DNA from: Pseudomonas sp. NC02
Lineage (GTDB): Bacteria > Pseudomonadota > Gammaproteobacteria > Pseudomonadales > Pseudomonadaceae
Length of the DNA: 64,000 nt
Reading direction: 5' to 3'
Assembly (NCBI RefSeq): GCF_002874965.1
Contig: NZ_CP025624.1
Coordinates: forward strand, 6,262,001-6,326,000
The notes under the pieces are model-generated. The model had not been told where the DNA came from, did no database searches, and saw nothing but the letters and a program-made list of their open reading frames with translations. The position numbers and the translations under genes are program-made. Positions 1-64,000 of this stretch are shown one piece after another. Numbering within the stretch: position 1 is the stretch's first letter; each line of letters starts with the position of its first letter.

Positions 1-1388
1 CCGTGGGCATGCCCCTGGGCTATCACCACTGGTCCTACGGCAAACACTTCCTCAGCACTGAAAAGTCCTACACCCGCGGCCAGATGGGCCTGGCCTACGA
101 AATCGTCATCAACTCCGACCCGTGCATCGCCTACCTGATGGAAGAAAACACCATCTGCATGCAGGCGCTGGTGGTGGCCCACGCGTGCTACGGGCATAAC
201 AGCTTCTTCAAGGGTAACTACCTGTTCCGCACCTGGACCGATGCCAGCTCGATCATCGATTACCTGGTATTCGCCAAGCAGTACATCATGCAGTGCGAGG
301 AGCGCCACGGCATCGATGCGGTGGAAGACCTGCTGGACTCCTGCCATGCCCTGATGAACTACGGCGTCGACCGCTACAAACGCCCGTATCCGATTTCCGC
401 CGAAGAAGAACGGCTGCGCCAGAAGGACCGTGAAGAGCATCTGCAAAAGCAGATCAACGACCTGTGGCGCACCATTCCCAAACGCGCCGGCAAGAACAAC
501 GACAAGGACAATGCGCGCTTCCCCGCCGAACCTCAGGAAAACATCCTGTATTTCATCGAAAAGCACGCGCCATTGCTGGAGCCCTGGCAGCGGGAAATCG
601 TGCGGATCGTGCGCAAGATCGCCCAGTATTTCTACCCACAACGCCAGACCCAGGTGATGAACGAAGGCTGGGCCACGTTCTGGCACTACACCCTGATGAA
701 CGACCTGTATGACGAAGGCCTGGTCACCGACGGTTTCATGATGGAGTTCCTGACGTCCCACACCAGCGTGGTCTTCCAGCCGGGCTTCGACAGCCCCTAC
801 TACAGCGGTATCAACCCGTATGCATTGGGCTTTGCGATGTACCGCGATATCCGGCGCATGTGCGAGCACCCCACCGAAGAAGACCGCCGCTGGTTCCCGG
901 AGATTGCCGGCAGCGATTGGTTGTCGACCATCAAGTTCGCCATGAGCAGCTTCAAGGATGAGAGCTTCATCCTGCAGTACCTGTCCCCCCAGGTGATTCG
1001 AGACCTCAAGCTGTTCAGCATCATGGACGACGACCTCAAGGACGATTTGCTGGTGCCCGCCATTCATGACGAGCCGGGCTATCGCACCATCCGCGAAACC
1101 CTCGCGGCGCAGTACAACCTGGGCAACCGCGAACCCAATGTGCAGATCTACAGCATCGACGTACGCGGCGATCGCTCGCTGACCCTGCGCCACCAGCAGC
1201 ACGACCGCAAACCGCTGGGAGAGTCCACTGAGGAGGTTCTCAAGCACCTGCACCGGCTGTGGGGGTTCGATATCCACCTGGAGACGCTGCAAGGCGACCA
1301 GGTGATGAAAACCCACCACGTTCCGCCGCGTAACGAGCACAGCGACAACGATTACGGCCGCCTGGACCTGGCAGTCGTGCATCTGTGA
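1..1388 (+). CDS. SpoVR family protein, 5' end cut by the window
   Basis: The reading frame is open from the first bases, so the N-terminus lies outside the window; about 461 residues are visible and the family is usually a little over 500. The text GYHHWSYGKHF near the start and the downstream ENTICMQALVVAHACYGHNSF are characteristic of SpoVR proteins. In Pseudomonas these genes usually close a cluster with a PrkA-type kinase and a YeaH-type protein, and are linked to stationary-phase or stress physiology; the biochemical role is not known. The kinase and YeaH genes would lie left of the window. The gene is followed closely by a hairpin shared with cca. Confidence 0.9.
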   Translation, partial: VGMPLGYHHWSYGKHFLSTEKSYTRGQMGLAYEIVINSDPCIAYLMEENTICMQALVVAHACYGHNSFFKGNYLFRTWTDASSIIDYLVFAKQYIMQCEERHGIDAVEDLLDSCHALMNYGVDRYKRPYPISAEEERLRQKDREEHLQKQINDLWRTIPKRAGKNNDKDNARFPAEPQENILYFIEKHAPLLEPWQREIVRIVRKIAQYFYPQRQTQVMNEGWATFWHYTLMNDLYDEGLVTDGFMMEFLTSHTSVVFQPGFDSPYYSGINPYALGFAMYRDIRRMCEHPTEEDRRWFPEIAGSDWLSTIKFAMSSFKDESFILQYLSPQVIRDLKLFSIMDDDLKDDLLVPAIHDEPGYRTIRETLAAQYNLGNREPNVQIYSIDVRGDRSLTLRHQQHDRKPLGESTEEVLKHLHRLWGFDIHLETLQGDQVMKTHHVPPRNEHSDNDYGRLDLAVVHL

Positions 1389-1395
1389 AACGGCA

Positions 1396-1450
1396 AAGCC
1401 TCCATTGGCGGGCCGCAGGCGTTATCCTGTGCCGCTAATGGAGGCTTTTT
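1396..1450 (+). terminator. Long-loop hairpin after spoVR that contains the cca ribosome site
   Basis: An 11-base perfect inverted repeat (AAGCCTCCATT at 1396-1406 and AATGGAGGCTT at 1437-1447) encloses a 30-base loop and runs into a T tract. It has the form of an intrinsic terminator for spoVR. The right arm contains GGAGG, which is also the only good ribosome binding site for cca (ATG at 1452). The same structure could therefore end the upstream transcript and hide the cca start on read-through RNA. Confidence 0.6.
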
Positions 1451-1451
1451 C

Positions 1452-2687
1452 ATGCAAATCTACAAAGTCGGTGGTGCGGTACGTGATCGCCTGCTGGGCA
1501 TCCCCGTTACCGATATCGACCGTGTCGTAGTCGGCGCTACCACTGAAGAAATGCTCGCCCTGGGCTACAAGCCTGTGGGTTCGGACTTCCCGGTATTTCT
1601 TGACCCGAAAAATGGTGACGAGTACGCCCTCGCCCGCACGGAGCGCAAGAGCGGCCGGGGTTATGGCGGCTTTGTGTTTCACGCCAGCCCCGAAGTTACC
1701 CTGGAAGAAGACCTGATCCGCCGCGACCTGACCATCAACGCCATGGCCGAGGATGACGCGGGCCACCTGACCGACCCTTATCACGGCCAGCAGGATCTGG
1801 ACGCACGCATTCTGCGTCACGTTTCCCCGGCGTTTGCCGAAGATCCACTGCGTGTCCTGCGCGTTGCCCGCTTTGCCGCGCGCTATGCCGGCCTCGGCTT
1901 TACGGTAGCGCCCGAAACCCTGGAACTGATGCGCGAACTCAGCGCGTCGGGCGAACTGGAAGCCTTGACGCCCGAACGCAGCTGGAAGGAGATTTCCCGC
2001 GCATTGATGGAAAACCAGCCACAGGTGTTTATCCAGGTGCTACGCGATTGCGGCGCCCTGAAAACCCTGATGCCGGAAATCGACGCACTGTTTGGCGTGC
2101 CGCAACCCGAGGCCCATCACCCCGAAATCGATACCGGCGTGCACACATTGAGCGTGCTGGAACAGGCGGCCATCCATGCCCAACCGTTGACCGTCCGCTG
2201 GGCCTGCCTGCTGCACGATCTGGGCAAGGGGCTCACGCCTGTGGATAAGTTGCCGCAGCACATCGCTCATGAGCAACGCGGCGTGAAGCTGATCAAGGCG
2301 ATGAACGAACGCTTCAAGGTGCCAAGGGATTGCCAGGAGTTGGCGTTGCTGGTGGGCGAATATCACACCCATGGCCACCGCGCACTGGAGCTGAGGCCCT
2401 CGACATTGCTGGAGTTGCTGCAAAGCTTCGACGTTTACCGTCGCCCGCAACGCTTTGAAGAGTTTGTGGTGGCATGCGAGATGGACGCCCGCGGGCGCAA
2501 GGGCCTTGAGCAGAGAAGTTATCCACAAGCCGATTATTTGCGCGGTGCGGCGCTGGCGGCCAGAGGTGTGGCCGTCGCACCGCTACTGGAACAAGGCTAC
2601 AAAGGTCCCGAACTGGGCGAAGCGCTGAAACGCGAACGGCTCAAGGCGCTAAAAGCCTACAAGAGCGAGTCCGGCGTCAACGGCTGA
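1452..2687 (+). CDS. cca: Multifunctional CCA tRNA nucleotidyltransferase
   Basis: This enzyme adds or repairs the 3'-terminal CCA of tRNAs, using CTP and ATP without a template. The 411-residue product has the class II nucleotidyltransferase start ([10 protein letters not shown], residues 8-17) followed by the acidic metal motif DIDRVVVG. The C-terminal half has an HD phosphohydrolase-type motif (CLLHDLGKG), as expected for the longer gammaproteobacterial form that also carries phosphatase and phosphodiesterase activity. The ATG at 1452 has GGAGG seven bases upstream. The 3' end overlaps the convergent folK gene by 31 bases. Confidence 0.97.
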
Positions 2688-3175
2688 TCCCGCCATTCGA
2701 ACGCGACCGGCGCCAGTACCTGGTCAATGTGTGCATCCTCCCACAGCGCGGCAAATGACTTGCCCACCTCAGGATGCACACGCTGCGGCGCCATCAACGA
2801 CAGCGGCCACAGCACAAACGCGTTCTTCAGGATTTCGGCCCGGGGCAGGATCAGGCCATCGAAGTTACCCACCAGCTCGCCATACAGCAGCACGTCGATG
2901 TCCAGCGGCAAGCCCTTGCGATCCGGGGCGTAGCGGCCATTGTCGGCCTCGATGAATTTCAGCCGGCGGTCCAGTTCCATCAACGGCAGGTCGGTATACG
3001 CCGACACCACCAGATTGAAGAATGGCCCGCTCTTTATGCCCACAGGCTGGCTTTCAAACACCGGCGAACAGCGCATCTGCGTCAGGAAACCCGCCAGCGC
3101 ATCAAGGCCAGCGTGCAAATGGGCCTCACGCTCGATGTTACTGCCAAGACCAAGGTAAACCTGAGTTAGCGACAT
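2657..3175 (-). CDS. folK: 2-amino-4-hydroxy-6-hydroxymethyldihydropteridine pyrophosphokinase
   Basis: FolK transfers pyrophosphate from ATP to hydroxymethyldihydropterin in folate synthesis. The 172-residue protein begins with the family signature [11 protein letters not shown] (residues 7-17) and contains the metal and ATP binding segment [10 protein letters not shown] followed by [16 protein letters not shown]. It overlaps folB by ten bases, so the two consecutive folate enzymes are probably translationally coupled. Its 3' end overlaps cca on the other strand. Confidence 0.97.
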
Positions 3176-3519
3176 CCGCGCTCGATCTCCACGCCCACAC
3201 CCTTGGCGGCCGGTACGGCGCCGGGCTTGGTCAGTTTGAGGTGCAGCCAGGGAATCTGGAACTCACTCATCAACACTTCAGCCAGGCGCTCGGCGAAGGT
3301 TTCCACCAGCTGGAATTGCGCCTGCTCGGCAAAGGCCTGGATCCGCGCGGACACGCTCGCGTAATCCAGCGCCAGGGTCAGGTCATCACCGGCAGCGGCC
3401 GGGCGGTTATCCCAGGCGAAGCTCAGGTCCAGACGCAGGCATTGCCGGATACCGCGCTCCCAGTCGTAGGCCCCGATCACGGTGTCGACTTCCAGGCCTT
3501 CGATAAACACTCTGTCCAA
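3166..3519 (-). CDS. folB: Dihydroneopterin aldolase
   Basis: FolB cleaves dihydroneopterin to hydroxymethyldihydropterin and glycolaldehyde, the step before FolK. The start chosen is a TTG at 3519, because GGAGAAG lies five bases upstream and it gives the standard opening (L/M)[15 protein letters not shown] and a family-typical 117 residues. An upstream ATG at 3543 would add eight residues without a family match. The gene is divergent from plsY with about 75 bases between them, and is first in a folB-folK pair. Confidence 0.94.
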
Positions 3520-3593
3520 GCACTCTTCTCCGCTGCACGACAAGGGCGCGATGCCCCGTTAGAATCAGGGCGTCCTCGCCCGGAATAGTTAGC

Positions 3594-4163
3594 ATGTTTT
3601 GGTTACTGGCGACTCTCGCCTACCTGCTCGGCTCGCTGTCCTTCGCCATTTTGCTCAGCCGCCTGACGGGAAATCCCGACCCGCGAATGAGTGGCTCAGG
3701 CAATGCCGGCGCCACCAATATGTTGCGCCTGGCCGGCAAGAAACTCGCCGTACTCACGCTGTTCGGCGACGTCTGCAAGGGCCTGCTGCCGGTGCTGATC
3801 GCCGATCTCGCCGGGCTCTCGCTGCAACAGCAAGCCTGGATCGGCGTCTGCGCGGTGCTCGGCCACCTGTTCCCGCTGTACTTTCGCTTTCGCGGCGGCA
3901 AAGGCGTCGCGACGGCGGCCGGCATGCTGCTGGGGATCTACCCACCGGCGGCGCTGCTGGCCATCCTGGCCTGGCTGCTGACGTTCTACCTGACACGCAC
4001 CAGCTCGCTAGCCGCCCTCATCGCCACGCCCCTGACCCTGCCGTTGCTGGCGTGGCAGGAACCGGAGGCGCTGGTGCCGATGAGCGTGCTCACGCTGCTG
4101 ATCGTCTGGCGCCACCGGGGCAATTTACGCGACCTGTTTGCCGGGCGCGAACGGCATTTTTAA
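3594..4163 (+). CDS. plsY: Glycerol-3-phosphate acyltransferase PlsY
   Basis: PlsY is an integral inner-membrane enzyme that transfers an acyl group from acyl-phosphate to glycerol-3-phosphate, the first step of phospholipid synthesis. The 189-residue product is hydrophobic throughout, with several membrane segments. It shows the family motifs [13 protein letters not shown] (residues 32-44) and the glycine-rich loop [13 protein letters not shown]. It is divergent from folB and convergent with tsaD, with 33 bases between the plsY and tsaD stops. Confidence 0.96.
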
Positions 4164-4196
4164 ATACGCCCGGTGAACCCGGCTCACGTTCGCCCG

Positions 4197-5222
4197 TTAC
4201 AGCGGCGGCAACTGCTCCATCGGCCAGCGCGCCTGCACGCTGATTGCCAGGCTTTCATGCTGCCCGGCCTGCAAACGCTGGCAACCGGCATAGGCGATCA
4301 TCGCACCGTTGTCGGTGCAGAATTCGGGACGCGCATAAAACACGTCGCCCTTCATGTCGCCGAGCATTTTCTCCAGGGAGCTGCGCAGCGCCTTGTTCGC
4401 GCTGACGCCGCCCGCGATCACCAGGCGCTTCATGCCCGCCTGTTTCAGGGCCCGCTTGCACTTGATGGTCAAAGTCTCCACCACGGCCTGCTGGAACGCC
4501 AGCGAGATGTCGCAACGGGCTTGCTCACTGTCGTCTCCGGCGCTGACGCTCTGCTGCCAGGTGTTCAGGGCAGAGGTTTTCAAGCCGCTGAAGCTGAACA
4601 TCAGGCCAGGGCGATCGCACATCGGGCGCGGGAAGGTATAGCGCCCCGGAACGCCTTTTTCTGCCAAGCGGGCGATTTCCGGGCCGCCCGGATAATTGAG
4701 GCCCATCATCTTCGCAGTCTTGTCGAAAGCTTCACCGGCAGCGTCGTCCAGGCTTTCGCCCAGCAGCGTGTATTGACCGATTCCGTCGACCTGAACCAGC
4801 TGCGTATGGCCGCCTGAAACCAACAAAGCGACGAACGGGAACGCTGGCGGGTTTTCTTCCAGCATCGGTGCCAGTAAATGGCCTTCCATGTGGTGCACAC
4901 CAAGGGCCGGAATGCCCCAGGCAAATGCCAGCGCCTGGGCGCAAGAGGCCCCAACCAGCAGGGCTCCGACCAATCCGGGGCCGGCGGTATAGGCAATGGC
5001 GTCGATCTCGGTCGGCACGCAGCCGGCCTCGTCCAGCACCTGGCGAATCAATGGCAGCATGCGTTTCACATGATCACGGCTGGCCAGCTCCGGCACCACG
5101 CCGCCATAGGCGCGATGCAGGTCGATCTGACTGAACAGTGCGTCGGCCAAAAGCCCGCGTTCACTGTCGTAAAGTGCGACACCGGTTTCGTCGCACGAGG
5201 TTTCTAATCCCAGAACTAGCAT
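4197..5222 (-). CDS. tsaD: tRNA N6-threonylcarbamoyladenosine transferase subunit TsaD
   Basis: TsaD transfers the threonylcarbamoyl group from TC-AMP to A37 of ANN-decoding tRNAs, working with TsaB and TsaE. The 341-residue protein has the ASKHA-fold start [16 protein letters not shown], the iron-binding histidine motif [10 protein letters not shown] and the nucleotide-binding VSGGHTQLV. It is divergent from rpsU, the conserved gammaproteobacterial arrangement. Formerly named gcp or ygjD. Confidence 0.97.
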
Positions 5223-5309
5223 GGGTTTGCGCCTTGTAGAGGCTGAATTCGAAGGCGCGCATAATAGTCGCCACTCCCCCTCCCGACTAGCGGTTTTCGA
5301 TCAGAGGCT

Positions 5310-5338
5310 TTGCATTCCGGGCAATGAGGGGTTAACAT
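5310..5338 (+). promoter_or_regulatory. Candidate sigma-70 promoter for rpsU-dnaG-rpoD
   Basis: TTGCAT at 5310-5315 and TAACAT at 5333-5338 are separated by 17 bases, about 88 bases upstream of the rpsU start in the tsaD-rpsU divergent gap. Matches to the consensus are partial (three of six and four of six). The position is what the macromolecular synthesis operon needs, but this is a prediction by eye. Confidence 0.35.
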
Positions 5339-5425
5339 CCGCAACCCTTAAAAACCGACGACCTCAGCCGCGAATTTTTTGCGACGAGAACGTTGATTCC
5401 CGGTAATGAAAGAAGGTAGCTCTGG

Positions 5426-5641
5426 ATGCCAGCCGTCAAAGTAAAAGAGAACGAACCCTTCGACGTAGCTCTGCGTCGTTTCAAGCGCTCCTGCGAAAAA
5501 GCCGGTGTTCTGGCTGAAGTTCGTAGCCGCGAATTTTACGAGAAGCCAACTTCTGAGCGTAAGCGTAAAGCAGCAGCCGCTGTTAAGCGTCACGCCAAGA
5601 AAGTTCAGCGCGAGCAGCGCCGCGCCGTTCGTCTGTACTAA
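5426..5641 (+). CDS. rpsU: 30S ribosomal protein S21
   Basis: The 71-residue, very basic protein ([20 protein letters not shown] and an Arg/Lys-rich C-terminus) is ribosomal protein S21, which sits near the mRNA exit site of the 30S subunit. It is the first gene of the rpsU-dnaG-rpoD macromolecular synthesis operon. A GC-rich hairpin follows 26 bases after the stop and probably lowers read-through into dnaG. Confidence 0.98.
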
Positions 5642-5667
5642 TACACAGACGTTCGTAGCAAGCTTCT

Positions 5668-5698
5668 GCCAAGCCCGGCCCTCAGCCGGGCTGTTGGC
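5668..5698 (+). terminator. Attenuator-like hairpin between rpsU and dnaG
   Basis: AGCCCGGC (5672-5679) and GCCGGGCT (5685-5692) form an eight-base perfect stem with a five-base loop. GCCAA and TTGGC extend it with one bulged base. There is no T tract, so termination may be partial. It occupies the place of the known attenuator between rpsU and dnaG in enteric bacteria. Confidence 0.5.
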
Positions 5699-6086
5699 AT
5701 TTGCGGATATCGCTTGATGCTTCACCGTTGACGCCGCACACGCGACTGAAACGAACTGCTTCACACGTCAGGACTGGCTCTTTTGCCAGCGGTGCACGTC
5801 TCTTCTGACGAGCCTAACAAGGCTACTGACGAGCACACTTATTTTTTAACAGGCGATCAACAGGTCGGCTGCGCCCACCGATGAGCTTCCGAGGCCCCCA
5901 CATGGCCAAGACCGGACTCCCGGGCAACATTTCTACGCCGGGCACTGATCGGAACTAACGTCAGTGAATGTTCGGCAGATACACTTCCTGACAGACCAAG
6001 CAGACGACAGTAGATCGAGCCGCACAACACGCGCGCCTTGAGCACTTTGCGGGCCCTCTTTTACACGCAGTGATGACGAGAACGCC
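5699..6086. other. Gene-free rpsU-dnaG spacer
   Basis: About 390 bases hold no reading frame with protein-like content. I see no strong promoter pair or further stable hairpin. A long dnaG leader or weak internal promoters are possible, but nothing here decides it. Confidence 0.4.
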
Positions 6087-8048
6087 ATGGCCGGGCTAAT
6101 TCCCCAGAGCTTTATTGACGACCTTCTGAACCGCACCGACATCGTCGATGTTGTCAGCTCGCGCCTGCAGATGAAAAAGGCCGGCAAGAACTACACCGCC
6201 TGCTGCCCGTTCCACAAGGAAAAGACTCCGTCGTTCAGCGTCAGCCCCGACAAGCAGTTCTACTACTGCTTCGGCTGCGGCGCTGGCGGCAACGCCCTCG
6301 GCTTCATCATGGACCACGACAACCTGGACTTCCCCCAGGCCGTCGAGGAACTGGCGAAAGCCGCCGGCATGGAAATCCCCCGCGAAGAAAGTGGCCGCCC
6401 GCACAAACCGCGGCAACCCACCGATTCGCCGCTGTACCCGCTGCTTACCGCTGCTGCCGACTTTTACCGCCAGGCACTGAAAAGCCACCCGCAGCGCAAA
6501 GCCGCCGTCGATTACCTCAAGGGCCGCGGCCTGACCGGTGAAATCGCCCGCGACTTCGGCCTCGGCTTCGCCCCGCCGGGCTGGGACAACCTGTACAAGC
6601 ACCTGAGCAGCGACACCCTGCAGCAAAAAGCCATGATCGACGCCGGCCTGTTGGTGGAAAACGCCGAGACCGGCAAGCGTTATGACCGTTTCCGCGACCG
6701 CGTGATGTTCCCGATCCGCGACAGCCGCGGCCGCATCATCGCGTTCGGCGGCCGGGTGCTGGGGGACGACAAGCCCAAATACCTGAACTCACCGGAAACC
6801 CCGGTGTTTCATAAAGGCCAGGAACTCTACGGCCTGTTTGAGGCGCGCAAGAACAACCGCAACCTCGACGAAATCATCGTGGTTGAAGGCTATATGGACG
6901 TGATTGCCCTGGCCCAGCAAGGTTTGCGCAACGCCGTGGCGACCCTGGGCACCGCGACCAGCGAAGAGCACTTGAAGCGCCTGTTTCGCGTGGTGCCCAA
7001 CGTACTGTTTTGCTTCGACGGCGACCAGGCCGGCCGCAACGCAGCGTGGCGTGCCCTTGAGTCGACCCTGTCGAGCCTCCAGGACGGGCGGCGCGCACGC
7101 TTCCTGTTCCTGCCCGAAGGTGAAGACCCGGACACCCTGGTCCGCTCCGAAGGCACCGACGCGTTCCGCGCGCGCATCAACCAACACGCACAACCGCTGG
7201 CCGATTACTTTTTCCAGCAACTGACCGAAGAGTCCGACCCGCGCTCCCTCGAAGGCAAGGCCCACATGGTCACCCTCGCGGCACCGCTGATCGACAAGGT
7301 TCCGGGCGCCAACCTGCGCACCCTGATGCGCCAGCGCCTGCTGGAAATCACCGGTTTGAGTGGCGAGGCCGTCAGCCAGCTGGCCCGCAGCGCGCCGCAA
7401 GAGGCGCCGCCGGCCTACGACCCGGGCATGGATTACGACGCCATGCCGGACTATTCCGACTTCCACCAACCGCAGGAGGCCTACACGCCCCAGCAGGAGT
7501 GGACACCGAAGAAACCCGGCGCCGGCGGCAAGAAATGGGACAAGAAACCCTGGGACAAAAACGGCAAACGTGGCGGTGACCGTGACGAACCGCGCGGCCC
7601 ACGCGTCCCAGCAGCAGTAGAGCCGCCCACCATGGCAGCCCTGCGTACACTTTTGCACCACCCGCAACTGGCACAAAAAGTCGAGGATGCGGGGCACTTT
7701 GCGGCCGAAGACCACACCAATACGCAACTGTTGGTGGCCCTGCTCGAAGCCGTACAGAAGAATCCTAAGCTAAACTCATTCCAGCTGATTGCACGCTGGC
7801 ACGGCACCGAACAGGGCCGTTTGCTGAAGGCATTGGCAGAAAAGGAATGGCTGATTGATGGCGATAACCTTGAACAACAGTTTTTCGACACCATTACTAG
7901 CTTGGTAGCTCGTCAACGCGAGCGAAACCTGGAACAACTTCTTCGAAAAGCGCGTCAGAGTGAATTGACCGCCGAAGAGAAAAATCAACTGCGCGACCTT
8001 TTAAGTCGCAATGTTTCCGCATCAAACCCGACCTCAGCTGGCGTGTGA
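6087..8048 (+). CDS. dnaG: DNA primase
   Basis: DnaG makes the RNA primers for replication at the fork, recruited by the DnaB helicase. The 653-residue protein has the N-terminal CHC2 zinc finger (CPFHKEKTPSFSVSP and YYCFGCGAGG, about residues 40-65), the Toprim core (VVEGYMDVIALAQ, about residue 267) with FCFDGDQAGRNAAW, and a C-terminal helicase-binding domain. A low-complexity Lys/Trp/Gly-rich linker (about residues 470-510) separates the last two. It is the middle gene of rpsU-dnaG-rpoD. Confidence 0.98.
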   Translation: MAGLIPQSFIDDLLNRTDIVDVVSSRLQMKKAGKNYTACCPFHKEKTPSFSVSPDKQFYYCFGCGAGGNALGFIMDHDNLDFPQAVEELAKAAGMEIPREESGRPHKPRQPTDSPLYPLLTAAADFYRQALKSHPQRKAAVDYLKGRGLTGEIARDFGLGFAPPGWDNLYKHLSSDTLQQKAMIDAGLLVENAETGKRYDRFRDRVMFPIRDSRGRIIAFGGRVLGDDKPKYLNSPETPVFHKGQELYGLFEARKNNRNLDEIIVVEGYMDVIALAQQGLRNAVATLGTATSEEHLKRLFRVVPNVLFCFDGDQAGRNAAWRALESTLSSLQDGRRARFLFLPEGEDPDTLVRSEGTDAFRARINQHAQPLADYFFQQLTEESDPRSLEGKAHMVTLAAPLIDKVPGANLRTLMRQRLLEITGLSGEAVSQLARSAPQEAPPAYDPGMDYDAMPDYSDFHQPQEAYTPQQEWTPKKPGAGGKKWDKKPWDKNGKRGGDRDEPRGPRVPAAVEPPTMAALRTLLHHPQLAQKVEDAGHFAAEDHTNTQLLVALLEAVQKNPKLNSFQLIARWHGTEQGRLLKALAEKEWLIDGDNLEQQFFDTITSLVARQRERNLEQLLRKARQSELTAEEKNQLRDLLSRNVSASNPTSAGV

Positions 8049-8072
8049 GGTCATAGCTCGGGTATAATCCTC

Positions 8073-8078
8073 GGCTTG
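8073..8078 (+). promoter_or_regulatory. Possible internal promoter of rpoD (-10 box)
   Basis: A perfect TATAAT hexamer lies 37 bases before the rpoD start in the short dnaG-rpoD gap. No good -35 element is visible at 16-18 bases upstream. It may be an independent rpoD promoter or chance. Confidence 0.3.
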
Positions 8079-8115
8079 TTTTTTGCCCGCCAAGACCTTC
8101 AGTGGATAGGGTGTT

Positions 8116-9966
<1,851 letters not shown>

Positions 9967-9970
9967 TCAC

Positions 9971-9998
9971 AAAAACCCCGGCCCAGGCCGGGGTTTTT
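9971..9998 (+). terminator. Intrinsic terminator after rpoD
   Basis: CCCCGGCC and GGCCGGGG form a perfect stem with a two-base loop, flanked by five As and five Ts. It lies four bases after the rpoD stop and could work in both directions. Confidence 0.9.
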
Positions 9999-10086
9999 GC
10001 TTCTACAGATTAAATCCTCGCTGCCTCCCCTCCCCCGCAATGCCCGTCTACACTCGAAACATTCCCCGTGCCATAACGAGACCGTT

Positions 10087-13000
10087 ATGCCCAGATTGCC
10101 GACCGTGTTACTGCTGTCGCTGCTGACCTGGACCGCAACGGCTGGCGCGTTGACTCTCACCGATGAAGAGCGTGGCTGGCTGGCGGACCACCAAGAGTTG
10201 CGCCTGGGCGTCGACGCCTCTTGGCCACCCTTTGAATACCGCGATGAAGATGGTCGCTACCAGGGCCTGGCCGCTGATTATGTGCGGCTGATGCAGGATC
10301 GCCTTGGCGTCAGGATCAAACTGATCGAGCCGGTGAACTGGAGTGCCGTGCTGGAACAGGCCCGCAACAACCAGCTCGACCTGCTGCCGGGCATCATGTC
10401 CACACCGGAACGCCAGGGTTTCCTGTCGTTTACCCGGCCTTATCTCGACTTCCCCATCGTCATCCTCGCCCACGAAGGCGGCCCGCAACCACGCAGCCTC
10501 AAAGACCTGTACGGGTTGAAGGTGGCCGTGGTGGAAAACTACGCGCCCCATGAACTGCTGCGCACTCACCACCCGGACCTCAACCTGGTGGCCATGCCCA
10601 ATGTCAGCGCCACGTTGCAGGCCCTGGCCACCGACAAGGTCGACGCCGTAGTGGGCGATCTGGCGTCCAGCGTGTGGAGCCTGCGCCAACTCAAGCTGGA
10701 AGGCCTGTACATCAGCGGCGAAACGCCTTACCGCTATCAATTGGCCATGGGCGTACCCAAGGACGACAAGATGCTGGTGGGCATCCTCGATAAAGTCCTG
10801 GCCGACATCAGCCCGTCTGAGACCGAGGCCATCCAGCAGCGCTGGGTCGGCAACGTCATCGACCACCGCACGCTCTGGACGGATGTGCTGCTCTACGGGT
10901 TGCCTGCCGTGCTGTTGCTGAGCATCGTGCTGGCCGTGGTTATTCGGATCAATCGTCGGCTCAGCTCGGAAATTTCCCGCCGGGTCGCCCTCGAACAGGA
11001 ACTGCGCAGCAGCGAATACCACTATCGCGGCCTGGTGGAGAGCCTTTCCGCGATCGCCTGGGAAGCCAGCATCAGCGATTTCACCTACAGCTACGTGTCG
11101 CCCCACGCCGAGGAACTGCTGGGTTACCCCCGTGCCCACTGGCTGATCCCGGGCTTCTGGCGCAACATCATCCACCCCGCGGACCTGACCCGCACCGAAT
11201 CCTATTGCTACGCCGAAACCCGGGCCAACCGCGACCACAGTGTCGACTACCGGGTGATCACCGCCGATGGACGCTGCCTGTGGGTGCGGGACATCGTCAG
11301 CCTGATCGAACACGGCCACGAGCCCGTGCTGCGCGGCCTGATGATCGACATCAGCGAGGCCAAGCGCACCGAGGAAGCGTTGCAGCTTTCGGAACAGAAA
11401 TTCGCCTCTGTGTTCCAGCAATGCCCGGACATCCTGGTCATCGCCCGGCTGTCGGACGGCTGCCTGATGGAGGTCAATAAGGCATTCGAAGACCAGATCG
11501 GCCTGAGCGCCGAAGCAGTCGTAGGAAAAACCGCCACTGAACTGAATATCTGGGGCATCCAGGGCGTAGGCCCCGGCCTGCTGCAACGGGTACAGACCAC
11601 CAGCATCCGCAACCTGGAAATGCCCTTCCTACGCAGCAACGGCCAGGCCTTCACCGGACTGATCTCCGCCGAACCCTTTCAACTGGATACCACCGAAGCC
11701 CTGGTCGTGGTGGTGCGTGACATCACCCAGCTGAAAGAAACCCAGCAGCGACTGCAGACCTCCGAAGAGAAATTCGCCAAGGCCTTTCATGCCTCTCCCG
11801 ACGGCCTGCTGCTGTCCCGCCAAAGCGACGGTTTGCTGATTGAGGTCAACGAAGGATTCAGTCGAATTACCGGCTTCAACAGCGTGATGTCGCTGGACCA
11901 GTCAACCCTGGACCTCGGGATCTGGGTCGACCTGAACGAACGCAAAGACATGCTGGAGCGGCTGCAACGGGATGGATTTGTCCGCGACTTTGTCTGCCAC
12001 ATCCGCCGCAGCGACGGCGAAATTCGCCTGTGTGAAGTCTCCAGCCGCCCGCTGCCCATCGGCGACGACGACTGCATGCTGACCATCGCCCGGGACATCA
12101 CCGAACGCCAACTGATGCAGGAAAAACTGCAACAGGCCGCCACCGTGTTCGAGAGCACGGCCGAAGGCGTACTGATCACCGACACCCGGCAAAATATCAG
12201 CGCCGTGAACCGCGCCTTCAGCGAGATCACCGGCTACAGCGAAGCCGAAGCCCTTGGCCAAACCCCGCGCCTGCTTGCCTCGGGCCTGCACGACAGCGCC
12301 TTCTACGCCGCCATGTGGCACCAACTGACGGCCAACGGCCACTGGCAAGGCGAGATCTCCAACCGGCGCAAGAGCGGCGAGCTGTACCCCAGCTGGCTGA
12401 CCATCAGCGCCGTGCGCAACCGCGAGGAGTCGATCACCCACTTCGTCGCCGTGTTTGCCGACATCTCCAGCCTCAAGCACGCCCAGGCGCGCCTCGATTA
12501 CCAGGCCCACCACGACCCGCTGACGGGCCTGCCCAACCGCACCCTGTTTGAAAGCCGCCTGCAAGCCGCCCTCAACAACCAACAGGAAACCGGCAGCCAG
12601 GGCGCCGTGCTGTTCCTCGACCTCGACCGCTTCAAACACATCAACGACAGCCTCGGCCACCCGATTGGCGACCTGCTGCTCAAGGACATCGCCGTTCGCC
12701 TCAAGGACCAACTGCGAGACGTCGACACCGTCGCGCGCCTGGGTGGCGACGAATTCATCATCCTGCTGCCCGGCCTGCAACAAGCCAGCGACGCCGAACA
12801 CCTGGCCAATAAGCTGCTGGCCTGCTTCACCCCACCGTTCCAGGCGGGCGAGCATGAGTTCTTCATCAGCGCCAGCATCGGCACCAGCCTGTACCCACGG
12901 GACGGCAACGACGTCGCCACCCTGGTCAAAAACGCTGACGCCGCCATGTACCGCTCCAAGGCCAAAGGCCGCAACCGCGTCGAAAGCTACACCCAGGACC

Positions 13001-13830
13001 TCACTGCGCAAGCCAACGAGCGCGTGGCCCTGGAACACGAACTGCGCCGAGCGATCGAGCGCGACGAATTGTCTCTCTATTACCAGCCGAAACTCAGCCT
13101 CGACACCCAACAACTGATCGGCGCCGAAGCCCTGATTCGCTGGCGCCACCCCACCTTCGGCGAAGTGCCGCCCGAGCACTTCATTGCCCTGGCCGAAGAG
13201 AACGGCATGATCCTGCAGATTGGCGACTGGGTACTGGAGCAGGCCTGCCGACAGATGCACGACTGGCGAGAAATTTTTGATGACTTCGGCCCGCTGTCCG
13301 TCAACCTCGCCGGCGCGCAACTGCGCCACCCCAACCTGCTGGCGCGCATCGAGCAACTGCTGCGGGACAACCGCCTGGAGCCTGGCTGCCTGCAACTGGA
13401 GATCACCGAAAACTTCATCATGAGCCAGGCCGAAGAGGCGCTGGAGGTGCTGCACCAGCTCAAGCATCTGGGCGTGCAACTGGCCATTGATGACTTCGGC
13501 ACCGGCTATTCGTCCCTAAGCTACCTGAAACGCCTGCCGCTGGACTTCCTGAAGATCGACCAATCCTTCGTCCGTGGCCTGCCCGATGACCCACACGATG
13601 CGGCGATCGTGCGCGCCATTATTGCCCTGGGGCACAGCATGCAATTCACCATCATTGCCGAAGGTGTGGAAACGCCGGCCCAACAAGCGTTTCTGGCGGC
13701 TGAAGGTTGTGAGCAGATGCAAGGCTATATCGTCAGCCTGCCGCTGCCGCCGGACCTTTTCGCCGCTACGTTCCTTCGTATGAGCGTTTCGGACTTTTCG
13801 GATGGCACAGCGAAGAAACCATCGCTATAA
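10087..13830 (+). CDS. Membrane sensor with SBP-type, PAS, GGDEF and EAL domains
   Basis: This is a predicted bifunctional cyclic di-GMP enzyme of about 1247 residues. A signal peptide is followed by a periplasmic bacterial extracellular solute-binding family 3 domain (about residues 25-270, opening LRLGVDASWPPFEY), one membrane segment (LLYGLPAVLLLSIVLAVVI) and several PAS domains. A GGDEF domain with intact RLGGDEFIILLP and an EAL domain with intact GAEALIRWRHP complete it. Both catalytic signatures look functional, so the net activity cannot be predicted. The ligand is probably a small molecule such as an amino acid, but this is inference. The start at 10087 was chosen because it begins the signal peptide; the upstream extension to 9997 runs through the rpoD terminator. 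Confidence 0.93.
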   Translation: MPRLPTVLLLSLLTWTATAGALTLTDEERGWLADHQELRLGVDASWPPFEYRDEDGRYQGLAADYVRLMQDRLGVRIKLIEPVNWSAVLEQARNNQLDLLPGIMSTPERQGFLSFTRPYLDFPIVILAHEGGPQPRSLKDLYGLKVAVVENYAPHELLRTHHPDLNLVAMPNVSATLQALATDKVDAVVGDLASSVWSLRQLKLEGLYISGETPYRYQLAMGVPKDDKMLVGILDKVLADISPSETEAIQQRWVGNVIDHRTLWTDVLLYGLPAVLLLSIVLAVVIRINRRLSSEISRRVALEQELRSSEYHYRGLVESLSAIAWEASISDFTYSYVSPHAEELLGYPRAHWLIPGFWRNIIHPADLTRTESYCYAETRANRDHSVDYRVITADGRCLWVRDIVSLIEHGHEPVLRGLMIDISEAKRTEEALQLSEQKFASVFQQCPDILVIARLSDGCLMEVNKAFEDQIGLSAEAVVGKTATELNIWGIQGVGPGLLQRVQTTSIRNLEMPFLRSNGQAFTGLISAEPFQLDTTEALVVVVRDITQLKETQQRLQTSEEKFAKAFHASPDGLLLSRQSDGLLIEVNEGFSRITGFNSVMSLDQSTLDLGIWVDLNERKDMLERLQRDGFVRDFVCHIRRSDGEIRLCEVSSRPLPIGDDDCMLTIARDITERQLMQEKLQQAATVFESTAEGVLITDTRQNISAVNRAFSEITGYSEAEALGQTPRLLASGLHDSAFYAAMWHQLTANGHWQGEISNRRKSGELYPSWLTISAVRNREESITHFVAVFADISSLKHAQARLDYQAHHDPLTGLPNRTLFESRLQAALNNQQETGSQGAVLFLDLDRFKHINDSLGHPIGDLLLKDIAVRLKDQLRDVDTVARLGGDEFIILLPGLQQASDAEHLANKLLACFTPPFQAGEHEFFISASIGTSLYPRDGNDVATLVKNADAAMYRSKAKGRNRVESYTQDLTAQANERVALEHELRRAIERDELSLYYQPKLSLDTQQLIGAEALIRWRHPTFGEVPPEHFIALAEENGMILQIGDWVLEQACRQMHDWREIFDDFGPLSVNLAGAQLRHPNLLARIEQLLRDNRLEPGCLQLEITENFIMSQAEEALEVLHQLKHLGVQLAIDDFGTGYSSLSYLKRLPLDFLKIDQSFVRGLPDDPHDAAIVRAIIALGHSMQFTIIAEGVETPAQQAFLAAEGCEQMQGYIVSLPLPPDLFAATFLRMSVSDFSDGTAKKPSL

Positions 13831-13845
13831 TCCGCGGCCTACTGA

Positions 13846-13922
<77 letters not shown>

Positions 13923-13926
13923 TACA

Positions 13927-13951
13927 AAAAGCCGCGCACTGCGCGGCTTTT
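13927..13951 (+). terminator. Terminator of the tRNA gene
   Basis: AAAAGCCGCGC and GCGCGGCTTTT form a perfect stem with loop ACT, directly after the tRNA. An almost identical hairpin follows the attR copy at 35584-35606. Confidence 0.85.
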
Positions 13952-13995
13952 GTGTTTCTGGGTGGTTCCCTGTTTTTACAGTCCTACGCTCCATG

Positions 13996-14012
13996 GGTAC
14001 AAATTAGGTACA
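13996..14012. promoter_or_regulatory. Paired GGTACA repeats before the integrase gene
   Basis: GGTACA occurs at 13996-14001 and again at 14007-14012, 11 bases apart, between the att core and the integrase start. One helical turn of spacing next to an att core suggests an arm-type integrase site or an operator. This is a guess from position only. Confidence 0.3.
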
Positions 14013-14047
14013 GTGCTGGTTCGCCAGCCGCCTAGGAGCACCCTCTC

Positions 14048-15133
14048 ATGGCAACACTCGTCAAAACTCCTTCCGGCACCTGGAAGGCCCTGATTCGCAA
14101 AACTGGCTGGCCAACCGTGGCTAAAACCTTCCGTACCAAGCGTGATGCGGAGGACTGGTCTCGACGTACCGAAGACGAAATGGTAAGAGGTGTGTACATC
14201 CAGCGCAGCGGCTCCGAACGCATGACGCTTGAGACTGCACTCAAGCGCTACCTGAGCGACATCACCCCCACCAAGAAGCCCAGCACCCAGCGCGGTGAAA
14301 TCACCAAAGCCAAGAAGCTAATCGAGCACCTGGGCAAATACTCTCTTGTCGCCCTCTCCGCTGAAATCATCGCCGGCTACCGCGACAAGCGACTGAACGA
14401 GCCCGGCCGCGATGGAAATATCAGCAACAACACTGTGCGTCTTGAGCTGGCTCTGTTGAGCCACCTGTACACCGTCGCTATTCAGGAATGGGGATTGGGA
14501 CTGACGTTCAATCCAGTGCTGAACATTCGCAAGCCAAGCCCGGGAGACGGTCGTGACCGACGACTATCGCCGGACGAAGAACGCCATTTGCTCGCGGCCG
14601 TGAATCGACACAGCAACCCGATGCTGGGTTGGATTGTGCGTATCGCCCTGGAAACGGGTATGCGCTCGTCTGAGATTTCATCCCTGCGGCGACCTCAGGT
14701 GGATTTGGCAAAGCGCGTCATACGCCTCTCAGACACAAAGAACGACGCTTCCCGAACCGTTCCCTTGAGCAAGCGAGCCACAGAAGCATTCCAAGCTGCG
14801 ATGAGTAACCCGGTGCGTCCAATCGACTGCAACCTGGTGTTTTTTGGTGAACCAGGAAAGGACGGGAAACGTAGGCCGTACACATTCACCAAAATCTGGG
14901 GACAGCTTAAGAAAAAGCTCGATCTACCCGACTTCAGGTTTCACGACCTCCGCCATGAAGCGGTGAGTCGGCTTGTCGAGGGAGGGCTATCCGACCAAGA
15001 AGTTTCAGCCATCAGCGGCCACAAGTCGATGCAGATGCTCAAGCGATACACCCACCTTCGGGCGGAGGATCTGGTAGGGCGGTTAGACAAGATAAACCGC
15101 GACGCAAAGACTCCGCAACTTACGGACAAATAA
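14048..15133 (+). CDS. int: Tyrosine site-specific integrase of the island
   Basis: The 361-residue protein has an N-terminal SAM-like DNA-binding half and a C-terminal phage-integrase catalytic domain. The active-site set is visible: Arg in ALETGMRSSE, the HDLRHEAVS box, a His in SGHKSMQML, and the Tyr nucleophile in KRYTHLR. It lies directly inside attL and reads into the island, as expected for an enzyme recombining at the tRNA 3' end. A second, truncated and nearly identical copy lies at 17459-18044. Confidence 0.95.
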   Translation: MATLVKTPSGTWKALIRKTGWPTVAKTFRTKRDAEDWSRRTEDEMVRGVYIQRSGSERMTLETALKRYLSDITPTKKPSTQRGEITKAKKLIEHLGKYSLVALSAEIIAGYRDKRLNEPGRDGNISNNTVRLELALLSHLYTVAIQEWGLGLTFNPVLNIRKPSPGDGRDRRLSPDEERHLLAAVNRHSNPMLGWIVRIALETGMRSSEISSLRRPQVDLAKRVIRLSDTKNDASRTVPLSKRATEAFQAAMSNPVRPIDCNLVFFGEPGKDGKRRPYTFTKIWGQLKKKLDLPDFRFHDLRHEAVSRLVEGGLSDQEVSAISGHKSMQMLKRYTHLRAEDLVGRLDKINRDAKTPQLTDK

Positions 15134-15453
15134 TAAGTCAGGTGCAGTTTCCGCTTGTGATCGGAAGCTCTGATGGCTATGCGTTAAAGATGAGCTAAAT
15201 ACTGCCGAATAATTTTAGACACGAGGCGGGCCTTGTAAGGCCCGCTGTAGGTAGTTGAGGCGCCTTACCCATTCACCGCCTCGAAGATATCAGGCTCGAC
15301 TAACACTCCTTATCACTGTCGCGAAGGAGAGAGGTCGTCGTGTTCAGACACATGCAACCCTAATAATCCATGGCACTCCACCAGCTACTTGCGGTAGAGA
15401 AAAAGCGCTTGCGAAATACTCTACAATCAAACTTCAGCATCCACCAATGCGAG
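15134..15453. other. Gene-free spacer after the integrase, with a hairpin
   Basis: About 320 bases without a convincing gene. GCGGGCC and GGCCCGC (15226-15245, loop TTGTAA) form a stable hairpin that may end integrase transcription, although it lacks a T tract. The rest is unremarkable. Confidence 0.45.
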
Positions 15454-17205
15454 TTAATCGTCCTCACTATCGTCTTCGAGCTCCTCTGTCCCACCGATCA
15501 AAAATTTAAATTTTGAGGAAATATGTGTCTGCATGGTTTTCTCTCGAAGCAATAGAAACTCTTCAAAATCCTGCATTGTTTTGGCTGGCTTTTTGAGGAC
15601 CCCAAAGGCGGTCTCTTCGATGAACTGAATCCTATAATAGTCCGCCACTATCTTCTCGCCTTGATGCTTTTCGGCCTCAGCAATATGATCAGCAGGATTA
15701 CCGTTAATCCAACGCTTATTCGTATCACCCTCCAAAAACATCAAGTTTAGTATGACATCCCCCTTGTCCCCTTTTTGCCAACCAGGAATATTCGGTAAAT
15801 ACTTAACAGGAAAAATGTGATGCTTCTCTGTCGAATAAGCCCCGGAACAAAAACCAATTTCTCGACCCGAAGCAGGATCCTTGGGCGTCGACAAATTAAT
15901 AAGCCCTCGAATTAGCTTTCCAATAGCACCGTTTGGCGAATGCCGAAGAAGGCGGGGGATGGTGACCTCATCAAGCCAAGATGGAATTTTTTCATCGTCG
16001 ACGAGCCACTCCAGAAACTCGCTGAGATCACGAACTTGCTTATTGTGCACGCCCTCTTGGTAACGCTGCGATAGCGCTGCCCCTACATACCATCTCGCAA
16101 GCTTTTTCTCGGCAGCTATTCGAGCTGTTCCTTTCAATTGACAGCTATCTATTTCCTTTAGCGCTAGCGCCATCGGCGCAAAAATTGCGTCGTAAGGCAC
16201 CATATCCACACTTACCATATCCAGCGCAGCACCAAGATTTTCAGTAAGAAGCTTACCCAACGCTTCAAGAGCATTATAAGCAGTCTCTTTATGGGCAAGG
16301 TAGATATGGGCTTGAATAGTCTTAGGGAGATTGGCCTTTTTGGGTTCCTTGCCAGCCAGCATGGCTATTGTTTGCAAAAGGGTTTCCCCAGTCTTATCCA
16401 TATTGGGATAGTATTTACCCAACTCACGCAGATCAACTATATCTTGTGACAAGTCAATATTTTGCGGATATAAAATCGAAACAACCAACTCAAAAGGCGT
16501 AAGCATCTGACCCGTTGTGTTTAAAGTCGTAAAAATTCGACTGATTGCCTCAATTTGCGTTGCTGCATCAATCTCAATAACTGGAACAGTATCTGTTTTA
16601 GTGAGGCTGAAATGGGGTTGTATTAGTCTGTAGGCTAAGTCGCTACGCTCCGGATAGGCTTTTAGATAATCAGCAATAGCGATATTTAATTCAGTAGAAT
16701 CTGCCAATATGGCAGTACACAGCAAATGTTTTTTTACTAGCAATGATCGCGGATCAGGAATATTCGGACGAGCAACTAGATAACTATCGGTCTCATCTAG
16801 ATCATGCACAAATTCTTGGACAGCACTACGATCAGAAAGATCGAGCTTTTTTGATAACGTCAATTCCAACAGCTTATCAATACGAAGATAATATTGTCTT
16901 TGGCCCGTTGCGTGAAATAGATGTATACCTGCTGTAAGCCGCTGCTGGCCGTCTAAGACAAGGAAGTCCGCACCGTTAACTGGAGCACCGTTGCAGGCCC
17001 CCTCAAAAATTCTTGGTGCGAGAAGTGCATTCTCGCCTTTCAAAAAAAGCAGCGCTCCTATCGGATATCCTTGGCGTATCGAGTCAAAAAGTTTAATGAC
17101 CTTATCAGCTCTCCAGCGCCATTTCCGTTGGAAAGCAGGGAGTTTTAACTTCCCGTCATGAGCATCTTGAACAAGGTCGCGAAACGAACGGGCACTAGAG
17201 GTCAT
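15454..17205 (-). CDS. DUF262 and HNH-type domain protein (GmrSD-like)
   Basis: The 583-residue protein has the DUF262 (ParB/GmrS-like nucleotidase) signatures FQRKWRW (about residue 25) and LDGQQRLT (about residue 84). The C-terminal part contains TEKHHIFPVKYL with downstream Asn and NLMFLEGDTNKRW, resembling the HNH region of GmrD/DUF1524 proteins. Such proteins are type IV restriction enzymes or related antiphage nucleases; the exact target here is unknown. The gene is alone, on the opposite strand from the flanking integrase copies, and has AT-richer codon use than the chromosome. The first ATG is at 17205, with a GTG just before it; neither has a strong ribosome site. Confidence 0.85.
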   Translation of the reverse strand: MTSSARSFRDLVQDAHDGKLKLPAFQRKWRWRADKVIKLFDSIRQGYPIGALLFLKGENALLAPRIFEGACNGAPVNGADFLVLDGQQRLTAGIHLFHATGQRQYYLRIDKLLELTLSKKLDLSDRSAVQEFVHDLDETDSYLVARPNIPDPRSLLVKKHLLCTAILADSTELNIAIADYLKAYPERSDLAYRLIQPHFSLTKTDTVPVIEIDAATQIEAISRIFTTLNTTGQMLTPFELVVSILYPQNIDLSQDIVDLRELGKYYPNMDKTGETLLQTIAMLAGKEPKKANLPKTIQAHIYLAHKETAYNALEALGKLLTENLGAALDMVSVDMVPYDAIFAPMALALKEIDSCQLKGTARIAAEKKLARWYVGAALSQRYQEGVHNKQVRDLSEFLEWLVDDEKIPSWLDEVTIPRLLRHSPNGAIGKLIRGLINLSTPKDPASGREIGFCSGAYSTEKHHIFPVKYLPNIPGWQKGDKGDVILNLMFLEGDTNKRWINGNPADHIAEAEKHQGEKIVADYYRIQFIEETAFGVLKKPAKTMQDFEEFLLLREKTMQTHISSKFKFLIGGTEELEDDSEDD

Positions 17206-17458
17206 CACGTATCAGCCATTAGGAATTGATAGCTTAACTCTATACTAAAAAATCGTGCGTCAGAGAAGAGAAATTTTAGTAAATGTATAGCACCTCGGAC
17301 ACTGCTCAGAATACCGTTTGCGACCTCCCCCACTGTGCTGACACCAGAGCACAGCCGTACTTTGAAGCAGGGCTAAGGACAGATTGAAAGCTGTGGCTTA
17401 CCAAGCCACCTAAACACCGTGGCGATTAATAGGCATCGGGTTAGACGTTCTACCCGCA

Positions 17459-18044
17459 GCTGAACATTCGCAAGCCAAGCCCCGGAGAAGGCCGTGACCG
17501 ACGACTATCGCCGGACGAAGAACGCCATTTTCTCGCGGCCGTGAATCGACACAGCAACCCTATGCTGGGTTGGATTGTGCGTATCGCCCTGGAAACGGGT
17601 ATGCGCTCGTCTGAGATCTCATCCCTGCGACGCCCCCAGGTAGATCTGACAAAGCGCGTCATACGCCTCTCAGACACAAAGAACGACTCTTCCCGAACCG
17701 TTCCCTTGAGCAAGCGAGCCACAGAAGCATTCCAAGCTGCGATGAACAACCCGGTGCGTCCAATCGACTGCAACCTGGTGTTTTTTCGTGAGCCTGGAAA
17801 GGACGGGAAACGCAGGCCCTACACATTCACCAAAATCTGGGGGCAGCTAAAAAAGAAGCTCGATCTACCCGACTTCAGATTTCACGATCTGCGCCACGAA
17901 GCTGTGAGTCGCCTCGTTGAGGGCGGGCTATCTGACCAAGAGGTTTCAGCCATCAGCGGCCACAGGTCGATGCAGATGCTCAAGCGATACACCCACCTTC
18001 GGGCTGAAGAGCTGGTTGATAAGCTAGACAAAATCGTTCGATAA
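17459..18044 (+). pseudogene. 5'-truncated second copy of the integrase gene
   Basis: From 17459 the sequence matches the integrase gene from about 14517 to near its end with very few changes, and reads on in one frame with the catalytic Arg, HDLRHEAVS and Tyr. The N-terminal 156 residues are missing: the homology starts abruptly inside a codon series with no start codon there (a GTG at 17541 is possible). It retains its own terminator. It is probably the older integrase of the plasmid-like part, cut when the unit with the full integrase and DUF262 gene arrived, but the order of events is inference. Confidence 0.88.
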
Positions 18045-18052
18045 GCAGGAAA

Positions 18053-18083
18053 CGCCCTGCTCAGAGTCTTTCTCAGCAGGGCG
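18053..18083 (+). terminator. Terminator after the truncated integrase
   Basis: CGCCCTGCT and AGCAGGGCG form a nine-base perfect stem around a 13-base loop, shortly followed by a short A-rich stretch. It lies nine bases after the stop. Confidence 0.55.
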
Positions 18084-18354
18084 AGCCTCAAAAAAACCAT
18101 CTTTTTTCCGAAAATATGAATTTAATTATAATCCCTTGAATTATTAGCAATTTTACAAGCCCGAAAAAACCAAGATATACCACGCTGGTAGTTATATGGT
18201 GACACGGCAAATACCAAACTTATCTACCTTGGCCAACCCCTGTCACCACCAAGTTTGACAGCAACTAACTTACGCTCATAATCGTCTAACTCCTCCACAC
18301 ACATGCAGACTACTGAGCGCTGCTCAACCTGCATCAACACAGGTGAAAACCGTG
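18084..18354. other. AT-rich gap before the plasmid-like genes
   Basis: About 270 bases, very AT-rich near 18110-18180, with no protein-like frame. It could hold the promoter of the following genes. I see no repeat. Confidence 0.35.
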
Positions 18355-18594
18355 ATGAACACTGAAGCGTATTTAGTTGGAAAATTTGGCGCACTAATGC
18401 AACTGTCTGATTTGGCCGAGTTACTTGGACGCTCGACAGACGGGCTAAGAGTTTCACTCTACTCGGACACCGACCTATCGAGAAAAATTAAACCCACCAT
18501 GATACGGATCGGCCGCCGCATCTACTTTCGCACGCAGCAAGTCAATGTGGTACTACAGCTTGAAGCACCAAAAAACGAAACACACGTTCAATAA
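18355..18594 (+). CDS. Small DNA-binding (plasmid-related, excisionase-like) protein
   Basis: The 79-residue product has a helix-turn-helix-like stretch (LSDLAELLGRSTDGLRVSL) and ends with IRIGRRIYFRTQQVNVVL, typical of short DNA-binding proteins encoded on integrative elements. A role as excisionase or copy control factor is plausible but not shown. The start at 18355 has AGGTG nine bases upstream; a GTG at 18343 is an alternative. It lies 23 bases before the replication-like gene and is probably cotranscribed. Confidence 0.65.
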   Translation: MNTEAYLVGKFGALMQLSDLAELLGRSTDGLRVSLYSDTDLSRKIKPTMIRIGRRIYFRTQQVNVVLQLEAPKNETHVQ

Positions 18595-18617
18595 TACTGA
18601 CCTGAGGGACATTTACT

Positions 18618-19652
18618 ATGGGTCGGCAACGGACGATCAACGACAAGAAATTTTGGAACTCACCCAAAATGGCTGGGCGCACTCAAGAGGACCGAGCAAC
18701 TCTCGTCTATCTATTAACATGTACCTCCAGCAACATTGTTGGTAGTTATTCTATCGTCCCAAGGATTGCTGCAGCAGAAATGGGATGGGACACAGAGTCA
18801 CAATTCATGCCAGTACTGAAACGCCTCTGTGACTCTGACTTCATAAAATACGACGCCGAAACGAGCTTCGTGTGGGTTCGCATTTGGTGGGAGCATAACT
18901 CCCCGAAAATGGCGCTCGCGCCAACGCTACGTCAGAAGTCCATCAAGCAAATCAGAGAAATGCCTGCGCATTGGATATCAGACTATCTGGATCACATGGC
19001 GGAAAGACTGCAAGAGTCCGACGAGTATCGCGAGATGCTAATCCAGGAATTCCAAGCGTCGAGCCAAAGCGCTAATCAGGGAGAAAACCACCGCTGTGAC
19101 GCTACCGATAGGGTATCGATACCCCATCGCCAGCCCATGGACAGGCCTGTGGATGACTATAGTTCCCAGATCAATGGAGAAAACACCAAGGCTGCCATCC
19201 ACCCCGAAGCCGAGGGTAGCCGGAGAGGGAAGCCAGAAGGCCATGCCCAAGAAAACAGGGTATCAGTACCCTATCTATCCCATATACCTAGGGGGGCGGG
19301 TAACTATAACTATAACCCTAACAATAACTATAAAAATAACAATACAACAACAGACCGCCTGATTTTCCCTCACGACCTGTCTCGGGCAGCACAGGCATCA
19401 ATAGAAGAAGCCCTGCTACAGGTTTCAGATACAGACGCGCAAAAATTACTAGATGAGTTGGCGGCTGCGATTGCGTCCAAAAAAGTAAAGACAACCATCA
19501 CTCAGTTATTCCACGGGCTTTTAAAAATTTACCACCAGGGAAAACTTCAACCTAGCAGTGGCGTAATAGCCATTGCAGACAAAAGGTCGCAGAACGGCGG
19601 GGTCGGGCAAGAAGCAATAGCAACTTTAAAAAGAAAGATGCTAATCAATTGA
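18618..19652 (+). CDS. Phage/plasmid replication-initiator-like protein
   Basis: The 344-residue protein begins MGRQRTINDKKFWNSPKMAG and continues as a winged-helix-like domain (about residues 1-110, ending VWVRIWWEHNSPK). This is the pattern of phage replisome organiser proteins such as O-like and DnaD-like initiators. A polar linker with an Asn-rich run (about residues 230-248) leads to a C-terminal helical part. GAGGGA lies nine bases before the ATG. Family assignment is by pattern only. The DNA coding the linker holds two 19-base repeats and an AT-rich tract that look like an origin. Confidence 0.55.
   Translation: MGRQRTINDKKFWNSPKMAGRTQEDRATLVYLLTCTSSNIVGSYSIVPRIAAAEMGWDTESQFMPVLKRLCDSDFIKYDAETSFVWVRIWWEHNSPKMALAPTLRQKSIKQIREMPAHWISDYLDHMAERLQESDEYREMLIQEFQASSQSANQGENHRCDATDRVSIPHRQPMDRPVDDYSSQINGENTKAAIHPEAEGSRRGKPEGHAQENRVSVPYLSHIPRGAGNYNYNPNNNYKNNNTTTDRLIFPHDLSRAAQASIEEALLQVSDTDAQKLLDELAAAIASKKVKTTITQLFHGLLKIYHQGKLQPSSGVIAIADKRSQNGGVGQEAIATLKRKMLIN
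19106..19355. other. Candidate replication origin inside the initiator-like gene
   Basis: Two copies of AGGGTATCNNTACCCYATC lie at 19110-19128 and 19257-19275. The first is the core of a 24-base near-perfect palindrome (19106-19129). Directly after the second, 19300-19350 is an AT-rich tract with repeated AACTATAAC-like words. Initiator-site repeats followed by an AT-rich unwinding tract, placed inside the initiator gene, is the layout of phage lambda ori within gene O. Function is inferred. Confidence 0.45.
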
Positions 19653-19669
19653 CCAATGGAGCAACGACA

Positions 19670-19924
19670 ATGCAGCTACAATTCAAGGAACTTGAAAACT
19701 ACTGCGATAGCCTGGAACACTCCGGCAACATCCAGGTCATTTTGCACGCGCATTATGCAAAAGGCTTCGCCCTGACTGTATCGGACGGCACAATCGAACA
19801 CCCGGTAACGGATGAGCAAAACCATCCATATTGGTTCAGAACTGTAGAGATGGCGTTGGATGAGCTTGCCAATATCCCCTACATATCAGACAAAATAATG
19901 ATAGACCGCACATCCTGGTCATAA
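19670..19924 (+). CDS. Small conserved-context hypothetical protein
   Basis: The 84-residue product (MQLQFKELENYCDSLEHSGN) is acidic and shows no motif I recognise. The ATG at 19670 has GGAG nine bases upstream; an earlier ATG at 19649 overlaps the previous gene and has no ribosome site. It lies 17 bases after the replication-like gene, probably in the same operon, and just before the tandem RNA structure. Function unknown. Confidence 0.6.
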   Translation: MQLQFKELENYCDSLEHSGNIQVILHAHYAKGFALTVSDGTIEHPVTDEQNHPYWFRTVEMALDELANIPYISDKIMIDRTSWS

Positions 19925-19999
19925 GCTCTACGCTGTAACGGAGAAGCACACTCATCAAGCAATATTATTATTGAACGCAGTAAATTTAATACCCTAAGA

Positions 20000-20221
20000 A
20001 TGCTTCGGCATACTGGGTTCTGGGACTGAAAAGAAAGTCCCTGACAGGTGGGAACAGTAGCTCGATAGAAAGAGCCACCGGACAAGCAGCGGAAAGACGC
20101 GCCGTATAGACCACATCCCAAGAGCGCCACGAAAGCGCACTGGATACGGGCCTTAAACAAGCCCTGACTGGCGGGAAAAGTAGCTCGATAAAAAGAGTCG
20201 CCGGACGGCTGGAAAGACAGC
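20000..20221 (+). ncRNA. Tandem pair of four-hairpin structured RNA units
   Basis: Two units (20000-20100 and 20124-20221) share conserved single-stranded words and the same four hairpins. H1 is ATGC-TTCG-GCAT versus GCGC...GCGC. H2 is GGGACT/AGTCCC versus GGGCcTT/AAGCCC. H3 is GGTG/CACC with inner GCTC/GAGC versus GGCG/CGCC with GCTC/GAGT. H4 closes a conserved GAAAGA loop with GCG/CGC versus GCTG/CAGC. Stem bases change in pairs while loops (AGTAGCTCGAT, GGAAAGAC) stay fixed, which is the sign of selection on RNA or single-stranded DNA structure. The second unit ends 34 bases before the next ATG, so it may be a leader element; a relation to tandem plasmid-linked RNA motifs such as STAXI is possible but not established. 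Confidence 0.6.
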
Positions 20222-20254
20222 TCTGCGTTCGCCCTTAACCAAAGGAGCAACACA

Positions 20255-20734
20255 ATGATTTCGTACCTCTACCTACCGATTCTCACCTTTTGCACGTTCG
20301 CTCTCATATCCATCCGCCGATACTGGGTTTGCGTAGATCGGCTCGGATACATGAAAGAGATCTCTAGACGGGCACCGTCGTTATTGCAACGAGACCTCAT
20401 GGCCGCAGTACTTGCGATGGTGCCGTTTTCAATGGCTGCCATCGACTGGTTCGAAATAACGCTTCCCCGCCAGTCAGCCCCCATTCCTCCAGGCTTCGCA
20501 GCACTGCTCTCAGTCTGCTGCGTGTGCGCCTGCATAGGCATTCTCAACAATACCTTTGAACGCCTAGCGGGCAGTTGGGCTGGAACCAGGGAAAGCGCAC
20601 TGCGTACGGTCGCGGCGCTACGAATCATTGATCAAGCAGAACTGGCCTCAGCGCTGAATGTCCTGAGCAATCGCAACGTGAAAATGACGAGCGCTGATTC
20701 AACCGGTAACACTGATCACACGGTGAAAAAATGA
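20255..20734 (+). CDS. Small membrane protein of the mobile element
   Basis: The 159-residue product has three predicted membrane stretches: residues 2-20 (YLYLPILTFCTFALISI), 48-65 (LMAAVLAMVPFSMAAID) and 81-97 (ALLSVCCVCACIGILNN). The C-terminal tail is soluble. AAAGGAG precedes the ATG. It overlaps the EexN-like gene by four bases (ATGA), so it is the first gene of a three-gene operon with eexN and virB6. No family recognised; a role in entry exclusion or the mating channel is inferred only from neighbours. Confidence 0.65.
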   Translation: MISYLYLPILTFCTFALISIRRYWVCVDRLGYMKEISRRAPSLLQRDLMAAVLAMVPFSMAAIDWFEITLPRQSAPIPPGFAALLSVCCVCACIGILNNTFERLAGSWAGTRESALRTVAALRIIDQAELASALNVLSNRNVKMTSADSTGNTDHTVKK

Positions 20735-20994
20735 AAAGTATTCCTGCTCTCCTACTCATCACAACGTCAATTCTCGCTGGCTGCGAACGACAAGAATCTG
20801 TTCAAACCGTCGATTGGTACAAGGCAAATACATCTGAGCGTTTGAAGGTGCTGGAGAGGTGCAAGGCTAGCCCTGGAGAGCTTTCGATCTCTGCGAACTG
20901 TATCAACGCGTCATCGGCCGCGAATGCAACAACGTTGGAGCTGCGTGGTTACAAACACCGCGAACCAATCAATTTTTCTTCTCAGGGAAAATAG
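20731..20994 (+). CDS. eexN: EexN-type entry exclusion lipoprotein
   Basis: An 87-residue lipoprotein: signal peptide MKSIPALLLITTSILAGC with a lipobox ending at Cys18, then the family-typical VDWYKANTSERLKVLERCK and SANCINASSAAN. EexN proteins of IncN-type and VirB/Trb systems stop entry of a like element into a cell that already has it. It is translationally coupled to the preceding gene, and its stop is one base before the virB6-like start, the usual pairing of eexN with virB6/trbL. The cysteines C44 and C56 are conserved in the family as I recall. Confidence 0.75.
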   Translation: MKSIPALLLITTSILAGCERQESVQTVDWYKANTSERLKVLERCKASPGELSISANCINASSAANATTLELRGYKHREPINFSSQGK

Positions 20995-20995
20995 A

Positions 20996-21964
20996 ATGAC
21001 GACCACGACGGGAATATTCGAATGGATGGCGGGGAGCATGGACCAAACCCTCCAGACCTTCATAAGCGTCACGTCCAGCCAAGTCATCGATGACTTTTCA
21101 CTAACGGTAACGCTTTGTGGAACGCTCTATTTGACCATAATGGGCTTCATGATGATCACCGGCACAATCGAGCAACCCGCATCCCATTTCCTCAAGACCT
21201 GCGGAAAGTTTCTGCTTATCAGCGGGCTGGCAATGAACGCAGACACGTATATGTCGTGGGTAGTGGAGGCACTACACGGCCTGGAAACAGGGGTTGCTTC
21301 TGCCTTTTCAGCTACTGGCGACTCAACGGCCTCAAGGTCTGTATTTCAGGTAGTGGACAAGGCCATGTCCGACGGCTGGGCAATAGGCGCCGATATTCTA
21401 ACGAAGATGGGACTTCGTGCTGGGTACGACGTCGGAATGATATTTTTTGATTTGCTGACAGCCATAATCGTATACGCGGCAACACTTATTATCGCGGTTC
21501 CAGCAGGGGCAATGATCATTGTCGCAAAGGGAATGCTGTCGATCATGCTCGGCATCGGGCCAATTTTTATCATGATGCTGTTGTTTGGGCAGTTCACTTC
21601 CAAATGGTTCGATAGCTGGTTCGCCCAGGTCATCACCTACATCCTGCAAATCGCGCTGGTTGTCACGGTACTCAGCTTCGGGATCAAGTTTTTCTCATCG
21701 CTAACGAGCGACATACTGGCGACACCAGGCGACTACCCGATATCCACATTTCTGGAGCTTCTGGTGGTAACGGTCGTTGTGCTGTACATGCTGCAACAAG
21801 CCAATGCCGTCGCCGGCAGTCTCGCAGGGGGAATATCAAGCGCAGGGCTCACCCTTCGCGGAATCGCAAGCGGTGCCGCCTCACCGATCACCAAGGGGCT
21901 TAACCGACAGTCCACGCGCCGCGCGACATGCAGTCGGGGCAAATGGTCACTGCTGGACGCTTGA
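20996..21964 (+). CDS. VirB6/TrbL-like inner-membrane mating-channel protein, frameshifted near its end
   Basis: The product has several long hydrophobic segments, among them LTVTLCGTLYLTIMGFMMI and LLTAIIVYAATLIIAVPAG, plus the VirB6-type GIGPIFIMMLLFGQFT. VirB6 is the polytopic core of type IV secretion channels. Near 21915 the frame breaks: the sequence CGCGCCGCGCGAC appears to hold two extra bases. Removing one CG gives STRRDMQSGQMVTAG and a continuous tail to a stop at 22072-22074. As written the protein ends at 21964 with a different 14-residue tail. No other secretion genes are nearby, so it may be a leftover or may serve exclusion or interaction with a helper element. Confidence 0.75.
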   Translation: MTTTTGIFEWMAGSMDQTLQTFISVTSSQVIDDFSLTVTLCGTLYLTIMGFMMITGTIEQPASHFLKTCGKFLLISGLAMNADTYMSWVVEALHGLETGVASAFSATGDSTASRSVFQVVDKAMSDGWAIGADILTKMGLRAGYDVGMIFFDLLTAIIVYAATLIIAVPAGAMIIVAKGMLSIMLGIGPIFIMMLLFGQFTSKWFDSWFAQVITYILQIALVVTVLSFGIKFFSSLTSDILATPGDYPISTFLELLVVTVVVLYMLQQANAVAGSLAGGISSAGLTLRGIASGAASPITKGLNRQSTRRATCSRGKWSLLDA

Positions 21965-22095
21965 ACCACCTCGCGGCCGGTAACACAGCCTGGAACCCAG
22001 CCTACCGACAGCACGTCATGCAGAACATGGGCAAAAACTGGGGGAGTGCTACCGGGGGCAAAGTAAATCAGTAGCCCCTGACGCACGGCTCATCA

Positions 22096-22120
22096 GACCT
22101 CGCTTCGGCGGGGTCTTTTT
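22096..22120 (+). terminator. Intrinsic terminator after the virB6-like gene
   Basis: GACCTCGC and GCGGGGTC pair around a TTCG loop and run into TTTTT. The structure lies 22 bases after the ancestral virB6 stop, which supports the view that the operon originally ended there. Confidence 0.85.
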
Positions 22121-22842
22121 CTGAGTACCTTCAACAAGCGGATGACGGGTCAAGGGGTTGGTGCGGCCCGCAGGAGCGAAGCAACGAGGACTCGGCCCCT
22201 TGACGCGGCAGGAGCGCCCAACGCTCATGGCATGGGTGTAGGGGATCAAGGCCGCCGGCCTCCCCTGCACCCTTGACGACAGAGGGCGACTCGCTCCCTT
22301 CCCGCTTGCGGGAAGGGCGGGGGGATGGGCAACTTTAAAATCGTTAACTCATTGAATTTAGCAACTAATTGCAAAAAACAAGACAATTTCAGCGCTTGCC
22401 TTACTTGACTAACCAAGGGCTGAAAACCGTTAAACAGAAGTCATCGCAGAGAAGCTCAACGCAATTTAAAGGAGGGAAATACAGTCTCTGATAACTCCGC
22501 GCTCCGCTTGGGCAACCCCTTCGGTTGCATCCCGTGTCCGAACTTGCCGGACGGGCTGCGGGGCAGGCACGGCGGGCGGAGCCCTTGACCTACCCCTAGC
22601 GATAGGCTGAGCGCTTCCTGTGGTATCAAGGGTGCGGCTACGCCCGTCATCCTCACCCGTTCGGTGCTCGCCTTCGGCTCCGCTCCGCATGCGGCCTCCG
22701 GTGCCGCCCTTGACACCACATCCAGCAAAAACCTTGGTACTTTGATCAATGCACGATTTCACATGTGCCATGTACCTCCATCACATTCGCGGTTTACAAG
22801 GCATGCTTGCGCGCAACCAGGAATGCTTCAAATCTGAATTCC
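22121..22842. repeat. GC-rich gene-free region with dispersed CCCTTGA words
   Basis: About 720 bases without a credible gene. CCCTTGA or its complement TCAAGGG recurs at least six times, near 22148, 22196, 22270, 22580, 22626 and 22706, in both orientations, and a partial copy lies near 22246. A GC-rich hairpin (CCCTTCCCGC and GCGGGAAGGG) sits near 22298-22318. The base composition differs sharply from the AT-rich genes around it. Role unknown; control or partition sites of the element are possible. Confidence 0.4.
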
Positions 22843-22857
22843 TTGTTCATGAACAAG
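22842..22857. promoter_or_regulatory. Palindrome CTTGTTCATGAACAAG before the VbhA-like gene
   Basis: A perfect 16-base palindrome lies 28 bases before the next ATG. Its 14-base core TTGTTCATGAACAA recurs three times in the oriT-like array about 1.1 kb downstream. It is probably the binding site of an element-encoded regulator acting at both places. Confidence 0.6.
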
Positions 22858-22885
22858 ACTTCTCAAAACTCGTCAGGAAAACAGC

Positions 22886-23158
22886 ATGACTTCAGAAAAT
22901 CATAAAACCACTCAACAGCAAGACAACGTTGCCCCCTCAGCCGGGATTGACCAGTTCAAGGAACACCAGATATCGGAGTCCGAACAGAGCAAACGAAAGG
23001 AAACCGTGGACTTTGCCAACGCCTCAGTAAACCTGTCTGGATTTGAAGTCACTGAGGGTATGAAACGCCTCGGCGAACGCTACATCAGCGGCGAAATTGA
23101 TCTGGACGAGTTTGTGTCGATCTCGCAGCAAGAGAACGCTTCTTCCCGACCGAAGTGA
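22886..23158 (+). CDS. VbhA-like antitoxin domain protein without a Fic partner
   Basis: The 90-residue protein has a disordered polar N-terminus. Residues about 36-77 (RKETVDFANASVNLSGFEVT ... ERYISGEIDLDEFV) fit the VbhA-type antitoxin helix bundle that inhibits Fic AMP-transferase toxins through its S/T-x-x-x-E/N-G-type segment; here the corresponding stretch is SVNLSGFE. No Fic gene (HPFxxGNG) occurs anywhere in the window. It could be a stand-alone inhibitor or the remnant of a toxin-antitoxin pair. The assignment is by pattern. Confidence 0.6.
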   Translation: MTSENHKTTQQQDNVAPSAGIDQFKEHQISESEQSKRKETVDFANASVNLSGFEVTEGMKRLGERYISGEIDLDEFVSISQQENASSRPK

Positions 23159-23340
23159 GCGTAAGTTCACCGAAGCTTGAACATTTTGAGCCACACGCCC
23201 GACATTTGTCGGACTAACAAGGCAACAACTGCACGCTGACTGACAGCGCAGCGGTGAAAAAGCAAGAAGCATATGCCTGAGAAAGGCCCCCCTATGCATT
23301 ACCCCACAACAGGTTTCACCGGCCCTCTGAGAGAAGGGGG

Positions 23341-23910
23341 ATGGCAAGCATGCAGCGCCCACGCCTAAAGCCTCCAGCGTCAATCTGGAAACGAATCGAT
23401 GGCTCCCCGGAACGCCTGATCTCTCTCTCCGCGCTTGCCGTTGCGTTTGGCGCCCTATGCGTGTCGTTATGGCAGCTTGATATGGCTAAGCAGCACAATG
23501 TGCTTTCCGTAAGGCCTTACTTGATGGTCACGCCTCACCTCGCAGGTGCCAACGGAAAGAACGGGCTGTATCTCACCAATGAAGGTATCGGGCTCGGGAT
23601 ACTTACTTCCCTGAGCGTTTCCGTATCGGGGAGAGTCTATGCAGGCTTAGGCAAGAATCAATGGCCGAAAATCTTGCGCGATATGGGCTTGGAACCGCTT
23701 TGCTTTTCTATTGGCTGGCCAACCAAGGTTGCCGCCTTAAGGCCCGGAATGGAAATCGAAATTCTGGGCAAGTCGAAACTGTTCAACTCTGGTTGCGAGC
23801 TTGCGCTGGCTACTTTCCTAACAACGAAAGACGTCTCGATTGAGCTGCGTTACACCTCGCTTTACGAAGAAGAACACACATTTTCAGGTGATACGTTCTT
23901 GAATCTATAG
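23341..23910 (+). CDS. Membrane-anchored hypothetical protein
   Basis: Up to 189 residues: a basic N-terminus, one membrane segment (about residues 28-45, LSALAVAFGALCVSLW) and a predicted beta-rich domain facing outwards. No family is recognised. The start is either 23341, close behind a G-rich run, or ATG 23350; both give the same domain. It lies between the VbhA-like gene and the oriT array, and codon use is consistent with translation. Function unknown. Confidence 0.5.
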   Translation: MASMQRPRLKPPASIWKRIDGSPERLISLSALAVAFGALCVSLWQLDMAKQHNVLSVRPYLMVTPHLAGANGKNGLYLTNEGIGLGILTSLSVSVSGRVYAGLGKNQWPKILRDMGLEPLCFSIGWPTKVAALRPGMEIEILGKSKLFNSGCELALATFLTTKDVSIELRYTSLYEEEHTFSGDTFLNL

Positions 23911-23942
23911 CGCCAGGCTCCGTAGCTGAATCCGTCCGGGCT

Positions 23943-24220
23943 TTGTTCATGAACAAGAACTTAGCCAATTGGAGATCTAGTGCAGGATAGGCTTCCGCCG
24001 GGATGTGACACCCACTACGCCTGCCTTCGCTCTACCCCAGCTATCCGACACACCGCATCAAGGAAAGCTTGTTCATGAACAAATGTTTGGGGGATATGAG
24101 ACCTAGTGCAGGATAGGCTTTCACCGGAAAGCTGTATTACACAACGCCACCTCCACTACGATTTTTCCTTGTTCATGAACAAATTTGAAAGACGGTGGAG
24201 CACTAGTGCAGGATAGGCTT
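23943..24220 (-). other. oriT-like array: three palindrome plus IncP-type nic units
   Basis: Three units each contain TTGTTCATGAACAA (23943, 24069, 24169) and, with the start offset by exactly 34 bases in every copy, CTAGTGCAGGATAGGCTT (23977, 24103, 24203). The minus strand reads AAGCCTATCCTGCACTAG, which fits the IncP/Ti nic consensus YATCCTG|Y. It shares GCAGGATAGG with the RP4 nic region as I remember it. A MobC-like gene follows 76 bases later. Position, spacing and consensus support an origin of transfer. Three nic copies in series are unusual. Confidence 0.7.
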
Positions 24221-24229
24221 ACCGCCGGT

Positions 24230-24249
24230 TAAATGTGCGCACACATTTA
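24230..24249. promoter_or_regulatory. Inverted repeat TAAATGTG-N4-CACATTTA before the MobC-like gene
   Basis: A perfect eight-base inverted repeat lies 48 bases before the mobC-like start. Relaxosome accessory proteins often bind near oriT and repress their own gene, and this is a natural candidate for that operator. Confidence 0.45.
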
Positions 24250-24296
24250 GCACGGCATGGCTTTGCAGGTTTCGTTACCGTTGATGGGGAGTATTT

Positions 24297-24842
24297 ATGG
24301 AGAGCTCAAGCCGAGCCTTGAACATTCACCTGGGCGCAGACCTAAAAGCCCGCTGGGCGGATTACTGCCTTGCTTTGGGTAAATCTCCTGGAGCAGCAAT
24401 CAAAGCTGCGATTGAGCAACAACTGGCGCAATCAGCAGCGAACCCGGCCCCAAAGACTTACCAGCAAGTCGCAGAGACGACGACAAGCGATCCCAAGCAA
24501 CGCTTTGAAATCCTACTGACTGCTTCGGAAAAAGCAGCTATCAACGAGCGAGCTCAGATAGAGCGGTGTTCCATGCGGCGTTGGATCGTCGACGCCATCC
24601 GCATCGGCTTGACCCACGAGCCACAGTTCGGCATGGATGAAATCGACGCATTAGGTGAATCGAACTATCAGCTTTTGGCTCTAGGACGAAATCTCAACCA
24701 GATCGCCCGCAGCCTGAATGATGGTAAGTATGAACCGGTCACTGTCGAGATGATTACAGCATTAAGCGGGTTGATTCAGAAACACACTGAAGTGGTTAGT
24801 AAGGCCATTCGCGCTAGCCTTGAGCGTTGGGACATCGAATGA
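24297..24842 (+). CDS. MobC-like relaxosome accessory protein
   Basis: The 181-residue protein has an N-terminal region like a ribbon-helix-helix domain. The C-terminal MobC/MbeC signature LGRNLNQIARSLN lies at residues 129-141. Such proteins bind oriT and help the relaxase melt and nick DNA. GGGGAG is upstream of the ATG. In most elements a relaxase gene follows at once, often overlapping; here the next 300 bases are empty and no relaxase is present in the window, so mobilization would need a relaxase supplied in trans. Confidence 0.75.
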   Translation: MESSSRALNIHLGADLKARWADYCLALGKSPGAAIKAAIEQQLAQSAANPAPKTYQQVAETTTSDPKQRFEILLTASEKAAINERAQIERCSMRRWIVDAIRIGLTHEPQFGMDEIDALGESNYQLLALGRNLNQIARSLNDGKYEPVTVEMITALSGLIQKHTEVVSKAIRASLERWDIE

Positions 24843-25143
24843 CGTGTCACTTCCTCTGAAGGCATTTGCAACAGAATGGAGCAGAAGGTCGAACAGAACT
24901 CGTAATCGGCACATCAGCCGTTGTGCCTGCATCGAGGTTGGAAACGGTATCGGAGCAGCGCTGTCGTCCGGTTGCAGAGATTTTAACTAGCCGCTACCAT
25001 CAGCATCGGTAGTGACAGCTGCCCCGTGCTCGCCATGCTAAGCCACAGCCCCGTGGCCCTGTTGCAACACTCCTCATTATCTCTGGGTTCTTCATGCTCA
25101 GAAACGATTGCGAGCTTCGTTTCCGCTGAGCTTGGAGTTGTCC
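24843..25143. other. Gene-free gap where a relaxase gene would be expected
   Basis: About 300 bases after the MobC-like gene hold no frame with relaxase motifs (no HxDxxH-type or HUH text). Base composition is average. It may be the scar of a deletion. Confidence 0.4.
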
Positions 25144-25998
25144 ATGATCGCAACACCCCGTAAGCCTAACTCCATCGCTGGCATCAAGAAAGTTGCCAAA
25201 GAATTGAAGAAAGGCTCAAAAATCACTCATTTCCAAGCATTGAATCTGGCAGCTCAGTTGTCAGGTTTTCATAACTTCAACCACGCCCATAGCTCGCTGA
25301 ATTCATCTGCATCAGGGATGCCGCACACTCACAAGTACCAGGTGACGATATCTGCTAGGTGGAGAGACTGGGAAGGCAACAAAGGTAGCGTCTCTGCAAC
25401 AGTGTCTATCCCCAATCTGTTGCATCAATTGGTCACTCCGCAAAATTTTTTCGGGCTGCTTTCCGATTTGGAAATCAACGGTTCTGAAGAACTATCGTTT
25501 GCCAAAGTCCTACCGGGAGAGGGACACGCAGAAATGAGGGTGTTCTCTGCAGCACGAGCGATCCGATTCATCTCTGTGACGGGCTTAGTCCCCGCGCTGA
25601 CACCGCGGAACCCACTACCGTTTTTTGAGGACATCCACGGATTTCAGTGCAAGATACCTAACGGTGATCACACTCGCTTTTGGAAAGATCCTATCAGTGG
25701 ACATCACGTCATCACAGATGAACCCTATCTCGGCGAAGCCACTCCTCCATTAGTGAAGGCCAAACGGACTGAGTGGGCGAACAAGCATCAGCTCAGTGTT
25801 GGATTTCCGGAATGGCCTGGAATGCACAACCCAGGTTACGGAACACGTTTAACGCTTTTTTCGCAAAATCTAGACGTAGCGCGCTTTGTGAGAACTTTGG
25901 ACAAGATTCCCGCTCCAGGTGAAGGTTACGATGCAGATCTGTTAGAACCAGACTATCGAAAAAGTACCTCACCCATTGGCAAACGAGCTTATAGCTGA
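25144..25998 (+). CDS. Hypothetical protein (possibly DUF5623-like)
   Basis: The 284-residue protein starts with a short domain, PNSIAGIKKVAKELKK followed by ITHFQALNLAAQLSGFHNFN. I associate this with an N-terminal domain common to proteins on integrative elements of Pseudomonas and relatives, possibly DUF5623. The remainder is a soluble domain with no motif I can name. GGAG lies six bases before the ATG at 25144. It is a single gene followed by a strong inverted repeat. Function unknown. Confidence 0.6.
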   Translation: MIATPRKPNSIAGIKKVAKELKKGSKITHFQALNLAAQLSGFHNFNHAHSSLNSSASGMPHTHKYQVTISARWRDWEGNKGSVSATVSIPNLLHQLVTPQNFFGLLSDLEINGSEELSFAKVLPGEGHAEMRVFSAARAIRFISVTGLVPALTPRNPLPFFEDIHGFQCKIPNGDHTRFWKDPISGHHVITDEPYLGEATPPLVKAKRTEWANKHQLSVGFPEWPGMHNPGYGTRLTLFSQNLDVARFVRTLDKIPAPGEGYDADLLEPDYRKSTSPIGKRAYS

Positions 25999-26021
25999 AA
26001 CTAGCTACAGTTTTAGGTGAT

Positions 26022-26057
26022 GATCCGTTTTCGTCAGTGGTATTTCGAAAACGGATC
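26022..26057 (+). terminator. 12-base perfect inverted repeat after the hypothetical gene
   Basis: GATCCGTTTTCG and CGAAAACGGATC enclose a 12-base loop, 24 bases after the stop. There is no T tract, so termination may be weak. A second hairpin (AAGGCCCG and CGGGCCTT, 26203-26233) lies further along the otherwise gene-free gap 25999-26373. Confidence 0.5.
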
Positions 26058-26373
26058 GCCCCGCACTCCGACATCGCCAAACGAGTACATCCAATAAATA
26101 GCGCCTGTAGTGTTTGACTCATTTCAAGAAAAATTCAACCCGCTCGCCATAAACATTTACCCGACATAAGCATGACGGAGACCAAATTTTGTCTTGAACA
26201 GGAAGGCCCGAATACTTTCATATCGCGGGCCTTCGAAGGTAGGCAAGAGAGCAACCCCTCATGCATTAGTGAACGGCTGTTGGAGTGCCGACGCCGACTA
26301 AACTTCCAACGCTACCTCCTTAGACTAGAAAATCTAACTTCCTGTATATTACCAAACACACTCATTCAAATTT

Positions 26374-27402
26374 TTATTCAGCAAAATTTACTGTTACTCG
26401 TCCGACCCGCTGAGTTACAGTCGCTCCTATTTCTGCTACGTCGGGGTCAAATAATGCTAAATTAACGCCATCCCCTACCGAACTCCGATACATAACACCA
26501 TCAAACCCACAAACTTTCACATACTCGCATAGATATTGGCTGGGTACGTAATCGAACGCAGCAGATCTTGGCAAAACGGGCCGAGTAAGTTCTTCTCCTA
26601 GCTTCTCAAGAAACTCTACATCACTTCTAAGCATAGATATTTCGCTCTCATCAGAAAGCATAAAAGGGGAAACACTTCTTTTAGGATGTCTGAGATCAAT
26701 AACTTTTAATCCGTCAGGAATACGTACACTGGCAACGCACGCATCCTCTCCCGTATGAGGGCGAATTTCAGAAACAGCTGTTATAGGTGTGGACGCCAAG
26801 TATAGATATGGAATACCTGCTGGATTGGCTCTACCATGTGAGGCGAGGTGTTTTGGAGGCGATTTCATTTCTATAGGAGTGTATGTCGAAGCACCGGTTT
26901 GTATCCGCGCACGGAACCAGTTTGTAGCCACCTCCGCGGCAGGAAGCAACAAATAATCAAAAAGCCTTTTGAGGCGGGAAAGATTTATTTCAGTTTCAGG
27001 AAAATACCTGTTTTTATGTATGAGTTCCTGACGTAAATCATCCCATCTCTGTAGTGCGTTATCTGAAACGGCAGTCTCAGATGGTCTGTATCGTTGCCTT
27101 ACCAATTCACCATCATCGAGAACATCGCTAAGAAGCTCTTTAGCATGGGCTATATCCATTCTCTCATGACTGAACATTCCCCAGTCACTTTTCAGCAACT
27201 CGATAAGTCCAATTCCCTGGGAATCTCTGACATAGATCCCTGTCAACAACTCAAATAGCTCTCTAAGTTCTCGCGGGGATAACAGTGGTTGATCGGGGGA
27301 AAGACAATAACTACAAACCCCTATTTCGTGAGAAAACTGAACAAAAAAACTTCTTCGAAGATGTATATCACCAAAACAGCTTGGGCAGCAGTACAATTTC
27401 AT
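26374..27402 (-). CDS. RES-domain protein with zinc-finger/HEPN-RES-type N-terminus
   Basis: RES domains cleave NAD+ in known toxins. The 342-residue protein has Cys5, Cys6, Cys9 and Cys30, Cys33 (a likely zinc finger, CPSCFGD and CSYC) as in HEPN/RES N-terminal domains, and a helical middle. The RES domain (about residues 160-325) has Arg165/167 in WFRARIQ, RANPAGIPYLYLA, the conserved Glu in AVSEIRP, and GFDGVMYRSS...GVNLALFD. No small Xre-type antitoxin, the usual partner of RES toxins, is next to it. Instead its start overlaps the sce7725 stop (ATGA), making it the last gene of a three-gene operon. Confidence 0.8.
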   Translation of the reverse strand: MKLYCCPSCFGDIHLRRSFFVQFSHEIGVCSYCLSPDQPLLSPRELRELFELLTGIYVRDSQGIGLIELLKSDWGMFSHERMDIAHAKELLSDVLDDGELVRQRYRPSETAVSDNALQRWDDLRQELIHKNRYFPETEINLSRLKRLFDYLLLPAAEVATNWFRARIQTGASTYTPIEMKSPPKHLASHGRANPAGIPYLYLASTPITAVSEIRPHTGEDACVASVRIPDGLKVIDLRHPKRSVSPFMLSDESEISMLRSDVEFLEKLGEELTRPVLPRSAAFDYVPSQYLCEYVKVCGFDGVMYRSSVGDGVNLALFDPDVAEIGATVTQRVGRVTVNFAE

Positions 27403-28340
27403 TCCCGTCCATGAAAATAATCGGCCATCACTTCAATGTGATGCTGCATAGAGAGCTTTTTAACATACCCCAATCCGGGAAAGTGGCCGCGCTCATGCAA
27501 CTCAATAAACTCATCAACCGCGCGAGTTCGGAAAATTTTCGTGTCGGGTCTCAGGGCTTCATCAACTAACTTACGCAAAGCCTCAGCAAACTTACCTGCT
27601 GGGTCAGTCGGCGTTTCGAAGCGATCAGACTTAAAGTGATGGATATACATTCCATCATCCTGTTCATCGTCGATGAATGTTAAATGAATGGCAACTGCGT
27701 AAGCAGGCCCTCCACCTTCAGAGTACTCGTCTCCAACTATTAGAAAATCTCCAAAACCTTCAGCCCCATCATCTTCGAAGGTAACGTGCAAGTCCGAGAA
27801 AAATTCTACAGCGGGGTGAAGCCTATTCGCACGTTTCTCAAATCCATTCTTAACGACAATCTTTTCAAAATCGGTAAAATTTCTCTGATATAGACGTCCA
27901 TTGTAACCATCTAAAAAAACATGAGCAGAATCATCGTCCCGAGGTAGAAGATTTAACAGCCCTCGAGCATCGGTAAAACCAGCATGGATGAATAGTTTTT
28001 TGCGCTGACCTACAGACTCTAAGATATTTTCAATCTGATGAACATCAGTCTCATCAGTGAGCAATACTCCTGCATACACATTCGCAGCGTGCTCATAATT
28101 ACTATCCAGAAGCTCGATCAATCTAGACGGGTCGGCGGAAAGATCTCCATAGCGAGGATTTACTATAAGCGAAATATCACCGCCAGCATCGCTCACAGCA
28201 TCAATTGCCCGTATCAAACCGTTTACTGCTTCTTTGACTGGTTCGATAATTGGGACAAATCCCCGCTCAGACATAATATCCGCACACTCGCGAATAGTAA
28301 TTAGATCATACTGCTTACCGCGAAAATAAGGGTAGTACAT
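27399..28340 (-). CDS. sce7725 / T4 beta-protein-like family protein
   Basis: The 313-residue protein opens MYYPYFRGKQYDLITIRECA, the pattern of sce7725 family proteins and of the related beta-protein family named after a phage T4 gene product. The core looks like an alpha/beta barrel with regular strands (VPIIEPVK, SLIVNPRYG, VYAGVLLTD, KLFIHAG, AHVFLDGY). The biochemical function is not known to me. It follows the sce7726 gene after seven bases and overlaps the RES gene by four, so the three are probably made together. Confidence 0.75.
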   Translation of the reverse strand: MYYPYFRGKQYDLITIRECADIMSERGFVPIIEPVKEAVNGLIRAIDAVSDAGGDISLIVNPRYGDLSADPSRLIELLDSNYEHAANVYAGVLLTDETDVHQIENILESVGQRKKLFIHAGFTDARGLLNLLPRDDDSAHVFLDGYNGRLYQRNFTDFEKIVVKNGFEKRANRLHPAVEFFSDLHVTFEDDGAEGFGDFLIVGDEYSEGGGPAYAVAIHLTFIDDEQDDGMYIHHFKSDRFETPTDPAGKFAEALRKLVDEALRPDTKIFRTRAVDEFIELHERGHFPGLGYVKKLSMQHHIEVMADYFHGRE

Positions 28341-28347
28341 GCTCCAT

Positions 28348-29247
28348 TCATCCCCACTTCAATGCTTCCATTAGTGGAGTATCTATTGCATCCAATAGAT
28401 TCCCCTTAGTCCGTTCTGTTAGAGGAACGGTTAACGCAAAAAATCTTATTGAAGCTGGCAAGCTTCTGACCGACTCAGACAGCCCCGATAGATTCCTAGT
28501 ACTTTTTAAAACTCGTACCATTTCATCATGCACAATAGCAGAGGGGATTTTCACGAACTCTCTATCCAGAGCGCTATGCATTTGTGTGTTTGGTAAGCTA
28601 GGGACACGTACATCTAGATTCTTCAGGACCTCAATGGCCTCTCTTTGTGTAATGGCGTTGAATATAGAGCTTGAGATAGTACGACTAGGATCACAGAAGC
28701 TTTTACGAAATGTTGAGATCTGGTATCTATCGGTGAGCACAGAAACGCCTACAAAGTCAGGAACAATAGAAACAACTGCCTCTAGATGTCTTTCAGCACA
28801 CAGCACCGTAACACTCGCAAAAACCTCACTATACGACACGACCTGTGAGTAGAGCCTATCCAACTTATCCCGATCAGACTTGATTTCATATGCCGTGGAC
28901 GTACCATTCAACATAACTATATCTGCTTTATTCTTACCAACTCTAAACTCATCGACAAGCGACGCGGTCCTCAAAGAGTGCGAACCAAGCAATACTTTTT
29001 GAGCGACGGCAGTTTTATAGGCATACTCATTTCTAAAGCTCTTCCGCTTCAGTAAGTCGAAGAGCTCATCCAGTATCCGCCCTACGCTCCAAGTGTACTT
29101 ATCAACCTCAACTGCAAGCTCTTTCATCAATCGTGCAAAGATCGGAGACTGGCCCTTTTTGACCATCTCGTGAAAAACGGCAGCCGTGAAAATCCGTGCG
29201 ATAGCCGCTTGCTCTCGGACCTCTGTCCCCTTCACCGTTCTCAACAT
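28348..29247 (-). CDS. sce7726 family protein, PD-(D/E)XK nuclease-like
   Basis: The 299-residue protein has a PD-(D/E)XK-like set in its first half: Glu100, Asp109 in KADIVML, and Glu121-Ile-Lys123 in AYEIKSDRDKLDRL. This is the text that marks the sce7726 family, which is regularly found beside sce7725. The C-terminal half is helical and unassigned. It is the first gene of the operon with sce7725 and a RES protein. Nuclease activity is predicted from the motif only. Confidence 0.78.
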   Translation of the reverse strand: MLRTVKGTEVREQAAIARIFTAAVFHEMVKKGQSPIFARLMKELAVEVDKYTWSVGRILDELFDLLKRKSFRNEYAYKTAVAQKVLLGSHSLRTASLVDEFRVGKNKADIVMLNGTSTAYEIKSDRDKLDRLYSQVVSYSEVFASVTVLCAERHLEAVVSIVPDFVGVSVLTDRYQISTFRKSFCDPSRTISSSIFNAITQREAIEVLKNLDVRVPSLPNTQMHSALDREFVKIPSAIVHDEMVRVLKSTRNLSGLSESVRSLPASIRFFALTVPLTERTKGNLLDAIDTPLMEALKWG

Positions 29248-29634
29248 AAGCCTTCTTGAAGCCCTCGCCTTTCAGTCAATCTGGTTCTAGCTATCCTGGC
29301 CGCCACTCTCGCTTAGCCCAAGAATAGGGTTACAACCACCATCCTGCTGGTCCCAGTATACCCCTTCCCCCAGCAGCTAGCTTCAGTACAATGCCAGCAC
29401 ATTAGCAGGCTTGTTCAGATTTCACTTGGCCTCGCTTGAGCTTGGAGCAAAAGCGGGTGCACTCATCGTGGAGAGCAGGCTGGGTCGTAAAATTTAGCTG
29501 GAACCTATCTGAAAATTTCGATGATTTAAAACCAAAGAACATTGATAGCTTTCCCGCCGCACAACCCAAACTATGCTGGGCATAGCTGTACGTCACTTTG
29601 CGTAATCAAGAAACGACCATGGAGGTAGTTAGCA
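29248..29634. other. Divergent gap between the sce7726 operon and the next gene
   Basis: About 390 bases with no protein-like frame. It should hold promoters for both directions. I see no palindrome of note; AT-rich tracts lie near 29495-29560. Confidence 0.35.
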
Positions 29635-30258
29635 ATGAGCAGTTATCCGAAGCGCGTCAGGGACAACATTCTGCCACGGTCCGTCGGAGAGACTTTGCCC
29701 GAAGCTTTCGAGGAGTGGTCTTTCACAGAGGTCGTGAGGGATCATGAACAGCCGACCGACACATGTGAGCTGTGCGATCAGGAGTCGCTTCGATATCAGT
29801 TCGAAATTCGCAATACGATGACTAAACATACGCTATGGGTTGGATCGCAGTGCATCCTTAGGTTTGGCCTTTCGGTGTTCGAGGCAGGTCGTAGACTTTC
29901 ACCGACTGATGCCAAGAAAAAACTTGAGCGCTTAACGCAACAGATGCGATTGAATTCATGTGTTAGTGCTCTAGAGAAACTGGCGGTCGCGGAAAACAAC
30001 TCGATGCTGTCAAACGCGCTGAAATATTACCGAACCAACAAGTACCTTTCTCCAAAATTTGCTTTCGTCGTTCTCTGGCGCTTAAAAGCAAACAAAATTG
30101 ATCACAGTCCTTCTTTTTTCAAGATCAACCTTAAACGCAGCAAATATCAAGAAGACCTTAGGCATATGAAGCCAGGAAATGTAGAGATGATCTGGCCTGC
30201 ACTGTCGTCTAGCCAAAGGCAAATGGCGTTACTAATGGGGAATAAAGCACCAGCGTAA
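29635..30258 (+). CDS. Hypothetical protein with a possible treble-clef zinc motif
   Basis: The 207-residue protein has CELC (about residues 43-46) and, after a short beta hairpin, WVGSQCILRFG. The spacing fits a zinc ribbon or treble clef that lacks or displaces one ligand. The C-terminal half is basic and helical. GGAGG lies eight bases before the ATG. Similar small proteins occur on integrative elements. No function can be assigned; the neighbour downstream is equally unknown. Confidence 0.55.
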   Translation: MSSYPKRVRDNILPRSVGETLPEAFEEWSFTEVVRDHEQPTDTCELCDQESLRYQFEIRNTMTKHTLWVGSQCILRFGLSVFEAGRRLSPTDAKKKLERLTQQMRLNSCVSALEKLAVAENNSMLSNALKYYRTNKYLSPKFAFVVLWRLKANKIDHSPSFFKINLKRSKYQEDLRHMKPGNVEMIWPALSSSQRQMALLMGNKAPA

Positions 30259-30320
30259 AATACTCTAGAAACACAAATTAGAAAGTTACTTGTAAATTTT
30301 ACGACCATCAAGGAGTTAAA

Positions 30321-31460
30321 GTGAATAAAAACTATTACTGGGAAATTGAAAAGTCACCCTACCCATCACCATTCCTATCAGAAACAAAAACATTTGGCGA
30401 AATCAACCCGATATTTCTTGTAGATCAACTAAATGGTAAACGACCCGCCGTCTTCAATGAAAATTTTCTAGCATCTGGAGAAATAAATCTCCCTATCTAC
30501 CCGAGTGCACTACTCGACTCCAACATAATGGATGCAATTGACAACAGAGTACAAAAAAACACAAAGCTTGACGGGCTAGAAAATTTTCTTCACTTCGCAA
30601 CACTAAACAAATGGGATTTCAGCCCACTTTTTTATTACATGGAGCATTACTCAAAATCCTCAAATGAAGACTTCATAAAAAACGCGAAAAGACGGACCGA
30701 ATCGTATCTAAAAGTTTTCTCTATGAACCAAGAGCACTTTCTATATACGCAAGAAATAATTCCAGACCCAGCCGCGATTGAATTCTACTTAGAGCCTACC
30801 CCCCATAAAACCTTAACTGAATTAGCAGAAGGAAGAACGATAGCTTTTACCGAGAAATTTGACAAACGCTTCTTAAACAATGCAATTGAGTCAATACAAA
30901 TAGCGTTAATCAAGATGATACTCATAGAAAAAATTGAGTTCAAAGGTGCTACCCCCCTACAAAAACATGGGGAGTTGGTCAGTTTCCTAAAAGATGGACT
31001 CGGAATAATGCTCGGCCGCGAAGCACATATGGCACTACACTACTTCTCAGGTATTGCTGGTCGCTTATTGGGAGTTCAAGCAAGCACGCCGTATACTACA
31101 GCACTTAAAAATATTCGATCGACTGCTTGGGACATGTTCTTGCTAAGAGTCCCAGAGGGATTGTATACCGAAGCGCCCGACGAATTATGCATAAGCTATA
31201 TAGCCACTCAAGAAAAGCAACTTCACACCCTTGCAAAACTCTTCACCCTGGAAAGAATATTTAGCACTGAGAAAAACGGATTCACTCCTATAATCAGTTA
31301 CAATATGAAAATGCTTCCACCTGAGACTTCGTCCGGTGCAGCCACAAACGATGAACAGTTATTTTTTAGCCATATTGAGCGCAGCACGCAAATGAGATTA
31401 GAGCCACCTACAGGACTTCTCAACGCCCTGGAAAACGAACTCAGAAAATATTGCAGCTAA
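30321..31460 (+). CDS. Unknown 379-residue protein with a faint PIN-like acidic pattern
   Basis: No family is recognised. The protein is Asn/Lys-rich and its gene is clearly AT-richer than the chromosome, a sign of foreign origin. LLDSNIMDAID (Asp66, Asp71), a helical middle, TAWDMFLLRV (Asp271) and CISYIATQEKQLHTLAKLF (about residues 290-308) follow the order hhDxN - helices - aWD - hxTxDxxL seen in PIN-like nucleases, although the usual last Asp is Glu298. AAGGAG precedes the GTG or ATG start near 30321. It sits between defence modules, so an immune role is plausible but not shown. Confidence 0.5.
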   Translation: MNKNYYWEIEKSPYPSPFLSETKTFGEINPIFLVDQLNGKRPAVFNENFLASGEINLPIYPSALLDSNIMDAIDNRVQKNTKLDGLENFLHFATLNKWDFSPLFYYMEHYSKSSNEDFIKNAKRRTESYLKVFSMNQEHFLYTQEIIPDPAAIEFYLEPTPHKTLTELAEGRTIAFTEKFDKRFLNNAIESIQIALIKMILIEKIEFKGATPLQKHGELVSFLKDGLGIMLGREAHMALHYFSGIAGRLLGVQASTPYTTALKNIRSTAWDMFLLRVPEGLYTEAPDELCISYIATQEKQLHTLAKLFTLERIFSTEKNGFTPIISYNMKMLPPETSSGAATNDEQLFFSHIERSTQMRLEPPTGLLNALENELRKYCS

Positions 31461-31656
31461 CGATTAGCATAAATATTAAAAGTTATGCGCACGCCTCTAT
31501 CTAACTTATTAAGCACTTGCAGCTAGCACTAAACACACGAGGTCAAAACGATCACAGATAGAGTCTAAAAGGATTTATACATCGATCTTATGACCACCTA
31601 GGAAATCCGGGCAGCACACACATCACGGCACCCTACGAGAAGAAGAGGCAAAGCAA

Positions 31657-32544
31657 ATGGCAGAACTTGAAGTTCCCCCGAAGGTATTTATCTCATATTC
31701 TTGGGAGAGCGACGCCCACAAGCTATGGGTAAGAGTTCTCGCTGAGAGGTTAACAAAAAACGGAGTGAACGTCCGACTAGACCAGTGGCATATCACGCCC
31801 GGACAAAGTCTCACTCAGTTCATGGAAGTTGAAGCTCAAGATTGTGACTTCGCCCTGATCATTTGCACGAAGGACTACAGCAGAAAGTCATTGGCTCGTG
31901 CCGGTGGAGTTGGCTACGAACAACAAATAATAACTGGACGCATTGCTGCCGGGTTGGACCGGGAGCGCTTCATTCCTATTATTCGAGATGGCGAATTTAC
32001 TCCTGGCGCGGACTGCTCCATACCCGCGCAGTTCTTGGGAGTCTATGCACTTGATATGCGGGACGAGGGAAAGCTGGATCAGCGAATTGAGGATTTGCTA
32101 AGAGCAATATTTAGGGAACCCGCTCTGACACAACCTTCAATAGGACCGAGACCCGCCTTTGGTACAGTCCCTGAACCTGAAATCGCTACGAGGCCTAACC
32201 AGAGATTAGCCGTATTAGACATTGACGGATGGCATCTTCTTAGTGGGGTAGCAAGCAACGAGCGCTGGCCACAGTCCTTCCGAATTCCCGAAGAATCAGA
32301 GCGATATAGCCTTAATGTGAGCGATAGCGTTAAACTTCAGTTCGAGTTTTCCCTAGATGGTAAAAATGGAGACACCGAACTTTTTGGTGAAAGGATGTGG
32401 GTCGGAGTGATAGGTAGGTCTGGTCCCTACCTCGTGGGCGAGTTACAAAACACCCCAGCATGTTCAGATGAACAAGGTAACCTAGAAGCTGGCAATACCG
32501 TAGTATTTTTACCAGAACACGTTATAGATATATGGGAAGACTAA
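31657..32544 (+). CDS. SEFIR/TIR-domain protein with a C-terminal DUF2314-like domain
   Basis: Residues 8-150 form a TIR-superfamily domain of the SEFIR type: KVFISYSWESDAHKLWV, then NVRLDQWHITPGQ, a Glu-containing helix (QFMEVEAQ) and FALIICTKDYSRKS. A proline-rich linker (about 155-185) leads to a domain (about 195-295) with GERMWVGVIG and GNTVVFLPEHVIDIWED, resembling DUF2314. TIR enzymes in bacteria cleave NAD+ or make cyclic-ADP-ribose signals. The gene is convergent with the Thoeris operon, 120 bases away, and may belong to it or act alone. Confidence 0.75.
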   Translation: MAELEVPPKVFISYSWESDAHKLWVRVLAERLTKNGVNVRLDQWHITPGQSLTQFMEVEAQDCDFALIICTKDYSRKSLARAGGVGYEQQIITGRIAAGLDRERFIPIIRDGEFTPGADCSIPAQFLGVYALDMRDEGKLDQRIEDLLRAIFREPALTQPSIGPRPAFGTVPEPEIATRPNQRLAVLDIDGWHLLSGVASNERWPQSFRIPEESERYSLNVSDSVKLQFEFSLDGKNGDTELFGERMWVGVIGRSGPYLVGELQNTPACSDEQGNLEAGNTVVFLPEHVIDIWED

Positions 32545-32631
32545 CTTCCAGCGACGGCCCATACCGAAGAGACAATTGGTATCCCTTTTATCCGTCATAT
32601 CAAAGTATACTCCATACCAATAAACCTGACA

Positions 32632-32660
32632 GACGGGCCGCGGTGATTTGGCGGCCCGTC
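32632..32660. terminator. Hairpin between the convergent SEFIR gene and thsB
   Basis: GACGGGCCGC and GCGGCCCGTC form a perfect ten-base stem with a nine-base loop, five bases beyond the thsB stop. It probably ends transcripts arriving from both sides, though T tracts are absent. Confidence 0.65.
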
Positions 32661-32665
32661 ATGAT

Positions 32666-33109
32666 TCAGACCTTGCCGGCGGCCTTGGCAGCATCTTCGA
32701 CCCACTTACCAAGGTTCTCCCGTCCACTATCCTTATTCCATAGATAGTGTTTGTATCCGGTGACGGTAAGGCCACAGCACGAGCTAGTCTGTTGCCTCAG
32801 GTTGCTGATCTGACTGATGTCGATGGTCAACAAGCCATTACCGCGCGCGATACTTTGGTCAATCTCGTACTTAACCCATTTGCTCTTGTTGGTATTCGCA
32901 CCTACCAGTACGACTGTCACCGTGGTGCCAACGAGCTGGCCGTCGATCCAGGATTTTATCGCGGCCTCGCCCTTACGCTGCACCTCTTCGAACTCTGCTT
33001 TGTCGATAAAGCCGTACTTCGCGGCAGCTTGAATTACATTACTATTTCGCACATTCATGGCGCGATCAACGTCATCGTACTTGAAGCTGAAGAAAACTTT
33101 TCTAGCCAT
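32666..33109 (-). CDS. thsB: Thoeris protein ThsB (TIR-like, DUF1863)
   Basis: The 147-residue protein matches the DUF1863 TIR-like domain: RKVFFSFKYDDVDRAMNVRN at the start, VTVVLVGANTNKSKW in the middle and Glu82 in WVKYEIDQSI as the likely catalytic residue. In Thoeris, ThsB senses infection and makes a cyclic ADP-ribose isomer from NAD+ that activates ThsA. It is the last gene of the operon, 11 bases after thsA. Confidence 0.9.
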   Translation of the reverse strand: MARKVFFSFKYDDVDRAMNVRNSNVIQAAAKYGFIDKAEFEEVQRKGEAAIKSWIDGQLVGTTVTVVLVGANTNKSKWVKYEIDQSIARGNGLLTIDISQISNLRQQTSSCCGLTVTGYKHYLWNKDSGRENLGKWVEDAAKAAGKV

Positions 33110-33120
33110 GGGTTGAGTCC

Positions 33121-34551
33121 TTAAATGAGAGGGATGAGGGTCAAGATAACTTCTTGGGCTCGCTTCAGCGTCGTGGCCTCGGCGCCCAACTCATGCAGCA
33201 ACGGTGTAATCTTTTTTCCATGCGTGTGCTGTGCTTCGTCGTAGCTTTGGATGACGTCGTTCCACAGATCTCTGGAGATGGAACCTGTAATTCCCACTGG
33301 GATCACAAAGACGCCGTTGGTCACAGCAATATCGAACTCTTCCCGCATACCCGTTGAAAGCACCACGTCGCCGCCCTCAAGTTTATTGCCAAACAGGAAG
33401 ATGGCGATGCCCGTGTGAGCAAGCATGTTGCGGCGATATTCCGACCAGACCTCTTTCAAAGGACGTTGACCGACCTGGTTTTGCGGGAACGGCCTTAAGA
33501 TCAATTGATCGCTGTCTAGGCGTCCACCATTCATGATGGTCTGCTCCAGCACACCGGTGATGACGGCACTACCTATCCCCAGCCCAAACCCAGAAATCAC
33601 CCGATATTGAGCTTTGCTGATTGCCTTACTCAGTTCGTAAACGAAATTTTCCGACTCCTTTTCCGTCCATGGACTGTAGTCATGCGCGGCGCCGGAAATG
33701 AAGATGGTTTTCTTTTTGTGGCGATGCTCGACAGCCTTCAAGATCTCGGTGATATCAGAGAACTGATCGACGTAAATCACTTTGATCCCTACGCGCAACA
33801 ATTCGCCTTTAAAAAGTTCCTCCTTGCGCTGGCGATACTCGAAGTCCGCTAACTCTTCATCAACGGCTTGAGCGGCTTTCCTCAATAGGCAGTAGTGCTG
33901 TCGCTGATCCTTGGCAAACTGAATCCTTACTCGACTGAGGATGTACTCAAGGTTTGGGGCGGTGAAGCTAAAGCCAAGAAAAAGAAAAGTTTTGGCAATG
34001 AGGTCCCCGCTGAGCGCGGTGATGAACGGCTGCATTTTGACGTGATAACGCTCGTAATCGTCTCGAATCAACACTGCGTCGGACGCATGTTCAACATCGC
34101 CGTGCATTTTGTAGACTATCGCGTCGCGCTTGGGCTTTGTCGTTGCCAATTGCTTGGTTGTGTACTTGGTATCCGCGATTTTCTCGTTGTTTTCTAACGC
34201 GGTCTCGATCAGACGATCATAGTTAGTCGTCCAGTAGGTCTGGATCGGAAGCCTTGCAAGGATGACGTGGTTTTCAGTAGGGGCCACCTTCGCAGAAAAC
34301 TCCGTCACCAAGAGTTGGTTGAGCTTCGCTCGATTGGTCGAATTTACGTTTGCATGGTATTGAGCCAACGTAACTAAATCCCATTCCTTCTCGACGTCCA
34401 GATCCAGGTCGTCCGCGATTGGCTTAAGCAGCGTCTTCCAATCAACGAACCCAGCCGCGCGCGAAAAGCCCGCCCCTGCAAAAATAGCAAGATTTCCTTC
34501 TGCCAACTCTTTTGACAGGTCGTCAATGAGTCGCAACTGTTCCCTCGTCAT
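33121..34551 (-). CDS. thsA: Thoeris effector ThsA (SIR2 and SLOG domains)
   Basis: ThsA destroys NAD+ once activated by the ThsB signal. The N-terminal SIR2 domain shows AIFAGAGFSRAAGFVDW, the catalytic Asn110 in YWTTNYDRLIE and His150 in YKMHGDVEH. The C-terminal SLOG/STALD domain (KTIFISGAAHDYSPW, ISGFGLGIGSAVI, MREEFDIA) binds the signal. It resembles the Bacillus cereus ThsA I remember along its whole length, and that alignment supports the start at 34551. The frame is open to 34656, with further ATGs at 34605 and 34656 that overlap the upstream TIR gene; none has a strong ribosome site, so coupling to the TIR gene is likely. Confidence 0.92.
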   Translation of the reverse strand: MTREQLRLIDDLSKELAEGNLAIFAGAGFSRAAGFVDWKTLLKPIADDLDLDVEKEWDLVTLAQYHANVNSTNRAKLNQLLVTEFSAKVAPTENHVILARLPIQTYWTTNYDRLIETALENNEKIADTKYTTKQLATTKPKRDAIVYKMHGDVEHASDAVLIRDDYERYHVKMQPFITALSGDLIAKTFLFLGFSFTAPNLEYILSRVRIQFAKDQRQHYCLLRKAAQAVDEELADFEYRQRKEELFKGELLRVGIKVIYVDQFSDITEILKAVEHRHKKKTIFISGAAHDYSPWTEKESENFVYELSKAISKAQYRVISGFGLGIGSAVITGVLEQTIMNGGRLDSDQLILRPFPQNQVGQRPLKEVWSEYRRNMLAHTGIAIFLFGNKLEGGDVVLSTGMREEFDIAVTNGVFVIPVGITGSISRDLWNDVIQSYDEAQHTHGKKITPLLHELGAEATTLKRAQEVILTLIPLI

Positions 34552-34582
34552 GTAGTAATCGCTGTGTTGGAGGTTGAGAAAC

Positions 34583-35077
34583 TCAGAGGGTGCGTACCCA
34601 GCGGCCATTTCCTTGAGGGTCGTACAGCGCCAAGCCACCGGACGGCGGGGTATCAATGCGGTTGTAGAGCTTTAAATATTCGTTGCCGTGATAGCGGCCA
34701 TGGGTGTCGGTAGTAGGGATGATCGCTATGCGGCCCAACTGCTTTTTGCCGTCCGCGTATCCAATCTCCCATGGGCACCAACGTGATGACATGGAATGTT
34801 CGGTTGCTAGAAACAAGAACCATTCTGCGCTGATGATTGCATTTTTGATTCGCGCGGCAGTCTCTGCGTCAGGCTGCTCGGGCATCGCCTGGTCTTGCCA
34901 GTCAATGTAGATGTCCCACCCCTGTTGCTTCAGCATTTCCTGAAGGCCCAGCGCAAGCGCTGCATCCTTGTGACTGTGACTAAGGAAAGCGGTAGGTTGA
35001 CCTGGACGTTTGGGGGTGTGGCCACTTTGCGAGCGATTAAAATACCTGTTGCTCAGGTCAGATTGGAGAATCGTCAT
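34583..35077 (-). CDS. Second TIR-domain protein of the Thoeris operon
   Basis: The 164-residue product is a TIR domain: QPTAFLSHSHKDAALALGLQ, GWDIYIDWQD, EWFLFLATEHSM and Glu104 in WCPWEIGYADGK as the likely catalytic residue. It differs from the ThsB at the other end of the operon. Thoeris loci often carry several TIR sensors that widen the range of phages detected. The ATG at 35077 has GGAAG nine bases upstream; the earlier ATG at 35134 lacks one. It is the first gene of the operon. Confidence 0.82.
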   Translation of the reverse strand: MTILQSDLSNRYFNRSQSGHTPKRPGQPTAFLSHSHKDAALALGLQEMLKQQGWDIYIDWQDQAMPEQPDAETAARIKNAIISAEWFLFLATEHSMSSRWCPWEIGYADGKKQLGRIAIIPTTDTHGRYHGNEYLKLYNRIDTPPSGGLALYDPQGNGRWVRTL

Positions 35078-35533
35078 TGCGTAAGGCTTCCATGGCTTTG
35101 AAAGCAAAGTGCCATCTTTTAGGGGGGGCCTCAACAGTTTTTTTCAGCACACATGAAGCGTTATTGATTAATCCATTCAGCTCTGATGCCGAGCATCACT
35201 GTTAGTCAATCTGATTGGATTGGGCGGTAGTCGACACACAACGCACAGGCGACGCCGACCGGCCAATTAATGCAGGTGCAGATTGTCCGCTTTCGCGGTC
35301 AACTCCACTTTTAGAAAGCGTCTACATCACTCCAAAGCAACGCGTTCTGAAGTAGGTCTTTTACAAGCTTGAGTTCCAACGAGAAATGCAAAATCAGTAC
35401 AACCACGGTACAGTACTCAGCTTGAGCAACCTTCTCAAAATTACGCTCAACACCAGTAACGACGGGGCCTCCAGCTATGCCAACCTACGTTCACCTACGA
35501 ACGATTTCTCTAGGCATATCAGCTCGCCCAGCA
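35078..35533. other. Gene-free right end of the island
   Basis: About 450 bases between the Thoeris operon start and attR, without a credible frame. It should hold the Thoeris promoter. Integrase arm sites may lie here, but I could not find a repeat of the left-end GGTACA pair. Confidence 0.35.
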
Positions 35534-35574
35534 ACTCATAATCCCTTGGTCGTAGGTTCGAGTCCTACTGGGCC
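35534..35574. repeat. Right attachment site (attR) of the island
   Basis: An exact 41-base copy of the tRNA 3' part (13877-13917). It is not a tRNA gene, since the 5' half is missing. The next bases differ by one C from the tRNA copy (GGCCACCA against GGCCCACCA). Confidence 0.92.
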
Positions 35575-35583
35575 ACCATCTTG

Positions 35584-35606
35584 AAAGCCGCGCATTGCGC
35601 GGCTTT
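35584..35606 (+). terminator. Terminator hairpin next to attR
   Basis: AAAGCCGCGC and GCGCGGCTTT with loop ATT. It is nearly identical to the tRNA terminator at 13927-13951, so the repeat at the island ends goes beyond the 41-base core with scattered differences. Confidence 0.75.
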
Positions 35607-35725
35607 GTCGTTTCTGGCGCGCGTGAGTCGTGCAGCAATGAAACATTAGTTAGTTGTCCCGAACGGCTACGGCACTGACCATGATTCCCAGTCAACGCCA
35701 ATTCAGCACGAGGGAAACTTGTTCC

Positions 35726-36238
35726 ATGCATCAGCAAAAACGCTCGCCGCGCAACGCAATCCACGGCCTGGGCATACGTGCCACAGCCGCCGTCGCAATC
35801 ACCCTCGCAACCTTGAGCGGCGCACAAGCCGCCCCCGCCGCCACTGACTCCATCAAGGCATTCAAGCTCTGCACCGGCGCCGACAACAATTCGCACGTAC
35901 TGGAAGGCACCATCGACCAGAGCATGCGCAATGACGTGACCGCCGTTCACTTCAAGCAAACGGCGGCGCATTCCTCGTATAGCTGGCATAACGACCCGGA
36001 GCCACAGTACGTCATGACGCTGTCCGGCACCCTGGCGTTCGTGACACGCGGCGGTGAGAAGTTCACGTTGCATCCGGGTGAAGTACTGATCGCCGAAGAC
36101 AACACCGGCACCGGGCATCGCTGGAATCTGGTGGACGATCAACCGTGGCGGCGAGGGTACGTGGTGCTGAAGCCGGGCGCGCCGGATTCATTTATCCCGA
36201 ACGATGCTGCCGCTGCGAAGGTGTGCAAGGGGTCGTAG
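35726..36238 (+). CDS. Secreted cupin-domain protein
   Basis: The 170-residue protein has a basic N-terminus, a hydrophobic stretch and a signal-peptidase-like AQAAPAA, so export to the periplasm is likely. The rest is a cupin barrel: HSSYSWHNDPEPQYVMTLSG carries two His and a Glu typical of the first cupin motif, and PGEVLIAEDNTGTGHRW the second. The substrate is unknown. GAGGGA upstream supports the ATG at 35726. It is the first chromosomal gene right of the island and has GC-rich codon use. Confidence 0.8.
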   Translation: MHQQKRSPRNAIHGLGIRATAAVAITLATLSGAQAAPAATDSIKAFKLCTGADNNSHVLEGTIDQSMRNDVTAVHFKQTAAHSSYSWHNDPEPQYVMTLSGTLAFVTRGGEKFTLHPGEVLIAEDNTGTGHRWNLVDDQPWRRGYVVLKPGAPDSFIPNDAAAAKVCKGS

Positions 36239-36271
36239 TCTCGCTGATCACACCTCCTCGAATAAAAGAAA

Positions 36272-36303
36272 GACTTACGCTTTGCGGCGTAAGCCTTTTT
36301 TGT
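36272..36303 (+). terminator. Intrinsic terminator after the cupin gene
   Basis: CTTACGC and GCGTAAG form a seven-base stem followed by CCTTTTTT, 35 bases after the stop. Confidence 0.8.
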
Positions 36304-36327
36304 ACTGCGTGCTCTACCGGCCCGTTA

Positions 36328-36729
36328 TCAAACGGAAAGTTCGCGCAAAGCCGCCGTCGCCAGGAACCCAGAGCGCGAGGCATAGCGATGGTCTTTTTGC
36401 ACTCGCTCATCGATACGATTCAAAAGTTGCTCAGGCAGTGAGGCGTTGAACCTGACTGACTTGCCCAGGTAAGGAGTAAGATCAAAGTCGATCACCGCCC
36501 ACACGCCACCCGCAAAGTCCGGATTCTCCAAATGGACGTCGACCTCTCTAGCCTGAGGAAGCCGCTCCTCATCAGCAACCAATCCCTCGAGGTGCAGCGC
36601 TAAAGCTTCGCGGACATTATCCAGAGCTTCGGAAAAGGTTGTGCCCGCAGAAAAGCAACCTGGCACGTCCGGGACGGTCACGCTGTAATCTGAATCAGCG
36701 TCTTTGTGTATCACCACTGGAAATTTCAT
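36328..36729 (-). CDS. hicB: HicB antitoxin
   Basis: The 133-residue protein has the partly degraded RNase H-like HicB fold (SVTVPDVPGCFSAGTTFSEALDNVREAL, quoted here in part: PDVPGCFSAGTTFSEAL) and a C-terminal ribbon-helix-helix-like DNA-binding part (VRFNASLPEQLLNRIDERV). It neutralises HicA and represses the operon. AAAGGAGGAAAA gives a very strong ribosome site. It follows hicA after 55 bases. Confidence 0.92.
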   Translation of the reverse strand: MKFPVVIHKDADSDYSVTVPDVPGCFSAGTTFSEALDNVREALALHLEGLVADEERLPQAREVDVHLENPDFAGGVWAVIDFDLTPYLGKSVRFNASLPEQLLNRIDERVQKDHRYASRSGFLATAALRELSV

Positions 36730-36784
36730 TTTTCCTCCTTTGAATGAGCCGCAGCGGGATCATTCACCACATAACCTACGGTCA

Positions 36785-36967
36785 TCACTTCAGGCCTGCT
36801 GATTTCAAAATGCTGTGCAAGGTCCCCTTGGCTATCTCTGATTTAGGATGAGGAACCGTCACCCGGCCGGGCTTGGTTGAGTGCTTGAATTGATGGTGAC
36901 TGCCTTTCGCCGCCACCTCAAACCATCCATCCGCCATCAGCAAGTCAATTACCTCTCTGCTTCTCAT
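36785..36967 (-). CDS. hicA: HicA toxin, mRNA interferase
   Basis: The 60-residue protein has the double-stranded-RNA-binding-like HicA fold with the catalytic His in GSHHQFKH and the ending VPHPKSEIAKGTLHSILKSA. It cleaves mRNA and is blocked by HicB encoded just downstream. The pair lies outside attR, so it was not brought in by the present island. Confidence 0.92.
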   Translation of the reverse strand: MRSREVIDLLMADGWFEVAAKGSHHQFKHSTKPGRVTVPHPKSEIAKGTLHSILKSAGLK

Positions 36968-37044
36968 CGCGCCCGCTCCACAGTGTGTATCTTACACACC
37001 GAAGGTATCCTGCAGCATCTTTTATACACACAGGACACACCAAT

Positions 37045-37074
37045 GAAAAAAGCCCGCTCATTTCTGAACGGGCT
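37045..37074 (-). terminator. Intrinsic terminator of the amidase transcript
   Basis: On the minus strand AGCCCG and CGGGCT form a stem followed by TTTTTTC. It lies about 80 bases beyond the amidase stop. Confidence 0.75.
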
Positions 37075-37152
37075 CATGCGAAGAATATGATGACTACGCC
37101 TATCGCCGCTTCGCCAGCGAACTAATGTCAGTTTTTGTGCCTTGACTGACTC

Positions 37153-38406
37153 TCAGCTTACCAACGCATTAACAATGACTTGCGCCGTACCTAGCAACGG
37201 CGCATCCCCTCTAAACGCCCCAATTACCTGCAACCCCACCGGCAACTCCCCTTCCCCACGCATCACCGGTACATTCACCTGCGGCAAGCCAAACGCGCCC
37301 CAGAACTTGATGAAGTCCGACGGGCCCGTGGTCGCCAACCCCACCGGCGCCAGCATCCCGCAGGAAACACTCAACATCGCATCAAACGGCTGGCAGATTT
37401 GCGCAAGCTGCGGGGCCAGTTGTACCAAGCGGGCCTTGGCTGCCGACTCCTGCTCCCAACTCGTCGTCTGGGCGCGCTCGATCATGGCCAACGTCGAGTC
37501 GCTGAGTAGTTCGGGATGAGACTGAAACTCCTTGGCCAATGAACGGGCACCTTCGCAATCGTTGATCAACTGGTGATCGTCGAATACCCCGTCGAACGCT
37601 TCAGGCAACACGACCTCACTGACAAGAGGCCCCAACCGTGCAACCGCTCGTTCAATAGCCTCGGCCACCAACGGCTGCACATCCGACCAGCGAGAGGTAC
37701 GGCAGAAACCAAGCCGCAAGGGCCGACGCCCCGCCTCAACAGCCGGAAACCCAGGGATCAACACCCGCGCCACCCGCTCAAGATCACGCACCGAACGGCC
37801 ATACCAACCCACGGTATCGAGGCTCGGCGCCAGGGGTTTCACGCCTTCTAGCGAGACCAGTCCAAACGACGGTTTGAAGGCATACAACCCGCAATAAGCG
37901 GCTGGCTTGAGCAGCGACCCAGCCGTCTGGGTACCCAACGCCAACGGGAAAAACCCGGCCGCCATCCCCGCCGCGGAACCCGCGCTGGAGCTAGCCGGCG
38001 TGCGGGACAGATCGAGCGGATTACGCGTCGGCCCTGTGTGCATGTAGGCAAATTCGGTGGTGTGGGTCTTGCCCATGATGATCGCGCCCGCCTGTCGTAG
38101 CAGCGTCACCACATGGGCATCCCGCGATGGACGATTACCCAGGTAAATCGGCGAATAGAATTCCGTTGGGTGGTCGGCGGTATCAAAGATGTCCTTGACC
38201 CCCACGGGCAAGCCCGCCAGCGGACCGGAACAGCCTTCAAGCTGCAACGCCTGCTCGCGCACCGCCTCAGCGTCGAAGGATACAAACGCCTGGATATCTG
38301 GTTCGTCGACACCTATGCGCGCAAGAAAGTGTTCAGCAACCAAAGCCGGCGTAATCGCCCCCGAACCCACCGCCTCGGCGATGCCCGTTGAATCCAGGCC
38401 ATTCAT
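37153..38406 (-). CDS. Amidase-signature family hydrolase
   Basis: The 417-residue protein has the amidase signature Ser-cisSer-Lys triad: Lys in GVKDIFDTADHPT and the Gly/Ser-rich SSAGSAAGMAAG block, preceded by TPASSSAG. The family hydrolyses amides from indoleacetamide to Glu-tRNA; the substrate here cannot be told. The ATG at 38406 begins MNGLDSTGIAEAVGSG, the usual family start; the longer frame would run into the VOC gene. It lies ten bases after that gene and is probably cotranscribed with it. Confidence 0.88.
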   Translation of the reverse strand: MNGLDSTGIAEAVGSGAITPALVAEHFLARIGVDEPDIQAFVSFDAEAVREQALQLEGCSGPLAGLPVGVKDIFDTADHPTEFYSPIYLGNRPSRDAHVVTLLRQAGAIIMGKTHTTEFAYMHTGPTRNPLDLSRTPASSSAGSAAGMAAGFFPLALGTQTAGSLLKPAAYCGLYAFKPSFGLVSLEGVKPLAPSLDTVGWYGRSVRDLERVARVLIPGFPAVEAGRRPLRLGFCRTSRWSDVQPLVAEAIERAVARLGPLVSEVVLPEAFDGVFDDHQLINDCEGARSLAKEFQSHPELLSDSTLAMIERAQTTSWEQESAAKARLVQLAPQLAQICQPFDAMLSVSCGMLAPVGLATTGPSDFIKFWGAFGLPQVNVPVMRGEGELPVGLQVIGAFRGDAPLLGTAQVIVNALVS

Positions 38407-38416
38407 CAACGCGCCC

Positions 38417-38842
38417 TCATTTAGCAAACAACTGCCCAATGTCCTTGAACGCCTTGAACTCCAACGCGTTGCCGCACGGGTCAAACAGAAACAACGTCGC
38501 CTGCTCGCCCACCTGGCCTTTGAAACGAATATGCGGTTCCAACACAAACTGGGTATTGCGCGCCTGCAAACGCTCCGCCAACGCATGCCAATCATCCCAA
38601 CTCAACACCACGCCAAAATGCGGCACCGGCACGTCGTGACCGTCTACCGCATTGGTGTGCGCCGCCTCTTGAGAAGCGGTTTTCGGATGCTCATGAATCA
38701 CCAATTGATGCCCGAAGAAGTCGAAGTCGACCCAGTGATCACTGGCACGTCCCTCCTCCAACCCAAACACCTCACCATAAAACTGCCGCGCAGCCGCCAG
38801 GTCGAATACCGGAATTGCCAGGTGAAAAGGAGCCAGTGCCAT
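38417..38842 (-). CDS. VOC (glyoxalase-like) family protein
   Basis: The 141-residue protein has two beta-alpha-beta-beta-beta modules: [17 protein letters not shown] at the start, and [16 protein letters not shown] near the end with the metal-ligand Glu. His7 and the paired His of VPHFGVVL complete a possible metal site. VOC enzymes include lyases, dioxygenases and resistance proteins; no specific substrate is indicated. It is first in an operon with the amidase. Confidence 0.87.
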
Positions 38843-38955
38843 CAGGTTTAACCTCTATGGGTATTAAGTCCTTGCGAGTCTAGCCTTGCCGTAACCGATG
38901 GAAAGACGATAATTTTCGCAGCGAGCTCAAATTATTTTGATCAATCGAGACGCCC

Positions 38956-39822
38956 ATGCTGCGGGAACTGAAAACCTTTATCGCCGTTACCCGCCATGGC
39001 ACGTTCGCCGCAGCGGGCATGCATATCGGGCTGACGCAATCGGCGGTGAGTGCGCAGATCCGTCAGTTGGAGCAGGTGCTCGGCGTGCAGTTGTTCGACC
39101 GAACCGGGCGCCAGGCCACGCTGAACGCGGCGGGGATCCGCGCGCTGCCGCTGGCCAGGGAGATTCTCGAGACGTTCAACCGCATGGCTGTGCCGGTGGA
39201 TGCCAATGAGTACAGGGGCGAGTTGAAGGTCGGCGCCATCACCACCGCCCAGACCGGCCTGCTGCCCCAGGCCCTGGTGCGTTTGCGCCAGGCGGCGCCG
39301 ACGGTGGAGTGCAAGTTGGTGCCGGGAGTTTCCCTGGAGCTGCTCAGCCAGGTGGATGCAGGCGAACTCGACTCGGCGATCATCATTCGCCCACCCTTTG
39401 ACTTGCCCAAGGAACTGCACGTGCAACTGCTGCGCAGGGAGCCGTTTGTGTTGATCGCGCCGCTGACGGTCGAGGGGGATGACCCGCTGCAACTGCTCGC
39501 CGCTCATCCTCACGTGCGCTACGACCGGGCTTCGTTTGGCGGGCGGCTGGTCAGTCGCTTTCTGCGGGATCAGCGGCTGGACGTGCAAGTGGCGCTGGAA
39601 CTGGACGAGATCGAGGCGCTGGTCAAAATGGTCGAATGCGGCCTGGGCGTTTCACTGGTTCCCCACGCCGGACTATGGCTGGACCGATCCCCGCAGGTGC
39701 GTGTCATCCCGCTGGGCGAGCTGACCTTTAACCGGGAAATCATCTTGCTGAGCCGCTACAGCCAGCGCAACCTTCCGGTGCCACAACTCTTTGCCCGATG
39801 CCTGCTGGCAGACACGATCTAA
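38956..39822 (+). CDS. LysR-family regulator
   Basis: The 288-residue protein has the N-terminal LysR winged helix (LKTFIAVTRHGTFAAAGMHI, then QSAVSAQIRQLEQVLGVQLF) and a substrate-binding effector domain with ELKVGAITTAQTGLLP. It is divergent from the VOC-amidase operon, separated by about 110 bases, so it probably controls that operon and itself. The inducer is unknown. Confidence 0.92.
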   Translation: MLRELKTFIAVTRHGTFAAAGMHIGLTQSAVSAQIRQLEQVLGVQLFDRTGRQATLNAAGIRALPLAREILETFNRMAVPVDANEYRGELKVGAITTAQTGLLPQALVRLRQAAPTVECKLVPGVSLELLSQVDAGELDSAIIIRPPFDLPKELHVQLLRREPFVLIAPLTVEGDDPLQLLAAHPHVRYDRASFGGRLVSRFLRDQRLDVQVALELDEIEALVKMVECGLGVSLVPHAGLWLDRSPQVRVIPLGELTFNREIILLSRYSQRNLPVPQLFARCLLADTI

Positions 39823-39831
39823 GACGCAAAA

Positions 39832-39858
39832 AAAAGCCGCACATCCGTGCGGCTTTTT
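39832..39858. terminator. Bidirectional terminator between lysR and the PQQ dehydrogenase gene
   Basis: GCCGCAC and GTGCGGC with loop ATCC, flanked by eight As and five Ts, sits in the short gap between two convergent genes and fits both. Confidence 0.88.
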
Positions 39859-39864
39859 CACGCC

Positions 39865-42225
39865 CTATTTCTTGGGCAACGCGTAGGCAATCACATAATC
39901 CCCACGGTCCGGCGACTGTCGCGCGCCGCCGGCGGTTAGCACGATGTACTGCGTGCCAGTCTTGGGCGACACGTAGGTCATCGGTCCCGATTGGCTACCC
40001 ACCGGCAGACGGGACTTCCAGATCTCGTTACCGCTGCCGGTATCGAAGGCGCGCAGGTAGAAGTCCTGGGTGCCGGCGAAAAACAGCAAGCCAGACTGCG
40101 TGGCCAGAGACGCGCCAAGAGTCGGCATGCCAATCGGAATCGGCATGTGCATGCGGATGCCCAGCGGCCCGGTGTCTTCAACCGTGCCCACCGGCACTTG
40201 CCACATCAGCTTGTGGGTTTTCAGGTCGATGGCCGACAGGGTGCCGAACGGCGGCTTCTGACACGGAATGCCCGCCGCCGAGAGGAAGCGCTCGCGCATC
40301 GCACCGAACGGCGTACCTTCTTGCGGCACCACGCCCATTTCGATGCCACTGGCACCGGCGGCGATCTTGTCGCGCGGGATCATGTAGTTGGCCAAACCCA
40401 GGCGCATGTCGTTGACGAACATGTAGTGGGTATTCGGGTCCACTGACACACTGCCCCAGTTCATCCCCCCCAGCGAACCCGGGAATTGCAGCGCGCGGTC
40501 CAGGCCTGGTGGCGTATAGACGCCCTGGTGGCGCATGCCCTTGAACTGGATGCGGCACATCAACTGGTCAAACGGCGTGGCGCCCCACATGTCGGATTCG
40601 GTCAGTTGCTGATTGCCGATCGAAGGCATGTCCACCGAAAACGGCTGGGTCGGCGAATAGCGTTCGCCGGGCACATTGCCCTGGGGCACCGGACGCTCTT
40701 CGACCCGGGCGATGGGCACGCCGGTTGCGCGGTTGAGCAGGAAGATTTCACCTTGCTTGGTGACTTGGGCCAGTGCCGGTTGCACGCCGCCGTTGCCATC
40801 CGGAATGTCGTAGAGCAGCGGCTGTGCCGGCAGGTCGAAGTCCCACAGGTCGTGGTGAGTGGTCTGGAAGTGCCAGCGCACTTGGCCGGTCTTCACGTCG
40901 ATGGCGACGATGGAGGAGCTCCACTTGTCGTCATAGGCGGTACGTTCACCGGCGAAGAAGTCCGGGGTGGCGTTACCGGTGGGCAGGTAGACCAGGCCGA
41001 GCTTGGCGTCGTAGGACATGGCCGACCATACGTTCGGCGTGCCCCGGGTGTAGGTCTCTCCTGCAGGTGGGCGTTTGGTGGTGTTCGGGTTGCCCGGATC
41101 CCAGGCCCACACCAGTTCGCCGCTGTGCACGTCAAAGGCGCGCACCACGCCTGGCGGTTCACCGGTGGAGAAGTTGTCCGCCACACGCCCGCCCACGATC
41201 ACCACATCGCCCGCCACCAGTGGCGTCGAGGTTTGCTGGTAATAACCGGGCTTCACTTCGCCCATGTCGGTCTTCAGGTCAACGGTGCCGTGGTCGCCGA
41301 AGTCTTCGCAGGGCGCGCCGGTTTCAGCATTGATCGCAATCAACCGGGCATCGCCGGTCGGCAGAAACAGACGTTTCACACAGGCTTTGGCGCCGGCGGG
41401 TTGCTCGCTGGCACTGCTGTCGAAATACCCCAGGCCACGGCAACGCTGCCAGTTGGGGCCGCTGCCCTGGGGATCGAATTTCCAGCGTTGGGCACCGGTA
41501 TCGGCGTCCAGGGAAAACACTTTGCCGTAGGCGGTGCACACGTAAACGCTGTCACCGATCTGCAGCGGGGTGTTCTGGTCTTCGGCACCGGCGCCATTGC
41601 TCTCGGGGATGTCGCCGGTGTGGAAGGTCCAGGCCACCTGCAACTTGTCGATGTTGCCTTTGTTGATCTGGTCCAGCGCGGCAAACCGATTGCCGGCGGT
41701 GGTGTTGCCCCAGTGGGCCCAGTCTTTTTGCTCGGTGCCCGGCGTTACCGCAGTCACCGCAGGCTCACTGCTGGCCTTGACCACGTGGGTCGGTACAAAC
41801 ATGTACGCCAGGGTGGCGACCACGCCCAGGCCCAGCAGCCCGGCAACGCCATAGGCGCCGCGCCCGGGTGTCGATCCGGAAGCGCGGGCGAGCTGTGGAT
41901 AAATCAGCGCGACTACCAGGCCGATGACGGCGAAGGTCAGGACTCGCGAAACCAACGGCCAGTATTCCAGACCGGTATCCCACACCGCCCAGATCGCAGT
42001 CAGCACCAATGCCACGGCGTACAGCCATGCGCCCTGAGGCCGGCGCTTGGCGATCAGCACACCAGAGACCAGCATCGCCAGGCCCATCAGCAGGAAATAC
42101 CAACTGCCGCCCAGCACTACGAGGTAACCGCCACCGCCTGCCAAACCCAGGCCGATCAAGGCGATCAGCAGGCCCAGCCCAACCAGCAACCATCTGCTGC
42201 CGGTGGCAGCTCCAAAGTTATTCAT
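39865..42225 (-). CDS. gcd: Membrane-bound PQQ-dependent dehydrogenase (glucose/quinate/shikimate family)
   Basis: The enzyme oxidises a sugar or cyclic polyol in the periplasm and passes electrons to ubiquinone. The 786-residue protein has five N-terminal membrane segments (residues 12-145) and a beta-propeller with tryptophan-docking repeats. The catalytic Asp motif HHDLWDFDLPAQP and the ending GDYVIAYALPKK are present. Residue 233 in CTAYGKVF is Tyr where E. coli glucose dehydrogenase has His262, a residue linked to sugar affinity, so quinate or another substrate is possible and the symbol gcd is tentative. Its cofactor is made by the pqq genes about 3.5 kb to the right. Confidence 0.88.
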   Translation of the reverse strand: MNNFGAATGSRWLLVGLGLLIALIGLGLAGGGGYLVVLGGSWYFLLMGLAMLVSGVLIAKRRPQGAWLYAVALVLTAIWAVWDTGLEYWPLVSRVLTFAVIGLVVALIYPQLARASGSTPGRGAYGVAGLLGLGVVATLAYMFVPTHVVKASSEPAVTAVTPGTEQKDWAHWGNTTAGNRFAALDQINKGNIDKLQVAWTFHTGDIPESNGAGAEDQNTPLQIGDSVYVCTAYGKVFSLDADTGAQRWKFDPQGSGPNWQRCRGLGYFDSSASEQPAGAKACVKRLFLPTGDARLIAINAETGAPCEDFGDHGTVDLKTDMGEVKPGYYQQTSTPLVAGDVVIVGGRVADNFSTGEPPGVVRAFDVHSGELVWAWDPGNPNTTKRPPAGETYTRGTPNVWSAMSYDAKLGLVYLPTGNATPDFFAGERTAYDDKWSSSIVAIDVKTGQVRWHFQTTHHDLWDFDLPAQPLLYDIPDGNGGVQPALAQVTKQGEIFLLNRATGVPIARVEERPVPQGNVPGERYSPTQPFSVDMPSIGNQQLTESDMWGATPFDQLMCRIQFKGMRHQGVYTPPGLDRALQFPGSLGGMNWGSVSVDPNTHYMFVNDMRLGLANYMIPRDKIAAGASGIEMGVVPQEGTPFGAMRERFLSAAGIPCQKPPFGTLSAIDLKTHKLMWQVPVGTVEDTGPLGIRMHMPIPIGMPTLGASLATQSGLLFFAGTQDFYLRAFDTGSGNEIWKSRLPVGSQSGPMTYVSPKTGTQYIVLTAGGARQSPDRGDYVIAYALPKK

Positions 42226-42255
42226 CGCGCAAACGTCCTTCCTGTATACCTAACG

Positions 42256-42306
42256 CAAAATAATGTACCAAACAGTTACTTTTCACAATCTGGCACAAAA
42301 TAATGT
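42256..42306. promoter_or_regulatory. Two CAAAATAATGT direct repeats in the gcd-lrp divergent gap
   Basis: CAAAATAATGT occurs at 42256-42266 and 42296-42306, exactly 40 bases apart, close to four helical turns. They lie just upstream of the dehydrogenase start. They may be operators of the neighbouring Lrp-type regulator. Confidence 0.4.
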
Positions 42307-42386
42307 GTTCGATCAGCGGCGAAAATAAATTCCCGGCCGGGCGGGCAGTATCGCCAGGACCGAGCCTGTAACATGCTCGCCCATTG

Positions 42387-42869
42387 ATGCCCGCGCCGGA
42401 GAACACCTTGCCCGCCTCTCACCCTCCCGTCCTCGATGAAATCGATCGCCAGTTGATCGCCGCCTTGCAGATCAACGCGCGTGAAAGCGTGGCCATGCTT
42501 GCCCGGCAACTGGGCATCGCGCGCACCACCGTCACCTCACGCCTGGCGCGCCTGGAAAAAACCCAGGTGATTACCGGCTATGGCGTGCGCCTCAGCCAGC
42601 GGGTGGTGGACGGTGGTTTGCAGGCCTACGTGGGGATCACCGTGCAACCGCGCTCCGGCAAGGAAGTGCTGCGCCGGATCAGTGCCATGGCGCAGGTTCA
42701 GCAGTTATGTGCGGTAAGCGGCGAGTTCGATTACGTGGCCTGGCTGCGCACCGATTCGCCGGAACAGCTGGATCAACTGCTGGACCAGATCGGCAGCGTC
42801 GATGGCGTGGAGAAGACCACCACCTCGATCATCCTCAGTAACAAACTGGATCGCGGCCAACCAATCTGA
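42387..42869 (+). CDS. Lrp/AsnC-family regulator
   Basis: The 160-residue protein has an AsnC-type helix-turn-helix (LDEIDRQLIAALQINARESV, then LGIARTTVTSRLARLEKT) and a RAM ligand-binding domain (AYVGITVQPRSGKEVL). It is followed on the same strand by davB after 146 bases and is divergent from the PQQ dehydrogenase gene. Control of lysine catabolism by an amino-acid-sensing Lrp protein is the natural inference. The ATG at 42387 is preferred to a TTG three bases earlier. Confidence 0.9.
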   Translation: MPAPENTLPASHPPVLDEIDRQLIAALQINARESVAMLARQLGIARTTVTSRLARLEKTQVITGYGVRLSQRVVDGGLQAYVGITVQPRSGKEVLRRISAMAQVQQLCAVSGEFDYVAWLRTDSPEQLDQLLDQIGSVDGVEKTTTSIILSNKLDRGQPI

Positions 42870-43015
42870 CCAGCAAGATCGTCACTCTGACTAAAAACAA
42901 TTCAATCCGACGACACATTGCGTCTTATTAACGAACGCTACGCTCCCTAGAATGGCTGCCATCTTTTCCTATACTCAGCGGGTCGCGCCCCGCCGAGCCG
43001 CCAGCAAGGTCAGCC

Positions 43016-44719
43016 ATGAGCATTCCTTCCAGCACCATCAGCAAGCCCAACCGCCACCCCGCCACCGGTAAAAAGCCGATCACTATCTTTGGCCCGGACT
43101 TCCCGTTCGCCTTTGATGACTGGATCGAGCATCCGGCGGGCCTGGGCAGCATTCCGGCGGCCAACCACGGCGCCGAAGTGGCGATCGTCGGCGCCGGGAT
43201 TGCCGGGCTGGTAGCCGCCTATGAGTTGATGAAGCTGGGCCTTAAACCCGTGGTGTATGAAGCCTCGAAAATGGGTGGCCGCCTGCGCTCCCAGGCGTTT
43301 GAAGGCGCCGAAGGCATCATTGCGGAACTGGGTGGCATGCGTTTCCCGGTGTCCTCCACCGCGTTCTACCACTACGTCGACAAGCTCGGGCTGGAGACCA
43401 AACCCTTCCCCAACCCGCTGACGCCGGCTTCCGGCAGCACGGTCATCGACCTCGAAGGCCAGACGCACTACGCACAGAAACTCGCTGACCTTCCTGCACT
43501 GTTCCAGGAAGTGGCTGACGCCTGGGCCGACGCCCTGGAAGCCGGCTCGCAGTTCGCCGATATCCAGCAAGCCATCCGCGACCGTGACGTACCGCGCCTG
43601 AAAGAGCTGTGGAATACGCTGGTTCCGTTGTGGGACGACCGCACCTTCTACGACTTCGTGGCGACCTCCAAAGCGTTCGCCAAGTTGTCCTTTCATCACC
43701 GCGAAGTGTTCGGCCAGGTCGGTTTCGGCACCGGCGGCTGGGACTCGGACTTCCCCAACTCGATGCTGGAAATCTTCCGCGTGGTGATGACCAACTGCGA
43801 CGATCACCAGCATCTGGTGGTCGGCGGCGTCGCCCAAGTGCCCATGGGCATCTGGCGCCATGTGCCGGAGCGTTGCGCCCACTGGCCCGAAGGCACCAGC
43901 CTCAGTTCCCTGCACAACGGTGCGCCACGGGCCGGGGTCAAGCGCATTGCCCACGCCCCGGACGGCCGTTTCGCCGTCACCGACAACTACGGTGACACCC
44001 GCGAATACGCCGCCGTGCTGACCACCTGCCAGAGCTGGCTGCTGACCACCCAGATCGAGTGCGACGAAACCCTGTTCTCGCAAAAGATGTGGATGGCCCT
44101 GGACCGCACCCGCTACATGCAGTCGTCGAAGACCTTCGTGATGGTCGACCGGCCATTCTGGAAGGACAAGGATCCGGAAACCGGCCGCGACCTGATGAGC
44201 ATGACGCTGACGGATCGCCTGACCCGCGGCACCTATCTGTTCGACAACGGTGACGACAAGCCGGGGGTGATTTGCCTGTCCTACTCCTGGATGAGCGATG
44301 CGCTGAAAATGCTTCCGCAACCCATCGAGAAACGCGTGAAGCTGGCTCTGGATGCGCTGAAGAAGATCTACCCGAAAGTCGACATCGCCGCGCGGATCAT
44401 CGGCGACCCGATCACCGTGTCATGGGAAGCCGACCCGCATTTCCTCGGCGCTTTCAAAGGCGCACTTCCCGGCCACTATCGCTATAACCAGCGGATGTAC
44501 GCGCACTTCATACAGAAGGACATGCCGGCGGAGCAACGCGGTATTTTCATTGCCGGTGACGACGTGTCCTGGACCCCGGCGTGGGTTGAAGGCGCCGTGC
44601 AAACCTCGCTGAACGCGGTGTGGGGCATCATGACTCACTTCGGTGGCAGCACTCACCCGCAGAACCCGGGGCCGGGGGATGTGTTCGACGAGATCGGGCC
44701 AATCGCACTGCCCGAGTAA
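43016..44719 (+). CDS. davB: L-lysine 2-monooxygenase
   Basis: This FAD enzyme converts L-lysine and O2 to 5-aminovaleramide, CO2 and water, the first step of the aminovalerate route of lysine use. The 567-residue protein begins with the family-specific KKPITIFGPDFPFAFDDWIE and has the dinucleotide-binding AIVGAGIAGLVAAYE (residues 54-68), GGRLRSQAF and the C-terminal flavin motif IFIAGDDVSWTPAWVEGAVQ. It matches P. putida DavB as I remember it almost throughout. Tryptophan monooxygenase IaaM is the nearest alternative, but the davA partner settles it. davA follows ten bases later. Confidence 0.94.
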   Translation: MSIPSSTISKPNRHPATGKKPITIFGPDFPFAFDDWIEHPAGLGSIPAANHGAEVAIVGAGIAGLVAAYELMKLGLKPVVYEASKMGGRLRSQAFEGAEGIIAELGGMRFPVSSTAFYHYVDKLGLETKPFPNPLTPASGSTVIDLEGQTHYAQKLADLPALFQEVADAWADALEAGSQFADIQQAIRDRDVPRLKELWNTLVPLWDDRTFYDFVATSKAFAKLSFHHREVFGQVGFGTGGWDSDFPNSMLEIFRVVMTNCDDHQHLVVGGVAQVPMGIWRHVPERCAHWPEGTSLSSLHNGAPRAGVKRIAHAPDGRFAVTDNYGDTREYAAVLTTCQSWLLTTQIECDETLFSQKMWMALDRTRYMQSSKTFVMVDRPFWKDKDPETGRDLMSMTLTDRLTRGTYLFDNGDDKPGVICLSYSWMSDALKMLPQPIEKRVKLALDALKKIYPKVDIAARIIGDPITVSWEADPHFLGAFKGALPGHYRYNQRMYAHFIQKDMPAEQRGIFIAGDDVSWTPAWVEGAVQTSLNAVWGIMTHFGGSTHPQNPGPGDVFDEIGPIALPE

Positions 44720-44729
44720 GGAGTTGCCC

Positions 44730-45524
44730 ATGCGTGTTGCCCTGTATCAATGCCCGCCTTTGCCGCTGGACGTGGCCGGCAATCTCAAGCGCCTGCATCA
44801 GTTGGCGCAAGAGGCCACCGACGCCGACCTGCTGGTGCTGCCGGAGATGTTTCTCACCGGCTATAACATCGGCGTGGAAGCGGTCGGCGCCTTGGCTGAA
44901 ACCCAGGACGGTCCCGCTGCCCAATCCATCGCCGCGCTGGCGAAAAACTCGGGCGTGGCGATTCTGTATGGCTACCCGGAACGCGGTGCAGACGGGCAGA
45001 TCTACAACGCCGTGCAGTTGATAGACGCCAACGGCCAGCGCCTGTGCAACTACCGCAAGACCCACCTGTTTGGCGATCTCGACAACTCGATGTTCAGCGC
45101 CGGCGACGATGATTTCCCGCTGGTGGAATTGAACGGCTGGACGCTGGGTTTCCTGATTTGCTATGACCTGGAGTTCCCGGAGAACACCCGGCGCCTGGCG
45201 CTGGCCGGCGCGGAGTTGATCCTGGTACCGACGGCCAATATGGTGCCCTTCGATTTCGTCGCCGATGTGACCGTGCGGGCGCGGGCGTTTGAAAACCAGT
45301 GTTATGTGGCCTACGCCAATTACTGCGGGCAGGAAGGCGAGATCCAGTATTGCGGGCAAAGCAGCATCGCCGCACCGGATGGCCAGCGGATTGCCCAGGC
45401 AGGTCTGGATGAAGCGCTGATCGTGGGCACACTCGATCGGCAGTTGATGGTCGACTCACGCGCGGCCAATCGCTACCTGCTGGACCGTCGTCCCGAGCTT
45501 TATGGGGCGTTGCACAAGCACTGA
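44730..45524 (+). CDS. davA: 5-aminovaleramidase (nitrilase superfamily)
   Basis: This enzyme hydrolyses the 5-aminovaleramide made by DavB to 5-aminovalerate and ammonia. The 264-residue protein has the nitrilase Glu-Lys-Cys triad: Glu in LVLPEMFLTGYN, Lys in YRKTHLFGD and Cys in GFLICYDLEFPE. AAGGAG lies before the ATG at 44730. It is in an operon with davB. The further steps (davT, davD) are not in the window. Confidence 0.94.
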   Translation: MRVALYQCPPLPLDVAGNLKRLHQLAQEATDADLLVLPEMFLTGYNIGVEAVGALAETQDGPAAQSIAALAKNSGVAILYGYPERGADGQIYNAVQLIDANGQRLCNYRKTHLFGDLDNSMFSAGDDDFPLVELNGWTLGFLICYDLEFPENTRRLALAGAELILVPTANMVPFDFVADVTVRARAFENQCYVAYANYCGQEGEIQYCGQSSIAAPDGQRIAQAGLDEALIVGTLDRQLMVDSRAANRYLLDRRPELYGALHKH

Positions 45525-45575
45525 TCCCGGCTGCTTTGCGCTAGCATAGGCACTTCCTACGTTTCGGAAGTGCTC

Positions 45576-47948
45576 ATGCCTGCGCCGGCCCACCCTCATC
45601 ACCTTCAATTGACCCTGGCCAGCGGCCTGCGGGTTTCCTTGCATCATGCGCCGCGCTTGAAGCGCGCCGCGGCTGCCTTGCGCGTTGCAGCGGGCAGCCA
45701 CGATGTGCCCCTGGCGTGGCCGGGACTGGCGCATTTTCTTGAGCATTTATTGTTCCTGGGCACCGGACGTTTTCCTGCAAGCGAAGGGCTGATGGCCTAC
45801 GTCCAGCGCCAGGGTGGACAGGTGAATGCCAGCACCCGCGAGCGCACTACCGACTTTTTCTTTGAGGTGCCTGTTTCGGCATTTGAAGCCGCACTGGAGC
45901 GCCTGGGGGACATGCTCGCCCATCCGCGCCTGGCCCTGGAAGACCAGTTGCGTGAGCGCGAAGTATTGCAGGCGGAGTTTATTGCCTGGTCGCAAGATGC
46001 CACGGCGCAACAGCAACAAGCGTTGCTGGAAGGTGTTGCGGCGGATCATCCGTTGCGCGCGTTTCATGCGGGCAACCGGGATAGCTTGGCGGTAGAGCGT
46101 GAGGATTTTCAGCAGGCCTTGCGGGATTTTTATGAAGGTTTCTATCATTCCGGGCAGATGACCTTGAGCCTTGCGGGCCCTCAGTCGCTGGTGGAGCTGG
46201 AGGCATTGGCGCATCAGTTTGGCGCTGCGCTGAAGACTGCACCTCTGCGGCGACAGACGCCGGCGCCAGCGTTGCTGGCCGGCAATCAACGTACTTATCA
46301 ACACACCGATGAACACCACTGGCATCAGGTGGTGGCAAGCGAGGCTTCCCCTGAGGCGCTGGATTTCCTCTGCCTGTGGCTGAACACTTCGGCGCCCGGC
46401 GGGTTGCTCGCCGAGTTGCAGTCGCGGCAGTTAGTCAGTGCCATTAACGCAACGGCGCTGTATCAATTTGCCGGACAGGCGTTGTTGGATATCAAGTTCA
46501 CCCTGGACACTCAGGATGCGCAGCAGACGACACTGATCGAAGAACTGCTGCACGACTGGCTGAGCTTTTTCGCACACAGTGACTGGGCGCCCCTGCGGGA
46601 AGAGCACGCCTTGCTGCTTGCTCGCAAACAACAGGTCAGTGGTGCCCTGGCATTGGCCCGGCAGGACAAGGAACTGGTCCTGTCCGAGCAGAGCGCCAGC
46701 TCCCTCAAGACCCTGCTGGACTCGCTGCAATTGCCGCCGTCCCGGCACGCCTGGCAACTGCCGCCCACCAATCCGTTCCTGCAGCCGGCAGCCAGGGAAG
46801 AGCGCCCGGGGCTGATTCGCGGGCAAACCAGCGCCCATCGCGGCCTGCGCACGTTCGCCCAGGATCGCTCCCGTGGGCGAAAGGACTTTTCGGCGCTGAC
46901 CTTCAGCCAGGCCTTGCCAGGCGACACAGATGAAGGCGCGCTCTACCTGCGCTGGCATCTGGATTCGCCGCTGGATGCAGAGCTTTTCCCACGGCTGCGT
47001 GAGAACGCCAGCCAGGCTGGCGTCCAGTTGTCTTTCGAGACAATCGGCGGTCACTGGCAGCTGAAGATGCTAGGGCTGCACGAACCCATGCCCGCGATAT
47101 TGGAGGAAGTGGCACGCGAGCTGACCCGGCTCGACGAAAATGCCGGAGCGTCATCCTCCCCGGCGCCGGCAATGGCGATCCGGCAGTTACTCAAGGCATT
47201 GCCCGGGTATTGCGCCGACATCCCAGCTGCACAGCAGGTTGCTGGGCGAGACCGATGGTCAACCGCTCGCTGGCAAGGGCTCGCCGTGGGGCTGCCCGCC
47301 GCCTGCGAGACGGCGATAAAAAGTGCAGCCGGGAAACTGCCCGGCCAACCGCAAGCGGCTATCAGCGAACTGCCGTCAATCAGCAGCCAGCATCGTTGGC
47401 ACGAAGTCAGGACCGATTCCAGCGACGCCGCGTTGCTGCTGTTCTGCCCGACAGCCACACGCTCCCTGGCGGACGAGGCTTGCTGGCGTCTACTCGCACA
47501 TCTGGTGCAAGCGCCGTTCTACCAGCAACTGCGTGTTGAGCTTCAATTGGGCTACGCGGTGTTCAGCGACATCCGACAGTACAGCGGGCAAACCGGCCTG
47601 CTGTTTGGGGTGCAATCCCCAAGCGCGTCTCTTGCGCAAATACTTGATCACCTGCAGGCGTTCCTGAAGCAACTGCCCGCGCTGATCAACGCCAGCGAAC
47701 TGCCGAACGATCTGGCCCGGCAATTTTCCCTCGACGCCCTACCCACTTCCCAAGCCGCTGAACTGCTCTGGCACGCGCACTTGGCAGGCCACCCGTCGGA
47801 TTACATCCAGCAGCTGCAAGATTTCATCCAGACCCGCACCCGTGAGGATTTAATGGTATCTGCACAGCAACTCAATGCTGCTGCAGGCGGATGGTGCTGT
47901 GTGGCCAATGGCGCTTGTGCCGCCGGCTCCTGGCAACGATCTGGCTGA
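45576..47948 (+). CDS. pqqF: PQQ biosynthesis peptidase PqqF
   Basis: The 790-residue protein is an M16-family zinc peptidase with the inverted motif HFLEH (in LAHFLEHLLFLGT, about residue 54) and the downstream Glu in the helix after EDQLREREVLQAEF. PqqF cuts the PqqA peptide during PQQ synthesis. The C-terminal half is a degenerate M16 repeat with no zinc motif. The ATG at 45576 follows a GTG two codons earlier. pqqA begins 159 bases downstream. Confidence 0.93.
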   Translation: MPAPAHPHHLQLTLASGLRVSLHHAPRLKRAAAALRVAAGSHDVPLAWPGLAHFLEHLLFLGTGRFPASEGLMAYVQRQGGQVNASTRERTTDFFFEVPVSAFEAALERLGDMLAHPRLALEDQLREREVLQAEFIAWSQDATAQQQQALLEGVAADHPLRAFHAGNRDSLAVEREDFQQALRDFYEGFYHSGQMTLSLAGPQSLVELEALAHQFGAALKTAPLRRQTPAPALLAGNQRTYQHTDEHHWHQVVASEASPEALDFLCLWLNTSAPGGLLAELQSRQLVSAINATALYQFAGQALLDIKFTLDTQDAQQTTLIEELLHDWLSFFAHSDWAPLREEHALLLARKQQVSGALALARQDKELVLSEQSASSLKTLLDSLQLPPSRHAWQLPPTNPFLQPAAREERPGLIRGQTSAHRGLRTFAQDRSRGRKDFSALTFSQALPGDTDEGALYLRWHLDSPLDAELFPRLRENASQAGVQLSFETIGGHWQLKMLGLHEPMPAILEEVARELTRLDENAGASSSPAPAMAIRQLLKALPGYCADIPAAQQVAGRDRWSTARWQGLAVGLPAACETAIKSAAGKLPGQPQAAISELPSISSQHRWHEVRTDSSDAALLLFCPTATRSLADEACWRLLAHLVQAPFYQQLRVELQLGYAVFSDIRQYSGQTGLLFGVQSPSASLAQILDHLQAFLKQLPALINASELPNDLARQFSLDALPTSQAAELLWHAHLAGHPSDYIQQLQDFIQTRTREDLMVSAQQLNAAAGGWCCVANGACAAGSWQRSG

Positions 47949-48107
47949 TCATTGCCGCTTCGGTAAAAGGCTTTTTCCCGCAGGACAGCGCTATCTTCAA
48001 AAGAAGTACGTAACATTCACATGCACACATCTGAACATCTCCGCTTGGAGGTGGACTATATGTATTACTTGGTAGTAAACGTCCCTTCCCTTCGTAGGAG
48101 TAAGAAC

Positions 48108-48182
48108 ATGACTTGGTCCAAACCTGCTTACACTGATCTGCGTATCGGCTTTGAAGTCACCATGTACTTTGCCAGCCGCTGA
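48108..48182 (+). CDS. pqqA: PQQ precursor peptide PqqA
   Basis: The 24-residue peptide [20 protein letters not shown] plus FASR carries Glu16 and Tyr20, the two residues that PqqE joins and that become the PQQ skeleton. It has a strong ribosome site (TAGGAG). It is followed by a hairpin that probably makes pqqA expression much higher than that of the downstream enzymes. Confidence 0.97.
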
Positions 48183-48202
48183 TTGGCTTTGTATCGCAAT
48201 GC

Positions 48203-48235
48203 AACGCCTCGGCTCGCCCGGGGCGTTTTTATTTT
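48203..48235 (+). terminator. Attenuator hairpin between pqqA and pqqB
   Basis: AACGCC and GGCGTT pair around a GC-rich loop (with inner CGGC/GCCC partners) and run into TTTTTATTTTT. Partial termination here would give many short pqqA transcripts and fewer full pqqABCDE ones. Confidence 0.75.
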
Positions 48236-48259
48236 TGAGTTATGTGTAGTGGAGCGGCC

Positions 48260-49171
48260 ATGTTTGTCCAGATTCTAGGTTCCGCCGCGGGCGGTGGTTT
48301 CCCGCAATGGAACTGCAACTGCGTGAACTGCGCAGGTTTTCGTGACGGTAGCCTGCGGGCCAAGGCGCGTACCCAGTCGTCCATCGCGATTTCCGATGAC
48401 GGCGTGAACTGGGTGCTGTGCAACGCGTCGCCAGACATTCGCGCCCAGCTTCAAGGGTTCGCCCCGATGCAACCCGGTCGCGCCCTGCGGGACACCGGCA
48501 TCAGCGCGATCATCCTGATGGACAGCCAGATCGACCACACCACCGGCCTGCTCAGCCTGCGCGAAGGCTGCCCGCACCAGGTGTGGTGCACCGACATGGT
48601 CCATGAGGACCTGAGCACTGGCTTCCCGCTGTTCACCATGCTGACCCACTGGAATGGCGGCCTGGCCTGGAACCGCATCGAGCTGGACGCCAGCTTCACG
48701 ATCCCCGCCTGCCCCAACCTGCGCTTCACACCATTGCCCCTGCGCAGCGCGGCACCGCCCTACTCACCTCACCGATTCGACCCACACCCGGGCGACAACA
48801 TCGGCCTGATCGTCGAAGACCTGCGCACCGGCGGCAAGCTGTTCTATGCGCCGGGCCTGGGCAAGGTTGACGCACCGTTGCTGGAAATAATGGCCGGCAG
48901 CGATTGCCTGCTGGTGGACGGCACGATGTGGGACGACGACGAAATGCAGCGCCGTGGCGTCGGCACCCGCACCGGTCGCGAGATGGGCCACCTGGCACAA
49001 AACGGCCCCGGCGGCATGCTGGAAGTGCTGGAGCAGTTGCCCAAGCAGCGCAAGGTGCTTATCCACATCAACAACACCAACCCGATCCTGGATGAAGACT
49101 CGCCCGAGCGAGCCGAGCTGCTGCGACGCAATGTGGAAGTGGCGTACGACGGCATGAGCATTGAATTGTAG
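48260..49171 (+). CDS. pqqB: PQQ biosynthesis protein PqqB
   Basis: The 303-residue protein belongs to the metallo-beta-lactamase fold and opens [20 protein letters not shown], as is standard for PqqB. It is thought to hydroxylate the tyrosine part of the processed precursor. The ATG at 48260 has GGAG five bases upstream; an earlier ATG at 48242 lacks one. pqqC follows after 11 bases. Confidence 0.96.
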
Positions 49172-49182
49172 GAGCGAGCCAA

Positions 49183-49935
49183 ATGACTGACACACCGCTG
49201 ACCACCGCCGAGTTCGAACAGGCCCTGCGCGCCAAGGGCGCCTTCTACCATATCCATCACCCGTATCACGTGGCGATGTACGAAGGCCGCGCCACCCGCG
49301 AGCAGATCCAGGGCTGGGTCGCCAACCGTTTTTATTATCAGGTGAACATTCCCCTCAAGGACGCCGCGATCCTGGCCAACTGCCCGGACCGGGAGATTCG
49401 TCGTGAGTGGATCCAGCGCCTGCTGGATCACGACGGCGCTCCCGGCGAAGACGGCGGCATTGAAGCCTGGTTGCGCCTGGGACAGGCCGTCGGCCTCGAC
49501 CCGGATCAACTGCGCTCCCAGGAATTGGTACTGCCGGGCGTACGATTTGCGGTAGACGCCTACGTCAACTTCGCCCGCCGGGCCAGCTGGCAGGAAGCCG
49601 CCAGCAGTTCCCTGACCGAGTTGTTCGCCCCGCAGATCCACCAGTCGCGCCTCGACAGCTGGCCCCAGCATTACCCATGGATCGACCCCGCCGGCTACGA
49701 GTATTTCCGCACCCGCCTGGGCCAGGCTCGCCGGGATGTGGAGCACGGTCTGGCCATCACCCTGCAGCACTACACCACCCGCGAAGGCCAGGAGCGCATG
49801 CTGGAAATTCTCCAGTTCAAACTGGACATTCTTTGGAGCATGCTCGATGCAATGAGCATGGCTTATGAACTGAAACGCCCGCCGTATCACAGCGTGACCG
49901 ATCAGCGTGTATGGCATAAGGGGATCACCCTATGA
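49183..49935 (+). CDS. pqqC: Pyrroloquinoline-quinone synthase PqqC
   Basis: PqqC carries out the last step, ring closure and eight-electron oxidation to PQQ, without a metal. The 250-residue helical protein shows the family text [20 protein letters not shown] and [20 protein letters not shown]. It overlaps pqqD by four bases (ATGA). Confidence 0.97.
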
Positions 49936-50207
49936 GCTTCGATCGCAGCAAAAAACCGACCTGGCGCCAGGGCTATCGTTTCCAGTACGAACCGGCGCAA
50001 AAAGGCCATGTGCTGCTGTACCCGGAAGGCATGATCAAGCTCAACGACAGCGCCGCCTTGATCGGTGGCTTGATCGACGGCGAGCGCGATGTCAGCGCAA
50101 TCATCGCCGAGTTGGACAAGCAGTTCCCTGGCGTGCCCGAGCTCGGTGAAGACATCGAGCAATTCATGGAGGTTGCCCGTGCTCAGCACTGGATCGAACT
50201 TGCCTGA
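49932..50207 (+). CDS. pqqD: PqqA-binding chaperone PqqD
   Basis: The 91-residue protein binds PqqA and presents it to PqqE. It has the RRE-type fold, with [20 protein letters not shown] and the typical [20 protein letters not shown]. Its 3' end overlaps the start of pqqE by 29 bases, which fits the tight PqqD-PqqE pairing. Confidence 0.96.
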
Positions 50208-51339
50208 CCTGCCACCCAAGCCGGAAATCGGCCTGCCGCTCTGGTTGCTGGCCGAGCTGACCTACCGCTGCCCGCTGCAATGCCCGTACTGCTCCAATCC
50301 GCTGGATTTTGCCGAGCAGGGCAAGGAACTGAGCACGGAACAGTGGATCAAGGTATTTCGTGAAGCCCGGGAAATGGGCGCTGCGCAACTGGGGTTTTCC
50401 GGCGGTGAGCCGCTGGTGCGCCAGGACCTCGCCGAACTGATCGCCGAGGCGCGCAAGCTGGGTTTCTATACCAACCTGATCACCTCCGGCATCGGCCTCA
50501 CCGAGCAGAAGATCAGCGACTTCAAGAAGGCCGGCCTGGACCATATCCAGATCAGTTTCCAGGCCAGTGACGAGCAAGTGAACAACTTGCTGGCCGGCTC
50601 GAAAAAAGCCTTCGCACAAAAACTCGAAATGGCCCGGGCAGTGAAAGCCCATGGCTACCCGATGGTGCTGAACTTCGTCACCCATCGGCACAATATCGAC
50701 AAGATCGACCGCATCATTGAGCTGTGCATTGCCCTGGAAGCGGACTTTGTCGAGCTTGCCACCTGCCAGTTCTACGGCTGGGCCCAGCTCAATCGGGTCG
50801 GCCTGTTGCCGACCCAGGAACAGCTGGTGCGCGCCGAACGCATCACCAACGAATACCGCGCCAAGCTCGAAGCCGAAGGCCACCCGTGCAAGCTGATATT
50901 CGTCACGCCGGATTACTACGAGGAACGCCCGAAAGCCTGCATGAATGGCTGGGGCAGCATCTTTCTGACAGTAACGCCGGACGGTACTGCCCTGCCGTGC
51001 CACGGAGCCCGACAGATGCCGGTGCAATTTCCCAATGTGCGCGACCACAGCATGCAACACATCTGGTACGACTCGTTTGGCTTCAACCGCTTTCGCGGCT
51101 ACGACTGGATGCCCGAGCCGTGCCGTTCATGTGACGAGAAGGAAAAGGACTTCGGTGGGTGCCGCTGCCAGGCGTTCATGCTGACCGGGGATGCCAGCAA
51201 TGCTGACCCGGTGTGCAGCAAATCGGAGCACCACGGCATGATCCTCCAGGCCCGCGAAGAAGCGGAGCACGCCACCCAGACCATTGAGCAACTGGCCTTT
51301 CGCAATGAGCGCAACTCACGGCTGATCGCGAAAGGCTGA
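50179..51339 (+). CDS. pqqE: PqqA peptide cyclase PqqE (radical SAM)
   Basis: PqqE makes the Glu-Tyr carbon bond in PqqA. The 386-residue protein has the radical SAM cluster motif CPLQCPYC near residue 30, followed by [12 protein letters not shown]. Its C-terminal SPASM Cys set includes [28 protein letters not shown] and further Cys residues. The start chosen is GTG 50179 because GGAGG lies six bases upstream and the family text [20 protein letters not shown] follows soon after. The frame is open further upstream inside pqqD. Confidence 0.95.
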
Positions 51340-51345
51340 GGTCTT

Positions 51346-51504
51346 TTAGCGTTTGGCGATGATGTACACCGCGTGCACGATGCCGGGAATGTAACCGCAC
51401 AAGGTCAGCAGGATGTTCAGCCAGAACGCGCCAGCGAAACCCACTTGCAGGAACACACCCAGTGGCGGCAGCAGAATAGCGATGATGATGCGAATGATAT
51501 CCAT
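51346..51504 (-). CDS. Pmp3/YqaE-family small membrane protein
   Basis: A 52-residue peptide beginning MDIIRIIIAILLPPLGVFLQ with a second membrane segment ILLTLCGYIPGIVHAVYIIA. It is a clear UPF0057/Pmp3 proteolipid; members affect membrane potential and salt stress in yeast and plants, and the bacterial role is unclear. GGAG lies eight bases before the ATG. It is convergent with pqqE, seven bases away, and too short for many gene finders. Confidence 0.9.
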   Translation of the reverse strand: MDIIRIIIAILLPPLGVFLQVGFAGAFWLNILLTLCGYIPGIVHAVYIIAKR

Positions 51505-51613
51505 GGGTTCAGCTCCAGAAAATCGGCTCGTGTGAGCCGTACAAGCTAATCGACCTTGGCCGTTGGTAAGGGTTCAGTGGGATCTGGCACTCAGCCATCG
51601 TCTAATTCGCGGA

Positions 51614-51653
51614 CAAAAAAACGCCCCCAGCCAAAAGAATCAGGCTGGAGGCG
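51614..51653 (-). terminator. Intrinsic terminator of the aminotransferase gene
   Basis: On the minus strand CGCC-t-CCAGCC and GGCTGG-g-GGCG pair around a ten-base loop and run into TTTTTTT, 38 bases beyond the stop. Confidence 0.8.
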
Positions 51654-51690
51654 CCGCGTATACCGCGAGACGGTTCAGGAAATATGGGGC

Positions 51691-52971
51691 TTAAACGGCA
51701 ATGCCCTTGCGGCATTGCAGCTGTGCAGTGCGCACCCGGGAGAAGGTACGGGCCAGACGCAGGAGCATTTCGTCGACGTTGCTTTTGCTCAATGTGAGCG
51801 CCGGGGTGAAGCGCAGGCAATCGGGTTGCGGCGCGCTCAGGATCAGGCCTTCACTGAGCGCGGCGTTTACCACCGCATCTGCCGAATCCTCCGACAGAGT
51901 CAGTCCCCACATCAGGCCCTGGCCGCGCAGTTCACCCTGGTCATAGCGATGCGCCAGGCGGGCAAGCCCTTCACCCAGGTAAGTGCCGACCTCGCAGACG
52001 TGTTCAAGAAATCCGTGGTTCAGCACCGTATCAAGCACCGCCACACCGGCGGAAGCCATCAGCGCGTTGCCGTGGTGGGTGCCTTCCAGCTCACCCAGCT
52101 CAAAACAACACGCTTTGCCCCGTGCCAGCAACGCCGCCAGCGGCACACCGCCCCCCAAGCCCTTGCCCAGGGTGATGATGTCGGCGCGAACGCCATAGTG
52201 CTGTTCGGCGAGCAACGTGCCACAACGGCCGGTGCCGGTTTGCACTTCATCAAGGATCAACAGAATTCCCAGCTCACGGCACAGACGTTCGACACCCTTG
52301 AGGTAATGCTCGGTCGCGGGAATGACGCCGGCATCGTTCTGGATCGGTTCCAGCATGATTGCCACGGTTTGCGCATCCACCGCCGCGTGCAGCGCCGGCA
52401 GGTCGTTGAACGGCACGTGGCTGAATCCCGGCAACTGGGGCTCAAAACGGTTTTCACTGGCGGCTGCCGAGGCTGACATCGCGGCAAAGCTGCGGCCATG
52501 GCAACCATTGCTCGCGGTGATGATGCGATAGGCGCCGCCACGGTGCAGTTGGCCCCATTTGCGCGCCAGCTTGATAGCCGCTTCGCAGGCTTCGGCGCCG
52601 CTGTTGAGCAGGTAGGCCTGGTCGCTGCCGGTGCGATGGCACAGGCGGTCGGCGAGGTTCAGTTGAACGCGGTTGTGCAGGCTGTTACCGGGATTGATCA
52701 GCGATTGGGCCTGATCGGCCAGCGCCTTGGTCACTGCCTGTGGGCTATGGCCCAGGCTGTTGGCGCCGCCACCCTGGCTGAAGTCGAGATAGGCGCGGTC
52801 TTCGCTGTCCCACAGCCAGGAGCCCTGGCCGCGTACGAACACCTGGGGCGGGCGGGCCACGCTGGGCATCAGGCAATCGCTGGAAAGATCGTCTCGCAGA
52901 GCCGGGGTCTTCGCCTCGAGGATCAGATCATCCAGGCTGGGGGCGGGGCGACGCAGGTTGAACAGGTTCAT
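51691..52971 (-). CDS. Class III PLP-dependent aminotransferase
   Basis: The 426-residue protein is of the acetylornithine/4-aminobutyrate aminotransferase type: NSGAEACEAAIKLARKW binds the cofactor phosphate, LILDEVQTGTGR carries the PLP-contacting Asp, and the Schiff-base Lys is in ITLGKGLGGGVPLAALL. The substrate cannot be told from sequence; ornithine, beta-alanine or diaminobutyrate types are candidates. It is divergent from a LysR gene about 210 bases away, which probably controls it. Confidence 0.9.
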   Translation of the reverse strand: MNLFNLRRPAPSLDDLILEAKTPALRDDLSSDCLMPSVARPPQVFVRGQGSWLWDSEDRAYLDFSQGGGANSLGHSPQAVTKALADQAQSLINPGNSLHNRVQLNLADRLCHRTGSDQAYLLNSGAEACEAAIKLARKWGQLHRGGAYRIITASNGCHGRSFAAMSASAAASENRFEPQLPGFSHVPFNDLPALHAAVDAQTVAIMLEPIQNDAGVIPATEHYLKGVERLCRELGILLILDEVQTGTGRCGTLLAEQHYGVRADIITLGKGLGGGVPLAALLARGKACCFELGELEGTHHGNALMASAGVAVLDTVLNHGFLEHVCEVGTYLGEGLARLAHRYDQGELRGQGLMWGLTLSEDSADAVVNAALSEGLILSAPQPDCLRFTPALTLSKSNVDEMLLRLARTFSRVRTAQLQCRKGIAV

Positions 52972-53180
52972 GGATGAACCTCTTTGGCAATCGCACCTTG
53001 GTCGGTATTACCGATAAACCCATGGCGGAGGTTTTTTGCCTTGCCTATGCAAACACCGTCAACATAAACACTACTCATCTTGCTTTCCGGCCCTGTAAGC
53101 CCTGTGAATAGGCGCTAGACTAGGCGCCTTGGGGGCACTCGGCCATTTCGATTTTCCAGCATTTTCGATAAGCATTACTT

Positions 53181-54071
53181 ATGGATTTCAAGCAACTGCG
53201 TTATTTCGTCGCGGTGTACGAAGAAGGCCATGTGGGGCGGGCAGCGGAGCGCCTGTCGATCTCCCAGCCAGCCTTGTCGCAGCAGATTCGCCAGCTCGAG
53301 CAAAACCTTGATGTGAGCCTGTTCGAACGCAGCAGCAAGCGCCTGCTGCCGACCCTCGCCGCCCACACTTTGTATAACCACGCCCTGCCCTTGCTCGACG
53401 GTATGCAGCACGCGGTGGAAGCACTGCGCAACTTCAAGGGCCAGGCACTGCGCACCTTGGCGATCGGCGTGCTGCAAACCGTGCACACCAGCCTGGTGCC
53501 GCAGATGCTCGAACGAGTGCGCAAGGCCCAGCCGCACCTGGTCGTACAGATCTACGAGCTGACCGGGATGGAAATCGAACGCCGGCTGCTCAACGGCTCG
53601 CTGGATATCGGCATCAGCTACCTGCCGCCACGCCAGCCGGGGCTGCACGGCGTGCTGCTGTATGAAGATGAACTGAAGGTGGTCATCCCGGCTGATCACC
53701 CGCTGCGGGAATTCAAGAAAGTCTCCCTGAAGCAAGCCGCCGAGTTACCCATGTTGCTGCTGGGGGAAGAGTTTCAGGTGCGCCAGATATGGCAAGGTCA
53801 ATTGGCCAACCTGGGCCGACGCCCGCAAGTGCAGGCCGAGTTGAATACGATGGCGGGGATTCTCGACAGCCTGCCCCACACCAAGCTGGCGACGGTGCTT
53901 CCCGGACGCTCCCAGGATGAACACAACAGCAAGGCGTTGCTGTGGAAACCCTTGAGCGAACCACGGGTGCCGTTGAAAGTGGGGTTGGTGTGCCGGGATG
54001 TGCAGCGCCAGCAGGCGACGCTGGAATTGTTGCGCACGCTGCTGGAAGACGTGATGAACGCGCCCGCCTGA
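53181..54071 (+). CDS. LysR-family regulator (CynR-like)
   Basis: The 296-residue protein has the LysR winged helix MDFKQLRYFVAVYEEGHVGR and SQPALSQQIRQLEQNLDVSL, and a periplasmic-binding-type effector domain (TLAIGVLQTVHTSLVP). It is divergent from the aminotransferase gene and is the obvious candidate regulator. A strong terminator follows. Confidence 0.93.
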   Translation: MDFKQLRYFVAVYEEGHVGRAAERLSISQPALSQQIRQLEQNLDVSLFERSSKRLLPTLAAHTLYNHALPLLDGMQHAVEALRNFKGQALRTLAIGVLQTVHTSLVPQMLERVRKAQPHLVVQIYELTGMEIERRLLNGSLDIGISYLPPRQPGLHGVLLYEDELKVVIPADHPLREFKKVSLKQAAELPMLLLGEEFQVRQIWQGQLANLGRRPQVQAELNTMAGILDSLPHTKLATVLPGRSQDEHNSKALLWKPLSEPRVPLKVGLVCRDVQRQQATLELLRTLLEDVMNAPA

Positions 54072-54090
54072 CTTTTTCGCAGGCAAAAGA

Positions 54091-54113
54091 AAACCCCGCC
54101 GAAGCGGGGCTTT
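54091..54113 (+). terminator. Terminator after the lysR gene
   Basis: CCCCGC and GCGGGG with loop CGAA, with As upstream and TTT downstream, 22 bases after the stop. The 185 bases after it up to 54297 hold nothing I can name. Confidence 0.8.
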
Positions 54114-54297
54114 GCAGACTGTTTCCCTGACATCCATTTCACTCCGCCTTCCTGGCAGAATCCTACGTGTCCGTGTTGTTGCTTTGCGCTTCCTGCGCGA
54201 CGTCCATGTGAAGTAGATTATCCGTGGATCCAATTTGGCGATAGAGGACGAATAGCAGCACGTCATGTAAGAGAATGCTTACACGCCCTCCAAGCCC

Positions 54298-56076
54298 TTA
54301 AAACAGTGCTTCATCCAGCAAAAACAGCGATTCGCTACCGGCTTTTACCGAGGCGCTGAGGGACGCGATCCGCGGCAGCAAGCGCGCAAAGTAGAAACGC
54401 GCAGTGCCCAGCTTGCTCGCGTAGAAGTCTTCCTGAGCCTCTTTACCCAGAGCTGCCTTGGCCATCAGGGCCCACATGTAGGCATAAGCCATGTAGCCGA
54501 ACGCGTGCAGGTATTCCACGGATGCCGCGCCGATTTCATTCGGGTTGGATTTGGCGCGGTCCAGCAGCCAGGCGGTCAGTTCGTCCAGGTCATCCACGGC
54601 CGCGTTCAGCGGCTTGGTGAATTCGGCCAGTTCGGCGCCGGCAGTGGCGGTGAAATGGCGGATCTCATCAGCGAACAGCTTGTAGAACGCCCCACCGCTG
54701 CCGACGATCTTGCGTCCCACCAGGTCCAGGGCCTGAATGCCGTTGGTGCCTTCGTAGATCTGGGTGATGCGCACATCACGCACCAGTTGCTCCTGGCCCC
54801 ATTCGCGAATGTAGCCGTGGCCGCCGAAAATCTGCTGGCCGTGCACGGTGGTTTCCAGGCCCAGGTCGGTCAGGAACGCCTTGGCAACCGGGGTCAGCAG
54901 AGCAACCAGATCGTCCGCGCGTTTGCGGGCGGTGGCGTCTTCGCTGAACTTGGCGGTGTCGAGCTGCATCGCCACATAGGTGGAGAACGCACGGCCACCT
55001 TCGTTCGAGGCTTTCATAGTCAGCAGCATGCGCCGCACGTCCGGGTGGACGATGATTGGGTCAGCGACCTTGTCCTTGGCTTTCGGACCGGTTGGCGAAC
55101 GGCTTTGCAGGCGGTCGCGCGCATATTCGATAGCGTTCTGATAAGAGCGCTCACCGGAGGCCAGGCCCTGGATGCCCACACCCAGGCGCTCGTAGTTCAT
55201 CATGGTGAACATCGCGGCCAGGCCACGGTTCGGCTCGCCCACCAGGTAGCCCACGGCTTCGTCGAAGTTCATCACGCAGGTCGCAGACGCCTGGATGCCC
55301 ATCTTGTGTTCGATGGAGCCGCAGGTCACCGGATTGCGCGCCCCCAGGCTGCCGTCGGCATTGACCATGAACTTGGGCACCAGGAACAGCGAAATACCCT
55401 TGGGACCCGCCGGTGCGTCCGGCAGCTTGGCCAGCACCAGGTGGATGATGTTCTCGGTGAGGTCGTGCTCGCCACCGGTGATGAAGATCTTGGTGCCGCT
55501 GACCTTGTAGGAACCGTCTGCCTGAGGCTCGGCCTTGGTCCGAATTATCCCAAGGTCAGTGCCGGCATGAGGTTCGGTCAGGCACATGGAACCGGCCCAC
55601 ACGCCGGAGTACATATTCGGCAGATAAGTGGCCTTGAGCTCTTCACTGGCGTGGGTGTTGATCGACACGCAGGCGCCGGAGGTCAGCATCGGGTAGAGGC
55701 CGAAGGCCAGGCCCGAGGAGTTGATCATCTCTTCTACCTGGGCCGACACTGCCTTGGGCATGCCCATGCCGCCGTACGCCGGGTCGCCGCCAACACCTAC
55801 CCAACCGCCTTCAGCGTAGGTTTTGTAGGCGTCCTTGAAGCCAGCCGGGGTGAAGACCGCGCCATTCTCCCAGCGGCAGCCTTCTTCGTCGCCGCCGCGG
55901 CTGAGCGGGGCGACGGTCTTGGAGGTGACTTTGCCGGCTTCTTCGAGGATTGCCTCAACGGTCTCGGCGTCGACGGTTTCTGCCAGCGCGGGCAGTTGGG
56001 CCCAGAGTTTGGCGACCTCGAAAACTTCGTTGAGGACGAAGCGCATATCGCGCAGCGGCGCTTTGTAGTCAGCCAT
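54298..56076 (-). CDS. Acyl-CoA dehydrogenase, long form (copy 1)
   Basis: The 592-residue protein is an FAD acyl-CoA dehydrogenase of the longer family with a C-terminal extension, resembling P. aeruginosa PA0506-PA0508. It introduces the 2,3 double bond in beta-oxidation. Visible are [60 protein letters not shown], and GQQIFGGHGYIREWGQEQLV with the region of the catalytic Glu, then YEGTNGIQALDLVGRK. It is the last of three paralogues on this strand and reads [19 protein letters not shown] at the start. Confidence 0.93.
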   Translation of the reverse strand: MADYKAPLRDMRFVLNEVFEVAKLWAQLPALAETVDAETVEAILEEAGKVTSKTVAPLSRGGDEEGCRWENGAVFTPAGFKDAYKTYAEGGWVGVGGDPAYGGMGMPKAVSAQVEEMINSSGLAFGLYPMLTSGACVSINTHASEELKATYLPNMYSGVWAGSMCLTEPHAGTDLGIIRTKAEPQADGSYKVSGTKIFITGGEHDLTENIIHLVLAKLPDAPAGPKGISLFLVPKFMVNADGSLGARNPVTCGSIEHKMGIQASATCVMNFDEAVGYLVGEPNRGLAAMFTMMNYERLGVGIQGLASGERSYQNAIEYARDRLQSRSPTGPKAKDKVADPIIVHPDVRRMLLTMKASNEGGRAFSTYVAMQLDTAKFSEDATARKRADDLVALLTPVAKAFLTDLGLETTVHGQQIFGGHGYIREWGQEQLVRDVRITQIYEGTNGIQALDLVGRKIVGSGGAFYKLFADEIRHFTATAGAELAEFTKPLNAAVDDLDELTAWLLDRAKSNPNEIGAASVEYLHAFGYMAYAYMWALMAKAALGKEAQEDFYASKLGTARFYFARLLPRIASLSASVKAGSESLFLLDEALF

Positions 56077-56198
56077 GGCAAACCTCGTGAGAACTTTAAC
56101 GTTATTCGGGTGGGGTCGGTTTTACAGACCCCGAGTGTAACCGAACAACTTTTGTGACACATAGGGTCTGCTTGTGACCAACAAGTATTTTACGGTCA

Positions 56199-57983
56199 CT
56201 AAAGCGCAAACAGCTCCGCGGGCAGACTCATCAGGCATTCGCTACCCGCCTCCACTGCCGCCCGATGGGCCGCCGTGCGCGGTAGCAGGCGCTTGAAGTA
56301 GAACTCGCATGTCGCCAGCTTGCCTCGAGCGTAATCGGCATCACCGCTGCCGCTGTTCAACTGCTCCTGTGCCACCAGCGCCATGCGCAGCCACAGATAG
56401 GCGAGGATGATGTAGCCGCTGTACATCAAGTAATCCAGAGCTGCAGCACCCACTTCATCCGGGTTCTTCATGGCGACCATGCCGACCTTGACGGTCAACT
56501 CGCCCCATTGCTGATTCAACTCGTTGAGCTGCGCCACATGCCCCTTGAGTTGCGGATGCTCGGCGTTTGCAGCGCAGAACTTGTGGACGATCTTTGTAAA
56601 ACCACGCAGCAGCTTGCCCTGGCTGCCGAGCACCTTGCGCCCGAGCAAATCCAGGGCCTGGATGCCATTGGTCCCTTCATAGATCGGCGCAATCCGGCAA
56701 TCCCGCACCAGCTGCTCCATGCCCCACTCACGAATGAAGCCATGGCCGCCGAACACTTGCATGCCGTGGTTCGTAACCTCCAGCCCGGTTTCGGTCATGA
56801 ACGCCTTGCAGATCGGCGTAAGGAAGGCCAACAGGTCTTCGGCTTCCTGGCGTTGCCCCTCGTCGCCACTCAGGTGTGCGGTATCGAGCAACTGTGCCGA
56901 GAAGTAGGTCAATGCGCGGTTGCCTTCATTGAAGGCTTTCATGGTCAGCAACATGCGCCGCACATCCGGGTGGACGATGATCGGATCAGCGGCTTTTTCG
57001 GGTGCCTTGGCGCCGGTCAGCGAGCGCATCTGCAAGCGGTCGTTGGCGTACTTGATCGCACCCTGGAAGCTCGCTTCCCCCAGGCAAAGGCCCTGCATGC
57101 CGGTGCCCAGGCGCGCATGGTTCATCATGGTGAACATGCAGTTGAGGCCCTTGTTCGCCTCACCGATCAGGAAACCCCGGGCGCCATCGAAGTTCAGCAC
57201 ACAGGTGGCCGACGCCTTGATGCCCATCTTGTGCTCGATGGAGCCGCAACTCATCGTGTTGCGCTCGCCCGAGTCGGCATGGAACTTGGGCACGATAAAC
57301 AGCGAGATTCCCTTGGTGCCGGCCGGCGCATCCGGCAGCTTGGCCAGCACCAGGTGGATGATGTTGTCACTCATGTCATGCTCGCCGGCCGAGATGAAAA
57401 TCTTGCTGCCGGTGACTGCATAACTGCCGTCGGCCTGCGGTACGGCGCGGGTCTTGATCAGGCCAAGGTCGGTGCCGCAATGGGCTTCAGTCAGGCACAT
57501 GGTGCCGGTCCACTGGCCCGCGGTGAGTTTGCTCAGGTAGGTGTTTTTCTGCTCTTCAGTGCCGTGGGCACGGATCGCCGACATCGCACCGTGGGTCAGG
57601 CCAGGGTACATGCCCCAGGACGTATTGCTGGAGGAGATCATCTCCGCGAGCACCAGGCCCAGGGACATTGGCAAGCCCTGCCCGCCGTAGGCCGGGTCAG
57701 CCGCCAAACCGTGCCAGCCGCCTTCCACGTACTGCGCGAAGGCTTCCTTGAAGCCCTTGGGCGTGGTCACCACACCGTTGTCGAAATGGCAGCCTTCTTC
57801 ATCGCCGGAGCGGTTCAACGGCGCCAGGACGTTTTCGCAGAACTTCGCACCTTCCTCGAGGATCGCGCCGACCATGTCCGGGCTGGCATCGCTTGCACCC
57901 AGCGCGGCGTAGTGGCCGTGGAAGTCAAAGACGTGATCGATCAGAAAGCGCATGTCGCGCAGGGGAGCTTTATAGTCAGGCAT
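56199..57983 (-). CDS. Acyl-CoA dehydrogenase, long form (copy 2)
   Basis: The 594-residue paralogue of copies 1 and 3 starts [20 protein letters not shown]. It has [40 protein letters not shown], and QVFGGHGFIREWGMEQLVRD followed by [19 protein letters not shown]. The start at 57983 was chosen because all three copies share the opening [18 protein letters not shown]. An upstream extension to 58040 has no family match. About 120 bases separate it from copy 1. Chain-length preference is unknown. Confidence 0.93.
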   Translation of the reverse strand: MPDYKAPLRDMRFLIDHVFDFHGHYAALGASDASPDMVGAILEEGAKFCENVLAPLNRSGDEEGCHFDNGVVTTPKGFKEAFAQYVEGGWHGLAADPAYGGQGLPMSLGLVLAEMISSSNTSWGMYPGLTHGAMSAIRAHGTEEQKNTYLSKLTAGQWTGTMCLTEAHCGTDLGLIKTRAVPQADGSYAVTGSKIFISAGEHDMSDNIIHLVLAKLPDAPAGTKGISLFIVPKFHADSGERNTMSCGSIEHKMGIKASATCVLNFDGARGFLIGEANKGLNCMFTMMNHARLGTGMQGLCLGEASFQGAIKYANDRLQMRSLTGAKAPEKAADPIIVHPDVRRMLLTMKAFNEGNRALTYFSAQLLDTAHLSGDEGQRQEAEDLLAFLTPICKAFMTETGLEVTNHGMQVFGGHGFIREWGMEQLVRDCRIAPIYEGTNGIQALDLLGRKVLGSQGKLLRGFTKIVHKFCAANAEHPQLKGHVAQLNELNQQWGELTVKVGMVAMKNPDEVGAAALDYLMYSGYIILAYLWLRMALVAQEQLNSGSGDADYARGKLATCEFYFKRLLPRTAAHRAAVEAGSECLMSLPAELFAL

Positions 57984-58073
57984 GGCAATGTCTCCGGCAG
58001 CAGATGCCTTCAACCTACTGCCGCACGGCCCACCGGACAATCACTGTAGGGCCGCTGAATACACCACCATCAC

Positions 58074-59363
58074 TCAACCGGCAGCGCTGTCCATGCGGAC
58101 CGCGCCGCGGCGGGTCTGCCCCGCAGCGACCACGCAGTTACGCCCCGCGCCCTTGGCGTTGTACAGCGCCTGGTCGGCGGATTTGAGCACTTCTTCAGGG
58201 CTGCGCTGCTCGGCCTGGCGTTCGGCCACACCGATGCTGACGGTCACCGACACGCTGGAAGCGCCATTGCCCACACGACGCTGGCGCCCCTGCTGGTCGT
58301 CGTGGGGACGGTCCGGGTTACGCAGTTTGATGTCGTAGTTGGCGATGATTTCGCGGATCTCTTCCAGGTGCGGCAGGCATTCATCCAGGGTCTTGCCGGC
58401 GAATACCACGGCAAATTCCTCACCGCCATAGCGGTAGGCCCGGCCGCCGCCGTTGACCTTGGACAGCTTGCTGGCCACCAGGCGCAGTACCTGGTCGCCC
58501 ACGTCGTGGCCATGGGTATCGTTGAAACGCTTGAAGTGATCGACGTCGCCCATGGCCAGCACATAATTGCGCCCCAGGCGCTGCATGCGCTCATTGAGCG
58601 CGCGGCGGCCCGGCAACCCGGTCAGCTCGTCACGGAAGGCCATTTGATAAGCCTCGTGGGCCACCCCGGCAGCGATCATCAGCATCACCTGGCTGCACAT
58701 GATGTTCAGGGTGAACGGCAGGATGAATGTCTGCGGCAACATCCAGAACAACCCCAGCAACCCTACCAGTTGCGCGGCGTGCAGCGGTCTTGGTTGATAC
58801 CAGTACTGCGCGGCCAGGGTCACAAAACCAATCAGGAACATCGGATAGGACAGCTGGATCAGGCTCATCCAGCGGCCATGCAAGGCGGGCCAGCGAATTT
58901 CAGCCAACCAGCTCAACAAGGCATGGGGGAAACTTTGTTCAAGGGCAAGCGCCACGCTGCCTACCGCAAACAGCACCGCGCAGCGTGCGACGAAGTCGCG
59001 AAACAGGTGGGTTTTTTCTTGCCAGACCGCGTAGATGCCGAACAGCAACGGTAACAGCAGGCAACACAGATGGAAGACCACGGCCGCGTCGTCCCGCACG
59101 CGACCGTTATCGCGGTAGTAATCGGTCTGGGTATCCAGCAGGAAATAGACCACGTACACCGTGATCATCAGGAACAGCTCTCGTTGGCGCCGGTAGACCG
59201 CGCAGTACGAACCGCCCAGCAGCAGCACGAGGGTCGGCAGCACATTGAACAGTGAAGTGAAGAACACATTGAGATCCTTCACATACGCAGCCGAGAGCCC
59301 CGCCAGCAGTAAAAGCAGTGAAGGTAAAAAATGACTGAAACGTACAGCAGACGCGCGCGACAA
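58074..59363 (-). CDS. Membrane-bound GGDEF diguanylate cyclase
   Basis: The protein has seven or more N-terminal membrane segments and a C-terminal GGDEF domain with the active-site variant YGGEEFAVVF (GGEEF is functional), a DxLT-like DELTGLPGRRALNERM start and DVDHFKRFNDTHGHDVGDQV. It should make cyclic di-GMP; no RxxD inhibitory site is evident. A TTG at 59363 with GGAG eight bases upstream is taken as start. The ATG at 59426 lies only two bases from a perfect CRP/Vfr site and has no ribosome site. It lies inside the acyl-CoA dehydrogenase row. Confidence 0.88.
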   Translation of the reverse strand: MSRASAVRFSHFLPSLLLLLAGLSAAYVKDLNVFFTSLFNVLPTLVLLLGGSYCAVYRRQRELFLMITVYVVYFLLDTQTDYYRDNGRVRDDAAVVFHLCCLLLPLLFGIYAVWQEKTHLFRDFVARCAVLFAVGSVALALEQSFPHALLSWLAEIRWPALHGRWMSLIQLSYPMFLIGFVTLAAQYWYQPRPLHAAQLVGLLGLFWMLPQTFILPFTLNIMCSQVMLMIAAGVAHEAYQMAFRDELTGLPGRRALNERMQRLGRNYVLAMGDVDHFKRFNDTHGHDVGDQVLRLVASKLSKVNGGGRAYRYGGEEFAVVFAGKTLDECLPHLEEIREIIANYDIKLRNPDRPHDDQQGRQRRVGNGASSVSVTVSIGVAERQAEQRSPEEVLKSADQALYNAKGAGRNCVVAAGQTRRGAVRMDSAAG

Positions 59364-59428
59364 GGGTAAAGCTCCGACCCACAAAAAAGATGGCACAGTG
59401 CCTTCACTGATCACAGTTAAGCACATTC

Positions 59429-59448
59429 AATGTGATGCGTATCACATT
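59429..59448 (-). promoter_or_regulatory. Perfect CRP/Vfr-type site before the GGDEF gene
   Basis: AATGTGATGCGTATCACATT is a full palindrome around TGTGA-N6-TCACA, identical in its half-sites to the CRP consensus that Pseudomonas Vfr also recognises. It is 66 bases upstream of the proposed GGDEF start. It suggests cyclic AMP control of cyclic di-GMP synthesis. Confidence 0.7.
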
Positions 59449-59512
59449 GCCATCACTGTAACGGCCGCTCGGAGCAATCCCTGAGTGCGGTACTGTGGTT
59501 TTTTATCGCGCA

Positions 59513-59547
59513 AAAAAAACCGCCGCTCCCGAAGGAGCGGCGGCTTT
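59513..59547 (-). terminator. Terminator of acyl-CoA dehydrogenase copy 3
   Basis: On the minus strand CCGCCGCTCC and GGAGCGGCGG pair with loop TTCG and run into a long T tract, about 20 bases beyond the stop. Confidence 0.92.
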
Positions 59548-59567
59548 TGAAGCGAACTGGCCGAGGC

Positions 59568-61373
59568 TTAGTAGCCCAGGTCGAAGTTCTCTTCTTTCAT
59601 GTCCATCAGGTTGTTGGCGCCCGACAGCATGGTTGCAACGTGGGTGCGGGTACGCGGCAGGATGCGCTGGAAGTAGAAGCGCGCAGTCTGCAGCTTGGCG
59701 GTGTAGAAGCCTTCTTCGGTGGTGCCGGCAGCCAGTTTCTCAGCGGCCAGGCGGGCCATGTCGGCCCAGAAGTAAGCCAGGCAGGCATAACCGGAGTACA
59801 TCAGGTAATCCACCGAAGCGGCACCGACTTCTTCGCGGTCTTTCATGGCCGCCATGCCGACCTTCATGGTCAACTCGCCCCACTCTTTGTTCAGTGCCGC
59901 CAGCGGTGCAACGAATTCCTGTACGGCTTCGTTGCCTTCGTTGGCCTGGCAGAACTTGTGGACGATCTTGGTGAAGCCCTTCAGCGCTTCGCCCTGGGTC
60001 ATCAGCACTTTACGGCCCAGCAGGTCGAGGGCCTGAATGCCGGTGGTGCCTTCGTACAGCATCGAAATGCGGCTGTCGCGAACGTTCTGCTCCATGCCCC
60101 ACTCGGCGATGAAGCCGTGGCCGCCGTAGATTTGCACGCCGTGGTTGGCGGCTTCAAAACCGACTTCGGTCATGAACGCCTTGGCGATCGGGGTCATGAA
60201 GGCCAGCAGTGCGTCAGCCTGTTTCTTGGCTTCGTCGTCAGTGCCGTACTTGACCACGTCAACCTGCTTGGCGGTGAAGTACACCATCGCGCGGTTGCCT
60301 TCGGCGAAGGCTTTCATGGTCAGCAGCATGCGGCGCACGTCAGGGTGCACGATGATCGGGTCAGCGGCCTTGTCCGGCGCTTTCGGGCCAGTCAGGGAGC
60401 GCATTTGCAGGCGGTCACGAGCGTATTTGAGGCCGCCCTGGAAGCCGATTTCAGCGTGGGACAGGCCTTGCAGCGCGGTGCCCAGGCGAGCGGTGTTCAT
60501 AAAGGTGAACATGCAGTTCAGGCCTTTGTTCGCCGGGCCGATCAGGAAACCGGTGGCCGCGTCGAAGTTCATCACGCAGGTGGCGTTGCCGTGGATACCC
60601 ATCTTGTGTTCCAGGGAACCACAGGACACCGCGTTGCGTTCGCCAATCGAACCGTCGGCGTTCGGTACGAACTTGGGAACGATGAACAGCGAAATGCCTT
60701 TGGTGCCAGCCGGTGCGTCCGGCAGGCGAGCCAGCACGATGTGGACGATGTTGTCGGCCATGTCGTGTTCGCCGGCCGAGATGAAGATCTTGGTACCGGA
60801 AACCTTGTAGGAACCATCAGCCTGAGGCTCGGCCTTGGTGCGCAGCATGCCCAGGTCGGTGCCGCAGTGCGGTTCGGTCAGGCACATGGTGCCGGTCCAC
60901 TCGCCCGACACCAGTTTGGTCAGGTAAGCCTCTTGCTGCTCGGGGGTGCCGTGCTCGGAAATGGTGTTCATCGCGCCATGGGACAGGCCCGGGTACATGC
61001 CCCACGACCAGTTGGCTTCGCCGACCATTTCGCTGACCGCCAGGCCCAGGGATTCCGGCAGGCCCTGGCCACCGTGCGCCACGTCGTGGGCCAGGCTTGG
61101 CCAGCCGCCTTCAACGAACTGTTTGTAGGCTTCTTTGAAACCGGTAGGGGTCTTAACGCCTGACTCGCTCCAGGTGCAACCTTCGATATCACCCACGCGG
61201 TTCAGCGGTGCCAGTACCTGCTCACAGAACTTGGCGCCTTCTTCGAGAATGGCGTCAACCATGTCCGGGGTAGCGTCCTGGCAAGCCGGCAGGCTCTGAT
61301 AGTGCGCTTCATAGCCAAGCAGTTCGTCACGAACGAAGCGAATATCACGCAAGGGGGCCTTGTAGTCAGGCAT
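59568..61373 (-). CDS. Acyl-CoA dehydrogenase, long form (copy 3)
   Basis: The 601-residue paralogue starts [20 protein letters not shown]. It has [40 protein letters not shown], and [20 protein letters not shown] followed by [18 protein letters not shown]. It is more alike to copy 2 than to copy 1 in the regions read. It is transcribed as its own unit, since a strong terminator separates it from the GGDEF gene. The start at 61373 matches the shared family opening. Confidence 0.94.
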
Positions 61374-61593
61374 AGCGATAAACCTCTGCTGATGTATCTG
61401 GGATGAACAACCGCATGGATGTGTTGTGGCGGTCAAACAGTTGTTTGAAACATACGTTTACGACCAATCCTTGTCAAGCGTCGCGCAAACGCCGTTTGTC
61501 ATGACGCAGGTCAACGTCAGGCACGGCAAGGCCTGCAGCGAAATGCCGCATGACGATTCAGGGGGAAAAAGATTATTGAGCGGTGAAGATCAG

Positions 61594-61680
61594 TGTGGGA
61601 GCTGGCTTGCCTGCGATGCGGGCGCCGCGGTGTATCAGGAGGATCGAGGTGACGCTATCGCAGGCAAGCCAGCTCCCACA
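61594..61680. repeat. REP doublet (REPIN) of Pseudomonas
   Basis: TGTGGGAGCTGGCTTGCCTG at the left and CAGGCAAGCCAGCTCCCACA at the right are exact inverted copies around a variable middle. This is the common P. fluorescens group REP word in its paired form, dispersed by a RAYT transposase encoded elsewhere. It lies in a 340-base gene-free gap (61374-61711). Confidence 0.92.
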
Positions 61681-61711
61681 GAGAAGCCAGCTCACACGAT
61701 AAGAGGGGGGG

Positions 61712-61993
61712 TTATGCGTAAGTATCGATCAAGGTGCCGAGCATTTCGTCGGAAGCCTTGGCGACTTTGGCGCCCAGTTCAACCTGGAACTTGCCTTGGG
61801 CCATCTCGACCATGTTGCTCGCCGAGTTGCTGGCCTGATTGGCGTCTACCGAACGCAAACGATCATTTTGCGCGTCTGAAGGCTGGGAAGTGGCGGCGCT
61901 GGCAATCTTGCCGGCGGCCTGGTCGACACGGTTCTGCCCGGTCTGAATCGCGCTCAGTCCCGAGTAAAACGCACTGCTACCAGAGATTTCCAT
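61712..61993 (-). CDS. Small protein with flagellar rod/hook-like ends
   Basis: The 93-residue protein opens MEISGSSAFYSGLSAIQTGQ and ends ASDEMLGTLIDTYA. The two ends recall the N- and C-terminal helices of flagellar rod and hook proteins (SGLxAxQxxxDxxxxNIAN and MLGTLLDIxA types), but the middle is only a short polar helix and no flagellar genes are near. Annotated relatives in Pseudomonas are, as I recall, hypothetical or pyocin-related. Function unknown. Confidence 0.7.
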   Translation of the reverse strand: MEISGSSAFYSGLSAIQTGQNRVDQAAGKIASAATSQPSDAQNDRLRSVDANQASNSASNMVEMAQGKFQVELGAKVAKASDEMLGTLIDTYA

Positions 61994-62100
61994 GGCGTGA
62001 ACCTGCCTATAAGAGAATCGTGAACTGTTATTGAAGCAGACCTACCGGCAAAACGCCCGTCAAAAACACTAATGGCATAATGCCTTCGCGATAGGCAAAA

Positions 62101-62781
62101 CTAGTCAAGCAGGTCCAGTTGCAAGTACGCGGCGATCGCTTCGGCGCTGGGATGCTTGAGCTTGGGCACCCTTCCCAGGCATGGCGCGGGGAGTCGTTCA
62201 GCCAGGGTCGCGAGGTTTTCTTCCAGACGAGAGGTCTTGGGGTCGATGATATTGGCCACCCAGCCCGCCAGCGGCAACCCGTCCCGGGCGATGGCTTCTG
62301 CGGTCAACAACGCGTGACTGATACACCCCAGCCGCACACCCACCACCAGGATCACCGGCAGCTTCAGCGCCTGGGCCAGGTCCGACAAATTGTCCTGGTC
62401 CGCCAATGGCACACGCCAGCCGCCCGCACCTTCGATCAAGGTGAAGTCCGCCTGCTTGGCGAGAACGTGCTGCATGGGCTTCAACAACGACTGCACCGTC
62501 AGCGCCACGCCGGCTTCACGGGCCGCCAGATGCGGCGCGATGGCCGGCTCGAAGGCCACCGGGTTGACCTCGGCATAACTCAACGGCAACGAACACTCGG
62601 CCAGCAACGCCAGGGCGTCCGAATTGCGCAGGCCCTTGGGCGTCAGCTGGCACCCAGAGGCTACCGGCTTGCCCGCCGCCGTACTTTTGCCGGCTTGCCG
62701 CGCGGCATGCAGCAGGCCGGCAGCGACGGTGGTCTTGCCGACGTCGGTGTCGGTCCCCGTGATGAAGTAAGCGGCATTCAT
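62101..62781 (-). CDS. bioD: Dethiobiotin synthetase
   Basis: BioD closes the ureido ring of dethiobiotin from diaminopelargonate, CO2 and ATP. The 226-residue protein has the P-loop [20 protein letters not shown] (residues 5-24), the [20 protein letters not shown] switch region and GKPVASGC. The ATG at 62781 overlaps the bioC stop by four bases, which fixes the start. It is the last gene seen of the bioH-bioC-bioD run. Confidence 0.96.
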
Positions 62782-63587
62782 AGAGGTTTCTCCAGGACGG
62801 CGTACACCACTTGATAAGTTGCCGGCAGGCCCTGGGCCTGGCGGAACTGCTCGTAGGCTTGCACCAGTGCAACAATCCGCGCCCGGCCCGTCAACCCTCC
62901 TGGGCGCCCCGGGTTCAGATTGTGCGCACCCAACGCTTTCAGTTCGTGGGTCAGGCTGCGCACGTCGGGGTAATGCAGCACATGGGGGCGCTGCTCCAGG
63001 CTGCGCACCCGCAAACCACTGGCTGCGCACAGTTGCTCATAAGCACTGAACGGCCGGAAGCGGTTCACATGAACCATGCCATCCGCTGCGCGCCAGCTTT
63101 CGCGCAACTCATCCAGCGTACCCACGCAGAGGCTGGCAAACGCCAGCACGCCGCCGGGCTGCAATACGCGCCGCGCTTCGCTGAGCACTGCGGCAAAATC
63201 CGAGCACCACTGCACCGCCAAACTGGAGTAGATCAGCCCGCAACTGGCGTCCTGCAAGGGCAAGCGCTCGGCATCGCCAGCGATGAAATGTTGTGCACCG
63301 CCCAGCGGCCGGGCGTGTTTGAGCATGCCCTCGGCGATATCCAGGGCCAAACCCTGGCTACCCGCAAATGACTGGCCCAGCACACGACTGAAATAACCCG
63401 TGCCGCAGCCCAGGTCCAGCCAGCGTTGTGGAGAAAGACCTTCGGGCAAACGCCGCAACAGCTCGCTGCCCACCGCACGCTGCAACTCGGCAACGCTGTC
63501 GTAACTGGCGGCTGCGCGGGAAAAGGAGGCCGCTACCTGGCGCTTGTCTGGCAAGCCGCCGGGCAACACATGGGACAAATCAGTCAT
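62778..63587 (-). CDS. bioC: Malonyl-ACP O-methyltransferase
   Basis: BioC methylates malonyl-ACP to start pimelate assembly for biotin. The 269-residue SAM enzyme has [20 protein letters not shown] near the start, motif [17 protein letters not shown] and the [10 protein letters not shown] segment typical of BioC. The start [11 protein letters not shown] at 63587 is preferred; an ATG four codons earlier (63599) is possible. It overlaps the bioH end by a few bases and bioD by four. Confidence 0.95.
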
Positions 63588-64000
63588 CACCGCACTCATG
63601 CAAAAAAGCCTGGATGGCCCCCGCCACACCGTGGGGGTCCTCCAGTAGAAAAGCGTGACCGGCCTGTTCAATCAGGCCGATTTCAACGTCAGGCAACAAG
63701 GCGAACAACTCACTCGCCACTTCAGCCGGAACCAGCCCGTCCAGCCCGGCAAACAGATGCAACTGCGGCCCTTGAAAGTCGACCAACGCCTGACGGGTGT
63801 CCAATCGGCCCAACAGCTCCAGACCACTGAGCAAGGTCTGCGCGGAGGTTTTAGGGGCACCCGCCAGCAATAGCCGAGCAAGTGATCGGGGATCGCTGGA
63901 ACCCCGGGCGCAAAGCAGACTGAAGCGTTTTAACGTCGCAACCGGATCAAGGCGGCAACCGTCAAGAAACGCAATAAAATCCTCTTCGTGCATGCCATGG
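63580..64000 (-). CDS. bioH: Pimeloyl-ACP methyl ester esterase, 5' end cut by the window
   Basis: Only the C-terminal part, about 140 residues, is present; the frame is open to the window edge. It carries the alpha/beta hydrolase Asp in [10 protein letters not shown] and the catalytic His in [16 protein letters not shown]. BioH removes the methyl group placed by BioC. The nucleophile Ser must lie outside the window. Identity rests on the fold and on its overlap with bioC. Confidence 0.9.

Follow-up and report, generated by a model that had tools for sequence, protein, structure and literature searches.

The sce7726, sce7725 and RES genes of Pseudomonas sp. NC02 belong to a conserved three-gene unit, which, when all lines of analysis are considered, is rather likely to be an abortive-infection system resembling the Gop-beta-cII system of satellite phage P4, in which a RES protein, a predicted NAD+ consumer, stands in for the killer Gop. 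More tentatively, sce7726-sce7725-RES may be the first RES-armed, NAD+-destroying immune system, and Gop-beta-cII may be one branch of a wide family of cII-type nucleases and beta-type barrels with interchangeable killers. Membership of sce7726 in the cII family, the RES motifs and the fixed gene order are read directly from sequences; confident structure models give sce7726 a nuclease fold and sce7725 a barrel fold.

No functional study of the triplet was found in one open-access literature collection, which was mostly judged from listings, preprints being outside the coverage. RES, sce7725 and sce7726 are listed without a function in the available part of a report on a P. aeruginosa mobilisable element (PMC9394441), as are sce7726 and sce7725 in the available description of a Leptospira region (PMC12457778). 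According to the accessible sections of a 2024 paper (PMC11535050), known NAD-targeting immunity relies exclusively on TIR and SIR2 NADases, and no RES toxin-antitoxin system has so far been implicated in bacterial immunity. A third class of NAD+-targeting immunity has a specific and widely conserved candidate in this operon, and the sce7726 and sce7725 families gain a family link, a likely role and a tie to the gop, beta and cII genes of P4.

Organization of the operon and its host island

The window, i.e., the whole 64,000-nucleotide stretch of DNA analysed, carries the operon on the minus strand, from position 29247 to position 26374. The sce7726 gene (28348-29247, minus strand) encodes a 299-residue protein of the cII family with a predicted PD-(D/E)XK nuclease fold. 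The sce7725 gene (27399-28340, minus strand) encodes a beta-like protein of 313 residues, which is predicted to form a TIM barrel and is the proposed restrainer of RES. The RES gene (26374-27402, minus strand) encodes the proposed NAD+-consuming effector, 342 residues long and composed of a Cys-rich N-terminal domain followed by the RES domain. We take the names sce7726 and sce7725 to be Sorangium locus numbers. The genes are spaced 7 and -4 bases apart, and the same values had been given in the first-pass annotation, made from the DNA letters and open reading frames. A scan for promoters and terminators gave signals no better than those of shuffled sequences.

The triplet resides on a 21.7-kb, low-GC island inserted at a tRNA-Met gene (window positions 13846-35574) and bounded by 41-base exact repeats. 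The left repeat, an attL candidate (13877-13917, plus strand), lies inside the tRNA-Met gene (13846-13922), and the right repeat, an attR candidate (35534-35574, plus strand), closes the island. The tyrosine integrase gene of the island maps to 14048-15133 on the plus strand (PF00589, 109.5 bits), and a partial second integrase copy is found at 17541-18044. In a comparison of empty sites, 8 of 37 relatives carry about 45 bases from past the right repeat a single base away from where the left flank ends; the comparison is weak, as the window genome has a similar stretch after its left repeat too.

Other island cargo includes a GmrSD_N gene, TrbL and MobC-like genes and, outside the triplet, a bSEFIR-like gene and a Thoeris system, both recognized by PADLOC models and together spanning 31657-35134. 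The bSEFIR-like TIR gene (31657-32544), a third candidate on the island with a possible NAD+ link, lies beside Thoeris (32666-35134), in which a single ThsA gene (33121-34656) is located between two different ThsB genes (32666-33109 and 34583-35134), each scoring best on a different PADLOC ThsB model. The first-pass annotation had placed the operon beside Thoeris on a defence island, and the detection of ThsA and two ThsB genes on the same island bears this out. Two genes, divergent from the triplet and encoding proteins of 207 and 379 residues without a confident family match, occupy 29635-31460. A HicB-like antitoxin gene (36328-36729) is found immediately outside the right repeat.

Elsewhere, triplets are carried by plasmids, by an ICE-linked Salmonella region and by contigs from viral collections. 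In three E. coli strains examined, of the 18 that carry it, the triplet is located in variable islands, and Kiwa-like, incomplete type I restriction, AbiE, BREX, RT and TIR/caspase/cyclase genes occur among the three within 12 kb. In 22 triplet genomes, 149 PADLOC families (E<=1e-15) are matched by 131 proteins encoded near the triplet, as against 37 families for 121 control proteins from the same genomes. Families, not proteins, are counted here, and a large share of the control list comes from Zorya-type models. Since one protein can match several families, the excess is suggestive and does not amount to a formal test. The 22 genomes were paired out of 30, six being dropped for short first contigs and two not being included. 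Proximity to defence genes, for which the first-pass annotation had proposed an enrichment check, is seen in the window, in the three E. coli strains and, by this crude count, in the 22 genomes.

Conservation of the triplet

Searches through sce7725 yielded 115 distinct loci, counted by protein, in genomes and in plasmid, phage-record and viral-contig sequences. All three genes are intact in 91 loci, and their order and strand are identical in every one. The remaining loci comprise seven with sce7726 and sce7725 that have room for RES but lack it, three in which RES is broken, five in which sce7725 is broken, and nine that are either cut by an end or devoid of sce7726. Among the best 80 of 335 confirmed sce7725 relatives, taken from one-per-species genomes and chosen for similarity, a RES sequence is present downstream in 80/80 loci and sce7726 upstream in 79/80, counts that include a few copies that are broken or run into the end of a contig. 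With script-chosen starts, the gap between sce7726 and sce7725 is 2-8 bases in 74/81 loci, and that between sce7725 and RES ranges from -8 to 11 bases in 77/80.

An unselected search covered 398 genomes of the window's phylum, 396 and 149 genomes around two other centres, and 99 genomes of the window's genus. Ten genomes match once the window genome and both centres are set aside; sce7726 adjoins sce7725 in all 10 (one of these neighbours is cut by the locus end), and 8 have RES. The unit is sparse, occurring in 3 of 397 other genomes in the phylum sample and in 5 of 98 in the genus sample. Rare adjacency elsewhere, which the first-pass annotation had named as fatal to its reading, is excluded by the fixed-order loci together with these unselected neighbours. 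Its view of the three genes as a single machine fits the 91 fixed triplets and fits less well the seven loci without RES and a Glutamicibacter plasmid described below.

Distances among the three proteins correlate in the 91 intact loci (r of 0.90, 0.89 and 0.87), with none of 500 permutations reaching values as high. In a tree of 46 sce7725 rows chosen from 109, the wide clade holding the window copy features RES in 30/30 sampled rows. A second clade includes seven rows with RES, seven without and one unscored, and a RES-less Enterococcus row falls outside; RES presence requires at least three changes on this tree. According to record titles, triplets occur in Pseudomonadota, Actinomycetota, Acidobacteriota, Chlorobiota, Nitrospinota, Nitrospirota and Planctomycetota. 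The triplet is present in 18 of 5426 complete E. coli genomes and is therefore testable in standard strains.

The decay of individual genes follows a pattern. RES is broken beside an intact sce7725 in three loci, and none of the five loci with a broken sce7725 retains an intact RES; the counts are small, and the pattern fits a toxin. In E. coli UTME-9, RES is annotated as frameshifted and both partners are intact. All 95 loci with an intact RES also have an intact sce7725, a count that is biased because the loci were found through sce7725. On the Glutamicibacter plasmid, RES is intact and sce7725 is reduced to a tail of about 44 residues beside IS6100, which argues against an essential restrainer, unless the RES gene is silent. 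One locus (L086) retains sce7725 and RES, with no sce7726 found. On an Enterococcus plasmid (L005), sce7725 lies upstream of a GNAT gene, no sce7726 or RES was detected by the profiles used, and the branch is very long; a viral scan queried with the Enterococcus sce7725 found no relative.

Features of the RES protein

The window RES protein matches PF08808 over residues 172-327 at 66.3 bits (cut-off 23.2), and the domain was found in all 67 RES relatives scanned. The Cys-rich N-terminal domain is HEPN_RES_NTD1-like in relatives: PF18870 (HEPN_RES_NTD1) is matched at E<=1 by 51 of the 67 (best 6.2e-8), the window copy having no match. Residues C5, C6, C9, C30 and C33 are conserved in 91/91 intact triplets, as are R164, R166, R191, Y201 and E212; S307 and N314 are conserved in 90/91, with one gap. 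NatT, a RES NAD+/NADP+ phosphorylase, is described in the available text of PMC11535050 as having active-site residues R23, R82, Y93, S184 and N193 and a partner-interface residue, E104. In a MAFFT alignment, R166, R191, Y201 and E212 of the window protein fall in the same columns as residues conserved in three Xre-paired RES proteins; solved RES toxins are matched by one of the three. The alignment, which did not contain NatT itself, placed the N-terminal motifs and not the C-terminal S/N motif, and the correspondence of S307/N314 to the RES toxin active-site motif was drawn by eye. The above-cut-off domain, the motifs and the cysteines agree with the first-pass description of an NADase-like protein with RES signatures and a Cys-rich N-terminus.

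None of the three operon genes encodes an Xre/MbcA/ParS antitoxin, in keeping with an earlier remark that the RES domain has no Xre partner. Moreover, 16 of 30 triplet genomes gave no match at E<=0.001 to PF09722, the model of these antitoxins, so the triplet does not require an Xre partner in those genomes. We also considered Gop as a hidden RES protein; comparison of the RES profile with Gop (hhalign) revealed no similarity (E 0.7) and thus no sign of such a relationship.

Large RES proteins are found in other contexts. A second one with a Cys-rich N-terminus is encoded in the same genome (L177, 826-3450, near genome position 2785249) beside an AAA_15 ATPase gene, and the two may represent a further RES-armed system. 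On plasmids, the window RES has matches in 290 records (E<=1e-5); in the six regions read (L134-L139), a large RES lacks an annotated sce7725 neighbour, and one copy lies beside a Shedu-domain gene and another near a TIR gene.

sce7726 belongs to the family of P4 cII

The window sce7726 protein scores 162 bits on NF033832 (cut-off 70), and P4 cII scores 151 bits on the same sce7726-family model. The two match in hhalign (Prob 98.8), RefSeq labels P4 cII as a sce7726 family protein, and the window protein matches the PADLOC 'cll' model PDLC02989 (E 1.9e-22), which presumably stands for cII of the P4 gop-beta-cII set. By these sequence comparisons, the sce7726 family is the family of P4 cII.

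In a confident structure model, sce7726 is predicted to adopt a PD-(D/E)XK nuclease fold, the site of which is formed by D109, E121, K123, Q135 and Y139. The D-E-K-Q residues are invariant, and the nuclease site is kept in 91/91 intact triplets. Both the fold and the D-E-x-K site that define PD-(D/E)XK proteins are found, as judged from the predicted structure, its matches and residue conservation. The first-pass annotation had called the protein nuclease-like on the basis of a D-x11-E-x-K set, which corresponds to D109, E121 and K123.

sce7725 is a predicted barrel resembling beta

The window sce7725 protein matches NF033831 at 323 bits (cut-off 60). A confident structure model adopts a TIM barrel, and its top viral structural match is a protein of the P4-beta family (PF14350), in agreement with the beta-protein-like barrel proposed earlier. 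No match of the window protein to PF14350 was obtained at E<=1 in a Pfam scan. Comparison with a deep beta profile of 129 rows gave E 1.9e-4 in hhalign with a Prob of only 47.5%, and the negative controls, RES and sce7726 profiles, gave E values of about 0.5-0.6. An earlier beta profile of five sequences matched sce7725 weakly, over 58 N-terminal columns (Prob 10.6). On this evidence, sce7725 and beta probably share a barrel fold, and sce7725 resembles beta in fold and, weakly, in profile. Sequence searches of solved structures with the three family profiles yielded no convincing relative, with best E values of 1.7 (A4) and 0.46 (A5); the matches of the A6 profile to CagY repeats (E 4.9e-6) and catalase (E 0.36) were judged unlikely.

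Links to satellite phage P4

The available part of a study of P4 (PMC9122126) reports that gop-beta-cII guards E. coli against lambda and P1, and that Gop is toxic without beta. As in P4, beta and sce7726-family genes are paired tail to tail on five plasmids (one beta gene is partial). In a search of 200 genomes, four sce7726 matches exceed the cut-off, and the two that are not part of triplets pair tail to tail with beta; two matches below the cut-off (L132 and L133) were excluded from the family. Two Gordonia phages also carry beta and sce7726-family genes paired in this way. Near tail-to-tail beta-sce7726 pairs without RES (L120-L124, L129, L131, L140 and L141), an RT gene is present at L121 and a Fic gene at L131.

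The sce7726-sce7725 module is itself associated with P4-like elements. One RES-less module sits in a P4-like satellite, in which alpha is 84% identical and cI, vis and sid are matched. A sce7725-RES pair in Xenorhabdus lies next to a stretch of P4-like alpha (54% over 261 residues). The link to Gop-beta-cII lends independent experimental backing both to an anti-phage role for such a set and to the barrel as restrainer. The first-pass interpretation had recognized the three protein types, their adjacency and the independence from Xre, all of which stand; the connection to Gop-beta-cII had been missed.

Proposed mechanism and alternative explanations

In the mechanism that we favour, sce7725 would keep RES inactive, as beta does Gop, perhaps by way of the Cys-rich N-terminal domain of RES; this restraining role is proposed because Gop is toxic in P4 when beta is missing, the logic being transferred. 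sce7726 would sense or process phage-derived DNA and, once engaged, would make sce7725 release RES. The freed RES would empty the cell of NAD+, and the infected cell would shut down.

The roles could be distributed differently. The sce7726 nuclease, held by sce7725, could be the main antiphage effector and cut phage DNA, RES being an optional second effector or fail-safe. Since seven loci lack RES, the nuclease may itself be an effector, and the nuclease site conserved in every intact triplet, the RES-less modules found in two genomes from the window's genus and on viral-collection contigs (the P4-like satellite among them), and the repeated changes of RES presence on the tree all point the same way. 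We nevertheless consider this unlikely: the presence of RES in every sampled row of the window copy's wide clade is unlike that of an optional part, and the known toxin of P4 is Gop, not cII. It is more doubtful still that the unit is an addiction module in which RES would be the toxin and a sce7725/sce7726 complex the antitoxin, and which would stabilise mobile elements and have no direct antiphage role. Carriage by a tRNA island, by plasmids and by an ICE-linked region would suit such a module, as would the presence of the genes in a P. aeruginosa integrative mobilisable element (PMC9394441, available part) and the statement, in the accessible text of PMC11535050, that most RES domains belong to toxin-antitoxin systems. 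However, two conserved partners, one of them nuclease-like in fold and with its active site conserved, exceed the needs of an antitoxin, the corresponding set of P4 is antiphage (PMC9122126, available part), and the triplet has defence genes among its neighbours both in the window and in the three E. coli strains.

A different activity of RES, which could use NAD+ to ADP-ribosylate a target or to make a signal without depleting NAD+, is very improbable. The structural similarity of NatT to diphtheria toxin, mentioned in the available sections of PMC11535050, and the extra N-terminal domain of this RES class are compatible with it, but the active-site motifs of RES toxins are conserved (R164/R166, R191, Y201, E212, S307 and N314, the last two by eye). 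We retain, as the preferred reading, an abortive-infection system in which RES would be the NAD+-consuming effector.

Comparison with known systems

Gop-beta-cII is the closest relative of the triplet. Both consist of three genes, include a protein of the cII/sce7726 family, are carried by mobile elements and feature a probable barrel protein (beta or sce7725) proposed to restrain the toxin. In the triplet, however, RES takes the place of Gop, to which it has no similarity, and sce7725 lies outside PF14350, the family of P4 beta. The order also differs: in P4, gop-beta faces cII, whereas sce7726-sce7725-RES are all oriented in one direction.

The RES domain and its active-site motifs are common to the RES proteins of RES-Xre modules (ParT, MbcT and NatT). 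In contrast to these, the operon RES is larger, carries a Cys-rich N-terminal domain and has no Xre/MbcA/ParS gene in its operon; NF049844 gives it just 12.8 against a cut-off of 110. The core fold and the D-E-K site of sce7726 are shared with MmcB-like PD-(D/E)XK proteins, to which we take structure 3dnx to belong, and with restriction nucleases (PaqCI), from which sce7726 differs in its additional helical N- and C-terminal parts and in its genetic coupling to sce7725. Thoeris, the neighbour of the triplet on the island, also targets NAD+, which likens it to the action proposed here. It is nonetheless a separate system, featuring its own sensor and effector and having no genes in common with the triplet.
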